Assembly (NCBI GenBank): GCA_013388895.1
Contig: JACAEK010000024.1
Location: 62,001-126,000, forward strand
Length of the DNA stretch: 64,000 nucleotides
Direction of reading: 5' to 3'
Source: Candidatus Bathyarchaeota archaeon
Lineage (GTDB): Archaea; Thermoproteota; Bathyarchaeia; Bathyarchaeales; Bathycorpusculaceae
The notes below the pieces were generated by a model. The model ran no database searches. It saw only the letters and a list, made by a program, of their open reading frames with translations, and was not told the origin of the DNA. This document shows positions 1 through 64,000 of the stretch, one piece after another. How positions within the stretch are numbered: the stretch's first letter is position 1; every line of letters begins with the position of its first letter. Position numbers and translations under genes: made by a program.

Positions 1-627
1 GCCTTCTGGACACTTTTCGGGATGGATAAGGATTTTTCCGTGGACAAATTTGCGTATATGCATGACATCTTCTGGACATTTGTATTCGCAGACTCGGCAG
101 CATGGACAACGTTCCTTTTCAACATCTATTTTGACTTGAAGCTTTTTTCTATCCTTTCTTGATACTGCCTTCAAATCTTCAACCACGTTTCCGTCTGGCG
201 TGAGTCTTGCGATGTGGATTAAGTTTAGTGGACATGCCTCTTCGCATTTTGAATCGCCTACAGGAAATTTGCTTGTGTCCACTTGGATGTCGCGGACCAA
301 TTGCGGAAAGCTTTCCTTCTCTACTACAGATAGAATATGCTCACCGTTGACTGTTACTTTTATGGCTCCGTATGGGCATAATATGTCGCATATTCCGCAA
401 AAGTTACACTTTGTCAAGTCAACGTCCACTGTGGCTTTTTTGGCTTTTTGTCCTTGAATTTTCGTATGTTTCACGAGTTTTATGGCTTCTTTTGGGCAAG
501 CCAGAGTGCAGATTTGACAGCCTACACAATGATCTTTGTTGAGCGAAAGCCTGTAATTTTTTATGTGCAAAATCCATTCTAACGTTAGCGCATTAGCCGT
601 CTCTTGTTTTAATGTTTTTAACGGCAT
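1..627 (-). CDS. polyferredoxin (FwdF-like), 3' end outside window
   Basis: Reading the minus strand from ATG 627 gives an open frame of 209 codons that runs off the window edge. A GGTGGT ribosome-binding site precedes the ATG. The protein carries 4Fe-4S binding motifs in series: CVGCQICTLACP near residue 38, CNFCGICDILCP near residue 85, a CEEACP motif, and CPCCRVCEYKCP near residue 171. This is an iron-sulfur electron-transfer protein with several clusters. Its spacing and sequence resemble FwdF, the polyferredoxin of tungsten formylmethanofuran dehydrogenase. The fwd partners would lie outside the window, so that assignment is an inference and a generic polyferredoxin remains possible. It points in the same direction as the methyltransferase upstream of it but is separated from it by about 85 to 160 bases. 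Confidence 0.75.
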   Translation of the reverse strand, partial: MPLKTLKQETANALTLEWILHIKNYRLSLNKDHCVGCQICTLACPKEAIKLVKHTKIQGQKAKKATVDVDLTKCNFCGICDILCPYGAIKVTVNGEHILSVVEKESFPQLVRDIQVDTSKFPVGDSKCEEACPLNLIHIARLTPDGNVVEDLKAVSRKDRKKLQVKIDVEKERCPCCRVCEYKCPEDVMHIRKFVHGKILIHPEKCPEG

Positions 628-712
628 TCATTAACCACCAAGACATTTAAGCGATTAAAGTGTTGTGTTTAGCAACACATGGTAATGTAGATTGGTTGAA
701 AATGGTAAATTC

Positions 713-790
713 TTAATATAAATGTTGCTTGACGATAACGATTATTCTTCCATCAGGTTTGACGAGTCGGTTTATGATAGTTTTGCGCTA
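713..790 (-). other. in-frame extension beyond the TAG stop of the methyltransferase
   Basis: Directly after the TAG at 790-788 the same frame encodes 23 residues ending at TAA 715-713. They include RLVKPDGRIIVIV, which looks like the post-motif segment (VLKPGGRLVIV) of a class I methyltransferase. The stretch could be a remnant of a second, decayed methyltransferase gene, or a readthrough tail. The sequence alone does not decide between these. Confidence 0.35.
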
Positions 791-1354
791 AGCGTGAAGC
801 AAATCAAAAATGCAGATTGCCACATAGCATTTTAGACCTTCATGTTTCAGGGACACAACTTTCAATTTGGCATTCCGCAGCAGCCTCTCAAATTCTTCTA
901 AGGTGAAGGCCTTTTTCATGCCAGTAACAACAATTGTGGCATTTTCATCTGCAATTCGTTCGATTTCTCTCAGAGTCTTAGTTGGGTTTGGCATGTTTTG
1001 GAGGAGCGTGAAAGCGAAAACGTTTCTAAATACTCTTTCTTTCAGAGGCATGTTATCTACATCGGCCAAAATTAGGTTTACGTTTCGAAACTGTCCTGCA
1101 TGTTTTTTTGCTTCAAGCAGTATTTTTTTAGAAATGTCTAGTCCAATTATTGTTTTTGTTTTGTTTGTGATGTGATTGAATAGTATTCCTGTTCCGCAGC
1201 CTGCATCTAAGACTATGTTGCTTTTGTTGATGGAAACAGCTTCTAATGCCGCCCTAATTTTTGCTGTTTGCTCTTCAGCATATCGCATATCATAAATATG
1301 CGCTGTCAAATCGTAGCGGCGCATTATGCTACGTTTTTTGTTCCATTCACTCAT
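788..1354 (-). CDS. class I SAM-dependent methyltransferase, ends in TAG
   Basis: The 188-residue protein has a Rossmann-type methyltransferase core. It shows motif I VLDAGCGTG near residues 49-57, an acidic loop GLDIS near residue 72, and ADVDNMP near residue 97. The substrate cannot be read from the sequence; the family includes ubiquinone/menaquinone-type and arsenite methyltransferases. It is divergent from nucS with only 24 bases between the starts, so both promoters must overlap the opposing gene. The stop is an amber TAG, and the same frame then stays open for 23 more codons to a TAA (listed separately). Confidence 0.8.
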   Translation of the reverse strand: MSEWNKKRSIMRRYDLTAHIYDMRYAEEQTAKIRAALEAVSINKSNIVLDAGCGTGILFNHITNKTKTIIGLDISKKILLEAKKHAGQFRNVNLILADVDNMPLKERVFRNVFAFTLLQNMPNPTKTLREIERIADENATIVVTGMKKAFTLEEFERLLRNAKLKVVSLKHEGLKCYVAICIFDLLHA

Positions 1355-1378
1355 GGCTAGCCTTCAGAAATCTTATCT

Positions 1379-2209
1379 ATGAACATGTCTTGTAAATCTA
1401 TTGGCGAAACGCAATTGACAAACTACAAATCGTTGCAAGTGTTGGTGAATCCGCAGATTATTGAGGCAGAAAAAGTCGTCAAAGAAGCGGTTTCCCAACG
1501 CAAAACGCTGCTTGTGGTTGGCAATTGCTGGGTATACTATCTTGGCAGAGCAAAGTCAAAACTTGATCCTGGCGAACGCATATTAATGATTAAGGAGGAC
1601 GGTTCGCTTCTTGTTCACCGTTCAGTCAGTTACGAACCTGTTAATTGGCAACCGCCTGGCTGTATTTTCCACGTACAGGCTAAGGATAACGTGTTGGAGA
1701 TTCGGGCAGTGAGACAGAAGCCAGCGGAATCTGTTAAAGTGTTTTTTGACAACATTCAATTAATTTCGGCTTTGAGCCTCGTAGATTCCGGGAAATTCTC
1801 TCTTTATGCCAGCGAGGAGGACATGCAGAAAGCAATTTTAACTGAGCCTTCGCTTTTGGAGGAAGGTTTCAAGATTATCAGTTATGAGAAGAAGGTGGAG
1901 CCTGGTTTCGTAGATGTTTATGGGTTAGATAAGGACGGAAGACTAGTGATTGTGGAAATCAAACGGAAAACGGCGAGAAAAAATGCAGCCATTCAGCTTG
2001 CCAAATACATTGAAGCCATAAAAAGCAAAGCACACCGAGAAATGCGAGGCGTTCTCGTGGCGCCGAATATCGCGAAAGACATGCAAAGACTGCTGACAAC
2101 ACTTGGGTTAGAGTTTAAGGCGTTAGACCCCAGAAAATGTGCTGAAATTCTAAAAAGGTCGGAAGAGAAAAAATTAGAGGCGTTTTTCAAAGAAGAAATT
2201 AGTCCTTGA
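1379..2209 (+). CDS. nucS: endonuclease NucS
   Basis: The 276-residue protein matches the archaeal NucS/EndoMS family, which acts on mismatched or branched DNA with the sliding clamp. The N-terminal half (about residues 1-130) is the DNA-binding, dimerising domain, with GNCWVYYLGRA near residues 48-58 and WQPPGC near residue 91. The C-terminal half is a RecB-like nuclease core, with EPGFVDVYG near residue 178 and the catalytic VIVEIKRK near residue 190, followed by QLAKYIEAI. The length is normal for the family. ATG 1379 or the second ATG at 1385 could be used; there is no clear ribosome-binding site, so a leaderless transcript is likely. Confidence 0.93.
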   Translation: MNMSCKSIGETQLTNYKSLQVLVNPQIIEAEKVVKEAVSQRKTLLVVGNCWVYYLGRAKSKLDPGERILMIKEDGSLLVHRSVSYEPVNWQPPGCIFHVQAKDNVLEIRAVRQKPAESVKVFFDNIQLISALSLVDSGKFSLYASEEDMQKAILTEPSLLEEGFKIISYEKKVEPGFVDVYGLDKDGRLVIVEIKRKTARKNAAIQLAKYIEAIKSKAHREMRGVLVAPNIAKDMQRLLTTLGLEFKALDPRKCAEILKRSEEKKLEAFFKEEISP

Positions 2210-2311
2210 TGTGTAGAATGGAACTCCCACAATATATGGGATACGCACAAAAAAAGAAGCAGAGGTTTGCATCAGCGGTTAATTGTGCTTCGATTTTTCC
2301 CGCAGGCATGT

Positions 2312-2659
2312 CTAAAGCCAAAGTCCAATCACTGCAAATCCAATCAGTGCTAGTATTACAGCAACAACTACAAAGATTATTACAGCAACCAAGGCTATTC
2401 CAAAGGACATTATCCATCCGCAGTCAAAGAAGTGCTTAATCAACGCAAGCCAAATTATGAACATGATAACCGCTGCAACTAAACCAGAGAAAAAAGTCCC
2501 AACAGCGACGCCGACGAAGGTTCCCAAGAGAGCTATCCAAATTGCGTCAGTGAACTTTGCCTTTTCTTTGCCGACAAGTGCTCTTCCAGAAAGCCACAGT
2601 GCAGGAGAGATTATTATCGTGTTTATGACAATGCTAATTAACAAGCCAACCCAATCCAT
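2312..2659 (-). CDS. small integral membrane protein of unknown function
   Basis: The 115-residue protein is almost entirely hydrophobic, with about four membrane segments and a short basic loop, GRALVGKEKAKF, near residues 26-37. No enzyme motif is visible. The start at 2659 is supported by GGAGG nine bases upstream. It is convergent with nucS and leaves about 100 bases between the two stops. The function is not recognised. The strong ribosome-binding site and membrane pattern argue that it is a real gene. Confidence 0.7.
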   Translation of the reverse strand: MDWVGLLISIVINTIIISPALWLSGRALVGKEKAKFTDAIWIALLGTFVGVAVGTFFSGLVAAVIMFIIWLALIKHFFDCGWIMSFGIALVAVIIFVVVAVILALIGFAVIGLWL

Positions 2660-2766
2660 ATCATTAATCCTCCATTTGCACCATTTTATCCAAATTGGCT
2701 TTTAAGCTTACCTTTATTAGAAATACAGCAGCCGCTCAATCCTCGTAGTATCATATATACAAACTA

Positions 2767-3045
2767 TCACAAATCAGGCTTTTCCCATGTTTCCAGTACT
2801 TCTTGTATTGCTTTTGCTTTGGGAGAATCGTTGAGTCTGCACAGCCGAACTCTTCCATAAAGCCTAATCTGAACAACACCATTGTTTTCGAGAATCCTCA
2901 GATGCGTAACAGTGGCGCCATAGTTTATGCCCAGCCTGTTTGCAATGTCAGAAATGTTGAGCTGACCTAGCTGCAGCAGAATTTTCAAGATTCTCATTCT
3001 TACCTTTGAACAGAAAACATCTTCTAATCTGTCGCTCTTATTCAT
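2767..3045 (-). CDS. ArsR-like winged-helix transcription regulator
   Basis: The 92-residue protein is a single winged-helix domain. Residues 12-40 (SKVRMRILKILLQLGQLNISDIANRLG) form the first helices, and residues 41-60 (INYGATVTHLRILENNGVVQ) form the recognition helix and start of the wing. This pattern is typical of small archaeal ArsR/MarR-type repressors. No metal-binding cysteine pair is evident; the only cysteines are at residues 12 and about 69. Two copies of GAAAGCAAATTT lie 100-140 bases upstream of its start and may belong to its control region. Target genes cannot be inferred. Confidence 0.75.
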   Translation of the reverse strand: MNKSDRLEDVFCSKVRMRILKILLQLGQLNISDIANRLGINYGATVTHLRILENNGVVQIRLYGRVRLCRLNDSPKAKAIQEVLETWEKPDL

Positions 3046-3147
3046 CGTCGTTTCCCTCGTTGAAACTGGGTGAGCTTGACAAATCAGCCTTCACGCGACA
3101 AACTTAGAGAGTATATTGTTTAAATGCCAAAAAACGAAATCGTGGGG

Positions 3148-3187
3148 GAAAGCAAATTTCTCTACCGTTTTACGCGAAAGCAAATTT
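3148..3187. repeat. direct repeat of GAAAGCAAATTT, operator candidate
   Basis: The 12-base word GAAAGCAAATTT occurs at 3148-3159 and again at 3176-3187, with a start-to-start spacing of 28 bases. It lies upstream of the TATA-like stretch (about 3111-3123) that would serve the winged-helix regulator starting at 3045. The spacing is near three helical turns, as for paired regulator sites. Confidence 0.35.
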
Positions 3188-3309
3188 GTCAAGCCCTCAG
3201 AATAGCACTGGCTTCTACAGTTTAAAAAGTGACGACGAACCGACGTAATTAACCAGTGGAGAGATCAGTTAAAGTGAACCGAATTAACTAAGCAGATCGT
3301 TTAGAGAAG

Positions 3310-4580
3310 TTAGAGACCAGCCATTATTTTCTTTGCTCTGTGTTTCAATATTGGAACGCCAACTGTTGCAATTATCGCTGTGGTCAAAATTACTATTACT
3401 GCAAGGTTGATGTAGTAAGGTGCCAGTCTTTCGAAGATTGGGCCAGCTTCTGGATATTTTGTTGGATCAGCAGCATACTCGGCAGCATATTGTAGTGGTA
3501 GAGTCGCCAACACGGCAGCGGCTAAGCCCCTTGTAAGCAGCACAGTCATCAATGCCCTTTCTTCAGTTAATTGACTGCGAACTGTTGATAAGGCGACGGC
3601 GCCGAATCTAGTTATAAGCAATATTAGTGACAGGAGTATTCCAACCACCATTATAGTTATGTCGCCTATTGTGACTATCATACCAATGTAAACAAAAAAG
3701 AACGTCCTCAGCAAAAAGGCAATTTCCGACTCAAATCTTTTAAGTCCACCGTCAACAGCCATGTTTGCTGGACGCTCCATTCTGAGCATCTTATAAACTT
3801 CCTTTTCGTTGCCCAACACAATGCCAAAAAGCAAAGAACAAAGAGGGCCACTTCCGCCCAAAAATTCTGAAAATGCATAGACCAAAAGCACTACAGCCAA
3901 AGTTAGCATGTAAGCATAAGACGTCTTGGATATGCGTTTCAACATGCTGATCCAAATAAAGCCGAAGATTACTCCAAGCACAGCACCTATTGAAAATCTA
4001 CTTGCTATAGATTGACCAATAGTTGTCAAATCGACAGTTCCGCTCAACATTATTTCAATGATTACTAAGGAAAAAACTATGCACAAAATGTCTGTGAGCG
4101 CAGATTCCAAGCTTAAGACAGTTGAGCATTTTTCGCTTATTTTAATTCGTGAAGCCAAAGCAATTATTGCGATGCTGCTGCTGCCTCCAAAAATTGTCCC
4201 AAAAAAAAAACGGAATACAAGGGTGGCGTACCTGGGACGACGATGTACATCATGAATAAGCTAGTTACACTCACGTTCAACGCGAAACCAACTACTGCCA
4301 AAACTGTAGCCCTTGGGCTTTCGGCAAAAACTCGGTAAATGTTCATAGCCATCCCACCATCAAACAATATGAAAACCAAAGCCAAAGCAGCCAAATACGG
4401 AGCAAGACTGATTATTGAACTAGTGTTGATCAAGCCTGTTACAGGTCCGATAAGTATGCCGAGAACTATCAAGAACATCATGTCAGGAAAGCCTGTCCGC
4501 TCAAAAAAATAGTTCGCTAAAAAACCTATTACGATTACTCCGCCAGCCACTATTAGGGCAAAGGTAACTGGATCTAGCAA
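3310..4580 (-). pseudogene. CPA-type Na+/H+ antiporter, frameshifted at an A10 run
   Basis: Two adjacent frames, 4580-4164 and 4158-3310, together make one cation/proton antiporter of about 420 residues with about a dozen membrane segments. The N-terminal part (MLDPVTFALIVAGGV) has the usual first helices. The second part contains SLESALTDILC and the inner helices. The break falls in ten consecutive A at 4201-4210. One more base there would join ...YSVFFFGTIFGGSSS directly to IAIIALASRIKIS and restore the conserved helix. As written, the first frame ends in a false tail. This is either a true frameshift (inactive gene or slippage site) or a homopolymer sequencing error. The second possibility is quite likely. 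Confidence 0.75.
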
Positions 4581-4967
4581 ATCTTAACACGTCCTTAGAA
4601 TTTGCACTTTAGCTTAAAGAATTTTCGCTAAAAACCTAAAGATCAAAACCTTACGTATCTTCTCGAAAAATTGAAACAGTGCCCTCCGCAAATCTTTTAG
4701 CAAAACGTGATGGAAAAATGGGGACTTTTGGTTTTATGTTGCCGCCTTTTCACTTCGTTTTCTTTGTTTTCCCCTTTTTCTTCTTTGTTTTTGTTCCAGC
4801 CACGATTGTGACCTCAAATACATATTCTAAGCAATTTCTATAAAAGATTTTCCATTCACTCAGAATATTAGCGAGTTTTCCGAAAATCTGTCAAAGTATA
4901 GTCAATAATTGGTCTTTGGCAGTTTTTTGGGGAAGAAGGCGCTATTGATGGTTGTTTCGAACTAGGT
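4581..4967. other. 387-base region without a conventional gene
   Basis: Apart from the lysine-rich micro-ORF at 4651-4803 and its promoter-like TTTTATAG (about 4842-4848), this stretch shows no conventional coding frame, RNA gene or repeat. The pyrimidine-rich plus strand at 4741-4800 is simply the complement of the lysine codons. Confidence 0.5.
4651..4803 (-). CDS. lysine-rich micro-ORF (17 residues) with an in-frame TGA and a 32-codon continuation
   Basis: A GTG at 4803 is preceded by GAGGT eight bases upstream and by a TATA-like TTTTATAG about 40 bases upstream. It opens a 17-codon frame, VAGTKTKKKKGKTKKTK, that ends at TGA 4752-4750. The same frame then continues for 32 codons, with PKVPIFPSRFAKRFAEG in the middle, to a TAA at 4653-4651. 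The short basic peptide could be a nucleic-acid-binding microprotein. The tail may be chance or a readthrough product. No family is recognised. Confidence 0.35.
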
Positions 4968-5603
4968 TCACCAGATTTTGTCAACTTTTAGATGGGTCAG
5001 ATATCCAATGATGCCGTATATAGGGATAGATGCGATTTTGATTAGATTTACGATTTCTATCGGAAAACTTGCGTAAGCAAAGACACCTAACAAGAGAAGA
5101 AAAATACTGTAAATTGTTAGCGATTTGAAGTTGTGAAATGTTTCAGTTGTCCTCCATGCCAACTGTGTTCCAGAGAACAACAGCCAAATCAGCAATGGAG
5201 CGAATAACAAAATGGCATATTTCTTGTACCATGACAAATCCTCAGACTTTCCATTGTTTTTCTTCTTTTTTCGGTAGATTGACGGCAAGTCAGGAAGGAA
5301 ATTGCTGTAGAAGAAAAGCAGCATACCCCATAATGCGGAGTCTAGGGCATTTTCTCTGAAGAAATAAAATGTTATGAATGAATAAAGAAGGCTTGCCGGT
5401 AAAACTATCCATTTAAATATTCTCATCGCAGAGTGAACATGCTCTAGCGTTTCTTCTTCCATACGCCAAACAGGCAGTTTCGACCTAACCTTCCCATTAA
5501 TACTTTTGAATGAGTGTAACACAAAACCATAGGTAGCATTATATAAGCCGGCCATCACACCGTGAATTGCCTTAAAAAACCTTTTCAGTTTTGATTCTTT
5601 CAC
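4968..5603 (-). CDS. multi-pass membrane protein, possibly DUF457/YdjM-like
   Basis: The 211-residue protein has an N-terminal basic cytoplasmic stretch and about five membrane segments. Two polar motifs sit at membrane edges: FLPDLPSIY near residues 102-110 and GYLTHLKVDK near the C-terminus. Conserved Asp and His at such positions recall the DUF457/YdjM family of predicted membrane metal-dependent hydrolases, but the match is weak. A lysine-rich loop (YRKKKKNNGK) separates the second and third membrane segments. It is upstream of and co-oriented with the antiporter, but too distant for translational coupling. Confidence 0.6.
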   Translation of the reverse strand: MKESKLKRFFKAIHGVMAGLYNATYGFVLHSFKSINGKVRSKLPVWRMEEETLEHVHSAMRIFKWIVLPASLLYSFITFYFFRENALDSALWGMLLFFYSNFLPDLPSIYRKKKKNNGKSEDLSWYKKYAILLFAPLLIWLLFSGTQLAWRTTETFHNFKSLTIYSIFLLLLGVFAYASFPIEIVNLIKIASIPIYGIIGYLTHLKVDKIW

Positions 5604-5747
5604 GACACGTAACCACGAACTGATTGTTTTAACGTAATTTAATTCTTTCGTTTTTTGTAACCAGCTTTACATAAACAGGTTTTTGAAATCCGTGCTATCC
5701 TACTTAGACTGCATGGTTTTTGGATAAGACTTATATGGAAACTTTTA

Positions 5748-6011
5748 ATGATGAGCTTAAGAGTGAAAAATGGTTTGCAATATGGAGAATCAAGGTTTCC
5801 AAAGCTTGTAGCCATGATTGGCGGCTTACTAATATTGATTGGGATAGTTCTGATAGGTATGGCTGCCCTAGCCATACTAGGCCTTTTTGATGTGGGCTTT
5901 TTTGATGTAGGCATGCTCTTGGAAAGAAAAAATCTCTTAACGTTTGCCCTTGCAATGGTTGCAACTGGTTTACTTGACACATGCGCGGCAGTTATTATTG
6001 CTCGCTGGTGA
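5748..6011 (+). CDS. small membrane protein, first gene of the permease cassette
   Basis: The 87-residue protein has two membrane segments: residues about 20-46, and a second near the C-terminus after MLLERKNLLT. No family is recognised. A TATA-like ACTTATATGG about 20 bases upstream suggests a leaderless transcript starting near ATG 5748 or 5751. The next gene begins 7 bases after its stop, so it should be co-transcribed with the APC permease. It may be an accessory subunit (inference from position). Confidence 0.65.
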   Translation: MMSLRVKNGLQYGESRFPKLVAMIGGLLILIGIVLIGMAALAILGLFDVGFFDVGMLLERKNLLTFALAMVATGLLDTCAAVIIARW

Positions 6012-6017
6012 AGACCG

Positions 6018-6248
6018 ATGGGAAAAGCTAGAAAAGCAGTTTCGTGGGTTGTCGGTGGAATTCAATGCGGCTTAGGCGGACTATCCGCCGTTCTCGCCTT
6101 CTTAGTCTATGCAAGCACATCACTGCGAGATGCATTAGCAATAACTTTTCAAGAGATGTACCTTTACATGTTTCTGTTACTAGTTTTCAGCATGTTCTCC
6201 ATACTCAGCGGCTTACTCCTCATCCACAGAGAGAAAGACGGGAATTAG
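6018..6248 (+). CDS. small membrane protein, second gene of the permease cassette
   Basis: The 76-residue protein has two hydrophobic helices (about residues 8-30 and 47-68) and ends in a charged tail, HREKDGN. Its stop lies two bases before the permease start at 6251, indicating tight translational linkage. No family is recognised. Size and topology resemble the preceding protein and the one at 7713, so three small two-helix proteins flank a single permease. Confidence 0.65.
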   Translation: MGKARKAVSWVVGGIQCGLGGLSAVLAFLVYASTSLRDALAITFQEMYLYMFLLLVFSMFSILSGLLLIHREKDGN

Positions 6249-6250
6249 AA

Positions 6251-7720
6251 ATGGGAGAAAATCGACTCAAAAGAGAACTTGGACTGCTTCACACGACTAT
6301 GATGGGAATAGGAGGCGCCATCTGCGCCGGCGTTTTCGTAACCTTAGGCTATGCTGCAACTCTCGCAGGCACCGCCCTTATAATTGCCATAGTTTTGTGC
6401 GGAATAATAAACTTGTTCACAATGCTTAGCTACGCTGAACTTGGAGCTGCTTTGCCATCTGCTGGTGGCGAATATACTTTTGCTAAGGCTTCATTCGGCG
6501 GCTTCTTATCATTTGCCACAGGCTGGTTTGAATGGATAAGCAACATGTTTTATGCAGCGTTTTCCGCTGTCGGCTTTACATATCTAATCTCATACGTTAT
6601 TCCAACGATTAATATTCCATTAGTCGCCGTAATCACTGTGGCACTATTCACTGCCATAAACATTAAAGGCGTTAAAGAAACTGGACTAATACAAACGGCA
6701 CTGGTGGCAATTCTGTTAGCTCTTTTAGGCATATTCGTTTTTTGGGGCTTCTACACCACTCAAGCGGCAGCACCTATAATAATTGAGTCTCCTGGAGGAT
6801 TCTTGGGAGTGCTCAAGGCATCAGCTTTCATATTCGTAGTGTATCTAGGCGGAGAAGCTATTGCAGTTGCACAGGCAGAAGTTAAGAATCCGGAAAAAAC
6901 TATTCCGCGGGCAATACTGTTAAGTTGTTTTATACTGATTTTCATTTATACAACAATCGCTTTCGTCATATTTAGAATAGTGCCTCCAGAGAGCCTAGCT
7001 GGTCAATCATCGCCTTTGGCTTATGTTGCTGAGCAGTTTATGGGACCATTAGGCGTTGGCATGATTACGATTGCTGGAATCATTGCAGCCTTGTCTTCAG
7101 TTAACACTTCCACCATGGCTCATTCAAGAGTTGCTTATGCCTTAGCCAGAGACGGCTATTTTCCCAAAAGCTTCTTCTCTCTTCACGGTCGCTTCTACAC
7201 ACCTTTCATAGCAGTTTTAATCGGTTCAATTCTTACAGCAGCGTTTGCCGCAACTGGAATTGTGAATTTTGTCACGTATGCCACTGACTTTGGCTTCATA
7301 ATAGGCTTCATCTTCGTTAATCTTTCGTTGATGAGGCTGCGGAGAGACAAGCCAGAATTGTATCGCCCGTTCAAGGTTCCGCTTTATCCGTTGACGCCCG
7401 TTTTGGGAATAGCCACTTCGTTGTTGTTGCTTTTCTTTTTAGACCCGGGCACATTGCTGATAGGTTTGGAGCTGTTTATCTTTGGAATTATAGCCTACTA
7501 CATAAGAATGGTGGGGTACTACCGGATGTATCATGCGTTTGGTGGAATAAATTTCGGGATCAGCGCTTTTCTGGCATTGGTTGCCTATCTGATAATGTCG
7601 AATTCAACGATGATACCTTTATCTCCAGATATCATGCGGCTATTTTTTGCCATTGCAGCGTTTACTAGTATAATTTATTTGGCTGCTGGCTTACTTAATG
7701 TTACAAGGAAATATGAGTGA
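6251..7720 (+). CDS. APC-superfamily amino acid permease
   Basis: The 489-residue protein is a 12-14 segment transporter of the amino acid-polyamine-organocation superfamily. The N-terminus has the substrate-binding loop GIGGAICAGVF near residues 20-30, the family's unwound first helix (usually GxG-rich). It also has GGEYTFAKASFGGF near residue 75 and the cytoplasmic motif PEKTIPRAI near residue 217. The start ATG 6251 is chosen because homologous sequence begins there; the frame is open further upstream but only as an overlap with the previous gene. The substrate is unknown. It would act in the cytoplasmic membrane, probably as an amino acid importer. Confidence 0.9.
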   Translation: MGENRLKRELGLLHTTMMGIGGAICAGVFVTLGYAATLAGTALIIAIVLCGIINLFTMLSYAELGAALPSAGGEYTFAKASFGGFLSFATGWFEWISNMFYAAFSAVGFTYLISYVIPTINIPLVAVITVALFTAINIKGVKETGLIQTALVAILLALLGIFVFWGFYTTQAAAPIIIESPGGFLGVLKASAFIFVVYLGGEAIAVAQAEVKNPEKTIPRAILLSCFILIFIYTTIAFVIFRIVPPESLAGQSSPLAYVAEQFMGPLGVGMITIAGIIAALSSVNTSTMAHSRVAYALARDGYFPKSFFSLHGRFYTPFIAVLIGSILTAAFAATGIVNFVTYATDFGFIIGFIFVNLSLMRLRRDKPELYRPFKVPLYPLTPVLGIATSLLLLFFLDPGTLLIGLELFIFGIIAYYIRMVGYYRMYHAFGGINFGISAFLALVAYLIMSNSTMIPLSPDIMRLFFAIAAFTSIIYLAAGLLNVTRKYE

Positions 7721-8000
7721 GAAAGGAATGACAGAAGAGAACGAGAAAGAGCTTCTGAAAAACACGATAGAAGAAGAGAGGGTGCAGCTTTGCAAGGTGG
7801 TTCGAAGGTTAGGCGCAAAACTGAGCGGATTAATGATAACCTGTGGCTTCATAGTCTTTGCCTTCGGCATCTACCTGCTAATTTCAGCTCCAGACCCAGC
7901 TCTTTCAGCAAGACTTAACCTAATATTCATCAGCGCTTTGGGTTTTGTCGGTGGTTTAAACATGTTGTGTGGTTTGCTGCTTCTCTTAGGAGAAGATTAA
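7713..8000 (+). CDS. small membrane protein, last gene of the permease cassette
   Basis: From ATG 7713, which overlaps the permease stop, the product is 95 residues. It has a charged amphipathic N-terminal region rich in Glu/Lys (about residues 1-33) and two membrane helices (about residues 40-60 and 72-92). ATG 7728, directly after GAAAGGA, is an alternative start. Its last four bases overlap the 3' end of the convergent nreA. No family is recognised. Confidence 0.65.
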   Translation: MSEKGMTEENEKELLKNTIEEERVQLCKVVRRLGAKLSGLMITCGFIVFAFGIYLLISAPDPALSARLNLIFISALGFVGGLNMLCGLLLLLGED

Positions 8001-9352
8001 GCGTTAAGCGGCGGTTTTGCGAAAAAGTCTGTTATTTTCTTTTGGAAAAGCGCATTCTTCAAAAGTTCACTTCTCATTATCCATTTTTGAAGTGGGATTT
8101 GGAATTTGCTTCCAATGAACTTTAGTACTTCGTCTAATGTGTTGAAGAGGTAGGGTTTTTGTCGCATGGCGTTTCTTACGTTTTCGCGTACTTGCCAGAC
8201 GCCTACGGGCATTATGTAGCCTGGATGGGCTTCGCGTAGGACTATGACTGTGGCTTGTCTTCGTTCCTTCATAAGTAGTTCGCAGACTGCTAAGCGAGCG
8301 GCGTAGTAGCATCCGCCTATTTCTGCGTATGTCGTTCTTCCCTCATAGCCTTCTGAGTCTCCGAACATGACGACATTTCTGCCGCTGGGATTCCAAACTG
8401 TGCCAGGATACCAAGCTTCAATTGCCTCGTAGCTCCACATGCTGGGAATCATTATTACCTCGAAAAGGTTGCCCAAATAGCGAGATTCATATACTTTGTA
8501 TTCGTTGATTTCTGGGTAAGTCTTGACTTTTTCCATTAGGTCTTTTGAGAGTATGCTGTCTACGGCTGTTATGCTCCAGCGGGTTGGCACGAATTTTCTG
8601 TTTTTTTCTATGCCGAAGGCTCCGACGCTGAAGGCTCTTTGGATTTTTGTTACGAGTACGCCTTTTGTGTAGAGTTCGTGGACGGCTGGTGTAGCCTTTA
8701 GGTCTGTGTCGGTGTAGGCTTTTTCTATGTGGTGGTCCCAGCGGGCGTTGCCCACGTAAAGTTCTCTGATTGGTGCTGATGGTCCGAAAGGCTGGACTTC
8801 GTCGTCTAGGAGCAGGTGTCCTCTTGGCTTTTTCTTCAGTATCAGCTCAACGTCTACTGAGTTTGTTGCTAGGGCTAGTTCGCGGGTTTTTTCGATGATT
8901 TTTCCTGCTTCTTGGAAGTTTTGGACGTGGACGCGGTGTTTTCCTCTGACGAGCATGGAGCGAAAGGCTACGATGTCGTCTATTGATTTTCCAAACCAGC
9001 GTTCTGGCAAGTCGTATAGGGCTGTGTCTTCTCTGATGGGCGGTACTAGTGGTCCTGCGTAGACGTTTGGGTAGCCGATTCTTCCGATGAAGACGCTTGG
9101 TGGCGAAGAGCCGTCAATGTCTTCGGTTTGCAGTAGCGGCACGCTTTTGAGGAAGTAGTTGACTTTGACTAGTATTGGGCAGCGGGTTTTGCCGCAGAGA
9201 AGCTTTGAGCCTTTGCAGACGACGCATAAACCGCTTCGGGAAGGTTCTGAGAATGTTAGATTTTCGTTAGGCTCCAAGTTTGAGTTCTTTAAGACGTCTA
9301 GTAGCCAAACGTTTCGCGAACGCTTATCAGCTTGCCCATAAGAAGGACCCAA
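7997..9352 (-). CDS. nreA: NreA-type DNA repair protein with PCNA-binding motif
   Basis: The 451-residue protein matches the archaeal Nre family (DUF650/DUF651), linked to DNA damage tolerance in haloarchaea. A zinc-finger-like set of cysteines (C43, C46, C53, C58) opens the protein. Conserved stretches follow: GRIGYPNVYAGPLVPP near residue 90 and TTYAEIGGCYYAARLAVCE near residue 345. The C-terminus carries QKKITDFF (residues 437-444), a textbook PIP box (Qxxhxxaa) for binding the sliding clamp PCNA. The start is a TTG at 9352, with a TATA-like CATAAAAG about 30 bases upstream, so the transcript may be leaderless. Confidence 0.92.
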   Translation of the reverse strand: MGPSYGQADKRSRNVWLLDVLKNSNLEPNENLTFSEPSRSGLCVVCKGSKLLCGKTRCPILVKVNYFLKSVPLLQTEDIDGSSPPSVFIGRIGYPNVYAGPLVPPIREDTALYDLPERWFGKSIDDIVAFRSMLVRGKHRVHVQNFQEAGKIIEKTRELALATNSVDVELILKKKPRGHLLLDDEVQPFGPSAPIRELYVGNARWDHHIEKAYTDTDLKATPAVHELYTKGVLVTKIQRAFSVGAFGIEKNRKFVPTRWSITAVDSILSKDLMEKVKTYPEINEYKVYESRYLGNLFEVIMIPSMWSYEAIEAWYPGTVWNPSGRNVVMFGDSEGYEGRTTYAEIGGCYYAARLAVCELLMKERRQATVIVLREAHPGYIMPVGVWQVRENVRNAMRQKPYLFNTLDEVLKFIGSKFQIPLQKWIMRSELLKNALFQKKITDFFAKPPLNA

Positions 9353-9602
9353 CTTTTATCAATAGAAATTCTGGTTGAAACAAACTTTTATGCTTTCCCC
9401 ACATGGATTTGTAAAAAAATGGCGCTTTGACTTGGATATAAATTTGGAAAGTTGAATTCTACGATTTCTTCAAGAGAAGTAGATTCTTCTAGAAACAGCC
9501 CGTATCTATTGAGAGGGAGCGATGGTGGTTGCAAGTCCCGGTGATTAGTGTATGGATGGTGTGCGCTTGAGTGTTTCTTCTTGTATGAGTTTGAATTCGC
9601 TT

Positions 9603-9947
9603 CTACTTTTTGTCTAGCCAGTATACTCTCCATTCGGAGACGTGTCCCTCGTGTACTTTTGCAGTCCACATGTTTGGACCATTTAGCTTTGGCTCATTGG
9701 AGCAGGTAGAATAGCCTATCATAACAGCAACATTGTCTTTGACGGTTACAGTAGTGAATATGTTCCGATAGTCGGGATAATTCTTAAAGAACTCTCTCCA
9801 GCCCTCTCTCATATTTCTGTAGGAAACTCCGGAGTCATCTATGAACGTGTGGTCGTCAGTCATTAACTCTACTAAGCCTTCAAGGTCTCGTTGGTTTATC
9901 TTTTCGTTGAATCTTAGAGCCACCATCATAATGTCAAACGAATCCAT
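9603..9947 (-). CDS. SnoaL/NTF2-like small protein
   Basis: From ATG 9947 the 114-residue product shows the cone-like NTF2/SnoaL fold signature. It has an N-terminal helix with RFNEKINQRDLEGLVELMTD, then DDHTFIDDSG, then YRNMREGWREFFKNYPDY, and ends in strands with VSEWRVYWLD. The family includes small isomerases, hydrolases and binding proteins, so no reaction can be given. A GTG 39 bases further upstream is in frame, but a TATA-like AATTTTTATG near 9990 places the transcript start after it, favouring 9947. Confidence 0.75.
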   Translation of the reverse strand: MDSFDIMMVALRFNEKINQRDLEGLVELMTDDHTFIDDSGVSYRNMREGWREFFKNYPDYRNIFTTVTVKDNVAVMIGYSTCSNEPKLNGPNMWTAKVHEGHVSEWRVYWLDKK

Positions 9948-10025
9948 CCTGCATTCATCCCGTTGCAAAGATTGATGAGAAACCACATAAAAATTGTGCG
10001 GGTCAGACTTAATTGTCCCTATTCG

Positions 10026-10868
10026 TCATTTCTGGCACTTGGGGCAGAAGAATACGTGGCCTCCTCCTAGGCTCAACTTTTCTATAGGAGTTCCACATGT
10101 TGGACATTTCTGGTCTTTCATGTTTGGACCCATGGCTGGCGTGTAGCTGCCTTGGTTTCCATAAAGGTCATAGAACTGGTCTTTTCCGTTCAATCTGATT
10201 CTTTCTCGAAGCACATGTCTAATAGCATCATAAAGAGCTTGTTTCTCGACTGTATTTAGTTCTGAGGCTTTTCTCTTTGGGTGCAGTTTAGCTCTGTATA
10301 TGATGTCTTGAAAGGCGCTATTGCTCAGTCCCACAACAACCGCATCCTTTCCTACGAGTACTGACTTGAGTGCTCTATTGTTTTTTGCCAAGAGTTTTGA
10401 GAAGCGTTCGAAGGTGAACTCTTTGTCTATAGGCGAAATTATGTTAGGGTTGAAGTCTCGTCTGTAAACATAGGAGCGTTCAAGGTCGTTGTCTTTCACT
10501 GCATTAATGAGACCCATGCTAGTAAGCCGCACCGTTAACGCTGAGTCGTCAGCGAAATCGACTCGCAAGTGGAATACGCTTGAGGCTTTTTCTCTGCTTG
10601 CGTTGTAAGAGATTATGCCACCGTACTCGGGACCCAGAATCAGGTTCATTCCGTTGTCGAGTTTCACGCGCATAACGTTGCCTCTGGATATGACAGACTC
10701 GATTTTTCCGTTGACGAGCTTGTCGAAGGATTTTGTGTCTTTGTCCATCATGCCTATTTTCTGTAGTCTTTCATGGTCTTGCAGATGGTAGGATTTGACA
10801 CGTTTGCCTCTGAGCTCTTTATTTATTTGTTCTGCGAGAATCTTGGCTTCTGGAAGTTCAATGCTCAT
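10026..10868 (-). CDS. Fpg/Nei-family DNA glycosylase-like protein lacking the N-terminal proline
   Basis: The 280-residue protein has the Fpg/Nei architecture. It contains an N-terminal beta-sandwich, a helix-two-turn-helix domain around LVGKDAVVVGLSNSAFQDIIYRA (about residues 172-195), and a C-terminal zinc finger with C255, C258, C275 and C278. Catalytic Fpg enzymes begin with P1-E2 after Met removal. Here the start reads MSIELPEA, so the N-terminal residue would be Ser and the nucleophilic proline is absent. It may be a non-canonical or structure-binding member, or use another nucleophile. It belongs to base-excision repair by family only; its substrate is unknown. Confidence 0.85.
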   Translation of the reverse strand: MSIELPEAKILAEQINKELRGKRVKSYHLQDHERLQKIGMMDKDTKSFDKLVNGKIESVISRGNVMRVKLDNGMNLILGPEYGGIISYNASREKASSVFHLRVDFADDSALTVRLTSMGLINAVKDNDLERSYVYRRDFNPNIISPIDKEFTFERFSKLLAKNNRALKSVLVGKDAVVVGLSNSAFQDIIYRAKLHPKRKASELNTVEKQALYDAIRHVLRERIRLNGKDQFYDLYGNQGSYTPAMGPNMKDQKCPTCGTPIEKLSLGGGHVFFCPKCQK

Positions 10869-10956
10869 TATACAACCTCAAATCTGGTATCATAGGCTTC
10901 AGTGTTACGTTTAAATTTTCTGTAAAATAGAGTTTGGTCTTCTTGAAACTAAGAAG

Positions 10957-11090
10957 CGCCCTGGCCGGGATTCGAACCCGGTTCAGGTTTTCAGAGCATT
11001 TTTCTCTGTAATGTCCAGCGGGCGACAGCCGCTTATACTATTCCGGCATTGAGGAATAGCCTCTATGTGACCGGACTATACTACCAGGGC
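10957..11090 (-). tRNA. tRNA-Asp (GTC) with two insertions
   Basis: Read on the minus strand from 11090, the acceptor arm GCCCTGG pairs with CCAGGGC (11064 side to 10958) and discriminator G is at 10957. The T arm is CCGGG-TTCGAAT-CCCGG. The anticodon arm AGCGG-CTGTCGC-CCGCT (11033-11017) has anticodon GTC. The D arm is interrupted by a 28-nt insert (11041-11068). About 30 extra bases lie between the anticodon stem and the T stem. The total is 134 bases, against about 75 for a mature tRNA. CCA is not encoded. Discriminator G fits archaeal tRNA-Asp. Confidence 0.88.
11041..11068 (-). other. tRNA-Asp intron in the D loop
   Basis: A bulge-helix-bulge can be drawn. CCGG (11074-11071) pairs with CCGG (11046-11043) as the central helix. 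The three-base bulges are TC|A and AA|T. The intron interior folds as CAT/ATG and GAGG/CCTC stems. Cutting after the second bulge base removes 28 nt and leaves a normal D arm, GTAT-AGTCCGGTCTA-GTAT. The outer helix is weak, so it is a relaxed motif. Confidence 0.7.
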
Positions 11091-11135
11091 TGTCAATCAG
11101 CCAAAGGCGCCGAGAATCAAACAAGAAGGATGTGC

Positions 11136-11148
11136 CAAATAAACTTTA
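11136..11148 (-). promoter_or_regulatory. TATA-like element for tRNA-Asp
   Basis: The minus-strand sequence AAGTTTATTTGG lies 46-58 bases upstream of the mature 5' end. That would give a short 5' leader for RNase P removal. Confidence 0.4.
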
Positions 11149-11290
11149 TCAACCCCATATTAGAAGCACAAGTTCAATCTATTTATAAGGGGGGAGATTC
11201 CACAGAGAGCGCCAATTCAATCAATGATGAAGTACTAAACTGTTATATCAGCGCGCGATCTAATTTGTTTCTTCACAAGGTGATCAAAAC

Positions 11291-13246
11291 ATGAGTCAAC
11301 AAGGCGTTGGCACTCAATTCCCCATCCAATCCTTACTCTCTGCAAGACTTTTGCTTTCACCACAATTAGCAAAGGGCAAAGTATATTTTCTGAGCGACAT
11401 GAGCGGAGTAATAAGCCTATACGCAATGGACCAGAAAGGAAGCATTCCAGAACCATTATTGCCAGCTGGTCTAGCCTTACAAAATCCACATCTGATGGCA
11501 GGACACAATTATTACGTTTTGCCCAAACTTGGCAAAATTTTAGTCATGATTGACGAAAACGGAAACGAGAACTATCAGCCCTGCTTCATTCCACTCGACG
11601 GAGGCATTCCAGAACCAATCTTTGGAGACAAATACAAGAATGAGCAACTAGCCTGCATCAATTGTGACACAGAAAAGAACATTGCCTACTTCTTCAGAGA
11701 CGACCGAAAAACTCCCAACATAGAAGGCCTAAGAGTTGACTTAAACACGTTAGAAGTCACATCCCTCGGCAAAAGCCTCTACGGCAACACTTGGAACGGT
11801 GTCAATAAAGATCACACAATTGTGATTCTAGCAGACAGCTACACTGCAGGAGACACAGTTCTCTACATTTGGCGGAATGGAACCACAGAGAGGCGACTCC
11901 TCTACGGCATTCCTATCGAGAAACGAATAAAGAATCAGCAAATCCAACTGTCTGGCTTCGGAACCTGCAACTTCACACCAGAAGAAAAAGGCCTCCTAAT
12001 CCGCACAAACCTATTCAGCGACGAAGGAAGCATAGGCTACTTCGCACTAGACAACCCAGCCAACATAACAGAGGTGCCAATTTTAGGACTTAAACACAAG
12101 GGACACGGCGAACTAGTAGACCTCAAAACAGTGCACGATGACCTCTATCTTCTTGAGTACAACATTGACGTGTGCTCTTGGCTTTACGAATGTCAATACC
12201 ATGAAAACAAAAGTCAGAGGCGACTAGAAGTGATACAAATACTTTGCGGCTTACCGCCACTCGATGAAGGAGTGATACTGGGTTACGAATTTGAGCTACA
12301 CAAAACGCCAAGTCAAACCGAAGTTGGATATACACTTTCACATTCTAAAGCAAACTCTCCAGCACAGATATGCGTCTATCCAACAAGTTCCCGAACAAGA
12401 AAACCAAAAATATTGTCCCACGAACATGTTCTCGGCATTAATCAAAAGTTCCTTTCACCAGGAGAAGATGCAAGCTACACATCGTCTGATGGACTAAGAA
12501 TTTCAGCTCGACTCTACTTACCTTCAGAGGAAATGGGTTTCAAAGGTTCCAGACCTCTAGTTTTGTATGTGCATGGCGGTCCACAAAGCCAGGAAAGACC
12601 AGACTTCAGCTGGTTTTCAATGCCACTTATCCAATTTCTGACTTTGAACGGGTTTGCAGTCTTTGTTCCTAACGTGCGAGGCAGCGTCGGCTACGGCATG
12701 AAATACATGAAGCAGGTAGATCATGATTGGGGCGGCAAAGACAGATTTGATCACATTGAAGGTTTGAAAATGCTTGAAAAAGACACAAGAATCGACTCAT
12801 CTAGACGAGCTGTGATCGGTCGTTCTTACGGAGGTTTCATGACATTGACCCTTGCGTCTAGGCACCCTGACCTATGGAAGGCGGCATGCGACATGTTCGG
12901 ACCATATGACCTAATATCTTTCATTCACAGACTTCCCAAGACATGGCAAACTTTCTTTATCATGTCAATGGGTCATCCAGAGAAGGACAAAGAGTTTCTG
13001 AAAGAGCGCTCGCCAAAAACCTACCTAAAGAACATTAAGTGTCCAATGCTCATTATCCAAGGCAAAAATGACCCAAGAGTCCTTATAGCAGAATCGAAAG
13101 ATGTAGCTGAAGACCTGAAAGCAAACGGAGTGGAAACTGAACTTCTAGTATTTGAAGACGAGGGTCATGACGTCATAAAATTCAAGAACAAAGTTCCCTG
13201 CTATACGAAGATAATTGACTTCTTCAAGAAACACTTGAAACCGTAG
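11291..13246 (+). CDS. S9-family serine peptidase (acylaminoacyl-peptidase type)
   Basis: The 651-residue protein has an N-terminal beta-propeller-like region (about residues 1-380) followed by an alpha/beta hydrolase domain. The latter shows YVHGGPQ near residue 430 (oxyanion region) and GRSYGGF with nucleophile Ser512. Asp594 lies in QGKNDPRV and His626 in DEGHD, completing the triad. Family members are cytosolic oligopeptidases removing dipeptides or acylated N-terminal residues. The promoter is probably the CTATTTATAAG element near 11179, which gives a long leader. A GGTGAT ribosome-binding site lies 8 bases before the ATG. Confidence 0.92.
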   Translation: MSQQGVGTQFPIQSLLSARLLLSPQLAKGKVYFLSDMSGVISLYAMDQKGSIPEPLLPAGLALQNPHLMAGHNYYVLPKLGKILVMIDENGNENYQPCFIPLDGGIPEPIFGDKYKNEQLACINCDTEKNIAYFFRDDRKTPNIEGLRVDLNTLEVTSLGKSLYGNTWNGVNKDHTIVILADSYTAGDTVLYIWRNGTTERRLLYGIPIEKRIKNQQIQLSGFGTCNFTPEEKGLLIRTNLFSDEGSIGYFALDNPANITEVPILGLKHKGHGELVDLKTVHDDLYLLEYNIDVCSWLYECQYHENKSQRRLEVIQILCGLPPLDEGVILGYEFELHKTPSQTEVGYTLSHSKANSPAQICVYPTSSRTRKPKILSHEHVLGINQKFLSPGEDASYTSSDGLRISARLYLPSEEMGFKGSRPLVLYVHGGPQSQERPDFSWFSMPLIQFLTLNGFAVFVPNVRGSVGYGMKYMKQVDHDWGGKDRFDHIEGLKMLEKDTRIDSSRRAVIGRSYGGFMTLTLASRHPDLWKAACDMFGPYDLISFIHRLPKTWQTFFIMSMGHPEKDKEFLKERSPKTYLKNIKCPMLIIQGKNDPRVLIAESKDVAEDLKANGVETELLVFEDEGHDVIKFKNKVPCYTKIIDFFKKHLKP

Positions 13247-13352
13247 ATCCATCGGATCGTAGGCTGTTGTCTAAGCAAAAATTCAGTCTATATATAAAGG
13301 AGAAGACCAAGCCACGCAGGTGACTGTCTTGTTCCCAAAAATCAGACGTATT

Positions 13353-13838
13353 TTATATGTTTATTCCTTTTGATTTTTTGCCGCTAATATAGCTTATGTC
13401 TATTCTGCCAATTACGGCTTTTCCAAGACGCTCGGGATTTAGTTTCACTATAAGCGGTTCAGGGTTTTTGTCAAGATGTTTGATCATGCACTTAACGGCT
13501 GAGTGTTTCTCTTCGAGATTGTCAATGAAGGTTACTTTGCCCAAAAAGTGTACAGTGGCGTAATTGTGGTCGCATTCGCCTTCTACATAACCATAATCCA
13601 GCAGTGCCTGTCCCCATACGCTGTTATTTTTGTTCAAATAAACTAGTTTCTTGCCCTCATTAGCACAGTGGAAGTAGATACAATTGCGGTCTTCATCGTA
13701 GCCATGACTGAGTGACACGAGATATGGCTGATTATCCATGCACATAGCGATTGTGACAAACCTTGCAGACTTCAAAATCTTCCTAAGCACTTTAACATCA
13801 ATTATTTTCTTATCTTTCCGACACACGTGAAATACCAT
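13353..13838 (-). CDS. pyridoxamine 5'-phosphate oxidase-family flavin-binding protein
   Basis: From ATG 13838 the 161-residue product has the split-barrel fold. It begins with a helix and ILKSARFVTIAMC, then PYLVSLSHGYDEDRNCIYFHCANEGKK and WGQALLDYGYVEGECDHNYATVHFLGKV. This is the pattern of the PNPOx-like family that binds FMN or deazaflavin. Such small members often act as flavoreductases or antibiotic-resistance NimA-like proteins. The exact substrate is open. ATG 13853 is an alternative start, but a TATA-like AAAATTAATAG at about 13862-13873 places transcription start just before 13838. Confidence 0.82.
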   Translation of the reverse strand: MVFHVCRKDKKIIDVKVLRKILKSARFVTIAMCMDNQPYLVSLSHGYDEDRNCIYFHCANEGKKLVYLNKNNSVWGQALLDYGYVEGECDHNYATVHFLGKVTFIDNLEEKHSAVKCMIKHLDKNPEPLIVKLNPERLGKAVIGRIDISYISGKKSKGINI

Positions 13839-14085
13839 AACAGCTAATGTCATAGAAGACCGCTATTAATTTTTGGGAAAATCACCAAAAACACTTGATG
13901 CTTGAAGTTAGATTTAAACACACGTTAAAATTCAACATGACAATTCATTCAATGGAACCGATGAGATCTTGAAATTATCGGGTTCAACGTTACAAGCATC
14001 TGCTTGGACTTTGCCAGACAAGCTCTCAAACACATGCCAAGAATTAAACAAAAACTAATAAAAGAAAGTAAGGTAAAATCTACTC

Positions 14086-14484
14086 ATGCGATGTTCCCAC
14101 TGCGGAGTATGTTGCGAAAAGACTGAAATGATGCTTTCTAACGCAGACATTGAACGTTTGGAAAAGGCGGGTTATAGCAGACGAAAATTTGCGCGTCACG
14201 ACAAACATGATTTCGTCACGCTGAGAAATCGCCATGGACACTGCGTTTTCTACGATACCGAAAAATGTCGCTGCAAAATTTATAAACATAGACCTTTAGG
14301 ATGTCAAATTTATCCAGTAATCTACAGCGAGCAATATGGAATAGTTGTGGATGACCTTTGTCCAATGAAAAACACAGTCTCGGGAATAGAAATCAAAAGA
14401 AAAGGTAAAAAGGTAATGAAGCTTCTGCAAAAAATAGACAATGAAGCAACTCTTCACAAAAATATAACTAGAAAGAAACATTGA
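14086..14484 (+). CDS. YkgJ-family cysteine-cluster protein
   Basis: The 132-residue protein has the zinc- or iron-chelating cysteine pattern of the YkgJ/UPF0153 family. It reads MRCSHCGVCCEKTE at the N-terminus, then GHCVFYDTEKCRCKIYKHRPLGCQIYP in the centre. A further VDDLCPM follows, and the C-terminus is basic. The cluster likely binds Fe-S or Zn. Family function is poorly defined. It stands alone, with no operon partners. Confidence 0.85.
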   Translation: MRCSHCGVCCEKTEMMLSNADIERLEKAGYSRRKFARHDKHDFVTLRNRHGHCVFYDTEKCRCKIYKHRPLGCQIYPVIYSEQYGIVVDDLCPMKNTVSGIEIKRKGKKVMKLLQKIDNEATLHKNITRKKH

Positions 14485-14567
14485 ACAGAACTCAACAGCT
14501 ACAAAGCAAAGACCGATTTCGTTATAGAGAGAAGACGCCTAGGATTTCTCCTATGCCCTTCTTAGTT

Positions 14568-14774
14568 CTAGGTTTCTGATATTTCAAGATCTTCAAGAAG
14601 ACTCATGAACTGATTTTTCTTTTTGAAGTCTCGGTTCTTTTCTGTTTGCAATATAACACATTCAATCCAATTTCTAAGTTCAGAATGATAATCTAATTTG
14701 GGTGGACCTTTTCTCTCTATTTTCTTGATCCATGATTGTGTCGATTTGCTTAACTGTTTGTTTTCCATTTCCAT
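14568..14774 (-). CDS. small charged hypothetical protein
   Basis: From ATG 14774 the product has 68 residues. The start is fixed by GAGGTGA seven bases upstream; the frame extends further 5' without such support. It is rich in Lys and Glu and predicted mostly helical, with SWIKKIERKGPPKLDYHSEL in the first half. No family is recognised. Confidence 0.6.
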   Translation of the reverse strand: MEMENKQLSKSTQSWIKKIERKGPPKLDYHSELRNWIECVILQTEKNRDFKKKNQFMSLLEDLEISET

Positions 14775-14854
14775 AATTCTCACCTCATTTTTAGTATAAA
14801 GATAGACAAACAATAGAATATGATGAAAAGACATCGTGGCTATTTTCGCTACGG

Positions 14855-15064
14855 TTATGCTTGCAATAGCTCCCCTATAGCGAATCGGTTTCCAACCCTG
14901 GTTATTTTGAACTTAACATGTTCTCCTTGCTTAGTGTTCGGCACAAATATTATAAAGCCTTCAATCTTTGCGATTCCGTCGCCTCTTCTGCTCATATCTT
15001 GGATTTCAGCCTCATATTCTTTATCAAGCTCAACAGGTTTCTTCATGTTGAATCTATACGACAT
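14855..15064 (-). CDS. TRAM-domain protein
   Basis: The 69-residue protein is a stand-alone TRAM domain. It shows KEYEAEIQDMSRRGDGIAKIEGFIIFVP and KQGEHVKFKITRVGNRFAIGEL. Single TRAM proteins in archaea bind RNA and behave as RNA chaperones, for example in cold adaptation of methanogens. GAGGTGA stands before ATG 15064. It has its own transcription unit, with small genes nearby. Confidence 0.93.
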   Translation of the reverse strand: MSYRFNMKKPVELDKEYEAEIQDMSRRGDGIAKIEGFIIFVPNTKQGEHVKFKITRVGNRFAIGELLQA

Positions 15065-15307
15065 TTTATCACCTCAGTTAATTTTCAGCTAGAATTGTCC
15101 TCAAAAGTAAGAACGTCTTTGGCGTTATACCTTCTTCGGAAAGAACTAACCGCCTGTTAATCTATGATATGCCATCTTTCTTATTAACCTTTGTGTAGAA
15201 GAAAAAAGCCTGTTTCTTTACTGCCTCAAGCTCTTGCAACATCCGAAAAAAATAGTAATGTTTTTAAAGGATATCAACAATGCCATAATGCCTTTCGGTG
15301 GTTAAAC

Positions 15308-15439
15308 ATGCCCAAAAGCAAAAAAGAAAAAATTGCAGGTCTGGAAAAGCATAGACAACTGCAAAGAGCCAAAGAAATGAAAAGGAAACAGAGAAAACAG
15401 GTTGCGCTCCCTACAAAGCATACTAAAGGTAAAAAATAG
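15308..15439 (+). CDS. small lysine/arginine-rich protein (43 residues)
   Basis: ATG 15308 is preceded by GGTGG at a five-base gap and by a TATA-like TTTTTAAAGG near 15261, both well placed. The 43-residue peptide is strongly basic (MPKSKKEKIAGLEKH at the start, KGKK at the end) and has no cysteine. It may bind RNA or ribosomes (inference from composition and from the translation genes downstream). The in-frame codons before 15308 lack expression signals. Confidence 0.6.
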   Translation: MPKSKKEKIAGLEKHRQLQRAKEMKRKQRKQVALPTKHTKGKK

Positions 15440-15690
15440 CTGATTAAGTAATTTGCAAAGATTGCAACAGTTTTTTTGTCTCATCAGCCTAGTTCTCTTC
15501 AGCTCTCTCTATCCAGTCTGAAAGCGATATTTTCACCAATCTAGTTGAGTTAGACTAATATACTTGGCAGTATACTCTTTTGTAGCTGTTGGGATTCTCT
15601 GGAGAAAGAGTTTGCATAGATCGTTTCACTTTTTCTCTGATTGTTCTGACTAACACAATAATTGCGCTCTCATAATTTGGAGGTGGAAAA

Positions 15691-15996
15691 TTGGGTAAAA
15701 GAAAAGTCATCAACGAAGAAGACCTAGAACACATGTTATTGCCAAGTGTAAATGATGTGCTTGGCACGGCCGTCAAAATGCTTGGTTTTGACAGAATCAT
15801 GGTGAAGTGCCAAGATGGTAAAGAACGATTATGCAGAGTTCGAGGAAAGTTGAAACGACGAGTATGGATAAGAGAAGGTGACATCGTTTTAGTTTCTCCT
15901 TGGGATTTCCAATCAGACAAAAGAGGCGACATATTCTGGCGATATCGCAAAAATCAAACTGACATGTTGAGACAAAAAGGCTATCTTACAATGTAA
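15691..15996 (+). CDS. eif1A: translation initiation factor aIF1A
   Basis: The 101-residue product is an S1/OB-fold initiation factor. It binds the ribosomal A-site and assists start-codon selection with aIF1 and aIF2. Conserved features are VKMLGFDRIMVKCQDGKER, then RVRGKLKRRVWIREGDIVLV, and SDKRGDIFWRY. The start is TTG 15691, fixed by GGAGGTG five bases upstream. The OB-fold gene that follows starts 11 bases after its stop and is probably co-transcribed. Confidence 0.95.
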   Translation: MGKRKVINEEDLEHMLLPSVNDVLGTAVKMLGFDRIMVKCQDGKERLCRVRGKLKRRVWIREGDIVLVSPWDFQSDKRGDIFWRYRKNQTDMLRQKGYLTM

Positions 15997-16007
15997 AGGT
16001 GACTTGG

Positions 16008-16718
16008 ATGAAAGGTGGAATGTGGACTATAAGAGGACGACCTAGAGGTCGCCATCATTCATATTTCGAAACTAGGGTCCTTGAGTACCTTGTAACACTT
16101 TCTACGAAACATGAAATCAACCCAGCGGAATTTTTTGAGGCAATTGTACGCGCGTGGAAGAACCGAAAAGCTGTGTGCCATGGATTGACTATTGAATTTC
16201 GCAGTAAGAAAAAAGATTGTGCCATGTTTCTCATAACAAAAGGTCACATGGTTATTGCTCAATTTCCAGTGCCAGAAAGCATCCTCAAGATAACTAACCC
16301 ACTCAAAGAATCTGACTATATACGCGAACGCATTCAACATGCTTGCGAAGTGAAAAAGAGAAAGGCGCTTGCCTCTGGCAATGTACAAATCGAAGATTTA
16401 AAGGCGGGCATGAAAAAAATCAAGCTAAAAGCACAAATTGTCGAAATTACAGAGCCAAAACAAGTTCTAACAAGGTTGAACGATTACGCTATTTTTGCTA
16501 AGGCAACCCTTTTTGACAAAACTGGCACGATTAAACTAACTTTATGGAATGGACGAATCAACATGGTTTCCCTGAATGATATAGTTCAAGTTGAAAATGG
16601 CAGTGTCATTATGTTTCGAGGTGAAAAGCAACTAGAAATCAGAAGAAATGCCACACTCGAAGTGGTAAAATCAGCCAATTCGATTCAACAAAACACAACA
16701 TGTAGTCAAATTAACTGA
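16008..16718 (+). CDS. OB-fold nucleic-acid-binding protein (SSB/RPA-like)
   Basis: From ATG 16008 (AGGTGA upstream) the 236-residue protein has an N-terminal alpha/beta region of unknown type. This includes FEAIVRAWKNRKAVCHGLTIEF. A C-terminal OB fold spans about residues 125-225, with KIKLKAQIVEITEPKQV, DKTGTIKLTLWNGRI and EIRRNATLEVV. The OB part matches archaeal RPA/SSB-type single-strand binding domains. Coupling to aIF1A suggests a role in RNA or translation, but binding specificity cannot be read. Confidence 0.75.
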   Translation: MKGGMWTIRGRPRGRHHSYFETRVLEYLVTLSTKHEINPAEFFEAIVRAWKNRKAVCHGLTIEFRSKKKDCAMFLITKGHMVIAQFPVPESILKITNPLKESDYIRERIQHACEVKKRKALASGNVQIEDLKAGMKKIKLKAQIVEITEPKQVLTRLNDYAIFAKATLFDKTGTIKLTLWNGRINMVSLNDIVQVENGSVIMFRGEKQLEIRRNATLEVVKSANSIQQNTTCSQIN

Positions 16719-16880
16719 ATTTACGAAACAAGACGCTCTGAATATCATATTATTTTACATATTAGATTGGTGTTAAACCGAAAGCGGAAATTTATGGCAA
16801 CGAAAAATGAACTAAAACGCAAGACTCTCTCAAATCAAACTCTTCAAATTGCACCTTCTCAAAAACGCTAATGTTAGAAG

Positions 16881-16990
16881 CGCCGGGAGTGGGATTTGAA
16901 CCCACGCGGCCCCGAGAGGCCACAGGCTGTTAGGCACTTATGCTTAAAGTGTTTCCAGGCCTGCTCCCTACCTGGCTAGGAGACCCCGGC
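16881..16990 (-). tRNA. tRNA-Ser (GGA) with intron
   Basis: On the minus strand from 16990: acceptor GCCGGGG/TCCCGGC, discriminator G at 16881, T arm GTGGG-TTCAAAT-CCCAC. A long variable arm (GGCC...GGCC type) is present, as expected for Ser. The anticodon stem CAGGC/GCCTG encloses loop CTGGAA-A with anticodon GGA. A 24-nt insert sits at the canonical 37/38 position. CCA is not encoded. Confidence 0.92.
16929..16952 (-). other. tRNA-Ser intron at position 37/38
   Basis: The 24-base intron folds around CACTT/AAGTG (16951-16947 with 16939-16935). It is flanked by three-base bulges AAA and ACA, and the outer helix is the anticodon stem. The central helix has only two clear GC pairs, so it is an imperfect but correctly spaced bulge-helix-bulge. 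Confidence 0.8.
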
Positions 16991-17003
16991 ACTGGGGGCT
17001 TAA

Positions 17004-17014
17004 ACTTATTTATG
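17004..17014 (-). promoter_or_regulatory. TATA-like element for tRNA-Ser
   Basis: The minus-strand CATAAATAAGT lies about 15-25 bases before the tRNA 5' end. It is the only AT-rich box near the gene. Confidence 0.35.
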
Positions 17015-17079
17015 TTGAAAGGATTTAATGCTTATTTGTCTGTCTCTCAAAGTCGCATTGACATATATGGTGGTATTGT

Positions 17080-17307
17080 TTGAAGATAAATAGAAAATAT
17101 GAGATGGTTCTGTTTGCGGTTTTCGTGTCGATGGGCATGTCCTTCGCAATGTCTCTTGTGCTGACCATAGTAAACTTGGGCTTTGTTCCTGGCTTTCTTC
17201 AGAAATGGTTAAGCGCCTTTGCGGTCGGCTTTTTGGTGAGTGTTCCAGCGTCGCTTATAATAATTCCAGTCGTAAGAATAATCGTAGGCAAATTAACAAC
17301 GGATTAA
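17080..17307 (+). CDS. DUF2798 two-helix membrane protein
   Basis: The 75-residue protein matches DUF2798. A basic N-terminus is followed by a helix with FVSMGMSFAMSLVLTIVN, then FLQKWLSAFAVGFLVSVPASL and the closing VVRIIVGKL. The family has no known activity. TTG 17080 is used because GGTGGT lies five bases before it; ATG 17104 is an alternative that would cut the conserved start. Confidence 0.85.
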   Translation: MKINRKYEMVLFAVFVSMGMSFAMSLVLTIVNLGFVPGFLQKWLSAFAVGFLVSVPASLIIIPVVRIIVGKLTTD

Positions 17308-17321
17308 TTAAGAAAAAGGGC

Positions 17322-17939
17322 TTATCGTTTCTGCGCGAATAATACACGATAGCCGCTTTCCCGTGAAAGAATGTCAAAATTGCCAAACCTCTCTTCAAAG
17401 ATGGCTTTCATTCTTTTTCCCGCAATCTTTGACCTTAAAACCATCTGAAGAGTGGCATTACTTGCCATGCGTTCCGGCGCTTCACAGATAATCGCTTTTA
17501 CTGTTTGCATTCCAGCACTTACTGGTGGGTTCGAAAGAACACAGTCAAACGTTAACCCTTTAACGGGCTCGTATAGGCAGCCGCGTTTGATTTCCACATT
17601 GTGTACACAATTAATTTTAGCGTTTTGTTTTGCAAGCCAAACTGCCCGCTCGTTAACGTCAACCATCATAACATGCAAATCAGGATTAGAGGCAGCAACT
17701 GTTATGCCAACAGCGCCATAACCGCATCCGACATCTAAAACACTGCCTTTTTCAGGCAGAATCATAGACTCAATAAGAAGTCTCGTTCCCAAATCAATTC
17801 GTGTTTTGGAGAAAACACCTGAAGCAGTTAGGAATCTGAAGGATTTTCCGCCGAAATACGTGTGAATTGTGCCCAACCGCATTTCAGATTTTGGCTGAGC
17901 CACAAAATAATGGTCTGTTTCTCTGCCTTTTCTACGCAT
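17322..17939 (-). CDS. RsmC/MTS-type class I methyltransferase
   Basis: From ATG 17939 the 205-residue protein shows an MTS fold. It contains an N-terminal TYFGGKSFRFLTASGVFSKTRID, motif I VLDVGCGYGAVGI and the catalytic NPPVSAG (N-P-P-x type). The NPP motif indicates methylation of an exocyclic amino group, usually guanine N2 of rRNA or tRNA. The start overlaps the TAA of cbf5 (TAATG), so the two are translationally coupled, which supports an RNA-modification role. Confidence 0.88.
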   Translation of the reverse strand: MRRKGRETDHYFVAQPKSEMRLGTIHTYFGGKSFRFLTASGVFSKTRIDLGTRLLIESMILPEKGSVLDVGCGYGAVGITVAASNPDLHVMMVDVNERAVWLAKQNAKINCVHNVEIKRGCLYEPVKGLTFDCVLSNPPVSAGMQTVKAIICEAPERMASNATLQMVLRSKIAGKRMKAIFEERFGNFDILSRESGYRVLFAQKR

Positions 17940-18971
17940 TATTTTTCGCCGCTTTTCCAAACTCTTGGATATGTGCCTCTAGGCAGTAGGACACGTTCAG
18001 TTTTGGCAACAACGCCATGTTCCATGTTCAGAATCTCTTCTGTTGATGCAAATGTTTTGGCTAAGGCTATGGCCTCGCCTTTCAAAGTTAAAACTGCTAC
18101 TAATGCACCATTATTTATTCCAGTTTCAAGGGACAAGACGCCTGGGGCTGTAAGGTTAGCTCCGTGGCAGATGGCGTCTACAGCCGAATCTCGAATATAG
18201 ACTTTAGGAACTAGAGTCAGTGCTGTTTCCATGGGTTGTATGAATTTTCTCAACGTTGATTCGTCTTTATGCTGTTGCCACTCGATAAACCAGTAAGCCA
18301 CATCATGCAACGTTACAAAAGTTTCACTGTTTTCAACGAAGGGTCCAGCTCTGGTTCTGCGCAGTTCTTGCATGTGGGCGCCGCAACCTAAAACTTCGCC
18401 TACGTCGTAGCATAGTTTGCGTATGTATGTTCCGCCTTCGCATCCTACTTGGAACAGTACATTGCGTTCTTCCTTTTCCAGAAAATCAATATAGTAAATT
18501 TTGCGTGTTCGCAGTTGACGTTTAACAGAAGCCCTTAAAGGCGGACGCTGATAAATCGTATCTTCAAACTCTTTGAGAACCTCGTTCACTCGTTTTTCTG
18601 ATGCGTCACTGTGCAGTTTCATTACGCAGACGTATTCTTTTCCGCTGTGCAACAGTGCCTGAACAGTCTTTGTAGACTCTTCAAGTGTGACGGGTAAGAC
18701 GCCGGTCACTTTGGGATTTCTCTGGCTTAACTCTTTAAGCCTCTAGAGTCCCGCCGTGACCAACCTGCTTAAGGTTCAGGATGCGTTTAACCCAAGCCGC
18801 AACTTCATGGCTTGTTGGACCCGCTGGTTTGTCAAGGTTTATGACGCCATAGCGCATGTATTCTTCAGCTGGTCTTTCTTCAGGTTTATGTCCATAGCGA
18901 ACGTTTGTCTTATCCTCGGTTTTCACCATTAACTTGCGTTCAATTTCCCATGGAGCAAGACTTTTCGGCAT
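17939..18971 (-). CDS. cbf5: tRNA/rRNA pseudouridine synthase Cbf5, interrupted by a 25-nt intron
   Basis: Joining 18971-18743 to 18717-17939 gives a 335-residue Cbf5, the catalytic subunit of H/ACA RNPs. The TruB core begins with INLDKPAGPTSHEV near residue 44. The catalytic motif GHGGTLDPKVTGVLP spans the splice junction, with the Asp codon split G|AT. The C-terminal PUA domain covers about residues 255-325 (PKVYIRDSAVDAICHGA). Without splicing the first frame ends at GGTLEA-stop, so removal of the intron is required for a complete enzyme. The gene overlaps the methyltransferase gene downstream and is divergent from the lycopene cyclase-domain gene. Confidence 0.93.
18718..18742 (-). other. 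25-nt bulge-helix-bulge intron in cbf5
   Basis: The RNA folds as a perfect motif. The outer helix is GGGA/TCCC, the central 4-bp helix CTCT/AGAG, the 5' bulge AGA and the 3' bulge AAA. The inner stem is GGCTTAA/TTAAGCC with loop AGAG. Cutting each bulge after its second base joins CTCTAG to ATCCC and restores Thr-Leu-Asp-Pro-Lys. This is the substrate of the archaeal tRNA splicing endonuclease. Confidence 0.93.
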
Positions 18972-19166
18972 AAGCTAATACATCACTCCTACAGGTTAAA
19001 AGAAAGGTTTTGGAGGTATAAGAGCTTAAGCATGGTCGAGATTATGTTTCCTATTGATTGGTCAAAACAGCAACTCTTTTTTGGCGAAAAAGTTAACGAA
19101 CGTCTCAGTAGTGTGCACACGAATTTATAAGAGCTACATCGGATACATTTTTGTGGAGAGATTTTA

Positions 19167-19472
19167 ATGCTCGAATATTTAGCCATCATGTTGATTTTCA
19201 CGCTTCCCCTCATTTTGTATGCTGCCTACAAAAGACGTTTCAAAGCTTTGGGTTTAGCTGCACTTATGGGTTTAGCAATAGGCATGCCGTGGGACACCAT
19301 CTCCGCTGGCATTCTTAAAACGTGGTCTTGGAATGAAGAACAATTAATTGGTGTGTGGATTGGATGGCTACCCTTAGAAGAATATTTGTTCATGGTTTTG
19401 GTTCCCATGATGCTTATAGGTGGAGCATTAATCTTCAAGATTGACCTTTATATATGCAATAACAAAGAGTAG
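19167..19472 (+). CDS. lycopene cyclase-domain membrane protein (single repeat)
   Basis: The 101-residue protein has three membrane helices. It shows the lycopene cyclase (CrtYc/CarR-type) signature: WDT near residue 43, then WSWN, and WLPLEEYLF near residue 71. Characterised heterodimeric cyclases use two such subunits; only one repeat is present here and no phytoene synthase gene is visible. It may act in C40 or archaeal isoprenoid chemistry or be a pseudo-subunit. GGAGAG precedes ATG 19167, and a TATA-like AATTTATAAG lies near 19123. Confidence 0.82.
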   Translation: MLEYLAIMLIFTLPLILYAAYKRRFKALGLAALMGLAIGMPWDTISAGILKTWSWNEEQLIGVWIGWLPLEEYLFMVLVPMMLIGGALIFKIDLYICNNKE

Positions 19473-19494
19473 CATCATGACTGAAAAGTGCGAT

Positions 19495-19779
19495 TTAAGT
19501 CAAGACTGGCTTGATTGACTGCACCATTTTATCAAGCTTGCCCTCTGCTTTCAATGCTTCTGTAATTTCTTCGTCTGACGCATCCCGTGTAATTGCGATT
19601 TTTTCTTGTGTGGGTTCAACATGGTTTGTGTTGGCTCTTCGCCTTCTTACACCCGTAACCGTTTTGGGACCAGTTATTAGTATGAAGCTCTTGTCGATTA
19701 CGTCCACTATGACGCATTTTTTTCCGGCTTCTCTGCCTGTTAGTTTTACGCAGATTCTGCCAACTTCTATTACTGGCAC
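19495..19779 (-). CDS. rpl14e: 50S ribosomal protein eL14
   Basis: The 94-residue protein matches eL14. A KOW-type barrel opens with VIEVGRICVKLTGREAGKKC, followed by VDVIDKSFILITGP and VRRRRANTNHVEP. A C-terminal helix ends in LDKMVQSIKPVLT. The start is GTG 19779, with AAAGGAGG ahead of it; the longer open frame upstream lacks homology. In archaea eL14 is often near cbf5, as here. Confidence 0.95.
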   Translation of the reverse strand: MPVIEVGRICVKLTGREAGKKCVIVDVIDKSFILITGPKTVTGVRRRRANTNHVEPTQEKIAITRDASDEEITEALKAEGKLDKMVQSIKPVLT

Positions 19780-19849
19780 ATTAAAACCTCCTTTACGAAA
19801 CAGGATTAGAAAACCGTTCAAACATGTATTTATCAGTTGCGTGCGTTGC

Positions 19850-20266
19850 TTATGGACAGAATAGGCATTGCCCCTTTCGCTTCTGCTGTGCAATCCACGC
19901 TTCTAAGCCGATTTTCCTCATTTCTTTGGCGTTTTCAACGGTTCTTTTGTGGTGAGAAACGTCGTCTGTGGCAAATTTTTTAACAATTGTGCATGGAAAA
20001 TCTTCACATTGAAAACAATAGTTAAGCCCCTTGTTTTTGGCACAAAGCAGCATTTTGCAGTCAGAACTCCAGTGATTGTCGGGCGGACCTCTGCATCCCA
20101 TGCATGTTATCTGTTCTGGTTTTAAGGGTTCATTGCGTTCTTTTTTGAACCAGTCCAGTATTTCGTTGCGCAGTTTTTCATTTCCACGACCAGCTTGGTA
20201 TATGTCGCATTGTGCGCAGTTTAAACCACAATTAGAAATAACCCATTCAGACAAGTTTTCAGTCAT
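19850..20266 (-). CDS. DUF3795 cysteine-rich protein
   Basis: The 138-residue protein carries the DUF3795 pattern of cysteines. It has ISNCGLNCAQCDIYQAG near the N-terminus, then ITCMGCRG, DCKMLLCAKNKGLNYCFQCEDFPC, and a terminal QCLFCP. The cysteines probably bind zinc or an iron-sulfur cluster. The function of the family is unknown. It lies just upstream of eL14 with a separate start. Confidence 0.85.
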   Translation of the reverse strand: MTENLSEWVISNCGLNCAQCDIYQAGRGNEKLRNEILDWFKKERNEPLKPEQITCMGCRGPPDNHWSSDCKMLLCAKNKGLNYCFQCEDFPCTIVKKFATDDVSHHKRTVENAKEMRKIGLEAWIAQQKRKGQCLFCP

Positions 20267-20330
20267 TCCATTCCACTCTCTCTAGAGTATCTAACCAGAC
20301 ATTTTAAGCAAACACAAAGTGATTGCCGTC

Positions 20331-21362
20331 TTATGCCAGTGAAGAATATGCGTGTGCATAGAAGAAAGTGACCCAAGATTCTCTCCGCAAAAATGATGGA
20401 GAACGGGGAAGGGCAGCGAATTTCTGAACGTCTCTTTTTTGAAGTTCGTCCATTATGGCGAAATATGGAGACAGAAATCTTTCGTTGCTAGTGAGAATGT
20501 AAGCTTTGCCTATTGCAGTCGCTAGATGAGCGTTCCAAGCATTCTCATCAATGTGCCTCGAGACAAACCTGCTGGGAAGACGAGGCAAGAAATCCTTTAA
20601 TAGCATCTCTTCTACAGTTTCTTCGTTTAAGCAGGATATTGATGCTAAGGCTTTGTTTGCGTTTTTGGAAAAGAAATCGTGACCACCAAGACCCTTATGA
20701 CGTGGTTCTCTTTCCGCTTTTGAAAAAGGATTTTCTTTGTTGACTATGCTTCTTTCTACAAAAGTTTTAGCAGTCTTAAGCCATCTCTGTCTTTTCAGCG
20801 TCTTTGCTGCTAGACCTAAGCAGTGAGCCATCCAGAAAGGGTCACAGTATTCTCTGCCTTCAGTTGACTTTAGCTTTTTAAGGTGGTTTTCTAAGCGGTT
20901 TCCAGCTTGCAGAATTAACTGTTCGTATCTGTTGTCGTTGAAAGCTTTCGTGTAGAAGGTTCCGCTGAACAGTATGTGAGAATAGTCATAGAGACTCTTG
21001 TTTTCTGATTCGTTTTTGCCTATGAACCTCTTCCAATTGTTGACTATGTATTCCCAAGCCCATTCAATGTTACGCTGGAAAGATTGTTCACGAAAGGCGT
21101 TTGTGTAGTATGACCAGACCCAAATTGCTTCAAGCGTGTCATGAAAATCTTCAAGGATTGGAAAAGCGCCTTCGTCTGCAGAGTTGCCAATTTCCCATGG
21201 GCAGACGCTACCGTGTAAGGTGCCTTTTTCAACATAAGGTTTAATGATTTGGCATTTTACAAGAAATTCTGAGGCTTGTCTGAAATGAGTCTTTAGGTTT
21301 TGTCTATGTCGGATGAGTTTTTCCTGAAACATTTTCTGTTTCTTTGTCACTTTCTTCTTCAC
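20331..21362 (-). CDS. helical protein of unknown function, possibly alpha/alpha-toroid
   Basis: The 343-residue protein is mostly helical, with many aromatic residues and repeated helix pairs. Examples are DTLEAIWVWSYYTNAF, NIEWAWEYIVNNWKRF and CDPFWMAHCLGLAAKTL. This recalls alpha/alpha-toroid proteins such as six-hairpin glycosidases or prenyl cyclases, but no catalytic signature is recognised. It starts only a base after the M20 peptidase stop, so the two genes form an operon. Substrate and reaction are unknown. Confidence 0.6.
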   Translation of the reverse strand: MKKKVTKKQKMFQEKLIRHRQNLKTHFRQASEFLVKCQIIKPYVEKGTLHGSVCPWEIGNSADEGAFPILEDFHDTLEAIWVWSYYTNAFREQSFQRNIEWAWEYIVNNWKRFIGKNESENKSLYDYSHILFSGTFYTKAFNDNRYEQLILQAGNRLENHLKKLKSTEGREYCDPFWMAHCLGLAAKTLKRQRWLKTAKTFVERSIVNKENPFSKAEREPRHKGLGGHDFFSKNANKALASISCLNEETVEEMLLKDFLPRLPSRFVSRHIDENAWNAHLATAIGKAYILTSNERFLSPYFAIMDELQKRDVQKFAALPRSPSFLRRESWVTFFYAHAYSSLA

Positions 21363-21363
21363 G

Positions 21364-22722
21364 TTAGGTCATGAATCTTTCAACAACGTTATAGAGGACG
21401 CTTGTTCCGAACACGAGGTTTGCAGTTGAGATTCGCTCGTCTATGCCGTGGACTGTTTTTAGCATTTCTCCGTATGGCATATCAGCACGTAAAGGTTGAA
21501 AACCGTAGCATACGCTGCCAATTCTTCTGAAAAAGCGTGAGTCTGTTCCGCCAGTAAGCAGTGTAGGTGCCGCTGCGCAGTCTGGCTCGAATTCTTTAAG
21601 AGTATTTACAATAAGCTCGTAGAGTGGTGTATTTGCTGTGGATTCGGTTGGCTCGTTAGCTTGAATTGTTTCAAACTCCAGCTTTTCTAATTCAGCATCT
21701 TTTAGCAGGTTTTTTATTATGTTCATGGCGTCTGTTGGTGTTTGTCCAGGCAGAATTCGACAGTCAAAAACGGCTTCGCATTCTGATGGGATGATGTTTT
21801 CTTTTACGCCACCGTGGATTATTGTCGGTGTTATGGTCATTCTGAGTTTTGCTCGAATTTCTTCAGCCATGGTTTTATCAAAGTGTGCAAGCATGTCTAG
21901 AATTTGGTCGCTTCCGTCTGGGTTTTGAAGCATAGCTGTTACTGCTTGTTGTACCATTGGGTTTTCTTTAGCAACTTCTGTTAGGAACTGTTTTGCGGTT
22001 GGCACTATGTTGATTTTTGCGCGGTAGCTTCCAAGTATGTCAACAACTTTGTTCATGCGAAGTATAGCGTTGTCTGCGGCACCTGGCACCGAACCGTGTC
22101 CTGGTCTGCCTTTAGCTTTGACTTTAAACCAGTAGATTCCTTTCTCCGCTGTTTGGACAGTGTAGATGTTTTTGCCAGGCACTGGAATGGCTAAGCCGCC
22201 GCCCTCATTTATCACATAATCTGCACGAACTTTTTCTGGATAATTTTGGACTAGCCAGCCTGCTCCTGCTTCACCGCCTTTTTCTTCGTCGGCTGTTGCA
22301 GCCAGAATCACGTCGCCCTTAAGCCTAACGTTATTTCTTTTCAAAAGTTTCAAGACTATGGTTTCCATGGCTGTCATTGACTTCATATCTAAGGCGCCGC
22401 GTCCCCAAACAGAACCGTCTTTCACTAAACCAGAAAATGGGTCGACGCTCCACTCTTTTGGGTTTGCAGTAACCACGTCCAAATGCGAAAGCAAAAGCAA
22501 ATTTGGTTTTTCGCCTGTTCCTTTAAGGCGTGTGATTATGCTGCCTCTTCCTGGTGCTGATTCGAAAAGTTCGCATTTGAAGCCATCTTTTTCTAGGTTT
22601 GCTGCCAAGTATTTTGCTGCTTCTGTTTCGTTTCCGGGTGGGTTAGTTGTGTCTATGCGAAGTAAATCGCTGAGAAGGCTGGTAATCTCCTCTTCAATCT
22701 CTTTTAACAGTTGAGCACCCAT
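21364..22722 (-). CDS. M20-family metallopeptidase (ArgE/DapE/CPG2-like)
   Basis: The 452-residue protein is a di-zinc amidohydrolase. Metal-binding and catalytic motifs appear in order: LLLSHLDVV near residue 80, WGRGALDMK near residue 110 and ATADEEKGGEAG near residue 144. A dimerisation domain follows GHGSVPGAADN, and GGTDSRFFR is near the C-terminus. The family removes acyl groups or amino acids from peptides (ArgE, DapE, carboxypeptidases). The exact substrate is not clear. It is the first gene of a pair with the helical protein downstream. Confidence 0.92.
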   Translation of the reverse strand: MGAQLLKEIEEEITSLLSDLLRIDTTNPPGNETEAAKYLAANLEKDGFKCELFESAPGRGSIITRLKGTGEKPNLLLLSHLDVVTANPKEWSVDPFSGLVKDGSVWGRGALDMKSMTAMETIVLKLLKRNNVRLKGDVILAATADEEKGGEAGAGWLVQNYPEKVRADYVINEGGGLAIPVPGKNIYTVQTAEKGIYWFKVKAKGRPGHGSVPGAADNAILRMNKVVDILGSYRAKINIVPTAKQFLTEVAKENPMVQQAVTAMLQNPDGSDQILDMLAHFDKTMAEEIRAKLRMTITPTIIHGGVKENIIPSECEAVFDCRILPGQTPTDAMNIIKNLLKDAELEKLEFETIQANEPTESTANTPLYELIVNTLKEFEPDCAAAPTLLTGGTDSRFFRRIGSVCYGFQPLRADMPYGEMLKTVHGIDERISTANLVFGTSVLYNVVERFMT

Positions 22723-22785
22723 TTTGGCATCCCAATCTATGGCTTAGCGTATGACGTCTGGTTTACTTAAAATTTTGTTTTTAAT

Positions 22786-23376
22786 TTATTGTCTTTTTGC
22801 AGTATGCTGTAGTCGTGAAGTTGTTAGTTCGGCTAAGACTGCAAGGTCTTCTGTAGGCAGGTAGTTGTTTACTGAAGCGTCGAAGAGTATATTTGCAGAT
22901 GATTGAATTTCCTGGTCGCCTTGCCACAGAATGTAGGTCAATGGGATTTTCGGTAACGCTGCGATTTCCACAGATGCATCGCCATACGTAAGCTTAACTC
23001 CATCTAGGATTTTGCCTGCTTCTACGAGAATTTTTGGTTTGTCTCCAAACATTTTCGTTAAAGGGAAAACAGCTCTCTTCATAAACGCAGCTTCATAGGC
23101 ATGTCCGCCAGACAAGTCGGCAAACCTAATCAGCTTCCTTGCCCTTTCAATCGGCTCTACTCTAGAGTAATGCGCCAACAAAATATACAATGTTTCTGGA
23201 CTCCTCACATAAACGCGTTTCAAAATGTCGTAAACTTTCCCAGAACTTAGCTCAACAACATATCCCAGAAATTTTATACTATAATTAAAACCCAGCCTAC
23301 CACGTAGACTACGTATCTGTGTAGCATACACATCCCAGTTTCTCAATTTAGCTCTCACGCCGAAAGTGAAGACCAT
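22786..23376 (-). CDS. DUF3786-like protein
   Basis: The 196-residue protein resembles DUF3786 proteins found next to corrinoid/Fe-S systems in archaea. Features are LGYVVELSSGKVY near residue 37, LYILLAHYSRVE near residue 62, a helical centre, and LPKIPLTYILWQGDQE near residue 140, ending in helices. No catalytic residues are assigned. The identification rests on overall pattern only, so it is moderate. It is divergent from the phosphoesterase gene. Confidence 0.6.
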   Translation of the reverse strand: MVFTFGVRAKLRNWDVYATQIRSLRGRLGFNYSIKFLGYVVELSSGKVYDILKRVYVRSPETLYILLAHYSRVEPIERARKLIRFADLSGGHAYEAAFMKRAVFPLTKMFGDKPKILVEAGKILDGVKLTYGDASVEIAALPKIPLTYILWQGDQEIQSSANILFDASVNNYLPTEDLAVLAELTTSRLQHTAKRQ

Positions 23377-23453
23377 GTGATTATGAAACTTTTTGTCTTA
23401 AGGTTATTATTTTAGTATTTGCAAAGATATGTTAAGAGAGGAGAGGCTTCAAA

Positions 23454-23999
23454 GTGGCTGGCGAGCAAGCACAACTTTATACTAAACCGCCTGAATACTC
23501 CGCTGCCAAAATCGTCGGGTTAATATCTGACACGCACGTGCCCGTGAGGGCTAGGAATCTGCCGAGAAGAGTCTTCGAAGTGTTCGAGAAGGCGGATTAT
23601 ATTGTGCATGCGGGCGATTTAGTGCAGTTAACCGTTATCGACGAGTTGGAGCAGCTTGCGCCCGTTTTGGCTGTTTACGGCAACATGGACGGCCCGGAGA
23701 TTCGGGGGGAACTTCCAAAAATGAACAGAGTTAAGGTTTTTGACTGGAAAATCGGAGTCATGCACAATCCTGGAGCACTTTTTGGTATGGGAAAAATGCG
23801 CGAAATCGCCAAAGGAAATGGCTTTAACGTTATGGTTTATGGACACACGCACACTTCAAACATGAAATGGGAAGAAAACACACTTTTCATAAACCCTGGA
23901 AGCCCAACAAATCCCATTCCACCTTTCATAACTAAGCCCACAGTAGCTTTACTAAAAATAACAAAAGAAAAAATCACACCAGAAATAATCCAAATCTAG
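23454..23999 (+). CDS. YfcE/MJ0936-type metallophosphoesterase
   Basis: The 181-residue protein has the calcineurin-like phosphodiesterase motifs in order: GLISDTHVPV near residue 22, VHAGDLV near residue 51, YGNMDGPEI near residue 75, and VYGHTHTSN near residue 128. FINPGSPTNP closes the active site. Family members hydrolyse phosphodiesters such as 2',3'-cyclic nucleotides with Mn or Ni. The start is GTG 23454, placed after GAGAGG. Confidence 0.92.
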   Translation: MAGEQAQLYTKPPEYSAAKIVGLISDTHVPVRARNLPRRVFEVFEKADYIVHAGDLVQLTVIDELEQLAPVLAVYGNMDGPEIRGELPKMNRVKVFDWKIGVMHNPGALFGMGKMREIAKGNGFNVMVYGHTHTSNMKWEENTLFINPGSPTNPIPPFITKPTVALLKITKEKITPEIIQI

Positions 24000-24044
24000 A
24001 GTTGGGAAAAATTTTTAGAATCATATTGTAAATAAAAAGAAAGG

Positions 24045-24515
24045 TTACGAACACCTAGATTTAAATTTTCGTGATGCAAACATTGCGAAAACTGCGCTGA
24101 GAATGAATGTTAGTAGCAGAAAGGATGTCGGAAATTCTGGGATCTGAAAAGGCGCACTCCATGCGCTGTAATCATCAACTATGCAACAGGCGCGAACTTG
24201 GGCTGAGGGGGTTCCTTCAACTGGTCCAATATTACATGGATAAGTGAACGTCTCAGTGGTTTGAACTAAATCGAAGATATGGTTAGTCCCACTGACGTTT
24301 ACTTCAATTCTATTTACGCGATGTGCAACTAGCACTGGTGTATGATATACCGTAACATTTACAATGACATCGCTATCGCTTTGCCAAACAAGCACATTCT
24401 GAATTACTGGAACAATTGCGTGGGTTGGCTCTGCAAAACTGGTACACAGTGAAACAAAAAGGGACAAGAGCAAGACGTAGGACAATTTTTTCTCTCTGTT
24501 CAATTCTGTTTTCAC
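24045..24515 (-). CDS. secreted protein with PEF-CTERM-like anchor
   Basis: The 156-residue protein begins with a signal peptide (basic EKK, hydrophobic YVLLLSLFVSLCTSFA). A mature beta-rich domain with two cysteines follows. It ends in IPEFPTSFLLLTFILSAVF and the basic RKFK. That tripartite end (PEFP motif, membrane helix, basic cluster) is the archaeosortase substrate signature known as PEF-CTERM. The protein would be exported and anchored to the outer face of the membrane. No archaeosortase gene is in the window. Confidence 0.75.
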   Translation of the reverse strand: MKTELNREKKLSYVLLLSLFVSLCTSFAEPTHAIVPVIQNVLVWQSDSDVIVNVTVYHTPVLVAHRVNRIEVNVSGTNHIFDLVQTTETFTYPCNIGPVEGTPSAQVRACCIVDDYSAWSAPFQIPEFPTSFLLLTFILSAVFAMFASRKFKSRCS

Positions 24516-24582
24516 CTCAAGTAACTATAACATGTTATTGTGTCGTTATCATTAAGTGTTTTTCTCTTTTCGTTTTTTGCTT

Positions 24583-25020
24583 TCAGCCACCTTTCCTGAA
24601 TATTCGTTTGTGCTGTTGCATCATGCACTTATCCATGATCACCGTTAAACCAGCCTTTCTGGCTTTTTCCGCCGCTTCCTCATTGATTATTCCAAGCTGC
24701 ATCCAAACCACAAAAGGAACGCCATACTTTCTCTTTAGCTGAATTGCTTGCTCAATTATGGGCACGACTTCTGCAGAAGGTCTGAAAATGTCGACAACTT
24801 CTATGGTTCTCTGCGTTTCGGCTGGCATGTCTAAGAGGCTTTTGTAACTTTTTTCGCCCAAGATTTCGTCTGCGGTTGGATTGACTGGTATTATGTGGAA
24901 ACCATGATTCTTCAAATAATTGCCCACTCTGTAGCTGTCTTTTGAAGGGTCTCGCGATAAGCCGACGACGGCCACAGTCTTGTATTTTGTCAATATTTCC
25001 TTTGCTTCATTTAGGCTCAA
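24583..25020 (-). CDS. CoA-binding-domain protein (YccU-like)
   Basis: The 145-residue protein is a single Rossmann CoA-binding domain of the succinyl-CoA synthetase type. It has VAVVGLSRDPSKDSYRVGNYL near residue 17 and HIIPVNPTADEILG near residue 42. VVDIFRPSAEVVPII and VWMQLGIINEEA follow. Stand-alone members of the YccU family bind nucleotides or CoA and have no proven role. The gene is monocistronic or paired with the membrane gene at 25051. Confidence 0.92.
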   Translation of the reverse strand: MSLNEAKEILTKYKTVAVVGLSRDPSKDSYRVGNYLKNHGFHIIPVNPTADEILGEKSYKSLLDMPAETQRTIEVVDIFRPSAEVVPIIEQAIQLKRKYGVPFVVWMQLGIINEEAAEKARKAGLTVIMDKCMMQQHKRIFRKGG

Positions 25021-25050
25021 TTCTCAAACCTCTAGTAAAGAGAAAATGGT

Positions 25051-25467
25051 TTAGATTGTTATTATTCCGTATAATCCTGCATACAGTAAAATGCCTAAGA
25101 CTAAAGCTATGAGCCAAAGAAGTATAGTTATGCGCATCACTATTTTCCTTCTTATACACGATTGCATCTTCTTCTGCACGCCCCAAGCGACGACCAAGAA
25201 CAGGCCAAGAATTTCGGCTATCCCACCCAAAATTCCATGCGTCAAAGACACCACCTTCAAAGGAGAGTCCAGGACTGTAAAATCAAAAGCCACGAAAGAA
25301 GGCCACATAACGAGGAAGAAGGAAACTGCATTAAGGACAACAGCAATCAACATTGTGCTTCCATGAAAAACAAATTTGCCCCTCTGCTTGTAGAAAAGAC
25401 CAACAGACAAAACTCCAAGAATGACGAATTGCAGTACAAAGTTCACATCAGCTATCCACAAAGCCAT
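25051..25467 (-). CDS. four-helix membrane protein, DUF420-like
   Basis: The 138-residue protein has four or five membrane segments. Histidines sit at helix starts (KFVFHGSTMLIAV near residue 31 and SLTHGILGGIAEILGL near residue 75). This arrangement resembles DUF420/CtaM-type membrane proteins. Haem or metal binding is possible but not shown. It ends 30 bases upstream of the CoA-binding gene in the same direction. Confidence 0.6.
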   Translation of the reverse strand: MALWIADVNFVLQFVILGVLSVGLFYKQRGKFVFHGSTMLIAVVLNAVSFFLVMWPSFVAFDFTVLDSPLKVVSLTHGILGGIAEILGLFLVVAWGVQKKMQSCIRRKIVMRITILLWLIALVLGILLYAGLYGIITI

Positions 25468-25628
25468 AGGGTTCTACCACGACTCTAGGAATTAAGCTTC
25501 ATACGTATAAAAGATTTCACTTTAACTTATCTCTCCCCACACTCAAAGAGTCGTTTCGCAGAGAGCCTTAAAAGCAAAACAAGGCAGAGCCTGATGATTG
25601 CACACATCCCAATTGGAGGTACCCATTA

Positions 25629-25766
25629 ATGGAGCATTGTAAAAACCCGTGGAATAAGGAATGCAAAAACAACGAGATTGAACTTTACATCCTCTTCAGA
25701 GGAGCAAGACTGCCAATCTGCAGGCGATGCTGGAGTAAACTAGCGGATAAAGAAGTGGAATGGTGA
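25629..25766 (+). CDS. 45-residue zinc-ribbon microprotein
   Basis: ATG 25629 follows GGAGGT at a nine-base gap. The peptide carries C4, C12, C31 and C34, a C-x7-C plus C-x2-C pattern expected to hold one zinc ion. A hydrophobic IELYILFRGARLP lies between the pairs. Such tiny zinc fingers occur widely in archaea and often assist nucleic-acid or protein contacts. The next gene begins seven bases after its stop and is likely co-transcribed. Confidence 0.78.
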   Translation: MEHCKNPWNKECKNNEIELYILFRGARLPICRRCWSKLADKEVEW

Positions 25767-25773
25767 AAACGCA

Positions 25774-26019
25774 GTGGAAAGATTCAACATGAACATGGCG
25801 AAGTCGTTTCTTGGAAAAAACGTGAATGTGCACTTGAAAGACGGTTCAGTGATAGTAAACGTTCAATTTTCTGAGCTTCTGAGAGACGAGTTCAGCAGAG
25901 AGGCTTTCATTAGATGTGTAGCGTATGGAAAAGAAAACGAGTTCAAAATACCGCTAAGAAGCATCGCATGGGCAGAGCAGCTAAATCTAAACCTATTTTT
26001 GACCTGCGACAGAAACTAG
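25774..26019 (+). CDS. small beta-rich hypothetical protein
   Basis: The 81-residue protein, from GTG 25774 with GGTGA seven bases upstream, reads as a small barrel. NVNVHLKDGSVIVNVQFSEL is followed by EAFIRCVAYGKENEFKIPL and RSIAWAEQL. The strand pattern and the LKDG turn resemble an Sm/LSm-like fold, but the similarity is weak and untested. It is linked to the zinc-ribbon gene in front of it. ATG 25789 is an alternative start. Confidence 0.6.
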   Translation: MERFNMNMAKSFLGKNVNVHLKDGSVIVNVQFSELLRDEFSREAFIRCVAYGKENEFKIPLRSIAWAEQLNLNLFLTCDRN

Positions 26020-26120
26020 CAATTGTGAGATACCAAATCGGTAAGCCTAAATCGTTTTTACATGAAGGTAGCAAACAGTCTTAAATAGCACATGGCAAAT
26101 TCTCTCAAACGGTGAAATAA

Positions 26121-27119
26121 ATGCCTTGCACAGTTATAGCTGGATCATTCTGGGGAGATGAAGGCAAAGGGAAAATAATCTCCTATTTGGCTTTGAAGGA
26201 TAAGTTGGACTATTGCGTTAGAACAGGCTCAGTCAACGCCGCGCATACTGTCTGGTTCCAGGGCAACCGTTACGCATTGCATATGGTTCCTGCAGCTTTC
26301 GTCTACGAAAAATGTCGCTTGCTAATCGGCGCCGGCGCAAATGTTAACGTTGCAAAATTCTTTGAAGAAATTGAAGCCACAAAAGTGAAAAATCGCATTG
26401 GCATTGACCAGCAAGCATCTATAATCGAAGAAAAACATTCAACTCAAGACAAAACAAACACACATCTAAAAGGACTAGGCACGACTGGATGGGGAGTGGG
26501 ACCCGCAGTAGAGGAACGCGTTCGTAGAACAGCGAAACTTGCAAAAGACATCCCAGAACTTAAGCCGTATTTGACAGATGTGGCAACCGAAGTTAACAGC
26601 GCAATGGACGCTGGCAAAAAAGTTCTTTTAGAAGGAACTCAGGGCGTTATGCTCTCACTTTTCCACGGAACATACCCATACGTAACAAGCAGAGATACAA
26701 GCGCCTCAGCTATATGCTCAGAAGCAGGTGTGGGTCCAACAAAAATCAACAATGTCCTAGTAGTGTTCAAATCCTTCATAACAAGAGTTGGCACAGGACC
26801 CCTACCAAGCGAATTATCAAAGGAGGAAGCAGTGAAGCGTGGATGGTTCGAAACCGCCGCTGGAACGGGTCGTGAAAGACGTTCTGCACCTTTCAATTTT
26901 GAACTGGCAAAAAAAGCAGTAATGCTCAACAGCGCAACTGAAGCTGCCCTCACAAAGCTTGATGTGCTCTATCCTGAATGCAAAGGCGCAAGAACGTATG
27001 ATGCGCTCTCTAATGAAGTCAAACGATTTGTTGGTGAGATTGAGAAGCACACAGGAATTTCTGTCGTATTGATCGGCACGGGACCAGAAGCACTTGACAT
27101 AATCGATAGAAGAAAATGA
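26121..27119 (+). CDS. purA: adenylosuccinate synthetase
   Basis: The 332-residue enzyme condenses IMP and aspartate with GTP to adenylosuccinate in AMP synthesis. It shows the P-loop-like GSFWGDEGKGK (residues 8-18, catalytic Asp13), His42 in NAAHT, and LEGTQGVMLSLFHGTYPYVTSRDT near residue 170. AAGTGRERRSAPF and TKLDVL (base recognition) follow. The length is the short archaeal form, about 90 residues below bacterial enzymes. GGTGA lies eight bases before the ATG. It is monocistronic. Confidence 0.96.
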   Translation: MPCTVIAGSFWGDEGKGKIISYLALKDKLDYCVRTGSVNAAHTVWFQGNRYALHMVPAAFVYEKCRLLIGAGANVNVAKFFEEIEATKVKNRIGIDQQASIIEEKHSTQDKTNTHLKGLGTTGWGVGPAVEERVRRTAKLAKDIPELKPYLTDVATEVNSAMDAGKKVLLEGTQGVMLSLFHGTYPYVTSRDTSASAICSEAGVGPTKINNVLVVFKSFITRVGTGPLPSELSKEEAVKRGWFETAAGTGRERRSAPFNFELAKKAVMLNSATEAALTKLDVLYPECKGARTYDALSNEVKRFVGEIEKHTGISVVLIGTGPEALDIIDRRK

Positions 27120-27295
27120 AACCTTACCATGAACAGCTACGCGTAACGCTTGTCTATTTAGATTAGAAAAAAGAAAGAATGCTAAAATGGCACACTAACA
27201 TTTCCGCGCATGTCTGTTTTTGTATAGAAAAGCATAAAGTTATCATTGCCAAAAAAGCTAATTTAAAAAAGATTTGAACAGCTAAGGCGTATTAA

Positions 27296-28486
27296 ATGCT
27301 AAGCAGAACAAGCTATCAAAGAATACTGAGACTAGGCTTTCCATTTGAAGTGTTAAACCGAGACTTAAGGTTGATTTTTGCTTCTAACTTAATCGGTTCT
27401 TTCGGAGACGGCCTTTATTCGTATCTTCTACCTTACTACATGACCAAAAACCTCAACGCAACCGCTGTGGAAGTTGGAATACTGTACGCGGTAGTAAGCC
27501 TCGTTGCGGCTTCAACACTGCTCTTGGCAGGGATGCTTGCAGATAGGTACGACCGCAAGAAAATTATGATTGCAGGCTGGATTGCATGGATACCGGCGCC
27601 GCTGATTTTCTCTTTTGCCAGCAATTGGGTTCAAATGTTGCCGGGGATGGTTTTATGGGGCTTTTGGCTTGGCGGACCAACAACCACAGCCTACGTAGTA
27701 ACAACTGCAGACAAAAAACAGTTAACCTTAACTTTTACTGCAATTTCTTCAGCTTGGTCTGTCGGATACATTTTTTCGCCAGCCCTAGGCGGTTACTTAG
27801 CAGGCACAATGGGCATGCAAATCGTTTTCTATTCAGCCTTCACCTTTTACGCATTAGCTGCTTTCTTCCTCACTTTTGTGCAAAGTCAGAAAGCGGAAGG
27901 CTACACGCAGAAATCCTCAAAAGAACAGTACTCACTACTCAAGCTTTTGAGAACAAGAGAACTACTCATGTTCTCAGCTTTTTTCGCCGCAATAATGTTC
28001 GTTGTAATGATGTTCCGTCCCTTCGTTCCCGAGTTTCTCGGGGATGTATATCACTACGGCGACTTTGAAATAGGCATTTTAGGCTCAATCTCCTTTTTCG
28101 GTTCAGCAGTTTTAGGAATCCTTTTAGGTAGACTTGGAGACAAGTGGAAGAAATCCTATGCACTTTCTATTTCAATGGCACTCTGCAGTTTTACACTAAT
28201 TCTACTCTTAATCTTTAACAGTTTTCCAATCTTGACAATCGCATTTTTCCTGACAGGAGGCTCTTACATAACATGGTCCTTAATGAGCGCCATAATTGGA
28301 CCTTCAGCACCAGAATCGGTTAGAGCTAGGTGGGTGTCTATACCGCAAACAATAAGCATGTTCTGCTCCTTCGTAGCACCATATTTAGGCGGAATCCTTT
28401 ACGACATTTCGCCCCAATACTTATTCATCACAGCTATCGCGGCAACGGCTCTGATGGCACTTCTAGTTTCTCTCACCAAGAATTAA
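27296..28486 (+). CDS. MFS transporter
   Basis: The 396-residue protein has about 12 membrane segments in two halves. The loop 2-3 signature LADRYDRKKIM lies near residue 81 and a related RLGDKWKK near residue 279. Drug-efflux or sugar-transport substrates are both possible; nothing here decides. The first 25 residues (NRDLRLIFASNLIGSFGDGL) are typical of the family. Its end overlaps the convergent HtrA gene by 24 bases. Confidence 0.92.
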   Translation: MLSRTSYQRILRLGFPFEVLNRDLRLIFASNLIGSFGDGLYSYLLPYYMTKNLNATAVEVGILYAVVSLVAASTLLLAGMLADRYDRKKIMIAGWIAWIPAPLIFSFASNWVQMLPGMVLWGFWLGGPTTTAYVVTTADKKQLTLTFTAISSAWSVGYIFSPALGGYLAGTMGMQIVFYSAFTFYALAAFFLTFVQSQKAEGYTQKSSKEQYSLLKLLRTRELLMFSAFFAAIMFVVMMFRPFVPEFLGDVYHYGDFEIGILGSISFFGSAVLGILLGRLGDKWKKSYALSISMALCSFTLILLLIFNSFPILTIAFFLTGGSYITWSLMSAIIGPSAPESVRARWVSIPQTISMFCSFVAPYLGGILYDISPQYLFITAIAATALMALLVSLTKN

Positions 28487-29575
28487 CTCTATAGGAGGCA
28501 AAGTATCGCCGCCTCTGATAACCGTCAAAGTTATGACGTCGCCTGGACTCTTGTAACGTTCTAAATAAATGATCAAGTCTTCAGCACGCTTAACGGATAA
28601 TCCATCCACTTCGGTTATGACATCGCCAATTTGCAAGCCTGCTGCTGCGGCCGGGCTGGGAATTGTGATATCAACTATGAGAAATCCACCAATGTAGTTA
28701 GGGTCATAATATGTTCCCATATACGGATGGCTATAATGCCCTGTCGCGATTATTGAAGGCACGACGCGACTTATCAGCGACTCAGGAACCGCATAACCTA
28801 TGCCAATAAAACCGCTCACGTTACCAGCAGTTTCTATGGCAAATGTTACACCAACAACCAAGCCAAAACTATTAAGCAGTGGTCCGCCTGAATTGCCTGG
28901 ATTCACAGCAGCATCGAATTGAATCACGTCAGCTATCGAGTAATTTCCCCAAGGTTCTGGCACTCCCAAATCGCCTAACCGCAGAACTCTGCTCAGTTGG
29001 CTTACGATTCCAGCCGTCATGGAGCTACTTAAGCCGAACGGGTTTCCAATGGCGTAAATGGGTTCGCCAACCATCAGCTGCGTAGAGTTGCCTAACTGTA
29101 AGGGCTGCGCTTCTTTCGGCAATACGTTTTCGTCCACTTTTATTACTGAAAGGTCGCTGTAGACGTCGCCTCCTATAAATTGCGCAGTAGCTACTGTTCC
29201 GTTCAAGAAGGCTACGCTGATTGTGCCTTCGCTCCCATCCACCACATGGTTGTTCGTGACTATATGTCCAACTGCGTCATATAGAAAGCCGGAACCAGTT
29301 TTGTCTCCAGCCGTAATTATCACCACAGAGCATTTTGTGCTATTGTAGATTTGAACTGCTGTTAAGCCTACCGTTTGATTCACATGTAAAGCGTCTATTA
29401 GCCCTTGAAGCTGATCCATCTGAGCGGAAAGATTTACATAATCATTTTGCAAGGCTGTAAAATCTGCTTTTAAGTCAAAATATATGAGGGCAAAGCCTCC
29501 AGCAAGTCCAACAGTGATAATAAGCATTAAGGCCAAAAGTTTCTTGTCCAAGCCTATTCCGTATGTTTCTCCCAC
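28463..29575 (-). CDS. HtrA/DegP-type serine protease with PDZ domain
   Basis: The 370-residue protein has one N-terminal membrane helix (about residues 12-32). A coiled linker (residues 35-64) and a trypsin-like domain follow. The triad is His110 in TNNHVVDG, Asp141 in YSDLSVIKV and Ser229 in NPGNSGGPLL. A PDZ domain (about residues 285-365) begins near PYMGTYYD and includes AAGLQIGDVITEVDG. It would act outside the cytoplasmic membrane in quality control of exported proteins. It is convergent with the MFS gene. Confidence 0.95.
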   Translation of the reverse strand: MGETYGIGLDKKLLALMLIITVGLAGGFALIYFDLKADFTALQNDYVNLSAQMDQLQGLIDALHVNQTVGLTAVQIYNSTKCSVVIITAGDKTGSGFLYDAVGHIVTNNHVVDGSEGTISVAFLNGTVATAQFIGGDVYSDLSVIKVDENVLPKEAQPLQLGNSTQLMVGEPIYAIGNPFGLSSSMTAGIVSQLSRVLRLGDLGVPEPWGNYSIADVIQFDAAVNPGNSGGPLLNSFGLVVGVTFAIETAGNVSGFIGIGYAVPESLISRVVPSIIATGHYSHPYMGTYYDPNYIGGFLIVDITIPSPAAAAGLQIGDVITEVDGLSVKRAEDLIIYLERYKSPGDVITLTVIRGGDTLPPIELILGERN

Positions 29576-29656
29576 AATTAATACCTCTCTTTAGAGTTTA
29601 TCCTAGTAACACTCCCATAAAAACTTGACAAAAATTCCTGTTGCAATAGTATTGAA

Positions 29657-29731
29657 TGGGGCTGCCCGGATTTGAACCGGGGTCTATAGAGCCCAAGTCT
29701 ACAAGCCTAGACCAAACTAGCCGACAGCCCC
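29657..29731 (-). tRNA. tRNA-Pro (TGG)
   Basis: From 29731: acceptor GGGGCTG/CAGCCCC, discriminator A at 29657, D arm GGCT...GGCT, T arm CCCGG-TTCAAAT-CCGGG. The anticodon arm GTAGA-CTTGGGC-TCTAT has anticodon TGG. There is no intron and no encoded CCA. Confidence 0.94.
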
Positions 29732-29765
29732 TCTTGGGTTTTGTTTGCAAAATAGAGATTTAGAA

Positions 29766-29779
29766 GATAAATTTAAAAC
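29766..29779 (-). promoter_or_regulatory. TATA-like element for tRNA-Pro
   Basis: The minus-strand TTTTAAATTTATC lies about 35-48 bases upstream of the tRNA 5' end. Confidence 0.4.
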
Positions 29780-29811
29780 ATTCTCTCAAAGAAAAAATAT
29801 ACGAAATTTTG

Positions 29812-30153
29812 CTAATGCTTTTTGACGCTGCATTGAAGTACTTTCGGGCAGACTAGACACTCATCGGGTATTGAGCCGTCTTTGGGAATGGCGTTCAGAA
29901 GCCCAAAGTAGTGGACACATTTTGCTGGCGAATCGAAAACTTTTGGATATTCAGTAGGTTTGACATGCACTATTTTCATGTCTTCTACCAAAATGTCTAG
30001 TTTTGAACTGCAGTATGGACACGCATAATATGTTTCTCTTGGCATGACAGTTGCATCAGTCAAAACTGCAGGCTTGTCGAATGATTTTCCACATCCTTTG
30101 TAGGGACATTTTAGTTTTTCGTCGTGAATGTGAATGTGGAAAGATGGTGGCAT
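29812..30153 (-). CDS. cysteine-rich zinc-binding protein of unknown function
   Basis: From ATG 30153 (TGAGGA eight bases upstream) the 113-residue protein has three cysteine groups: CPYKGCGKSF, YACPYCSSKLD, and CVHYFG with ECLVCPKVLQC near the end. The first resembles a C2H2-like finger with HIHIHDEK before it. The last could hold an iron-sulfur cluster or zinc. No family is recognised. It lies alone between two tRNA genes. Confidence 0.7.
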   Translation of the reverse strand: MPPSFHIHIHDEKLKCPYKGCGKSFDKPAVLTDATVMPRETYYACPYCSSKLDILVEDMKIVHVKPTEYPKVFDSPAKCVHYFGLLNAIPKDGSIPDECLVCPKVLQCSVKKH

Positions 30154-30259
30154 AGGCTTTATCCTCACGTGTTACTTCTAATAATTATCGTTCATCTTAA
30201 TATTTAATAAACATTTCTGTCCCCATGCAGAACAAAAATACACATTTACTTGCATAAGA

Positions 30260-30333
30260 AGCCTCGGCCGGGCTTTGAACCCGGGGCCTGCGGTTTACGA
30301 GACCGCCGCTCTACCAGGCTGAGCTACCGAGGC
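30260..30333 (-). tRNA. tRNA-Thr (CGT)
   Basis: From 30333: acceptor GCCTCGG/CCGAGGC, discriminator T at 30260, D arm GCTC...GAGC, T arm CCGGG-TTCAAAG-CCCGG. The anticodon arm GCGGT-CTCGTAA-ACCGC has anticodon CGT. No intron is present. Discriminator U fits archaeal tRNA-Thr. Confidence 0.95.
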
Positions 30334-30360
30334 TCGTCAGTATCAGTTTTTCATAGAACA

Positions 30361-30372
30361 CCTATTTAAGCA
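30361..30372 (-). promoter_or_regulatory. TATA-like element for tRNA-Thr
   Basis: The minus-strand TGCTTAAATAGG lies 28-39 bases upstream of the tRNA 5' end, at the spacing expected of an archaeal TATA box. Confidence 0.5.
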
Positions 30373-30456
30373 GACACAGAGGCAGTTTACATATGCGCAA
30401 CACTAACGCATAAGAATACAACTTAAACAAAACCAAATAGTGCGTGAAAAGCCAAG

Positions 30457-31368
30457 ATGAATCTTAAACGGTTAGAGTTTACTCTTACAACCAAGTGCAA
30501 CTCACAATGCATACACTGTCAAGCATGTGCCTCTCCGTTAGGGAACGAAGTTATGCAAGTCAAAGATGCACACAATTATCTGACTGAAGCCGTAGCCGTT
30601 TCACGTCTTAAATCCTTCATGATATTCGGCGGAGAGCCAATGCTCTATCCCGACCGAACAATAACCATATTCAAAAAGGCAAAGGCGCTAAAAATTCCAG
30701 AAATTGAAATGTTAACAAATGGCGTATGGGGCAAAGATAAGCAGAAAGCTGAAAAACTTGCCAAGAAGCTTAAGGAAGCCGGATTGAACACTATAGGGAT
30801 AAGCGTTGACGCCTTTCACTTGCCACATATACCCCTTGACTATCCGCGAAACGCTGCGCAAGCCTTATTGGAGGCTGGAATAGAAAAAGTCACATGGAAC
30901 GTTGCACTCGTCGAATCGTTAAACGCGGCAAACAAATACGACGATGAAACTAGGCGGCTGCTGGAAATGCTCAAGCCTGTGAGGATAGCTGCGCATTTTA
31001 CCAAGATTATGCCAGTGGGACGAGCGTTGCAGAACCTACGTCAATACTTTACGCCTATGTCGCTGGAAGGTCCGTGTGGAGGTGAATCGGTGATCGGCAA
31101 TGTGCTGAAGAACCCTGAAAGCATATGTATTGAACCTTCAGGCGAGGTTGAAGTATGTTGGCACTTAGCTATTGGAAACACCAAGAAAAAACCGCTAGGC
31201 AGAATAATAAGCGAATACGAGTGGCGAAGAAACCCCACAATCAAGATTCTTGTAGAAAAGGGACCTATGGGTTTGCTAGAATCTGTTGATAAACAGTTCC
31301 GAAAAACGCAATATGTTGACAAATGCCACTTATGCATAGAAATTAGGAAAAACTTTTCAGCATCATGA
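30457..31368 (+). CDS. radical SAM protein with C-terminal SPASM-like cysteines
   Basis: The 303-residue protein begins with the radical SAM motif CNSQCIHC (C14, C18, C21) that binds the catalytic 4Fe-4S cluster. FGGEPMLYPD near residue 59 is the SAM-binding motif. Near the C-terminus, PCGGESVIG, ICIEPSGEVEVCWHL and DKCHLCIEI provide further cysteines that could bind an auxiliary cluster. Such enzymes modify peptides or cofactors. The substrate is unknown. It has no linked partner gene. Confidence 0.85.
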   Translation: MNLKRLEFTLTTKCNSQCIHCQACASPLGNEVMQVKDAHNYLTEAVAVSRLKSFMIFGGEPMLYPDRTITIFKKAKALKIPEIEMLTNGVWGKDKQKAEKLAKKLKEAGLNTIGISVDAFHLPHIPLDYPRNAAQALLEAGIEKVTWNVALVESLNAANKYDDETRRLLEMLKPVRIAAHFTKIMPVGRALQNLRQYFTPMSLEGPCGGESVIGNVLKNPESICIEPSGEVEVCWHLAIGNTKKKPLGRIISEYEWRRNPTIKILVEKGPMGLLESVDKQFRKTQYVDKCHLCIEIRKNFSAS

Positions 31369-31398
31369 ATTGCCCGAAGTCTATTACTTAATACTCAG

Positions 31399-32349
31399 CT
31401 AAGCCTTATTAATGGGCAGTTGGTATACGATATTTTTTCTTAATGTGCTGAACCCTAATTTTTCGTATAGTTTTACGGCTTCTGTAGGATTCATGTCATC
31501 CACGTAAAGGAGCGCATCTTCCATTTTGTAGGCACTCAATAGGCGCATTGCGTTAAGCATGAGACTTGTGCCTATTCCCTTTCGTCTATGACGTTTTAGA
31601 ACGCCAATGTCCAATATCCACCCATATCTAACGTTTTTCTCTTTGTTTAATCCTTCATCTATTCCAGCCACGACAAAGCCCACTGGTAGACTTTGAAGCA
31701 ATGCAAAAAAGACTGTTTGGTTCTGAAACCATGGCAGTTCCAGAAGCATATACCTAGTTTCTTCGATTGGCTTCGGCCTAAAGTTGAAATGGTCCTTGAA
31801 AACTTCATTGTTTAACCTGTTTATCAATTCAATCTCGTTGTCATCGCTCAATTTCGCTTTTCTAATGCCTATTTCCTTATTTTCTCCAATGTCCAAGGGA
31901 ATCGTGTTCAAATTGCTTCTCATAATACTTGTAGTGCGTATTTGCTTGAATCCGAAACCCTCAAAAATATGCATGCATGCTTTTCTGTCTGTTTGTGCCC
32001 ACGTTTCAGCCACTTTCATTCCTCTCTGCCTTAGGCTTTCTATAGCTTTTTGGACTAGTCGTTTGGCGACGCCATTTCCTCTGAACTTTGGCAAAACGCC
32101 TAACCATTGGATGAAACCTTTCTTTTCTTCTCTTAATTTGTCCACATAGGCGTTTATCATTCCAGCAGTCTCGCCGTTCCATTCTGCCACTAACATTCCA
32201 TCTGTGTTAAAGCTTGGCAATTCTTCCATTTTCTTCATCTCTTCAAGCGTCATTTCTCTAATGTCGTCATAGTCTCCGAAACACGCATTAAAAATGCTAA
32301 CAAACGCCTCTTCATCGAATCCCTTTTTGAAAGGTCGAATGCTGAGCAA
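31399..32349 (-). CDS. tandem GNAT-type acetyltransferase
   Basis: The 316-residue protein contains two GNAT domains. The first (about residues 1-150) has the acetyl-CoA site LGVLPKFRGNGVAKRL. The second (about residues 160-316) has IGVLKRHRRKGIGTSLM. Both include the beta-bulge Q/R-x-x-G-x-G/A pattern. The substrate is unknown. It is divergent from thiL. Confidence 0.88.
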   Translation of the reverse strand: MLSIRPFKKGFDEEAFVSIFNACFGDYDDIREMTLEEMKKMEELPSFNTDGMLVAEWNGETAGMINAYVDKLREEKKGFIQWLGVLPKFRGNGVAKRLVQKAIESLRQRGMKVAETWAQTDRKACMHIFEGFGFKQIRTTSIMRSNLNTIPLDIGENKEIGIRKAKLSDDNEIELINRLNNEVFKDHFNFRPKPIEETRYMLLELPWFQNQTVFFALLQSLPVGFVVAGIDEGLNKEKNVRYGWILDIGVLKRHRRKGIGTSLMLNAMRLLSAYKMEDALLYVDDMNPTEAVKLYEKLGFSTLRKNIVYQLPINKA

Positions 32350-32454
32350 CGCTTTTTACCTCAAAACTTCCATATCAACAATCAATGTGGAGATTTAAAC
32401 ATTACGAATCCAAATTAGGCGACTAAAAAACTTAAAGAACAATCGGGAAATTAA

Positions 32455-33447
32455 ATGAAGTCAGGTAAGTGGCTGGGCGAACGAAAAATAATCGAAATCA
32501 TACAAAGCCATCTGGACCTCATGTCAAAGATGTCCATACCTTTCGGCGATGACGTTTCTGCATATGACATTGGAAACGGCAATCTTGCGGTTTTAAAAAC
32601 TGATATGCTTGTTGATAAAACTGATGTGCCGCCGAAAATGAGTCTTTGGCAGGCTGCCCGAAAGGCAGTAGTGATGAATGTTAGCGATTTTGCAGCGAAA
32701 GGTGTCAAACCATTAGCAATTCTTGTTTCGCTAGGTCTGCCTAAAAGTCTGAATACAAAAGATAACATAGAGCAAATTGCGAGTGGACTGAATGCCGGAG
32801 CCCGAGAATATGACACGTATATTCTTGGTGGAGACACAAATGAAGCCTCAGACCTCGTAATTAGCTTATCACTTTTCGGAATAGGAAAAAAGAACAAGAT
32901 TATGCTGCGAGACGGAGCCAAAGTTGGCGATATTGTAGCAGTTACTGGTTTGTTTGGCAAAACATCTGCGGGACTGAAAATTCTTCTAAGTAATTTTGAA
33001 ACATCACGAGAAATTCGTGAAATTCTAATTGATTCAGTCTTAATGCCGCATGCACGATTAAAAGAAGGCTTAGCCCTAAAAAGCACAGGAGCTGTTACTG
33101 CGGCTATTGATTCAAGCGATGGTTTAGCATGGAGCCTCCACGAAATCGCAAAAGCAAGCAAAGTAGGCTTCTTGATAAGTAAGCTTCCAACTGCTGTGGA
33201 AGTGGAAAAATTCGCTAAATGCAATAAGCTCAGTCTCTTAGAGTTGACGCTTTATGGTGGAGAAGAATATGAACTAGTGTTAACAGTAAAGCCTACGCTT
33301 TGGAATAGGGCGCAAAAGGCTGTGGAAGATGTTGGCGGACAACTTTTGCCTATTGGAAAAGTGACTGCTCAAAGACATGTTCGTTTGGAAGTCAAGAGCA
33401 AAAGGCATGTTCTTGAGGCTAGAGGCTGGGAGCATTTCAAAAAATAG
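32455..33447 (+). CDS. thiL: thiamine-monophosphate kinase
   Basis: The 330-residue protein is ThiL, which phosphorylates thiamine monophosphate to the diphosphate with ATP. It shows IPFGDDVSAY near residue 28, KTDMLVDKTDVPPKMSLWQAARKAVVMNVSDFAAKG (metal and substrate site) and LGGDTNEAS. AIDSSDGLAWSL and GGEEYEL near the end are also present. The length is typical. It faces the SCP2-like gene convergently with only a base between their ends. Confidence 0.95.
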   Translation: MKSGKWLGERKIIEIIQSHLDLMSKMSIPFGDDVSAYDIGNGNLAVLKTDMLVDKTDVPPKMSLWQAARKAVVMNVSDFAAKGVKPLAILVSLGLPKSLNTKDNIEQIASGLNAGAREYDTYILGGDTNEASDLVISLSLFGIGKKNKIMLRDGAKVGDIVAVTGLFGKTSAGLKILLSNFETSREIREILIDSVLMPHARLKEGLALKSTGAVTAAIDSSDGLAWSLHEIAKASKVGFLISKLPTAVEVEKFAKCNKLSLLELTLYGGEEYELVLTVKPTLWNRAQKAVEDVGGQLLPIGKVTAQRHVRLEVKSKRHVLEARGWEHFKK

Positions 33448-33448
33448 G

Positions 33449-33826
33449 TTACGAACTGAAAAGCTCTCTGATTCTTGTTTCACCTTGCTGTCCCTTCCAA
33501 CTATGGCTGGTTATCTTGATTTTTCCATCTTTCTCTGCTTGAGCAAAGTGGTTTCTGTCGCGAGTATGATACAGACTTTTTAACGTTTCAAAATCAGCTT
33601 GTATAACAATGTCGGGATTTGCAGAGACATGCTCATCTAATTGAACATTCCCATCTTTAAGAAAGGTGAGAGACACTGCTTGTTGATCTGCAACAATGTT
33701 GATTGTCAGCGGCATAAATATGCGTAAGCCGAGTTCGAGAAACGGCATTTTCGACAATTCTATTTTGATAGCCTTCTCAGCTTCAGCCCGAATTTCTTGT
33801 GCAAATTTGTGGATATCATTTGTCAT
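33449..33826 (-). CDS. SCP2-domain lipid-binding protein
   Basis: The 125-residue protein matches the SCP2 sterol-carrier fold. It has PLTINIVADQQAVSLTFLKDGNVQLDEH, then NPDIVIQADFETLKSLYHTRD, and KIKITSHSWKG near the end. The fold provides a hydrophobic tunnel for lipids or fatty acyl groups. Its natural ligand in archaea is unknown. It is a single gene convergent with thiL. Confidence 0.8.
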   Translation of the reverse strand: MTNDIHKFAQEIRAEAEKAIKIELSKMPFLELGLRIFMPLTINIVADQQAVSLTFLKDGNVQLDEHVSANPDIVIQADFETLKSLYHTRDRNHFAQAEKDGKIKITSHSWKGQQGETRIRELFSS

Positions 33827-33985
33827 AATGACTCACCAGCCTACAGAACTACTATTTTGTTCAAATAAGATTTTTGTTATTATGATTGATTAGGTTTTTG
33901 CTATTTTCACAAGTTTGCATGTTACGCAATTCAAAAATAGTAATGTTTAATTTCAAATCTAACCCTAATTACAATTGGACTATTT

Positions 33986-35059
33986 ATGTCCGATTTGACG
34001 ACATATCCGACGATTCGAAAAGCGACATTTTACGAAAAACTCGCAGGCAACAAAGTGAGGTGTACCTTATGCGAAAGAAAATGCGAGATCCCGCCAAGAG
34101 CCAAAGGATTCTGCAAAACAAGAATGAACGTAGCTGGCGAATTATACACGCTTGTTTACGGAGATTTAAGCGCCATCGAAAGTCGCCCAATAGAAATAAA
34201 ACCCTTCTTTCATTATTGGCCTAGGTCCACTGCCCTCACATTTTCTACGTGGTCCTGCAACATGAACTGCGACTGGTGCCAGAACTTTCATCTGTCAAAA
34301 CTTGAACCGCAACCTGCAAAGGCAATTTATTACTCGCGGGAAAGAATTGTTGAAACAGCCATAGACAAGAAGGACGCAGGCTTGTGTGCAAGTTTTCAAG
34401 AGCCAACACTTCTTTCTGAGTGGGCGATTCCGCTTTTTAAGCAAGGAAAAGAGAGAGGAATAAAATATTGTTGTTACGTTTCAAATGGATACATGACCTT
34501 GGAAGTGCTAAGAGCGCTCTATGAAGCTGGAATGGACGGATTAAAAATTGACATAAAGGGCGACGAAGAAACGTACAGAAAATATTGCGGAGGAGCTGAC
34601 ATAGAGAAGATTTGGAGAAATGCCCATGAAGCCAAACAGCTCGGATTGCATGTAGAAATTGTGAATTTAATCGTCCGAGACGTCAATGACAACGAAGAAG
34701 CATTACAATGGGTCATTGGAAAACATTTAAAAGAAGTAGGCGCTGAAACGCCTCTACACTTCGCACGGTATTTTCCAGCCCACAAATTCAACAATGCACC
34801 CACAAAAACCGACACTTTAGAAAGAGCCTACGAGTTAGCGAAAAAGGCTGGAGTGTCTTATCCCTACGTTGGAAATGTTGCAGGACACAAATATGAAGAC
34901 ACCTATTGCCACAACTGTGGAGAGAAACTGATTCAGAGACGCGAATATAGGATAGTCCGTTACAGGCTTACTGAAGATAAGAAATGCCCAAAATGCGGAA
35001 CGTCGATTCCTATAGTTGGAGAATATTGTGGACGACAAGGATTATACTACAATTATTAA
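33986..35059 (+). CDS. amrS: AmrS-type radical SAM enzyme (AmmeMemoRadiSam system)
   Basis: The 357-residue protein has an N-terminal cysteine group (CTLCERKCEIP, GFCKTR) and radical SAM cysteines CNMNCDWC (C91, C95, C98). SFQEPTLLSEWA near residue 137 and the SAM-binding IDIKGDEETYRKYCGG near residue 190 follow. A C-terminal zinc ribbon has CHNCGEKL and CPKCGTSIP. This matches the AmrS enzymes related to PflA. The usual AmrA/Memo partners are not next to it. Its substrate is undetermined. Confidence 0.88.
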   Translation: MSDLTTYPTIRKATFYEKLAGNKVRCTLCERKCEIPPRAKGFCKTRMNVAGELYTLVYGDLSAIESRPIEIKPFFHYWPRSTALTFSTWSCNMNCDWCQNFHLSKLEPQPAKAIYYSRERIVETAIDKKDAGLCASFQEPTLLSEWAIPLFKQGKERGIKYCCYVSNGYMTLEVLRALYEAGMDGLKIDIKGDEETYRKYCGGADIEKIWRNAHEAKQLGLHVEIVNLIVRDVNDNEEALQWVIGKHLKEVGAETPLHFARYFPAHKFNNAPTKTDTLERAYELAKKAGVSYPYVGNVAGHKYEDTYCHNCGEKLIQRREYRIVRYRLTEDKKCPKCGTSIPIVGEYCGRQGLYYNY

Positions 35060-35274
35060 TGGGGCTTGTGGCGATTCGCGTGTTTTCTGGTATATTTAAC
35101 TATGGTCGTCATCATCAGATCTTACACGAAAACCAGCAACTTCTAAATCTGGTTTCATTATGTGAAAATCCTATTTTGCATGTTGACTTTATGCATTTTC
35201 TGGAGAAAACTTATATGAAAGAGAAAGCGCTTTAATTTCAATCTCGCATCGCAAACAAGAATTTTGGGCGAAAT

Positions 35275-35577
35275 CTATTCCTTCTTAGTTTTGCTGTTCT
35301 TTTCGCGCTTTTTAACAATGGTTACTGATTGCGTCTGCTTTAGCTGTCGAATCTGAGCATTCGGAAAAACGCGTTCAATTTCTGTTCGCAGTTTTGTGAG
35401 GTCTACTTCTCCATAGGTTTTTACATCTACTATTGGTTTTTCGTTTTCATCGTAGCGCACGCATAATGTGTATCCAGCGCCTACTTCGATTTTTGTTGGT
35501 TCAAGTACAAAGCCTAGGTCACCGCATTCTAATTCTGCGACGCCTTCTGTCTCTCGCTTGTGTTTTCTCTCCGCCAT
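35275..35577 (-). CDS. small hypothetical protein with basic tail
   Basis: From ATG 35577 the 100-residue protein has a charged start (ERKHKRETEG), a beta-rich middle and a lysine-rich end (KKREKNSKTKKE). The middle (GFVLEPTKIEVGAGYTLCVRYDENEKP) is followed by VDVKTYGEVDLTKLRTEIERVFPNA. No family is recognised. It lies downstream of and co-oriented with the RuvBL gene with about 70 bases between, so co-transcription is possible. Confidence 0.65.
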   Translation of the reverse strand: MAERKHKRETEGVAELECGDLGFVLEPTKIEVGAGYTLCVRYDENEKPIVDVKTYGEVDLTKLRTEIERVFPNAQIRQLKQTQSVTIVKKREKNSKTKKE

Positions 35578-35651
35578 AAGCAAACCACAACTAAAGAAAA
35601 GCGACAGTGCCGAATTAAAGGTTATTGCGTTGAAATAGTGATTGATAGTCT

Positions 35652-37031
35652 TTAGTGCATCATCATTTTTTCTTCATATTTTCTCAGGTATTCCGCAGCT
35701 TCACCGATGTCCATGAACAAGTCGTCCACACGCTGTACATCTTCGATTGTGACTTTTCCTTTTTTAGCTGACTTGGCGTTTTGCGCAGCTAAGCTTAGTA
35801 GTTGAACAACATAGCGTAGTGAACTTTTGGCGCCTATATCTGCAAGTTTTTCAAGCGCATTCTTTTCCAGCTTAATTTTTTCTTCGTTAGAACGTATTTT
35901 CAATATTTCTTTTACACTTTCAACATCGTAAGGCTGAGTTGCAATTATAACTGAACGGTCTATGAGGTCTATGGGAAATCCTAATGGGCTTTTTATGTCT
36001 GTTCCGCGGATCTTGGCCACGCCTCTGTTTGTTGCGAGAATTATTATTGGCACAAGTTCGCTTTCCATAGCTCTGCCTAAGAAGCTGAAAGCCTCTAGGT
36101 CGAGAAGATGTGAGTCGTCTATGAATAGGACTCCCGGGTGGATGAAGCCTTTTCCAGCGTCTATCCACTCTTTTACTTGTTGATCCACTGCCATTCGCAC
36201 TTCTGTGTCGATTTCTTTCTGTTCGGAGCCGCTGAAAAACATGGAGAAAAATCCGCCTGAACGTTGCCGAGCGTTTAATTCGTCCAAATCGTTTAGCGTT
36301 AGCATGTATACGAATTCTTTTTCTTTTAGGACTTTGCCGTTTGGACGTGGAATTTTGCGTGTAGTGTCAACATCATAGGTTTTTCCTTTCGCACTTTCCA
36401 AACTCAAGCCTAAATTTGCTACTCTGCCGCTCTCAGCGTCTATTTGAACAACATGTCCTTCCGATATGTTCTCCTGAATTATTTGTTGAGCAATTGATGC
36501 ACCTGCTTCGATGGTCTTTTCTTCTTCGCTCGTTCGCAAGGTTAAGCGTACGCTTTCCGGGACCTTTTGGTAGGGGTTGTATGGATGTGGAGCAGTTTTG
36601 ATGTCTACTTGTGCTAGTTCACCTTCGTAGACTTTACGCATTTCATGAATTTCGATGCCTATGCATTTGCGTATTGCTTCGATGAGGATTTCGGTTTTTT
36701 TGCGTTCGCTACTGTAGACTTCGCTTCCGCTCATCTGGATAAACGGCACGTTAGCGCCCAGTTCGCGGGACACTGCCACAGCAATGGCGGTTTTGCCTGT
36801 GCCTGGTGGCCCTGCGAAAATTATGCATTTTCCGCTGAGTTTGCCCTCTTTTATCATTCTGACGACTAAGCCGGCGGCTTCTCGGGCGTTTTCTTGACCT
36901 ACCATGCCGTCTTTTATTTTAATCGCCTTTAGGGTCTCGTTTAAGCCTAAGCCCTTGATGTGGGTGTGTGCACCTATGCGTTCGAATTTTGTTTTTGGGG
37001 TTGAGGGTAATTCCTTTATTGATGCATTCAT
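35652..37031 (-). CDS. RuvB-like AAA+ ATPase (TIP49/RuvBL)
   Basis: The 459-residue protein is an archaeal homologue of RuvBL1/2. It has Walker A GPPGTGKT (74-81), Walker B VLFIDDSHLLDLEAF (about 301-315), sensor region LATNRG near residue 333, and arginine/sensor 2 SSLRYVVQLL near residue 400. An OB-fold insertion domain between them (about residues 130-240) is characteristic. In canonical RuvBL the Walker B reads DEVH; here it is DDSH, so the catalytic Glu is an Asp (D306). It probably remodels DNA- or RNA-protein complexes; archaeal substrates are unknown. Confidence 0.93.
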   Translation of the reverse strand: MNASIKELPSTPKTKFERIGAHTHIKGLGLNETLKAIKIKDGMVGQENAREAAGLVVRMIKEGKLSGKCIIFAGPPGTGKTAIAVAVSRELGANVPFIQMSGSEVYSSERKKTEILIEAIRKCIGIEIHEMRKVYEGELAQVDIKTAPHPYNPYQKVPESVRLTLRTSEEEKTIEAGASIAQQIIQENISEGHVVQIDAESGRVANLGLSLESAKGKTYDVDTTRKIPRPNGKVLKEKEFVYMLTLNDLDELNARQRSGGFFSMFFSGSEQKEIDTEVRMAVDQQVKEWIDAGKGFIHPGVLFIDDSHLLDLEAFSFLGRAMESELVPIIILATNRGVAKIRGTDIKSPLGFPIDLIDRSVIIATQPYDVESVKEILKIRSNEEKIKLEKNALEKLADIGAKSSLRYVVQLLSLAAQNAKSAKKGKVTIEDVQRVDDLFMDIGEAAEYLRKYEEKMMMH

Positions 37032-37087
37032 GGTTTGTGTTTCACCTCTTTTTGGATGCTAGTGTGTGTCTTATGTGAAATTTTTCT

Positions 37088-37651
37088 TTAATATAAATTT
37101 GACTTTTTATCTAGTAGGTAGTTTAGAATTGTTATGCATGAAGCTGCCAAGTAGGTGTGTTTTCCGAGGCTGATTTTTTCTCCGTAGCGTAGTGCAAATG
37201 TTTCGGCTTTTTTGGGTAAGCCCACGTGGTCGCCTAGGACGAATACTGGTTTGTCGCCCATTTCAACTTTGGTTATGTCTGTGCCGTGTTCTTCAAGGAC
37301 ATAGATTTGTGATATTCCAGCCTTGGCTTTAAGTATGGTTTCGAAGCTGGTTTTGGCTAAGCTGATGCCTGGGTGCTGTTTGCCTGACAAGACTTTTTTT
37401 AGGATTTGCTGCCATGTTTGCTGGTCTGTGCGGACATCATGAAGGGTTTCACCGTTTATCCGTAGGTGTAATGGTGGTGATGGTGGTCCATTTAGGATTG
37501 CGTGGAAGACTACGTTTTTGCGTATGGCGTGAGATAGGAAAAAAGCTGCGACTGCACATTCGACGGCTATATCTAAACGACCAGCATCACGCAGATTAAC
37601 CCAGTTAGTATCTGTACGACCTAAACGAGAAAACAAAACAAACTCACGCAT
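37088..37651 (-). CDS. trmY: tRNA (pseudouridine54-N1)-methyltransferase TrmY
   Basis: The 187-residue SPOUT enzyme makes N1-methylpseudouridine at position 54 of archaeal tRNA. It has the N-terminal REFVLFSRLGRTD and LRDAGRLDIAVECAVAAFFLSH near residue 20. The knot region FVLGDHVGLPKKAE near residue 136 and ISLGKHTYLAASCITILN follow. A TATA-like ATTTAAATTTG (about 37685-37694) and GAGGAAACC ahead of its ATG lie inside the extended 3' end of the biotin-carrier gene, with which it overlaps by 31 bases. Confidence 0.95.
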   Translation of the reverse strand: MREFVLFSRLGRTDTNWVNLRDAGRLDIAVECAVAAFFLSHAIRKNVVFHAILNGPPSPPLHLRINGETLHDVRTDQQTWQQILKKVLSGKQHPGISLAKTSFETILKAKAGISQIYVLEEHGTDITKVEMGDKPVFVLGDHVGLPKKAETFALRYGEKISLGKHTYLAASCITILNYLLDKKSNLY

Positions 37652-38334
37652 GCGGTTTCCTCGAAAATATTAAGGTGGGATGCAAATTTAAATTCAGCTT
37701 TATTTTCATAACAAAGACGCAAGGGAAAAATTACAAAACCCGAGTCCGCCCTCACACAAAAGACAAGCACAATAACTCCAGAACAGAAGTGCATATATTT
37801 GATGATAACCAATACATCTCCTTTATTCACAACAGTGCCTTCACGAACCCGAATTTCACTCACAATCCCACCTTCTGACGCAACAATCTCATTCTGCATC
37901 TTCATAGCCTCCAAAACACAAACACACCCACCCCTCACAACCTTCTTGCCAACACTAACATTCAACAACACAATTCTACCCGCAATCGGAGCCACCACAA
38001 CACCCTTCCCAACAGCCAAACCACCCACAGATTTCCTAGCACCAAGCACCACAGGCTCCGACTTCACAACAGCTGCTTTCACAACTCTAGGTTGACACAG
38101 AACATCAAAAACTATTCCACCACTCTTAACCAGAAGCCAGCCCGCTTTAGCCCTCTCTACATCCAGCAAAAAAACGTCACCATTAACCTCAATCGGAAAA
38201 CTCCTACCCTGAGCCAAACCAAGCTTAACCCTAACAGTCTTACCGTTTACCTCAACCAAAAAACTATTCCCATTCCTTTCCAAAACCTTAACACTATGCG
38301 GCTTATTATTCACAAAAACCTCATGACCCATCAA
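37621..38334 (-). CDS. biotin carboxyl carrier protein with unusual C-terminal extension
   Basis: The first 178 residues look like a biotin carrier. The leading domain (about 1-80) is beta-rich. The biotinyl domain (110-178) has the carboxylation site EAMKM with Lys145. Normal members end near GDVLVII. Here no stop follows, and the frame continues for about 59 residues (cysteine- and phenylalanine-rich, no known domain) past the trmY start. The extension may reflect a lost stop or a base error. The gene's start overlaps the biotin carboxylase stop by four bases (ATGA), so they form an operon. Confidence 0.88.
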   Translation of the reverse strand: MMGHEVFVNNKPHSVKVLERNGNSFLVEVNGKTVRVKLGLAQGRSFPIEVNGDVFLLDVERAKAGWLLVKSGGIVFDVLCQPRVVKAAVVKSEPVVLGARKSVGGLAVGKGVVVAPIAGRIVLLNVSVGKKVVRGGCVCVLEAMKMQNEIVASEGGIVSEIRVREGTVVNKGDVLVIIKYMHFCSGVIVLVFCVRADSGFVIFPLRLCYENKAEFKFASHLNIFEETACVSLFCFLV

Positions 38335-39842
38335 AGCAGCCTTCCCCCCCTTCTCATCCTCTCAACTAATTTCCACTTAGAAACCGCCTCAGACTCTCTT
38401 CTAGGAATCACCGCATGAACCTCACCTCTTTCCATCTGACCAACTAGAACAGCAGCAAGAGCAGCGATTTCCTCTGTCTCTAAGGTCTGTCTTGGCAAAA
38501 CTTCCCCCATCACTTCCTCAATGAAGTTTATGTGAATATCTCCCTTAAGGAAACACTCATTCTCCATAATCTTCTTATGAAAAGGAACAGTAGTCTTAAC
38601 ACCCTCTATAACAAATTCGTTCAAAGCATTTCTCATCCGCTGCACACATTCATCGCGGTTCGAACCCCAAACAGCAAGCTTCATTATCAAAGGATCATAA
38701 AAAACCGAAATGGAGTAGCCCGCATAGATGTGAGTGTCAACTCTCACTCCTGGACCACCAGGCAAATGAAGACTTGTGACAGTCCCCGGAGAAGGAATAA
38801 AATCGTTGTATGGGTCTTCAGCATTAATCCTACAATTTATTGCATGTCCACGCCTGATGATGCCCCTTTGATTATACTCAATCTTCTCATCAGCCGCAAT
38901 GCGAATTTGGGCTTTCACAATGTCTATGCCTGTAACCATCTCAGTAATGAGGTGTTCAACTTGAAGCCGCGTGTTCATCTCCAAAAAATAGTACCGTCTA
39001 CTCTGGTCAACTAGAAACTCAACTGTCCCCGCGCCAACATAATTTACAGCTTCTGCAATTTTCACAGCTGCCTTTCCCATTTCTTCCCTCAGTTTATCAG
39101 TCATTAATGTGGACGGTGTTTCCTCGACAAGTTTTTGATATCTCCTCTGGAGAGAGCATTCCCGTTCCCCAAGATGAATAATGTTTCCATGATTATCGGC
39201 TAGAATCTGAAACTCTATGTGCCTCGCTCTTGGAAGAAACTTCTCCACATAGATTTCTCGACTACCAAAAGAGGACTCGGCCTCCAAAATCGCTACGGCC
39301 AAAATTCTGTGAAGCTCATCTCTATCCACGACCATGCGCATTCCCTTTCCGCCTCCGCCATAGACAGCCTTGACCAAAACAGGATACCCAACTTTTTCCG
39401 CCATTTCCACTGCCTCCTCAATATCTCGAGCTGGCTCCAAGCTTCCAGGAATTATCGGTACCCTCGTGTTAGAAGCAATTTTGCGAGCTTCCACTTTGCT
39501 GCCCATTTTCTGCAAAATCTCTCTTGAAGGTCCAATGAATTTGATGTTGTTTTGCTCACAAGCTTTCGCAAACGCGGGTATCTGAGAGAGAAAGCCATAA
39601 CCAGGATGTATTGCTTCGCATCCAGATTTCTTGACCACTTCTATGATCTTGTTAATGTTCAGATAGCTTTTGGCCGGTTCAGCAGGTCCTATGCAGTAGC
39701 TTTCATCTGCATATCGCACATGCAAAGACTCAACATCAGCTTCAGAATAGACAGCGACTGTTTTCGCTCCCAATTCTCTGCAAGCCCTAATCACTCTAAT
39801 GGCTATTTCCCCGCGATTAGCAACCAAGATTTTCGTGAACAT
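38331..39842 (-). CDS. biotin carboxylase (acetyl-/propionyl-CoA or pyruvate carboxylase subunit)
   Basis: The 503-residue protein has the ATP-grasp biotin carboxylase fold. It has KILVANRGEIAIRVIRACRELG at the start, then EAIHPGYGFLSQ near residue 75 and VKAVYGGGGKGMRMV near residue 158. EKFLPRARHIEFQILAD, RECSLQRRYQKL and EMNTRLQVEH (catalytic) follow. It carboxylates the biotin of the adjacent carrier protein using ATP and bicarbonate. The carboxyltransferase that would define the end product (acetyl-CoA, propionyl-CoA or pyruvate) is not in the window. A divergent promoter lies between it and the fumarate reductase. Confidence 0.95.
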   Translation of the reverse strand: MFTKILVANRGEIAIRVIRACRELGAKTVAVYSEADVESLHVRYADESYCIGPAEPAKSYLNINKIIEVVKKSGCEAIHPGYGFLSQIPAFAKACEQNNIKFIGPSREILQKMGSKVEARKIASNTRVPIIPGSLEPARDIEEAVEMAEKVGYPVLVKAVYGGGGKGMRMVVDRDELHRILAVAILEAESSFGSREIYVEKFLPRARHIEFQILADNHGNIIHLGERECSLQRRYQKLVEETPSTLMTDKLREEMGKAAVKIAEAVNYVGAGTVEFLVDQSRRYYFLEMNTRLQVEHLITEMVTGIDIVKAQIRIAADEKIEYNQRGIIRRGHAINCRINAEDPYNDFIPSPGTVTSLHLPGGPGVRVDTHIYAGYSISVFYDPLIMKLAVWGSNRDECVQRMRNALNEFVIEGVKTTVPFHKKIMENECFLKGDIHINFIEEVMGEVLPRQTLETEEIAALAAVLVGQMERGEVHAVIPRRESEAVSKWKLVERMRRGGRLL

Positions 39843-39993
39843 TCTCAGTCCCTTCTACCCACTAACAGACATATCTATTTTCACAGACCAATTAGACTTT
39901 AGTCAAAATAAATATTCTTACAGCCAGAAAAACTGGAAAAACTATAAAGGTTAGGTTAATAACTTAGTTTTTTCCAAATAGGTGGATAATATA

Positions 39994-41694
39994 ATGGAAA
40001 AGCATACTCACGACATACTCATTATTGGAGCAGGCCTAGCCGGTTTAAGAGCTGCAGTTGCAGCCACTGAAATCAGCAATAACCTTGACATAGCTGTTAT
40101 TTCGAAGCTTCATCCGTTGCGTTCGCATTCTGTTTGTGCGCAAGGTGGAACAGGCGCTGTAATGCGAGAAAAAGACTCTTTTGATTTGCATGCTTTTGAC
40201 ACTGTTAAGGGAGCTGATTATCTCGCAGACCAAGATGCTGTGGAATTCTTCGTCAAAAACTCGCCGAAAGAAATAGTATTAACGGAACATTGGGGATGTC
40301 CGTGGAGCCGTACACCAGATGGAAAAATAGACCAACGCCCTTTCGGCGGGCACACATTCCCAAGAGCCTGCTTTGCAGCAGATATGACAGGCTTTCATGA
40401 AATGCATGCGCTATATGGAAAAGCCACCTCATACAGTAATGTCAAATTCTATGATGAATGGTTTGCCACATCAATAATAGTCGAAAACAACACGGCAGTG
40501 GGCTTAACAGCCATAGAAATGAAAACAGGCAAAATGCAAGCGTTCCAGACAAAAGCAATTATAATGGCGACAGGCGGACATGAACGCATATACGAATTCA
40601 CAACGTTTTCGCACACAACAACGGGTGACGGAATGGCAATGGCTTATTATGCAGGCGCACCATTAATGGACATGGAATTTGTCCAATTCCACCCAACTGG
40701 CTTAGTTCCTTCGGGAGTGTTGATAACTGAAGGAGCCCGCGGAGAAGGAGGATTTCTGCTCAATTCCAAGGGCGAACGTTTTATGAAGAATTATGCTGCA
40801 GAAAAAATGGAGTTGGCGCCCCGCGACGTTATTTCCAGAGCAGAACAAGCAGAAATTTTGGATGGCAGAGGATTAGAAGGACCATACGGACCTTACATAG
40901 CCTTAGACCTCAGACATTTAGGTGAAGAAAAAATAAACGAGCGACTACCGCTCATACGCGATGTCGCGATAAAGCTTGGCGGGGTAGACCCAGTAAAAGA
41001 ATACATACCAATACGACCAGCTGCGCACTATTCGATGGGTGGAATCCGCACTAACATGAAGACAGAAACGCCAATCAAAGGCTTGTATGCTGCTGGAGAA
41101 TGCGCATGCATCAGCGTGCATGGTGCAAACAGATTGGGCACAAACTCCACAGCCGAATGCCTGGTTTTTGGGGCTGTTGCAGGCGAAGAAGCCGCAAAAC
41201 ACGCATCAAACAGCAGTTTCCATGAGATTTCACAACAGACAGTATTGGCTGAAGAGAAAAGAGTTTTCGACGAAATTTTGGGCAATGAAGGCGACGAAAG
41301 AAGCCCAGTCATCAGAGACGAAATGAGACGCATTATGAACACAAAAGTTTGGATATTCAGAAAAGGCGACGAACTCGAAAACGCATTGAAAGAAATAAGA
41401 CAGCTTAAACAAAGATTTAAGAAAATGAAGGTTGAAGACAAGAGCAGACCATTCAACGGAGGTCTTTTGGACGCTTTGCAGTTGGGTTTCATGCTGGATT
41501 TAGCGGAAGTCACCACATTAAGCGCACTTGCGAGAACAGAATCCAGAGGCGCACATTCAAGACGTGACTATCCGAAACGTGATGACGAACACTGGTTAAA
41601 ACATACTTTGGCATATCAGACTAAAGATGACCCAAGACTCGAGTACATTCCAGTTACGATAACGAAGTGGCCGCCAGCCGCACGAACCTATTAG
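39994..41694 (+). CDS. tfrA: fumarate reductase/succinate dehydrogenase flavoprotein subunit (TfrA/SdhA-type)
   Basis: From ATG 39994 (AGGTGGA upstream) the 566-residue protein has an N-terminal FAD fold [15 protein letters not shown]. The covalent-FAD histidine region [11 protein letters not shown], the substrate-site FHPTG, and [19 protein letters not shown] follow. [10 protein letters not shown] and [17 protein letters not shown] are near residues 350-385. It reduces fumarate (or oxidises succinate) with electrons from its FeS subunit. No membrane-anchor genes are near, which favours a soluble thiol:fumarate reductase-like enzyme. That is an inference. Confidence 0.92.
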
Positions 41695-41709
41695 AAGCAG
41701 GTGAATGAC

Positions 41710-43275
41710 ATGAGCACTAAAATAGAGAAAACTGTTGAGTTTAGGATACAACGTTTCAACCCCGAAAACAACAAGCGCTACATATCCACGTATAAGGTAC
41801 CTGTATACAAGGGCACAACAATCTTAGAAGGACTTCAATACATTAGAGACAATCTTGATGAGACGCTCACTTTTAGACACTCTTGCAGAATGGGCATCTG
41901 CGGAAGCTGCGGAGTCAACGTTAATGGAACGCCCATGCTAGCCTGCTACACGCAAGTGCTCGATTTAAATGCGGATTCAGTTACATTAGAGCCTCTTTCC
42001 AATTCACCCGTAATAAGAGATTTGGTAGTTGACACTCAACCGTTTTTTGACACGTACCAAAGGATTAAGACTATACTGATAAAGAAAGAAGAGGAATTCA
42101 ACAAACCCGACGAATTTGCGCAGATGCCTCAAGAACTGAAGAAGTTTTGGGATTTAACATTATGCATTAAATGTTCAATATGCCACTCAGCTTGCCCAGC
42201 AGCTATCGATGAAAGATTCCTAGGCCCTTCAGCGTTAACCGCTAATTACCGCTTCATATCAGATTCAAGAGACGAAGGCAACAGCGAACGCTTGAAGCCG
42301 ATGGCAGATAACATTTGGCTCTGCACCCAATGCAATTCATGCACAATGTTCTGTCCAAAACTGCTACAATGCGCAAACGCCATAGTAGACGACCACTGCT
42401 TAGTGGTGGAATCTGGCGACATACCTAGAACGGTTAAAGACGTGTTGGAAAGCGTCTACAAATACAATAATCCAATGGGAACCCACCAGAGCAAAAGAAT
42501 GGACTGGGCTAAGAATTCAAATGTTAAAGCATATCCAAATGTCACAGAAGCCGACGTCCTATACTTCGTGTGCTGCTCAAATGTTTATGACATAAGGAAC
42601 CAAGAAATTGCAAGGCTTATGGCTCAGATATTTGACAAGTTAGGCGTCACCTATGCGACTCTGGGCAGTGAAGAATGGTGCTGCGGAGACCACATCCTCA
42701 GGCTTGGCGAAAAAGGGCTATTCGAAATGCTAGCTGAACACAACGTAAACATGTTCAAAAAATTCGACGCAAAAAAAATCGTAACCCTATCTCCGCACTG
42801 TTACAACACTTTCAAGCATGATAAGCCGTATAGCGACGCAGCATTAAACGTTCAGCATTACACGCAGTTCTTGGCTGAAGCAATAAAACAAGGCAAAATC
42901 AGCCCATCAAAGACAGTAAAGAAAAAAGTTGCTTATCATGACCCATGCTTCCTAGGCAAACGCAACGAAATCTTCGACGCGCCAAGACAAATTCTACAGT
43001 CAATAAATGGCTTAGAGCTTGTCGAAATGAAAAGAACAAAACAAAGCAGTTTCTGTTGTGGTGGTGGAGGTGGAAGAGTCTGGACTGAAGAGGCTCAGCC
43101 TGAAAAGAGACCATGCGTTGACCGTGTAAAAGAAGCATTAAGCCTCGGCGTTGATGTTATCGCTACTGCTTGTCCATATTGCATTACAACGTTGGAAGAT
43201 GCGGTTAAAGTGTTGGATGTGGAAAACAAGATTGCAGTAAGAGACGTTCTTGAACTTCTCAGTGAAGCCTTGTAA
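41710..43275 (+). CDS. tfrB: TfrB-type iron-sulfur subunit (SdhB fused to CCG domains)
   Basis: From ATG 41710 (AGGTGA upstream) the 521-residue protein joins two parts. Residues 1-240 are an SdhB/FrdB-like ferredoxin, with 2Fe-2S cysteines CRMGICGSCG and clusters CIKCSICHSACP and CTQCNSCTMFCPKLLQC. Residues about 265-521 are an HdrB-like unit with CCG motifs EEWCCGDH and SFCCGGGGG. This fusion is the TfrB arrangement of thiol:fumarate reductase, in which CoM and CoB thiols are oxidised to the heterodisulfide. That makes it a candidate partner of the Hdr complex nearby. Confidence 0.92.
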   Translation: MSTKIEKTVEFRIQRFNPENNKRYISTYKVPVYKGTTILEGLQYIRDNLDETLTFRHSCRMGICGSCGVNVNGTPMLACYTQVLDLNADSVTLEPLSNSPVIRDLVVDTQPFFDTYQRIKTILIKKEEEFNKPDEFAQMPQELKKFWDLTLCIKCSICHSACPAAIDERFLGPSALTANYRFISDSRDEGNSERLKPMADNIWLCTQCNSCTMFCPKLLQCANAIVDDHCLVVESGDIPRTVKDVLESVYKYNNPMGTHQSKRMDWAKNSNVKAYPNVTEADVLYFVCCSNVYDIRNQEIARLMAQIFDKLGVTYATLGSEEWCCGDHILRLGEKGLFEMLAEHNVNMFKKFDAKKIVTLSPHCYNTFKHDKPYSDAALNVQHYTQFLAEAIKQGKISPSKTVKKKVAYHDPCFLGKRNEIFDAPRQILQSINGLELVEMKRTKQSSFCCGGGGGRVWTEEAQPEKRPCVDRVKEALSLGVDVIATACPYCITTLEDAVKVLDVENKIAVRDVLELLSEAL

Positions 43276-43496
43276 TAGCAAATCCAATTTCTTGTTATTT
43301 TTTCCTAATTTACATTCTTAGATTGTGCAAAATGTGATGGTTAGCATGCCCACCGTCACAATACAAGGAATGTTGATTGCAGTGCAGAAGCTTGTAAATC
43401 GAATTTATGAAGAGTTTTCACTGAGTAATCCATTACATTAATATATTTATTTTACACATTCTATACTTCCTTTAAGCTAAGTTTGGAGGAAAAAGT

Positions 43497-45350
43497 TTGT
43501 ACGGCTATGCTGGTCGAATACTTCATGTAGACTTAACAACTGGAAAAACCCACGTAGAACCATTAAACGAGGAATATGCCAAAAAATACATTGGCGGCAT
43601 CGGCTTAGGCATGCGCCTATGGCTTGACAACTCAAAACCTGGCGTAGAACCTTTCAGCCCAGACAACCCACTTGTTTTAGCTACTGGACCCATATCTGGT
43701 TCAGTGTGGCCCACAGGCGGAAACGGACACGCTTTCGTTTCAAAATCACCACAAAGCTACGGAGTTGGCGAGGCTAAATCTCACGGGTCTTTTGGCACCG
43801 AGCTGAAAAGGGCAGGGTACGACGCTGTAATCGTCACAGGAAAAGCGGAAAAACTAGTTTACGTTTGGATTGACGATGATTCTGTTCAAATTCTGGACGC
43901 TTCACATCTGACAGGCAAAACGCCTGCTGACACTGAAGACACCATAAGAGAGGAACTAGGCGACTATTACATACGTGTTGCAGCCATTGGCCCTGCTGGA
44001 GAAAAACTCGCCAGAATAGCATGCATCATCAACGACAAAACACGTGCAGCTGGAAGAACTGGATTAGGCGCTGTCATGGGTTCAAAGAATCTCAAGGCAA
44101 TTGCAGCTCGCGGAACTCGCGATATTATGGCGGCGAAACCCGACGAATTCATGGAATACGTAAAAGAATTTCATGAAAGAATGAAAGGCCCAGCCACACA
44201 GAAATATAGGGCACTGGGCACGCCCGAAAATATCTTAGTTCACAATTCGTTGTCTTGTATGCCTACGAGGAACTATAATAACTCACGTTTCGAAAGCGCG
44301 GAAAAAGTCAGCGGAGAAAACCTGAACGAAAGGTTTGTCGCCAAAATCATAGGATGTAGCTCCTGCGCAATGCGATGTGAACACATGTGTGTTGTCGGCG
44401 AAGGACCATACAAAGGCACTATGACACGAATGGAATATGAAACATTGTGGGCTATGGGACCATACTGCGGTGTAGACCGTCTTGATGCGATTATTAAGGG
44501 AATGGATTTGTGCAATTGTTATGGGATAGACGCTATCAGTGCTGGTGTCATTGCTGGTTTTGCCATGGACTGCTACGAAAAAGGAATACTTACACAAGAG
44601 GACTTGAGCGGGCTAGATGCACGATTTGGCAATGCTGAAGCCATGGTTAAACTCATTGAAATGATGGGCAAACGAGAAGGCATTGGAGACATACTCGCAG
44701 ACGGCGTCAAAGTCGCCGGAGAAAAAATTGGCAAAGGTGCAGAGAAGTTGGGACAACACATCAAAGGCGTAGAAGTCACGGGCTACGATTTGCGCTGTCT
44801 CAAAACAGCCGCTTTAGGTTTTGCCGTTTCCTTCCGAGGAGCAGACCACAACAGACACGGCGCTTATGCTTTTGACGTGAAAGGAAAAGTCAACCGTTTA
44901 GTTGCGGAGAAAGGAAGAGGCAAACTAGTTAAAGACATGGAAGACGTGTACAACTTAATCGATTCGTTCATAGTCTGCAAATTCTCAAGAGGCACTTACT
45001 ACAAGGAACTCGAAGACATGACAAAACTTTACACGCTCGTTACAGGAATTGAAATGACGCCTGAAGAACTGAAGAAGGCGGGCGAAAGAATAAACAATGT
45101 TGCCCGACTATTCAACATTAGGGAAGGATTAACCAGAAAAGACGACACTTTACCCTACAAAGTTATGCATCAGCCAATCACCGACGAAGGTCCATCAAAA
45201 GGCGCCTATGTTTCACAAGAAGAACTAGACCTGCTTCTAGACGACTATTATGCTTCGCGTGGATGGACAAGAGAAGGCATACCCACCATTGAAAAACTGA
45301 AAGAGTTAGGCATGGACGACCTAATTCCCATTGTAGAAGCAAAATTGTGA
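43497..45350 (+). CDS. aor: aldehyde ferredoxin oxidoreductase
   Basis: The 617-residue protein matches the tungsten AOR family, which oxidises aldehydes to acids and reduces ferredoxin. It opens with GYAGRILHVDLTTGK and has TGPISGSVWPTGGNGH near residue 63. The 4Fe-4S cysteines are the CSSCAMRCEH group (near residue 287) and C around residue 495. AAGRTGLGAVMGSKNLKAI is typical of the pterin-binding region. The start is TTG 43497, with GGAGG seven bases upstream. The ferredoxin gene follows 15 bases after its stop. Confidence 0.93.
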   Translation: MYGYAGRILHVDLTTGKTHVEPLNEEYAKKYIGGIGLGMRLWLDNSKPGVEPFSPDNPLVLATGPISGSVWPTGGNGHAFVSKSPQSYGVGEAKSHGSFGTELKRAGYDAVIVTGKAEKLVYVWIDDDSVQILDASHLTGKTPADTEDTIREELGDYYIRVAAIGPAGEKLARIACIINDKTRAAGRTGLGAVMGSKNLKAIAARGTRDIMAAKPDEFMEYVKEFHERMKGPATQKYRALGTPENILVHNSLSCMPTRNYNNSRFESAEKVSGENLNERFVAKIIGCSSCAMRCEHMCVVGEGPYKGTMTRMEYETLWAMGPYCGVDRLDAIIKGMDLCNCYGIDAISAGVIAGFAMDCYEKGILTQEDLSGLDARFGNAEAMVKLIEMMGKREGIGDILADGVKVAGEKIGKGAEKLGQHIKGVEVTGYDLRCLKTAALGFAVSFRGADHNRHGAYAFDVKGKVNRLVAEKGRGKLVKDMEDVYNLIDSFIVCKFSRGTYYKELEDMTKLYTLVTGIEMTPEELKKAGERINNVARLFNIREGLTRKDDTLPYKVMHQPITDEGPSKGAYVSQEELDLLLDDYYASRGWTREGIPTIEKLKELGMDDLIPIVEAKL

Positions 45351-45365
45351 ACGGAGGAATAGCAA

Positions 45366-45866
45366 ATGGTAAAAATCCATGAAAGAAAATTCGTTTCGGC
45401 TGACCCAGAAAAATGTGTAGGATGCCAAGTCTGCGAATACATATGCTCAATGACGAAAGGTAAGGCTTTCAACCCGTTGAAGTCGAGAATACGCGTCGTC
45501 AGAATGAATCAGCTTGTTAACTTGGCTGTTACGTGTAGGCTTTGCGAAGACCCACCGTGTGTTGCTGCGTGTCCAAGAGATGCCTTAACGCAGTCTGAAG
45601 AAACAGGTCTAATTCAGGTCGATGAGGATAAGTGCAACGGCTGCGGCTGGTGTATAGAAGCATGCGATTATGGGGCTATTATGCTTCATCCAGAAGACAA
45701 GGTTGTTTACGTGTGTGACTTGTGCAAGGAGCAGGGTGAACCTCAATGTGTTAAATGGTGTCCGGAAGAAGCCTTAGAACTGGTTACAAGCGATGTTCTG
45801 GCACAGAAAGCAAGAATAACTGCGGTGAAGAAGCTTTTCCAAGAAGCTATGAAAGAAAAGAAATAA
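45366..45866 (+). CDS. 4Fe-4S electron-transfer protein partnered with AOR
   Basis: The 166-residue protein has four cysteine groups for 4Fe-4S clusters: CVGCQVCEYIC, CRLCEDPPCVAACP, CNGCGWCIEACDYGA, and VCDLCKEQGEPQCVKWCP. This is the four-cluster ferredoxin of the HycB/DmsB-type fold. Its position right after the AOR gene, with a GGAGG start site, makes it the electron carrier or small subunit of that enzyme. Pairs of this kind occur in archaea and bacteria. Confidence 0.93.
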   Translation: MVKIHERKFVSADPEKCVGCQVCEYICSMTKGKAFNPLKSRIRVVRMNQLVNLAVTCRLCEDPPCVAACPRDALTQSEETGLIQVDEDKCNGCGWCIEACDYGAIMLHPEDKVVYVCDLCKEQGEPQCVKWCPEEALELVTSDVLAQKARITAVKKLFQEAMKEKK

Positions 45867-45920
45867 TTCCCTCTTTTCATTTTTTATAAACACTTTCTAA
45901 TCGTATGACATTTCAACTTG

Positions 45921-46415
45921 TTAAAGAAGAAGATTGAGCAGAATTTTTGCTAGGTCTTTTGCTTTAGCCTCAATTTCAGGCGTTAATGCTTCTCCAAAAT
46001 CGGTTTCTTTCGGCTGTATCAACAACAAAGCTATTTTTGCCTTTGTTGTTTTGGTGAGATACTCACAGAAAATACGCAATGGAAGCATGTGTGTGGAAAA
46101 AGCTGGAAATGCAGTCAACTTTTCGGATTTGACGAGTCTTGTTTCGCCCGCTTTCAGGTCTAAAAGTGCCGCATCGATTAGAAGAACATGTGTTGGGTTA
46201 AACTCTATTATCTGTTGGATGAAGCTTTCTGGGACAGTTTCACACTCAATCAGCAAGATTTTATCAGAAACTTTGCCTCGCAACTCTTGAACAATTTTGA
46301 CACCAACAAAATCGTCCATACGAATAGGATTCCCAATGCCAGCAACAACCACTTTTTCAGCGTTTGAAAGCCACTTCTCCAATTCTTTTTGAACGTTACA
46401 TTTTTCGCTAGACAT
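45921..46415 (-). CDS. hydrogenase maturation protease (HyaD/FrhD type)
   Basis: The 164-residue protein has the maturation-protease motifs VVAGIGNPIRMDDFVGVKIV near residue 24 and LIDAALLDL near residue 80. Asp and Glu residues there bind the nickel of the precursor. It would cut the C-terminal extension of the NiFe large subunit, here MvhA, after nickel insertion. It is the last gene of the Hdr/Mvh train, about 48 bases behind mvhA. This fits its role. Confidence 0.9.
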   Translation of the reverse strand: MSSEKCNVQKELEKWLSNAEKVVVAGIGNPIRMDDFVGVKIVQELRGKVSDKILLIECETVPESFIQQIIEFNPTHVLLIDAALLDLKAGETRLVKSEKLTAFPAFSTHMLPLRIFCEYLTKTTKAKIALLLIQPKETDFGEALTPEIEAKAKDLAKILLNLLL

Positions 46416-46462
46416 TGAAAAATCTCCAAAGACGGAATAAGAAAAGAAAAGTGGATAAAGGT

Positions 46463-47917
46463 TTATCTTTGCACTGTTCGGAGCAGTTTCTTTTCGCTGT
46501 TGTAGATTTCTATGGTTAGCGGCATTTGCCCAATTGCATAATGCGTGGCACAGCCGAAGCAGGGGTCATATGCTCTAAACGCCATCTCCACCATGTTCAA
46601 GACGCCTTGGTCTACTTTGTCGCCGTGAATCAAGCCTTTAGCTGCGTTGCGCACTGACATGTTGATTGATGGAGCATTATTCACTGTAGCAACAATCAAA
46701 TTGACATCTTTTATCAAGGCATCCTCGTCTAGAACGTAGTGGTGGATTAGGGTTCCTCTTGCGGCTTCTACAATTCCTATGCCTTCGCCTGGTTCGCCTG
46801 GTTTATTGCGAATATCCTTACTTGTTATTTCGGGATCTTTAACCAATTCAAGAGCTCTTTCCGCAGCATATAGCAGCTCGATGAGCCTGGCCCAGTGAAA
46901 AGCCAAGGTGGAATGCACAGGTTTTCCGCCCAATGTTTTATACATAGTCTCATATTCTTCTTGCGCAAGCCGTGTGGCCATGCCATCTGAAGCATTGAGC
47001 CTTCCCAATGGTCCAACACGATATGCGCCACTTGCTGAACCGTCCACGAAGCCTTTCCAGCCAACTTTTTTCAGATATGGAAACTTTACATATGTCCATT
47101 CTTCCACATGTTCAGCAATGTGATTCAGATAATCCTTTGGTTCAAATTTCAGAAACTCCTTGCCATCTGGGTCAACAACTCGGACTTTACCATCGTAGAA
47201 GTTGACTTTATTATTCTTGTCAACCAATCCCATGTAGTAGGTTTTTAGTGTGTAAGCGTCACTTTTAATCAAATTAACGTATCTACTATTGCTTAAGACT
47301 ATGTCGTGAAACAGCTTTAATGAAAATTTTGCAAACTCTACAGAAGAGGCGGCCATCTTTTCAATTTCTTGTCTTTCCTCTTCACTTAATGCCTTAGAGA
47401 TTCCGCCTGGCAAGCCGCAAACTGGATGTGTAGCTTTTCCACCAATAATTTCAGTAATTCTCTGACCAAAAGCCCTATGCTTAATAACCTCCTTACCCAC
47501 ATCCAAGCCAGCCTTTTCAATAACGCCCAAAACGTTTCGCTTTTCTGGAGGCGCATCTGGTCCAACTATGAAGTCTGGTCCACCTAAATAGTAGAAATGC
47601 AGTGTGTGGTCGTAAATGAAATAGCCACAATACATAAGCTCCCGAAGTTTTTTAGCCGCAAGCGGCGGTTCAACATTAAAGGCAGCGTCTAAAGTTTTCG
47701 TGCCAGCCATGTGATGGGCAACTGGACAGACGCCGCAGATTCTGCTCGTTAAAAGCGGCATATCCTCAGCTTTTCTTCCAACACAGAAACGTTCAAAACC
47801 CCTAAGCTCTGGAATCTGCAAGTAAGCGTTTTCTACTTCACCACTTTCGTTCAGAAAAATAGAGATTTTGCCATGGCCTTCAAGCCGTGTTATCGGGTCT
47901 ATAATCAGCTTCTTCAT
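46463..47917 (-). CDS. mvhA: F420-non-reducing NiFe hydrogenase large subunit MvhA
   Basis: The 484-residue protein binds the NiFe active site through RICGVCPVAHH near residue 58 and DPCFGCATH near the C-terminus. The first carries the C-x2-C pair, the second the C-x2-C-x2-H used by the maturation protease. The residues after that His (YAIGQMPLTIEIYN and on) are the extension to be removed. It oxidises H2 and passes electrons to MvhG. The start overlaps the mvhG stop by four bases. No membrane anchor is present, so it is cytoplasmic. Confidence 0.94.
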   Translation of the reverse strand: MKKLIIDPITRLEGHGKISIFLNESGEVENAYLQIPELRGFERFCVGRKAEDMPLLTSRICGVCPVAHHMAGTKTLDAAFNVEPPLAAKKLRELMYCGYFIYDHTLHFYYLGGPDFIVGPDAPPEKRNVLGVIEKAGLDVGKEVIKHRAFGQRITEIIGGKATHPVCGLPGGISKALSEEERQEIEKMAASSVEFAKFSLKLFHDIVLSNSRYVNLIKSDAYTLKTYYMGLVDKNNKVNFYDGKVRVVDPDGKEFLKFEPKDYLNHIAEHVEEWTYVKFPYLKKVGWKGFVDGSASGAYRVGPLGRLNASDGMATRLAQEEYETMYKTLGGKPVHSTLAFHWARLIELLYAAERALELVKDPEITSKDIRNKPGEPGEGIGIVEAARGTLIHHYVLDEDALIKDVNLIVATVNNAPSINMSVRNAAKGLIHGDKVDQGVLNMVEMAFRAYDPCFGCATHYAIGQMPLTIEIYNSEKKLLRTVQR

Positions 47918-48897
47918 TCTTTCACCACCTTTCTTCTCAAAATCGACGCAGGCAAAGCGTACATGTAAAACGTCCCAAGCGGGTCCTTAATCTGACTGAT
48001 GAGGCTTTCAACTTCTTCCTGCGTGTATTTTTCTTTCTCCTCTTCCAAGCCCAAAATTGAAGCTAAAGCGCTTATCATTGCAGCACCTTGCTCAGGAGAG
48101 TTGGGACAAGGTCCACCGCAACCTGTGCATGGCATATCTGCATTTAAGCATCTGGCGCCACATCCACCTCTTGTGGCTGGACCCATACAAACTATTCCTT
48201 GCTCAAGCAAGCATCTTTCTGGTTCAGGTGCCTTCTCATAAGTGCGATATATTTTGGTGATTTTCTTGTTTTCTTTCTTTCTTGGGCATTCATCACACAC
48301 AGATTTTAACGGTGCAAGTACAGAACCTTTAGGCGGCAGCTCACCTTTTGCTATGACATCCACTGCGAATAATGTGCGTTCAACAGCAGGCGGACAGCCG
48401 GGCACATAATAGTCCACAGCGACTACTTGGTCTAAGGTTCGAACTGTATCGTAGAATTCTGGAATGTCCAATTCGCCTTCTTTCACATGCACCGTAGGCT
48501 TTGGCGTTATATTGTCTGGATTCGCCGTTGAAAAAGTTGTAGCGTAGACTTTCTCGAAAACCTCTTTCCTATTGGCTACGTTTGCAAGTCCAGGAACCCC
48601 GCCCAAGTGTGCACATGCTCCGTAGGCAACTAGCAACTTTGATTTTTGTCTCAAAAGCTTAGCCAAATGCTCCTGCTCGCTGTTTCTTATTCCACCGTTA
48701 AAGAAGCACACGTCAATGTATTTGTCTGACATGGCTTCAACATCTTTGTATTTGATGTCCATAGCTACTGGCCAGAAAACTATGTCGGCGATTTGCACAA
48801 CATCAAGTATCTTCTCGTTTATGTCTAGAACTGCTATTTCGCAGCCACCGCAGCTGGCTGCCCAGTAGAATGCAATTTTCAATTTACTTTTACTCAA
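47914..48897 (-). CDS. mvhG: F420-non-reducing hydrogenase small subunit MvhG
   Basis: The 327-residue protein has the NiFe small-subunit signature SCGGCEIAVLD at residues 15-25 and DYYVPGCPPA near residue 163. A cysteine-rich C-terminal region (CLLEQGIVCMGPATRGGCGARC, CTGCGGPCP) holds the medial and distal clusters. It transfers electrons from MvhA to MvhD. It is coupled to mvhA and follows hdrB by 15 bases. Confidence 0.94.
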   Translation of the reverse strand: MSKSKLKIAFYWAASCGGCEIAVLDINEKILDVVQIADIVFWPVAMDIKYKDVEAMSDKYIDVCFFNGGIRNSEQEHLAKLLRQKSKLLVAYGACAHLGGVPGLANVANRKEVFEKVYATTFSTANPDNITPKPTVHVKEGELDIPEFYDTVRTLDQVVAVDYYVPGCPPAVERTLFAVDVIAKGELPPKGSVLAPLKSVCDECPRKKENKKITKIYRTYEKAPEPERCLLEQGIVCMGPATRGGCGARCLNADMPCTGCGGPCPNSPEQGAAMISALASILGLEEEKEKYTQEEVESLISQIKDPLGTFYMYALPASILRRKVVKE

Positions 48898-48912
48898 ATT
48901 TCTTTTCGCCTC

Positions 48913-49806
48913 TTACATGGCTTCTTTTAGGATTTTGGAAGCGTCAACTCGTAATTCGTTAAATGCAAGTTCTTCAGGCAAGATGCCCATTGCTAAGCCA
49001 AGCAACTGTGTATAATGCAGTATCGGAATCCCATAGGTTTCGTTAAACATTTTTTCTATGCGCAGTTCGTTTGTGTCGTACATTATGTGGCAGAAAGGAC
49101 AAATCGTTACCAGAGCCTGTGCGCCAACCATTTTAACATGATTTAATTTGTCTCTTGCAAGTTGCAATGCAATTTTGTCGCTTATGCCAACGCTTGGCGC
49201 GCCGCAACATTCCGTTTCATCCATATAATCTAAGCATGTGGCGCCTGTTGCTTCAATGAGAGTTTTAAGAGTTTTGGGATCTTCTGGATCGTCAAATCCA
49301 ATGTATTCTTTTGGCCTTAGGATGTGACAGCCGTTGTGCTCAGCCACTTTGAACGCTGTAAGCGGTTTTACGACGGCATTCTTTATTTTCTCCAAGCCTA
49401 TGTCTTCGATTAACGCTTGCATTATGTGCTTCGCTTCTATTGTGCCCTTGAACTCTAAGCCTGCCTCTTTCAAATGACTGTTTATGTCTTCCCGCAAAGC
49501 CTTATCTTCTTTCAGCATTTTGTTAACTTTTTTCAGCGTACCAGCGCAGCCAGGGCAGAGCGTTAAAATGTTTAAGCCTTTCTGTTCAGCCAATGCTAGA
49601 TTTCGTGCCGCCAGTATAAGCATCATTTCGTGGCTGACTGGGTCCAATGGAAGACCGCAGCAATTGAATTCTGGCATTTCAACAAGCTCAACGCCCAATT
49701 TCTGCATGACTTTCCGAGCTGAGATTTCGAATGCTGACACACGGTAGGGGATTGCGCACCCAAGAAACATGAGATATTTGTTTTTCTCTGCCATCTTTCT
49801 ATTCAC
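48913..49806 (-). CDS. hdrB: heterodisulfide reductase subunit HdrB
   Basis: The 297-residue protein has two CCG domains. The first shows FNCCGLPLDP and LTLCPGCAGTL; the second shows DETECCGAPSVG and ITICPFCHIMYD. These cysteines hold the non-cubane 4Fe-4S clusters that split CoM-S-S-CoB. Its start overlaps hdrC by eight bases. In the complex it would reduce a disulfide; the true substrate in this lineage is not proved. Confidence 0.94.
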   Translation of the reverse strand: MNRKMAEKNKYLMFLGCAIPYRVSAFEISARKVMQKLGVELVEMPEFNCCGLPLDPVSHEMMLILAARNLALAEQKGLNILTLCPGCAGTLKKVNKMLKEDKALREDINSHLKEAGLEFKGTIEAKHIMQALIEDIGLEKIKNAVVKPLTAFKVAEHNGCHILRPKEYIGFDDPEDPKTLKTLIEATGATCLDYMDETECCGAPSVGISDKIALQLARDKLNHVKMVGAQALVTICPFCHIMYDTNELRIEKMFNETYGIPILHYTQLLGLAMGILPEELAFNELRVDASKILKEAM

Positions 49807-50323
49807 CTTTCTTTTCTATATGCTTCGCGAAACCCACATTGCAGAGTGTTTTGCGTATGCTTTCAGGGTTACCGCGTGGTAATGGCGGCAATCCGACGGA
49901 TTCTCGTTTCTTTATTCGCAAATCTGGAATTTTGTAAGCATAACCCGACGCGAGTATGCTCGCGGCTTGCTCCTTAAAAACCTGTGGAATACAGCCTCTT
50001 TCAGCTGCTAGGTTTCTTAGTACGCGTATGACGCTTGCGACTTCAACGTCTTGTGGACAACGGTCAGTGCACGTGAAGCAAGAAGCACACAGCCACAAGG
50101 TGTCGCTGTTTAGCACTCTATCTTTCAATCCTAACTGTGTCATGCGGATTATTTGTCTTGGCCTGTAGGTTTCGCTGAATCTTGCAACAGGGCAGTCTGA
50201 AGTGCATGTTCCGCACTGGAAACAGCGCATCAGTTTTTCTCCGCCGTGCATCTTGGCGATTTCGTACTTGAATTTGGGGTCAATTTCTGAAGCTTTTATT
50301 CGTTCTTTTTCTTTTTCAGCCAT
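49799..50323 (-). CDS. hdrC: heterodisulfide reductase subunit HdrC
   Basis: The 174-residue protein carries two 4Fe-4S motifs, MRCFQCGTCTSDCPVA and LCASCFTCTDRCPQDV. Helical linkers such as RQIIRMTQLGLKD separate them. It carries electrons between HdrA and HdrB. Its ATG shares a base with the mvhD stop, and it overlaps hdrB downstream. The length matches methanogen HdrC. Confidence 0.94.
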   Translation of the reverse strand: MAEKEKERIKASEIDPKFKYEIAKMHGGEKLMRCFQCGTCTSDCPVARFSETYRPRQIIRMTQLGLKDRVLNSDTLWLCASCFTCTDRCPQDVEVASVIRVLRNLAAERGCIPQVFKEQAASILASGYAYKIPDLRIKKRESVGLPPLPRGNPESIRKTLCNVGFAKHIEKKGE

Positions 50324-50760
50324 TAGGCTTTAGCCTCCATATTTTTTAATGGGCTTGGTCCAAGCTTTCTTATTTGTTCAACCATGTCCCGTACGATGGC
50401 GGCGAATCTGTCGCCTTCGCTTGCGGAAACCCATTCCAGTCGCACACGTTCTGGCTCAATTCCAAATTCTTTAAGGACTTTTCTTAGGAGGGCAACTCTT
50501 CTTGAAGCCTTAAAGTTTCCAGTTAAGTAGTGGCAGTCTGAGGGCAAGTGGCATCCAGCAACGAGTACTCCGTCAGCGCCATCTTTAAACGCTTCCAGGA
50601 TAAAGGCTGGGTCTATTCTGCCGCTGCACATGACGCGGATGATTCGAATGTTTGGTGGATATTGAATTCTGCTTACGCCTGCCAAGTCTGCGCCTGCATA
50701 GCTACACCAGTTACATAGGAAACCGATTATTTTCGGTTTGAATCCGTTGTTTTTGCTCAT
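50323..50760 (-). CDS. mvhD: hydrogenase electron-transfer subunit MvhD
   Basis: From ATG 50760, which overlaps the hdrA stop (ATGA), the 145-residue protein has the 2Fe-2S MvhD motifs. They are [24 protein letters not shown], and [12 protein letters not shown]. It links the hydrogenase (MvhAG) to HdrA. A longer upstream frame is only overlap with hdrA. This copy keeps all cluster cysteines, in contrast to the fusion copy at 53783. Confidence 0.94.
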
Positions 50761-53700
50761 GCTGTTGCCTCCTCCATTAAGGCGGCTTTGACTTGGGCTA
50801 GTATTTCTTCGGTTGTGAAGTGTCCCATCGTGATGGCTTTGGTTGGACACGCTGTGCCGCATGCCCCGCAGCCTTTGCATAGGGCTTCAATTACGTGTGC
50901 TACAGGTTTTCCTTCTTTTTCCTTTATTTCTATGGCATTGTAGGGACATAGATATTCACAAATTCTACAACCGCTACATAAATCTTCGTCAACGTTTGCC
51001 ACAATTCCTTCCATCTCAAGCGTCGATTTCGAGAGTATAGTAGTTGCTCTTGCCGCTGCTCCACAAGCTTGCGAAATGCTTTCATCAATGTATTTAGGCG
51101 AGTGCGCCATGCCACATAGAAATACGCCTTCTGTTGCGAAGTCTAGTGGTCTGAGCTTCATGTGAGCTTCAAGAAAGAAGCCATCTTTTGTGAGTGGCAC
51201 TTTAAGCATTTCAGCCACACGCTTATTGTCTGGATTCGGAATTGTAGCAGCACTTAATACTACGAAGTCTGGTTCTAGCTCAATTTCTTCTTTTAGTATT
51301 GGCTCCCAAAACAATAATTTCAGTTTTCCAGGCTCGCTTGTGACCTGAGGTTTTCTATCGTCGTCGTAGTTTATGAATAATACGCCTTTTGTTGCTGCTT
51401 CACGGTAATAGTCTTCTTTGAAGCCGTATGCTCGCAAATCTTTGTATAAAACGTAGACTTCTGTTTCAGGCGATATTTCTTTAATTTTTAGGGCGTTTTT
51501 TATGGCTTGTCCGCAGCATATTCTTGCACAGTTGGGTCTTTCCTCGTTTCTTGCTCCAACACATTGAATCATAGCAACATTTTTTGCCTTGAATCTACCG
51601 TTTGCAATTTTTTCTTCCAACTCATGCTGCGTTATTACTTTTGGGTTTTTGCCATAAAGATATTCGGTTGGTTTATATTCTGTTGCGCCAGTTGCTACGA
51701 TTACGATGCCATGTTCAACCTCTTTCTCCTCACCATCATGCAATGCTATCTTCGATTTGAAATTACCAACAAACCCAGTTACGTCAGCTACCTCTGCGCC
51801 CAGATAAACATGTATCCTCTTATTTCCTTCAACCGCTCGGACTAAATTGTTTAGTTTTTCTTGTGGGTCTTCATTTTCGAGCAGATAGTGGATTTTGCGT
51901 AGGTTTCCGCCTAGTTCTTTTTCTCTTTCTACAAGGTGCACCTCAAAGCCTTGTTTTGCAAGTTCCAGAGCTGCAATCATGCCTGAAACGCCGCCGCCGA
52001 TGATTAAGCCGACTTGTGTAACGTTTATGACAGGCTTTTGCAAGGGTTTCAGAAGTGTTGCTTTTGCAACTATTGAGCGAACTAGGTCTTTGGCTTTCTC
52101 TGTGGCTTCTTTTGGCTCATGCATGTGCACCCAACTGCACTGGTCGCGTATGTTTGTCATTTCGAACAAGTAGGGGTTTAAGCCAGCCTCTTGAACAGTT
52201 TCCTTGAATAGTGGCTCGTGAGTGCGTGGAGTGCAAGAGGCTACGACCACTCTGTTGAGTTTGTGTTGTTCGATTTTTTCTCTGATTAGTTTCTGCGTAT
52301 CTTGCGAGCAAGTGTACAGGTTAGCTTCTGCATAGGCTACATTCGGCAAGCTTTTGGCATATTCTACGACTTCTGGAACGTTAACTACTCCGCCAATGTT
52401 GATTCCGCAGTGACAAACAAAAACGCCGATGCGTGGTTCTTCTTTGCTCACGTCTCTTTCTGGCGGATACTCTTTGACTGTTACAAGTTTTCCTCTTTCT
52501 GGTGCAATTATGCTCATTGCTTTTGCGGCTGCACCACTTGCTTGGGCTACGCTTTCAGGGATGTCTTTGGGAGCGCTAAAGGCGCCGCAGACGAAAATGC
52601 CTTGCTTTGACGTTTCTAATGGTGAGAAATGTTTGGTTTCGCAGAAGTTGTATTTGTTCAGTTCTATGTCCAGAATTTTGGCTAGTTTATCTATGTTTTT
52701 TGGTGGAGTCATGCCTATTGATAGGATTACCATGTCATATTCTTCTGTTTTGGGCGTTTCGTTCTCCACGTAGTGCACATGGAGATTGCCTGTTAACGTG
52801 TCTTCAGTTACGCCTGCAACTCGCGACCTTACAAAGCGTATGCCCCATTCTTCTTTTGCTCGATTGCAGTAGTCGTCAAATTCTTTTCCGTAAGCTCTCA
52901 GATCCATGTAGAAAATTGTAGCATCCAGTTTTGAGGGCGTGTGTTCCTTGGCAATTACTGCTTCCTTCATGCCGTACATGCAGCAGGCAGCAGAGCAATA
53001 GGGGTTGCCAAGTTGAAAGTCTCTTGAACCGACGCATTGGATGAAAGCAATTTTCTTTGGGATTTCGCCGTCTGAAGGCCTTAAAACCAATCCGCCGTAT
53101 GGTCCAGAAGCGCTTAAAATGCGTTCAAATTCTATGCTTGTTACAACATTGAGGTAGCGTCCGTAACCGTATTCGCTTTTCTGTTTTGCATCAAAGGCTT
53201 CAAACCCTGGCGCAAGGATTATTGAGCCTACGTTTAAGGTGACTTCGCTGTCTTTCTGTTCGTATTCTATGGCTTTTGCCTTGCAGATTTCGTAGCATGT
53301 GCCACACCCAATGCATTTTTCACGGTCAATCTTATATTTCAATGGGACTGCTTGTGGGTAATCAACGTAGATTGCGCTTCGTTGGGCTAGGCCTTCATTA
53401 TACATGTCCACAGCTTCAATTGGACATTTTTGTGCACATAGACCGCAGCCATTGCATTTTTCTTCGATTATGTAACGACTGCGTTTTCGAAGTTTCACTT
53501 CGAAGTTTCCAGCCTCACCACTTAAGCCCGTTATTTCCGCGTTAGTCAATATGGAAATGTTCGGATGTCTGCCTGTTGCCACAAGCTTAGGCGAAAGAAT
53601 GCACATTGAACAGTCGTTTGTTGGAAATGTCTTGTCAAGCTGCGCCATCACTCCGCCTATGCTGGGACCTTGATCGATTAAGTATACTTTGAAGCCTGAA

Positions 53701-53780
53701 TCTGCGAGGTCTAATGAGGCCTGTACGCCGGCAACTCCTCCTCCTACTACGAGAACTGCTCCAACTTTTTTCTTTTCCAT
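50757..53780 (-). CDS. hdrA: double-module HdrA flavoprotein
   Basis: The 1007-residue protein is far longer than methanogen HdrA (about 650). Residues 1-445 form a first HdrA-like flavoprotein: FAD motif [17 protein letters not shown], the [10 protein letters not shown] cysteines, two ferredoxin clusters, and [20 protein letters not shown]. Residues from about 455 are a complete Hdr[23 protein letters not shown], a second FAD motif [17 protein letters not shown] near residue 596, and C-terminal 4Fe-4S motifs [12 protein letters not shown] and [12 protein letters not shown]. HdrA bifurcates electrons between ferredoxin and the disulfide. A second flavin could add another branch. Confidence 0.94.
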
Positions 53781-53782
53781 AC

Positions 53783-54556
53783 TTATTTGACCTCCAATGC
53801 TTTGTAGAAGGGAGTTGTTCCTTCAACGTGGTCTAGGATTATCATGTTTCTTCTACGCATGTTCACAATCTGTCTAAGGACAGCGGCAGGCTTCATTCCA
53901 ACTGTCTCTGCCAATTCTTTAACTGAAAACGGCTTAGTCTTGGTTAGAAGATAAAACATGTGCCGAACGAACTCTTCCCTAATAATATCGTCGAATGTTG
54001 CATCAAGTTCCTCTTTTGGAATATGCTCACCATAAACGTTCACGCCTTCCGTCAACTCTTTTTCTCTACCGAGCAAAACTCTCAATCTAAAGTCAGAAGC
54101 AACGTTTTTAGTCGCCAAGATATTCAGCATTAACTTGGACTGTGGCTGTTCATTTCTCAATGGTGACGGACCAAAATTCTTTACTTGTTCATAGAAATCT
54201 TTCACATGTTGACCGAAGCTTTGCTTTTCGGAAGGCGAATACCAAAGGAGCTTTACACGTTCTGGCTCTAAACCTGCGAGGGGAATAAGCTTCTTCAATA
54301 TTTCAACTGTATATTCTGTTTGAAGATTTCCTTCAACATAATGGCAATCAGGCGGATGACAACCAATGAGCAAAACACCATCTGCACCTTTGGCAAAAGT
54401 TTCCAACACAGCAACTGGGTCGATTCTGCCGATACACATCACTCGCACAAAACGTATTCTAGGATAGCCCCATATTCTTCCAGTGCCAGCACTATTCAGC
54501 GTGGTGGGTTGACTCCAGTTGCAAACAAAACCAATTATTTTGGGTTTGAACATCAT
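53783..54556 (-). CDS. MvhD-like domain fused to a C-terminal winged helix
   Basis: The 257-residue protein joins an MvhD domain (1-140) to about 110 residues. The latter end in a winged helix: MFYLLTKTKPFSVKELAETVG, then MKPAAVLRQIVNMRRRNMI. The MvhD part keeps RVMCIGRIDP and GCHPPDCHY but reads CNWSQP where normal MvhD has CNWC, so one 2Fe-2S ligand is lost. The fusion could be an electron-transfer subunit with a DNA- or protein-binding tail, or a redox-sensing regulator. It sits between the GltD-like gene and hdrA (two bases from each). Confidence 0.88.
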   Translation of the reverse strand: MMFKPKIIGFVCNWSQPTTLNSAGTGRIWGYPRIRFVRVMCIGRIDPVAVLETFAKGADGVLLIGCHPPDCHYVEGNLQTEYTVEILKKLIPLAGLEPERVKLLWYSPSEKQSFGQHVKDFYEQVKNFGPSPLRNEQPQSKLMLNILATKNVASDFRLRVLLGREKELTEGVNVYGEHIPKEELDATFDDIIREEFVRHMFYLLTKTKPFSVKELAETVGMKPAAVLRQIVNMRRRNMIILDHVEGTTPFYKALEVK

Positions 54557-56286
54557 GCAAACTCCTTCTTCAATGCATACGAAATATCAGTTCTGATTTG
54601 ATCATCCGTAAATCGTTCCATGATAATCGCTTTTTCAGGACACCTCGCACTGCAAATGCCACAGCCTTTACATGATAAGTCGTCCACCTGCGCTACTCCT
54701 CTTTCATTCTTCTTTATGGCACCGAAAGGACAAACCACGGCGCAGACATTACATCCAGTACACAATGTCTCGTCAACAATCGCTTTGTCTGCGTCACATA
54801 ACCCTTCGTTTAGAAGACATTCACTGCATGGACCACATCCAAGACATCTTCGAGCCTCAACTGTGGCAAGTTCTTTGGCTTGACTTAAGAGCCTGTCAGC
54901 TTCCTCAAAACTTACACTTTGACGCCCTACGTCTACTTGAGGAGCCTTGTATCTTTCAGGTTTTTTGGTTATTTTTTCCCAGTCTTTAACCCAACTGACA
55001 CTTTCAGTTTCTTCCTCTCTTCCTGCATGCAGATCCTGCCCATTCAAAAACCGATCAATCGATGTTGCAACCCTCTTGCCTGCTCCAATAGCCTCAATCA
55101 CGCTCGCCGGACCAGTAGCTATGTCACCTCCTGCAAAAACGCCTAAAATCTTGGTTTCTAACGTTAGTGAATCAGCCAAGATTGTTTCCTTGCGTTCATC
55201 CAACAGAACAGTTGGTAGACATGAAGTTTCCACGACCTGGCTTATTGCGGGAATTACAGTGTCCACCGTATATGTGTGCTCACTTCCTTGGATAGGCACT
55301 GGTCGCTTTCTGCCGCTTGCGTCGGGTTTTCCCAGTTCCATTCTTAAGCATTCAATCTCTTTAACTCTGGTTCCCTCACCAATGATTCTTTTCGGTGCTA
55401 CTAGAAAATGAAACTTCACTCCTTCTTCTTCGGCTGCTTCAATTTCATGTGGAAGCGCGGGCATTTCGTTGCGTGAACGACGGTAAAGAATAGTCACCTC
55501 TTTTGCGCCAAGCCTCAGCGATGTGCGCGCTGCATCAATTGCGCTGTTGCCTCCTCCAATAACCGCTACTTTTTCGCCTATGTCAACAGTTTTTCCCTGA
55601 GCTACAAGCCTCAAGAATTCAACAGCGTGAAAGACACCATGCAAATCCTCCCCAGGTATCCCAAGTTTGCTGCTCAATTGTGCTCCTGTTGCGATGAATA
55701 CGGCTCTATATCCCTTATCGCGTAAGGTGTCAAGCGTTATGTCTTTGCCAAATTCTACGCCAGTTTCGATTTCAACGCCTAAGTCTTGAATGTAGGCTAT
55801 TTCGTTGGCAACAACGTATTTTCGCAGACGATAGTCTGGAATACCATAACGCATCATGCCTCCAGGTTCAGGCATCCGCTCAAATACTGTAACTGGATAA
55901 CCCAACTTTGCAAGTTCGTATGCAGCACTTAATCCAGCTGGACCAGCGCCGACTATGGCAATCTTTTCGCCATGTTTTTTGAGAATGGAATCAGGCTTTA
56001 TTCGGCCTTGTTCCCGTTCAATGTCGGCAGCAAGCCGCTTTAAATAACGAATACCTACTGGCTGATCGCTGTTCTTTCTTGAGCAAGCATCTTGGCAAGG
56101 ACTGACGCAGATTCTGCCACAAATCGCCGGGAAAGGCATACTCTTCCTAATAAGCTCAACTGCTTCTTTGAATTTGCCTTGCTGAAGCAAGGAAATGTAT
56201 CCTTGAACATTCACGTCTGCAGGACATGCGGCTCTACAAGGTGGCAACTTACGCTTTTTCTCTAAAGCGCAACTAATAACAGTCAT
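54553..56286 (-). CDS. GltD/NfnB-like NAD(P)-linked flavoprotein with ferredoxin clusters
   Basis: The 577-residue protein has an N-terminal cysteine region (PPCRAACPADVNVQGYI, CGRICVSPCQDACSRK) as in glutamate synthase small subunit. Two Rossmann folds follow, for FAD (IAIVGAGPAGLSAAYELAKLG near residue 110) and NAD(P) (VAVIGGGNSAIDAARTSLRLG near residue 243). The end adds CLGCGPCSECLLNEGLC and two 4Fe-4S motifs, CTGCNVCAVVCP and CKGCGICSARCP. No large glutamate synthase subunit is near. In this operon it is likely an NAD(P)H branch of the Hdr complex (inference). Confidence 0.9.
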   Translation of the reverse strand: MTVISCALEKKRKLPPCRAACPADVNVQGYISLLQQGKFKEAVELIRKSMPFPAICGRICVSPCQDACSRKNSDQPVGIRYLKRLAADIEREQGRIKPDSILKKHGEKIAIVGAGPAGLSAAYELAKLGYPVTVFERMPEPGGMMRYGIPDYRLRKYVVANEIAYIQDLGVEIETGVEFGKDITLDTLRDKGYRAVFIATGAQLSSKLGIPGEDLHGVFHAVEFLRLVAQGKTVDIGEKVAVIGGGNSAIDAARTSLRLGAKEVTILYRRSRNEMPALPHEIEAAEEEGVKFHFLVAPKRIIGEGTRVKEIECLRMELGKPDASGRKRPVPIQGSEHTYTVDTVIPAISQVVETSCLPTVLLDERKETILADSLTLETKILGVFAGGDIATGPASVIEAIGAGKRVATSIDRFLNGQDLHAGREEETESVSWVKDWEKITKKPERYKAPQVDVGRQSVSFEEADRLLSQAKELATVEARRCLGCGPCSECLLNEGLCDADKAIVDETLCTGCNVCAVVCPFGAIKKNERGVAQVDDLSCKGCGICSARCPEKAIIMERFTDDQIRTDISYALKKEFA

Positions 56287-56339
56287 TTCTTTGAAACATC
56301 TCCACTATTTCTTTCCGAGATAATAAAAAAGGGGGTTAA

Positions 56340-56942
56340 TCAAGTGCTGACGATTTGGGCTCCTTTCATCTTGCTTATCCATGTTTTGTACTGAGATGGA
56401 GTCATCAGATCTCTCAATTCTTCCTCCAATGCGATTACATTGTCGGGTTTGAATTCTGCTACCCATCCGGTCTCATATGGGTCCTTGTTGATTGTGGAAG
56501 GCTCTTCGTGGATGATATTGTTTATTTTGATGATTTTACCTGAGACGGGAGAGTTTAGATCGAACTTGAATAGCCATGTTTCAACGACGCCGAATGGCTT
56601 CTCTTTTTTCACTTCAGATCCAACAGGGTCTATTTGGACACTAATTATTCCTTCCATGTGCGTTTGGGCGTAGTCTGATAGGCCTATCCTTACATTTCCT
56701 TCTGAGGTCACAAGTGCCCACATGTGCTTTGAAGTGAAGAGAAGGCGATCTTGAATTAATGGATATTCTGTAGACTTCTGGGAGTTCTCCATTTTCTTGC
56801 GGTCTTTCTTGAGTTCATCGAGACGGATTTGGACAGCTTCGGATACAAACTCGGAGAGACTTTGGTAACGGTTTTTGTCAAATGTCCCTTCTACTGCGTC
56901 CACTAGTTCCTGTCTGACACGAACAGTTCTCCATTTCGTCAT
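56340..56942 (-). CDS. ribbon-helix-helix/GcvH-like fusion protein, copy 2
   Basis: From ATG 56942 the 200-residue protein has an N-terminal ribbon-helix-helix DNA-binding domain: WRTVRVRQELVDAVE, then LSEFVSEAVQIRLDEL. A glycine-cleavage H-protein-like domain follows, with MWALVTSEGNVRIGLSDYAQ, FGVVETWLFKFDLNSPVSG and DPYETGWVAEFKP. In a true H-protein the ESVK segment bears the lipoyl-lysine. Here ETWL occupies it, so lipoylation at the usual site is not possible. It follows its paralogue by about 25 bases and precedes the GltD-like gene. A regulator that senses a ligand or redox partner is suggested. Confidence 0.88.
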   Translation of the reverse strand: MTKWRTVRVRQELVDAVEGTFDKNRYQSLSEFVSEAVQIRLDELKKDRKKMENSQKSTEYPLIQDRLLFTSKHMWALVTSEGNVRIGLSDYAQTHMEGIISVQIDPVGSEVKKEKPFGVVETWLFKFDLNSPVSGKIIKINNIIHEEPSTINKDPYETGWVAEFKPDNVIALEEELRDLMTPSQYKTWISKMKGAQIVST

Positions 56943-56981
56943 ATGCTTCAGCACCATTCACTTGATTCTAATATTACCGAA

Positions 56982-57632
56982 CTATTGTTTTGCATCGTTC
57001 ATCATTTCACTTAGTTCGGCATCGCTTAGCGGCGACATTGGTCTGGTTTCAAGCTTGGCGAGAAATTTCTTGTACTCTTCGAACTTCAAGAGTTCCTCAA
57101 GTTCCTTAGAAGCTTCTGGGTTGTTGGGCTGAATTTCCACTATCCACTGATACGCATCTCCATTCAAAACGTATGGGTCATCAATGACTTCTTTGTTGAC
57201 TTTAACTATTGTTCCTTCAACTGGAGAGTAGATGTCATGGATGACGAATGGCCACCCAGCTGCTGTTTCAACTACTCCGAATGGCTTGTCCTTAGAAACT
57301 TGTTCTCCGATTTTTCCTGTTTCGACATAGACTATTCCTATGAGTTGGCTTGGGAAATATTCAGATACTCCAATTTTGACGTTTCCTTCTTTTGTTAGAC
57401 TTGCCCAAATATGTCTCGGCGTGTAGAATCGTTGTCCTTGTACTTGATCAACTCTGCCGTGCCTGTCTCGCTCTAGGTATTCTTTTACTCTTTCTTTGGT
57501 TAGTGTTTCCAAGCGATGGCGAATTGCTTCTGAAACGAATTCAGACAGATTTTGCAGCTCTTCTTTCTCAAGTTCCTTTTCTATTTCTTCCACGAGTTCT
57601 TGACGAACTTTCACATTTTTCCATTCTGGCAT
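56982..57632 (-). CDS. ribbon-helix-helix/GcvH-like fusion protein, copy 1
   Basis: From ATG 57632 (GGAGGGG upstream) the 216-residue protein matches the downstream paralogue in plan. A ribbon-helix-helix (WKNVKVRQELVEEIEKELEK, then LSEFVSEAIRHRLETL) is followed by an H-protein-like barrel. The barrel reads IWASLTKEGNVKIGVSEYF, GVVETAAGWPFVIHDIYSPVEG and DAYQWIVEIQP. A four-residue insertion replaces the lipoyl-lysine segment and no lysine is present. It is the first gene of the long Hdr/Mvh train and divergent from the PhoU-like gene. The repeats in that shared intergenic region are candidate binding sites. Confidence 0.88.
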   Translation of the reverse strand: MPEWKNVKVRQELVEEIEKELEKEELQNLSEFVSEAIRHRLETLTKERVKEYLERDRHGRVDQVQGQRFYTPRHIWASLTKEGNVKIGVSEYFPSQLIGIVYVETGKIGEQVSKDKPFGVVETAAGWPFVIHDIYSPVEGTIVKVNKEVIDDPYVLNGDAYQWIVEIQPNNPEASKELEELLKFEEYKKFLAKLETRPMSPLSDAELSEMMNDAKQ

Positions 57633-57679
57633 ACACATCCCCTCCATTTCTGCAAGCAGTATATATGGCGCACGCGTTA

Positions 57680-57729
57680 TAAATACATAATGCTTATATA
57701 AAACTTACTAGTAAATACTATAAATACTA
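57680..57729. promoter_or_regulatory. repeated TAAATAC operator candidates between the Hdr/Mvh train and phoU
   Basis: TAAATACTA occurs twice in tandem (57712-57720 and 57721-57729), and a related TAAATACAT lies at 57680-57688. A perfect palindrome TTACTAGTAA (57705-57714) overlaps the first copy. TATA-like boxes for both directions are mixed in: TTTATAAC on the minus strand near 57677-57684 and TTATATAAAAC on the plus strand near 57694. The arrangement fits a shared control region bound by a ribbon-helix-helix protein. Confidence 0.5.
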
Positions 57730-57744
57730 GGAGAGGCACATTTC

Positions 57745-58791
57745 ATGGAAAGTAGAAAAGTACAAAAAGTCGGTTACTCCACTCTGGCAATCTCACTACC
57801 AAGCAATTGGGTCAAAGAAAACGACCTAAAACGAGGAGACAACATATTTCTTATGTCAGAAAAAGACGGTTCACTGAAGCTGTTTACAAGCAAACTCGCC
57901 AAACGAGAGGAAGGAATCGAGGAGTACATTTGCAACTCTGACTTGTGCGATGAGCCAAAAATGTTAGAGCGCATAGTAGTTGGGAGCTACATTCTGGGGC
58001 GCGATGTTTTCTCAATAATATCGTCTGAAAGGGTCCGCCCCGAACACATCGAAGAAATAAGAGGAATAGTACCTAAGCTAATTGGACTAGGAATTGTAGA
58101 GGAAACTACCGACCGCATTGTGCTCCAATGCTCCATTGACCCTAGAAAATTCAATTTAGACATGCTATTACGAAGGCTTTCCATAATTTCTCTAACAATA
58201 GCAAAAGAAGCAATTCAAGCACTTGTGGATTCGGACGCTTCATTAGCGAAAGACGCCATAAAAAGAGAGGATGAAGCCGACGCCATGTGTCTACTTGCAA
58301 TGAGACTGCTAGTTTCTGCACAAAGAAAAAGAGAAGTAGCTGAAGAGATAGGGCTGAAGGATCCCTTACACATTCTCTACTTTGGACTAATGCTGAGATA
58401 TTTGGAGTTGGTTGCTGATTACGCTGAAGAGACAGCACGAAGAGTCATCGAGCTGTTGAAAAAATACAAAGAGAAGCTGCCTGAATGGGTAATAGAAAGA
58501 ATAAACAACCTAAATGATTTAGCCCATGACCTAGTCATGAAATCTGTGGATTGCTTCTTCATCGGTGACATAAAAATTGCAAATAGCCTTTTAGAAATGC
58601 TAACATTCGTTGAGCTCGAGAAAAACAAACTGATGCAGGAACTTCCTGAAATACCTCATCTGAGGCTGATACTTTGGAACATCTACAGAATGGCAGATAA
58701 TGGTGCAAGCATTGCGCTGGTAGCAATAAACAATTCTCTTGAGAGAAAGTCAAAGATTTGCACGAAAGGCTGGTCGACGGAGTTTAAATAG
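57745..58791 (+). CDS. PhoU-like regulator with AbrB N-terminus
   Basis: The 348-residue protein begins with an AbrB/MazE-type swapped-hairpin domain (RKVQKVGYSTLAISLPSNWVKENDLKRGD). Two PhoU-like three-helix repeats follow, with DADLMDRLM-like helices such as AKDAIKREDEADAMCLLAMRLL near residue 170. This is the usual archaeal phosphate-uptake regulator layout. AbrB may bind DNA and PhoU may sense phosphate metal clusters or proteins. No pst genes are near. AGGAGAGG supports ATG 57745. Confidence 0.9.
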   Translation: MESRKVQKVGYSTLAISLPSNWVKENDLKRGDNIFLMSEKDGSLKLFTSKLAKREEGIEEYICNSDLCDEPKMLERIVVGSYILGRDVFSIISSERVRPEHIEEIRGIVPKLIGLGIVEETTDRIVLQCSIDPRKFNLDMLLRRLSIISLTIAKEAIQALVDSDASLAKDAIKREDEADAMCLLAMRLLVSAQRKREVAEEIGLKDPLHILYFGLMLRYLELVADYAEETARRVIELLKKYKEKLPEWVIERINNLNDLAHDLVMKSVDCFFIGDIKIANSLLEMLTFVELEKNKLMQELPEIPHLRLILWNIYRMADNGASIALVAINNSLERKSKICTKGWSTEFK

Positions 58792-58809
58792 AGATAGGAG
58801 AAAGGGTAG

Positions 58810-59010
58810 ATGGACTCTAAATTACGCTCTATAGTCAAAGCTGCCACATGGAGAATCATCGCTCTGTTTTTGTCAATAATTATATCCTTTGCCATAATCG
58901 GCAGTTGGTCAGTATCCGTCGCAATTGGAGTAGCAACAAATCTTCTAAAGACCTTAGTCTATTATATCCATGAAAGATTGTGGGAGAAAATCAACTGGGG
59001 AAGAAAATAA
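58810..59010 (+). CDS. DUF2061 membrane protein
   Basis: The 66-residue protein matches DUF2061. It starts with RSIVKAATWRIIALFLSIIISF, a membrane helix, and ends with VATNLLKTLVYYIHERLWEKINWG. Members often occur with transporters and have no known activity. It lies 18 bases behind the PhoU-like gene and is probably in the same transcript. Confidence 0.9.
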   Translation: MDSKLRSIVKAATWRIIALFLSIIISFAIIGSWSVSVAIGVATNLLKTLVYYIHERLWEKINWGRK

Positions 59011-59078
59011 ATAATTCTCAACTTCTCGCGCACAATGCATAATTCGAATATTTATACCCAGCTCAAAAACTTAGCATA

Positions 59079-59126
59079 ATGCTTAATTCTGCAATCACCC
59101 TAAAGCCATATAAGACATTCTTATGA
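59079..59126 (+). CDS. possible 15-residue leader peptide of the ATP synthase operon
   Basis: An ATG at 59079 lies at the start expected from the TATA-like ATATTTATACC (59048-59058). It opens a frame of 15 codons, MLNSAITLKPYKTFL, that ends 10 bases before the atpF ATG. The GAAGGGG ribosome-binding site overlaps its TGA. A leaderless upstream reading frame could couple to atpF translation. Chance is also possible. Confidence 0.3.
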   Translation: MLNSAITLKPYKTFL

Positions 59127-59136
59127 AGGGGTTCAA

Positions 59137-59451
59137 ATGGAAATAGCCTTAGTGGCTGAGAAGGACACAGTAACTTGTTTTAAACTTGCTGGGCTAAAGC
59201 GTGTGTATTCCGTGAAGAATGCTGGAGAGGCTGAAAAACTTGTTAATGAACTTCTAAAAGAGTCTAATCTAGGTGTCATCCTCATCGCTGAACGATTCAT
59301 CGATCAGATTCACGGCATGATGGACAAAATTGCCGAACGCAAGTATCCTCTGATTATTCCTATTCCAGGCATGCTGGCACCTGCAGCAGTGAAAACTGAT
59401 TTCATAGTTGAGCTTATTAGACGAAAGACTGGAGTGGAAGTTAAGCTATGA
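59137..59451 (+). CDS. atpF: A-type ATP synthase subunit F
   Basis: The 104-residue protein has the Rossmann-like subunit F fold. VAEKDTVTCFKLAGLKRVYSV is near the start, VILIAERFIDQIHGMMDKI is in the centre, and YPLIIPIPG is near the end. It belongs to the central stalk together with D. It is first in the order F-A-B-D-C, with H, I, K and E absent upstream. Confidence 0.93.
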   Translation: MEIALVAEKDTVTCFKLAGLKRVYSVKNAGEAEKLVNELLKESNLGVILIAERFIDQIHGMMDKIAERKYPLIIPIPGMLAPAAVKTDFIVELIRRKTGVEVKL

Positions 59452-59484
59452 AAGACTCAAAGCATTATTTGATGGGGACCTGAC

Positions 59485-61269
59485 ATGTCAAAAGCAGGAA
59501 CAATCTTTCGCGTCGCTGGTCCTTTCCTTCTCGCTAAAGGCATGATTGGGTCTCGAATGTACGAGCTCGTTACTACCGGTGAGGCAGGCGTAATCGGAGA
59601 AATAATCCGTCTAGAAGGCGAAACAGCGGCAATACAGGCTTACGAGGAAACCGCTGGAATAAAACCTGGTGAAAAAGTTGTAGGAACAGGCAAACCTTTG
59701 TCCGTAGAGCTCGGCCCTGGATTGATGGGACAAATATATGACGGAATTCAACGACCACTAACAAGCCTCGAAAAACTAGTCGGATCACGAATTCAAAGAG
59801 GCGTAATTCCACCAGCACTCGACCAAAAGAAAAAATGGCATTTTCAACCAGCTGCAAAGAAGGGAGCAAAAATCATCGGTGGAGACACTATTGGCATAGT
59901 CCAAGAAACATCGCTTGTTAAACATAGCATTCTTGTTCCCCCACGGATTAATAATGGGACAGTTGAGAGAATAATTTCTGAGAACGAGGTTACAGTAACT
60001 GACCCGCTGGCTGAGATTCGGACTGAAGGCGGCTTAGAAGAGTTGCATTTGATGCATACTTGGCCCGTGCGTCGCCCTCGACCATACAAGTCAATGTTAC
60101 CAACAGATGTTCCATTGCTTACTGGGCAACGGATAATTGACGCTTTCTTTCCATTAGCAAAAGGTGGAACCGCAACGATACCGGGAGGGTTCGGAACTGG
60201 GAAGACTGTTATGTTGCAAACGCTTGCGCAATGGGCTGACGCCGACATAGTCATTCTTGTAGGTTGCGGTGAACGCGGAAATGAGATGGCTGACGTTGTT
60301 GAGAAACTGCCGCGATTGAAAGATTTTCGTTCTGGTCAACCATTAATGAACAGGACAATAATAATAGCCAACACTTCCGACATGCCAATAGCCGCAAGAG
60401 AAGCAAGCATTTACACTGCAATATCGCTCGCTGAGTATTACAGGGATATGGGTTATAATGTCGCGTTAATGGCTGACTCGACATCAAGATGGGCAGAAGC
60501 CTTGCGTGAGATTTCAGGTCGACTGGAAGAAATGCCAGGCGAAGAAGGCTATCCAGCCTACCTCCCCTCTAGATTGGCAGATTTTTACTCTAGAGCGGGA
60601 CGAGTTAAAACATTAGGAAGTGAAGAAAGAATCGGTTCTATCACGGCAATAGGAGCAGTTTCGCCAGCAGGCGGAGATTTCTCAGAACCCGTAACTGGAG
60701 GGACTCTAAGAATAACTAAAGTGTTTTGGGCACTCGATTTCGCTTTAGCTCACCGAAGACACTTCCCCGCAATTAACTGGTTTATGAGCTATTCGGAGTA
60801 CATGCACACTCTTGAAATGTGGTATGAAACCATAGGCTCTAATTGGGTGAAATTGCGAGAAGAAGCCATGTCGCTACTAAAAGAAGAAGAGGAATTGAGA
60901 GAAATAGCCTCACTGATGGGAGCAGAAATATTAGGCGATAAGCAGCGTTGTGTCTTTGAAGTGGCAAAAATGCTAAAAGAGTACTTCCTGCTGCAAAGTG
61001 CGTTGCACCCTATTGACATGAACTGCCCATTAAAGAAGACGTATCAGATGCTCCATTTGATATTGAAGTTTTATGATAAGGCAAGGCAAGCATTGGAATC
61101 GGGAGTAACCCTAGCTGAAATACTTTCGCTTAATGTAAAAGAGGATTTGGCTCGAATGAAAATAATTCGACCAGAAGAATTTGACGAAACAAACTCGAAA
61201 ATAAACAGAAGCCTAGATGAGCAATTCGACCAACTTGCTAAACAAAGCACTGGAGGCAAACCAGCATGA
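59485..61269 (+). CDS. atpA: A-type ATP synthase catalytic subunit A
   Basis: The 594-residue catalytic subunit has Walker A GGFGTGKT (residues 234-241), GCGERGNEM near residue 256 and the [17 protein letters not shown] catalytic region near residue 333. It also has the non-homologous insertion typical of A subunits. With subunit B it forms the A3B3 head that makes or hydrolyses ATP. The length is normal. The B start overlaps its stop by four bases. No intein is present. Confidence 0.96.
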
Positions 61270-62690
61270 CACAGCTCAGTCAAAGTGGGCGCAGATTCTT
61301 TACAGTAAGAGAAATTTCTGGTCCATTGCTCTTAGTTGAAACGGTAAGCGGAGTCGGCTTTGGAGAACTTGTGGAAGTGCTCACCCCAAATAACGAGGAA
61401 AGAACTGGTCAAGTAATCGATGTCAGCGAAACAGTCACGATAATTCAAGTATTTGAAGGAACATCAGACCTAGACGTCAAAAAGACGTCTGTTCGATTCA
61501 CAGGTGAAACTATCAAACTCCCAGTTTCAATGGATATGCTAGGGCGCATTTTCAAGGGAGGGGGCAAACTTGCAGACGGTGGACCAGAAATAATCCCGGA
61601 AGACTATTGGGATATTCACGGAGCGCCTATAAATCCATATTCAAGAGCGCATCCAACCGAATTCATTCAGACTGGAATTTCAGTGATCGACTGCATGAAT
61701 CCGCTGGTTAGAGGTCAGAAGCTTCCGCTTTTCTCTGGGACAGGCTTGCCGCATAAGCTTTTGGCGTCTCAGATTGTGAAACAGGCGGAAGTGAAGGGAG
61801 AGCAAGAGGCTTTCACTATAGTTTTCGCTGCTATGGGCGTAACTGCAGATGAGGCTAGATTTTTCAAAGAAGACTTTACAAAAATGGGAGTGCTCAGTCG
61901 TGTAGTGATGTTTGTCAATCTCGCAGAGGACCCCGCAATCGAGAGAATTATAACTCCTAGAATGGCACTCACGGCTGCTGAGTACCTCGCTTTCGAACAG
62001 GACATGCAGGTACTTGCAATTCTAATTGACATGACAAACTACTGCGAAGCCCTTCGCGAAATCTCTGCTGCGCGTGTGGAAATTCCTGGCAGACGAGGTT
62101 ATCCTGGTTACATGTACACGGATTTAGCTAGCATTTACGAGAGGGCAGGACGAATTCATGGAAAGAAAGGAACAGTTACGCAGATGCCTATCCTAACAAT
62201 GCCTGACGACGACATAACCCACCCAATTCCAGATTTGACAGGCTACATAACGGAAGGTCAAATAATCTTGGATAGGGGCATGTACAAAAGAGGATTATAT
62301 CCGCCTATAGACCCATTGCCATCTCTTTCTCGGTTGATGGATAAGGGAATTGGTACAGGCAAGACAAGAGAAGACCATAAGCAGTTGTCAGACCAGCTTT
62401 ACTACGCTTATGCTGAGGGAAAGCTTCTTCGAGAAACGGCTCTAGTTTCGGGAGAAGCAGCTCTAACCAGTGTTGATAAGCTTTACTTGCAATTCATTGA
62501 CAGGTTTGAAGCAGAATTCATAAGCCAAAACGTCGACGAAGACCGAGACATAGAGGAAACACTGGACTTAGGTTGGGAACTCTTGTCGATACTTCCCGAG
62601 TCAGAGTTTGCAAGAATCGACCCGGACATAATCAAAAAGTATCACCCTCAGTACAGACAAAGGAGCCTTGACAACAGCCATGTCAGTTGA
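61266..62690 (+). CDS. atpB: A-type ATP synthase subunit B
   Basis: The 474-residue non-catalytic subunit has a beta-barrel start ([20 protein letters not shown]). Further features are [23 protein letters not shown] (modified nucleotide site), [31 protein letters not shown] near residue 260 and [11 protein letters not shown]. It alternates with A in the head. The overlap with A at its start and with D at its end shows tight coupling. Confidence 0.96.
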
Positions 62691-63348
62691 CTTAACAGCA
62701 GTACATCCAACACGTTTAGAGCTTTTAAGACTGAAACGACGAAGAGGAATTGCTCAGGGAATTGTTGACATCCTCAAAAAAGACTATGACACTTTGGTGA
62801 TGGCGCTTTTTGACCTTGTGAGACAAGTACCATCTCTTCGAAGCAAAATGCGAGATACTTTAGCTGAAGCCTATACTTCGTTTATTGAAGCACAAATGAT
62901 TGTTGGCTCAAGAATGATTGAGGAGGTTTCATTGGTTTGCGAACCAGTCGATTTGGACATTGAATCGAGTGTTGGAAAGAAGGTTTTGGGGTTAGAGCTT
63001 CCCGTCTTGCAGTTTACTGAGAAAACAGTGACTCACAATCCCCGCTTCAACATATTAGATACTCCAGCCAAATTAGATGAGTCCAATCAGAAAATCGTGG
63101 AGGCATTAGACTATATCATTAAACTTGCTGAAGCAGAGGCATCTATGAAAGAAATCTTAGATGTGATGTCTGTTAAAAAAAGGCAAATAAACAGAATCCA
63201 GTACAAAGTCTTGCCCCAACTTGATGCTTCCATCAGATATGTGGAACTGATTCTGGAAGAAACAGAGCGACAAGACGCTATAAGAGTGAGGGTGCTTCAA
63301 AGAAAACGAAAAGAACGCGCACAAAAAACTGTTCAGATATCAGCCTAG
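62680..63348 (+). CDS. atpD: A-type ATP synthase subunit D
   Basis: From ATG 62680 the 222-residue protein is the central-stalk subunit, mainly a long coiled coil. [29 protein letters not shown] begins it and [22 protein letters not shown]-like helices end it. The start is uncertain: TTG 62668 is closer to GGAG but ATG 62680 fits the family start. It overlaps atpB by 11 bases. Confidence 0.93.
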
Positions 63349-63370
63349 AAGAAGTGTGGAGCTTTTCGAA

Positions 63371-64000
63371 ATGAGTGCATGGAAATACAAACGCATAACG
63401 TCTAAGGTTATAGTTGCCAAAATGAAACTTATTGACATCAAAGATTTGGCAGGCATGGTTAGAGGAAGTTTTGACCAAGTTCATTCAATGCTAATGAATA
63501 CGCCTTATCAACAGGATATTTCGAAGATACCTCCAGAACAGCTCAGTTCAGGTACTCTCGAAAGTGTATTGTCTAGGAACTTTGCAAGAACTTTTAATGA
63601 AATTATGGATTCCTCTCCTAAAGACATTCGCCGTCTGCTTTCTACAGTTCAGATGAAGTTCGAGGCAAACGCTGTGAAGGCTATGCTTAGAGCCAAGAAG
63701 GCTGACTTAGGCGTTGATGACACCATGAGATATATCACGCCAGTAGGACGAATAGGTGAAGGTGAATGCAGAGAACTATTGAGCAAATCAGCAAACACTG
63801 AAGACCTGATTAAAGCCCTTTCAGATATGTACGAATACGGAGCAATACTTAAAGAAAAATCAACTGCCTACAAGGAAACTGGTGACTTGCTAATGCTTGA
63901 GACCGCATTAGACAAGCATGCTTATTATAAAATTTGGAAGGCAAGCGGAAAACTCGGAGGACTCGACAAAAGAATTGCAAGAACTGTTCTAGAGATAGAA
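63371..64000 (+). CDS. atpC: A-type ATP synthase subunit C, 3' end outside window
   Basis: A frame from ATG 63371 stays open to the window end (210 codons). It reads SAWKYKRITSKVIVAKMKLI and LAGMVRGSFDQVHSMLMNTPYQQDI, then KFEANAVKAMLRAKKADL. This matches subunit C (vacuolar d homologue), which joins the central stalk to the membrane ring. It lies 22 bases behind atpD, placing C after D rather than before F as in many archaea. Confidence 0.9.
   Translation, partial: MSAWKYKRITSKVIVAKMKLIDIKDLAGMVRGSFDQVHSMLMNTPYQQDISKIPPEQLSSGTLESVLSRNFARTFNEIMDSSPKDIRRLLSTVQMKFEANAVKAMLRAKKADLGVDDTMRYITPVGRIGEGECRELLSKSANTEDLIKALSDMYEYGAILKEKSTAYKETGDLLMLETALDKHAYYKIWKASGKLGGLDKRIARTVLEIE

Follow-up and report, generated by a model that had tools for sequence, protein, structure and literature searches.

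The DNA analyzed here, a 64,000-nucleotide stretch of a Bathyarchaeota contig (the window), contains two adjacent paralogous genes at the head of a train of hydrogenase and heterodisulfide reductase (Hdr) genes, which raises the question of what a glycine-cleavage H-protein (GcvH) fold does behind a ribbon-helix-helix (RHH) DNA-binding domain. Both genes lie on the minus strand and are separated by 24 bases: the upstream paralogue, P0002 (56982..57647), is an open reading frame of 221 amino acids, and the downstream paralogue, P0001 (56340..56957), is one of 205 amino acids with its likely start at ATG 56942. For P0002, ATG 57632 is the likelier start, as had been proposed from the sequence, because homologues begin with M-x-x-W and a Shine-Dalgarno-like stretch (GGAGGGG) lies 5' of this codon.

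The identity of the C-terminal half was established by profile and structure comparison. Pfam GCV_H matched residues 73–194 of P0001 (E 3.1e-28) and 74–197 of P0002 (E 7.1e-23), both above the cut-off, and the family profile aligned with solved H proteins at E 2e-30. In the AlphaFold model of P0001, the pLDDT of the H domain was mostly >90, and a Foldseek comparison with the bovine H-protein (3klr) gave a TM of 0.94 and an rmsd of 1.1 Å; the H domain of the P0002 model also folds, despite an insertion of 3–4 residues at the lipoyl hairpin. The family, referred to as RHH-GcvH, has its entire fold in common with GcvH (PF01597/TIGR00527; TM up to 0.94), along with the frame E-T/S ... D-x-x-x-P-x-x-G around the hairpin. 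It differs in having no lipoyl lysine, in its invariant Trp and hydrophobic hairpin, in its N-terminal RHH and in the absence of gcvP and gcvT neighbors, and it falls below the gcvH equivalog cut-off (TIGR00527; 87.4 and 78.4 bits for the window proteins vs. 115.85).

At the lysine site, ESTKSVSDLYAP of the M. tuberculosis H protein (3ift) stands opposite ETWMFVFDLYSP, and the H-protein hairpin ES(V/T)KA corresponds to ET-W-M-F in the RHH-GcvH family. Among 50 homologues readable at the lysine column, Met was present in 37, Trp in nine, Pro in three, Leu in one and Lys in none, and the Trp preceding this column was invariant. The claim that both window proteins lack the lipoyl lysine was thereby borne out: P0001 has Leu in this column, within ETWLFKFDL, and P0002 carries its insertion here (ETAAGWPFV), a feature limited to a small subclade (P0002 itself, L035a and L038a, and similarly L073). 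A shifted attachment site at K131 of P0001, two residues on, was considered and rejected, as the family position is occupied by M, T, I, V, K or R. The loss of the lysine is old and specific to this family, because none of the readable members retains it, whereas standalone H-like proteins read from other Thermoproteota keep it, as does a separate, ordinary GcvH encoded elsewhere in the window's genome, which also has an LplA-type ligase. A lysine-less H-like protein of another kind (ETWNF; L139:238-720 in genome G043) was seen inside Bathyarchaeia, with no RHH in its upstream frames.

A GcvH fold adjoining hdr genes recalls LbpA, which is likewise H-like and encoded beside hdr-type genes, and the original prediction had drawn this analogy. 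Under it, RHH-GcvH would carry lipoate for Hdr, as LbpA does in sHdr sulfur oxidation, and a lysine-bearing GcvH does lie beside HdrA2B2C2 in Culexarchaeia-type loci (L121, L123 and L125). However, the lipoyl lysine of LbpA is strictly conserved (PMC6067878), whereas it is missing from all 50 RHH-GcvH homologues, and LbpA works with sHdr, whereas the genes here are of the HdrA2/HdrBC and MvhAG type with no shdr genes among them. The two cysteines conserved in all but some archaeal LbpA are also absent from the window pair, P0001 having no cysteine and P0002 a single one, within the leader before its likely start. With the ordinary GcvH and the LplA-type ligase retained in the same genome, the analogy is not supported, and a lipoate-carrier role is barely credible.

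The N-terminal ~45 residues of P0001 and P0002 have RHH character. The Pfam matches of the window proteins lie below the curated cut-offs (RHH_1 on P0002, 18.3 bits vs. 20.5; RHH_6 on P0001, 16.3 bits vs. 27), and RHH_1 was matched at E<0.01 by 11 of 22 family members, with a best E of 4e-6. An alignment of 51 sequences showed the pattern of the RHH class: a beta strand alternating between outward T/A/N/D, S/R/K and R/K and inward V/I/L, followed by two helices, with a near-invariant S-x-S-E-F turn. A basic residue (R/K) points outward on the predicted DNA-reading strand in all 51. The RHH segment had a low pLDDT, about 52–75 over much of its length, in AlphaFold monomers, a form of model that cannot display the dimer and therefore speaks neither for nor against an RHH. 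PDB sequence matches of the RHH were to ParD and NikR, none of them significant (NikR, E 0.35). Taken together, these results uphold the reading of the two genes as adjacent paralogues that each join an RHH to a GcvH-like domain.

We searched for the same architecture in other genomes. The RHH-GcvH fusion was found in 41 of 257 Bathyarchaeia genomes and was not found outside this class in a 398-genome search of the phylum, in which full-length profile matches occurred only within the class. A GTDB contig scan was built on RHH-derived patterns, so that a fusion whose RHH has diverged could have escaped it in other phyla. Of its 32 loci, 30 carried the title Bathyarchaeota and two that of uncultured archaeon; in the two weakest, the match was limited to the RHH. 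A chance fusion or frame artefact was ruled out, because of the GCV_H E-values and the conservation of the same fusion over many genera in these 41 genomes. Most relatives have a single RHH-GcvH copy, and the only congeneric genome covered by the search has none. A tree built from the H domains separated a clade of upstream copies (support 1.0) from one of downstream copies (0.97), the two being joined at 0.92; the tandem pair is, judging from these sequences, the product of one old duplication, retained in families f4 and f6 and in the window's genome.

If the RHH alone did the work, the H domain could be a decaying relic without a role, and the loss of the attachment residue and the existence of single-domain RHH proteins (stand-alone homologues of 51–73 aa) would fit. 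Against such decay, the core H-fold residues and the W-x-F hairpin are conserved in both paralogue clades, and no truncated version of RHH-GcvH was seen among the loci except at contig ends or runs of N. We consider a relic very unlikely.

In the window, the pair heads the Hdr-Mvh train, as had been noted originally. Downstream on the minus strand lie a gene for a GltD/NfnB-type NAD(P)-oxidoreductase with FeS domains, the first structural gene of the train (54553..56286), an FlpD/MvhD-type gene whose product has a C-terminal winged-helix-like extension with a weak ArsR-type match (FlpD-wHTH; 53783..54556), an HdrA2-like subunit gene (50757..53780), a second FlpD/MvhD gene (listed as 50323..50880, although it probably starts further in), HdrC and HdrB genes (48913..50323), and genes for MvhG/VhuG-like and MvhA/VhuA-like proteins and a hydrogenase maturation protease (45921..48897). 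On the plus strand, a MazE/AbrB-PhoU gene (57745..58791) diverges from the pair. AbrB-PhoU adjoins the fusion in nearly all relatives, and most loci have the order AbrB-PhoU (divergent), fusion, GltD-type gene, FlpD-wHTH, HdrA, FlpD, HdrC, HdrB, MvhG, MvhA and protease. This place, at the operon head and divergent from AbrB-PhoU, is like that of a regulator. Many single-copy loci (L046, L051, L052, L058, L070 and similar) have a second HdrA-HdrC-HdrB set on the other side of AbrB-PhoU, with MvhA fragments at its edge.

A pyrimidine tract (C5T6; 56325..56335, minus strand) lies just past the P0001 stop codon, and similar tracts occupy this place in most relatives; single-copy loci have a TATA-like element before the GltD-type gene. 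These two features suggest that the regulator may form a transcript of its own.

The link to Hdr, also part of the original prediction, stood as an association but not as an exclusive one. A full-length FlpD-wHTH was present in 31 of 41 fusion genomes vs. 17 of 216 others (Fisher p 2e-19, kinship ignored), and the oxidoreductase, FlpD and HdrA-Mvh genes occurred in 31 of 41 fusion genomes, nearly always directly downstream. Where an FlpD-wHTH locus has no fusion, a second HdrA mostly takes the place of the GltD-type gene. In family f5, however, the fusion heads genes for a TauE/SafE-type permease followed by HoxE/F/U-like proteins and a NiFe hydrogenase, or TauE and then the Hdr train. Exclusivity was ruled out by L045, L048-L050, L054, L057 and L060, which have no Hdr train after the fusion, and neither an Hdr nor a Hox-type operon adjoins the fusion in genomes G186 and G055. 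The permease gene lies immediately 3' of the fusion in L063, L065, L045 and similar f5 loci, which hints at a link to sulfur or organic acids.

Our main argument comes from what else occupies the slot beside AbrB-PhoU. In L162:3758-4561 (G053, in which the fusion is absent), an RHH-DUF2096 protein sits in the slot of the fusion, divergent from AbrB-PhoU and with HdrA next; its RHH is 73% identical to that of the RHH-GcvH family (E 9e-18). At L035:14260-14620, just beyond AbrB-PhoU, a small protein combines an RHH with a Cys-rich tail. Two fusion-less slots divergent from AbrB-PhoU hold a lone AsnC/RAM ligand-binding domain (L160:1378-1710 in G076 and L161:3313-3591 in G047), followed in G076 by HoxE/F-like genes. 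A constant RHH head with changing C-terminal domains and variable cargo, read from the sequences, points to a slot for a local transcription regulator. P0001 and P0002 are probably such regulators, a reading based on the RHH joined to a lysine-less GcvH fold, the position at the operon head divergent from AbrB-PhoU, and the C-terminal exchange.

The same gene order could also be read in terms of assembly. RHH-GcvH would then be a structural or assembly factor in which the RHH serves dimerization only, while the H fold acts as scaffold or allosteric subunit by docking onto the NAD(P)-oxidoreductase/HdrA or a flavoprotein of HoxF type. The natural partners of the H protein include a pyridine nucleotide-disulfide flavoprotein, and NAD(P)-linked flavoproteins, GltD-type or HoxF-type, are regular companions of the fusion across different operons; moreover, the H-like protein GcvH-L binds an operon-encoded oxidoreductase (PMC4518038). 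A dimerization-only head is difficult to reconcile with the R/K kept on the DNA-reading strand in 51 of 51 sequences, with the position of its gene, which opens the operon and diverges from another gene whose product has a DNA-binding-type domain, with the swapping of unrelated C-terminal domains while the RHH is retained, and with the existence of close stand-alone RHH homologues. We regard an assembly role as unlikely.

The divergent promoter region common to the fusion and AbrB-PhoU (57633..57744) contains a palindrome, TAGTAAATACTA/TAGTATTTACTA (57709..57720), a candidate operator whose exact copy occurs once in the 1.58 Mb genome, and, overlapping it, two AAATACTA direct repeats with a period of 9 bp (57713..57729); related repeats are found at other loci. 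The palindrome falls inside 57660–57745, the stretch originally suggested as a possible target of the protein. When the intergenic region of the window was shuffled, an exact TAGTATTTACTA copy arose in 1 of 20,000 trials. Class-wide, TAGTATTTACTA has 49 exact copies, about 11 of them in the fusion/AbrB-PhoU intergenic region, which is a tiny share of the DNA searched. Four genomes of one genus without the fusion (G049, G050, G051 and G052) have one exact copy each. A wider regulon in the window's own genome was not indicated, as one exact and three one-mismatch sites were found there, fewer than for a reversed control pattern.

Either of the two divergent products might bind the palindrome. 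AbrB-PhoU may be the binder, with RHH-GcvH acting on other sites or as a co-regulator; we judge this a serious possibility, though somewhat short of even, and it is compatible with RHH-GcvH being a regulator. The palindrome lies just downstream of the AbrB-PhoU TATA-like element, with nearly constant spacing to the start codon of that gene (12–24 nt before it in strong-site loci), and G047, which has no fusion, retains a copy with one mismatch. However, a strong site (0–1 mismatch) near the AbrB-PhoU start was found in 13 of 31 fusion-bearing loci vs. 1 of 18 without (Fisher p 0.008, kinship ignored), and G183, in which no close AbrB-PhoU orthologue was found, has a compensated palindrome, CAGTATTTACTG, before its fusion. 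The match to the operator is weak (>=3 mismatches) in roughly half of the loci. A firm assignment of the palindrome to RHH-GcvH was dropped, given the site without a fusion in G047 and the one without AbrB-PhoU in G183.

With P0001 and P0002 as local regulators, the following mechanism may be pictured. Homo- or heterodimers, the latter considered because the two tandem paralogues are kept as a pair, would recognize short AT-rich repeats of the divergent promoter and regulate their own gene together with the downstream hydrogenase/Hdr genes. Lacking the lysine but carrying the invariant Trp and a hydrophobic hairpin (ETWMF), the H domain could serve as a non-covalent sensor or docking surface. 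Its simplest target would be the flavin oxidoreductase of the operon itself or a small redox ligand, and the product or redox state of the operon would in this way feed back on transcription. There is a precedent for docking by an H-like protein in GcvH-L, which docks the operon-encoded oxidoreductase OYE in a lipoylation-dependent manner (PMC4518038). Our fuller proposal is that a lipoate-carrier fold became the domain by which a one-component RHH switch senses or docks a partner non-covalently. Through this switch, the redox state or abundance of an electron-bifurcating hydrogenase/heterodisulfide reductase would control its own operon, and the switch would be one of a larger group of RHH regulators in Bathyarchaeia with exchanged C-terminal domains (H fold, DUF2096 and Cys-rich). 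As a whole, this proposal is tentative, with chances slightly below even.

The sensor of NikR is an ACT-type nickel-binding domain. RHH-GcvH resembles NikR and similar one-component RHH regulators in having an N-terminal RHH and a C-terminal sensor-type domain, but the latter is GCV_H rather than ACT, and the RHH matches that of NikR only at the E-value given above. With GcvH-L of SirTM operons it shares the reuse of the H fold outside glycine cleavage and a link to redox response, whereas GcvH-L is lipoylated and ADP-ribosylated and has no DNA-binding domain. No paper on the combination of RHH, H-like protein and Hdr was found in a literature search with limited coverage of subscription journals; related papers concerned LbpA-type proteins, Culexarchaeia and acetogen gcvH.

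The roles of the H-protein fold that could be documented here are all those of a lipoate carrier. In about 40 related species, where it usually precedes hydrogen-metabolism genes, RHH-GcvH most likely represents a metabolic carrier protein recycled into a dedicated gene switch. If so, a clade that lost the attachment site throughout, yet kept the fold and joined it to a DNA-binding head, would clearly exemplify the conversion of a metabolic carrier into a regulator, and it would offer a handle on how Bathyarchaeia might control Hdr-Mvh and Hox-type hydrogenases.

In a related archaeal class, the Ehe cluster of Culexarchaeia combines HdrA2B2C2 and a NiFe hydrogenase with an adjacent GcvH homologue (PMC9723716); unlike RHH-GcvH, the Culexarchaeia GcvH keeps the lysine (IESTKATSDL in L121/L125) and has no RHH. 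At L121, L123 and L125, the lysine-bearing H-like protein lies beside HdrA, HdrB, HdrC and SdhA, an arrangement that resembles the Ehe cluster.
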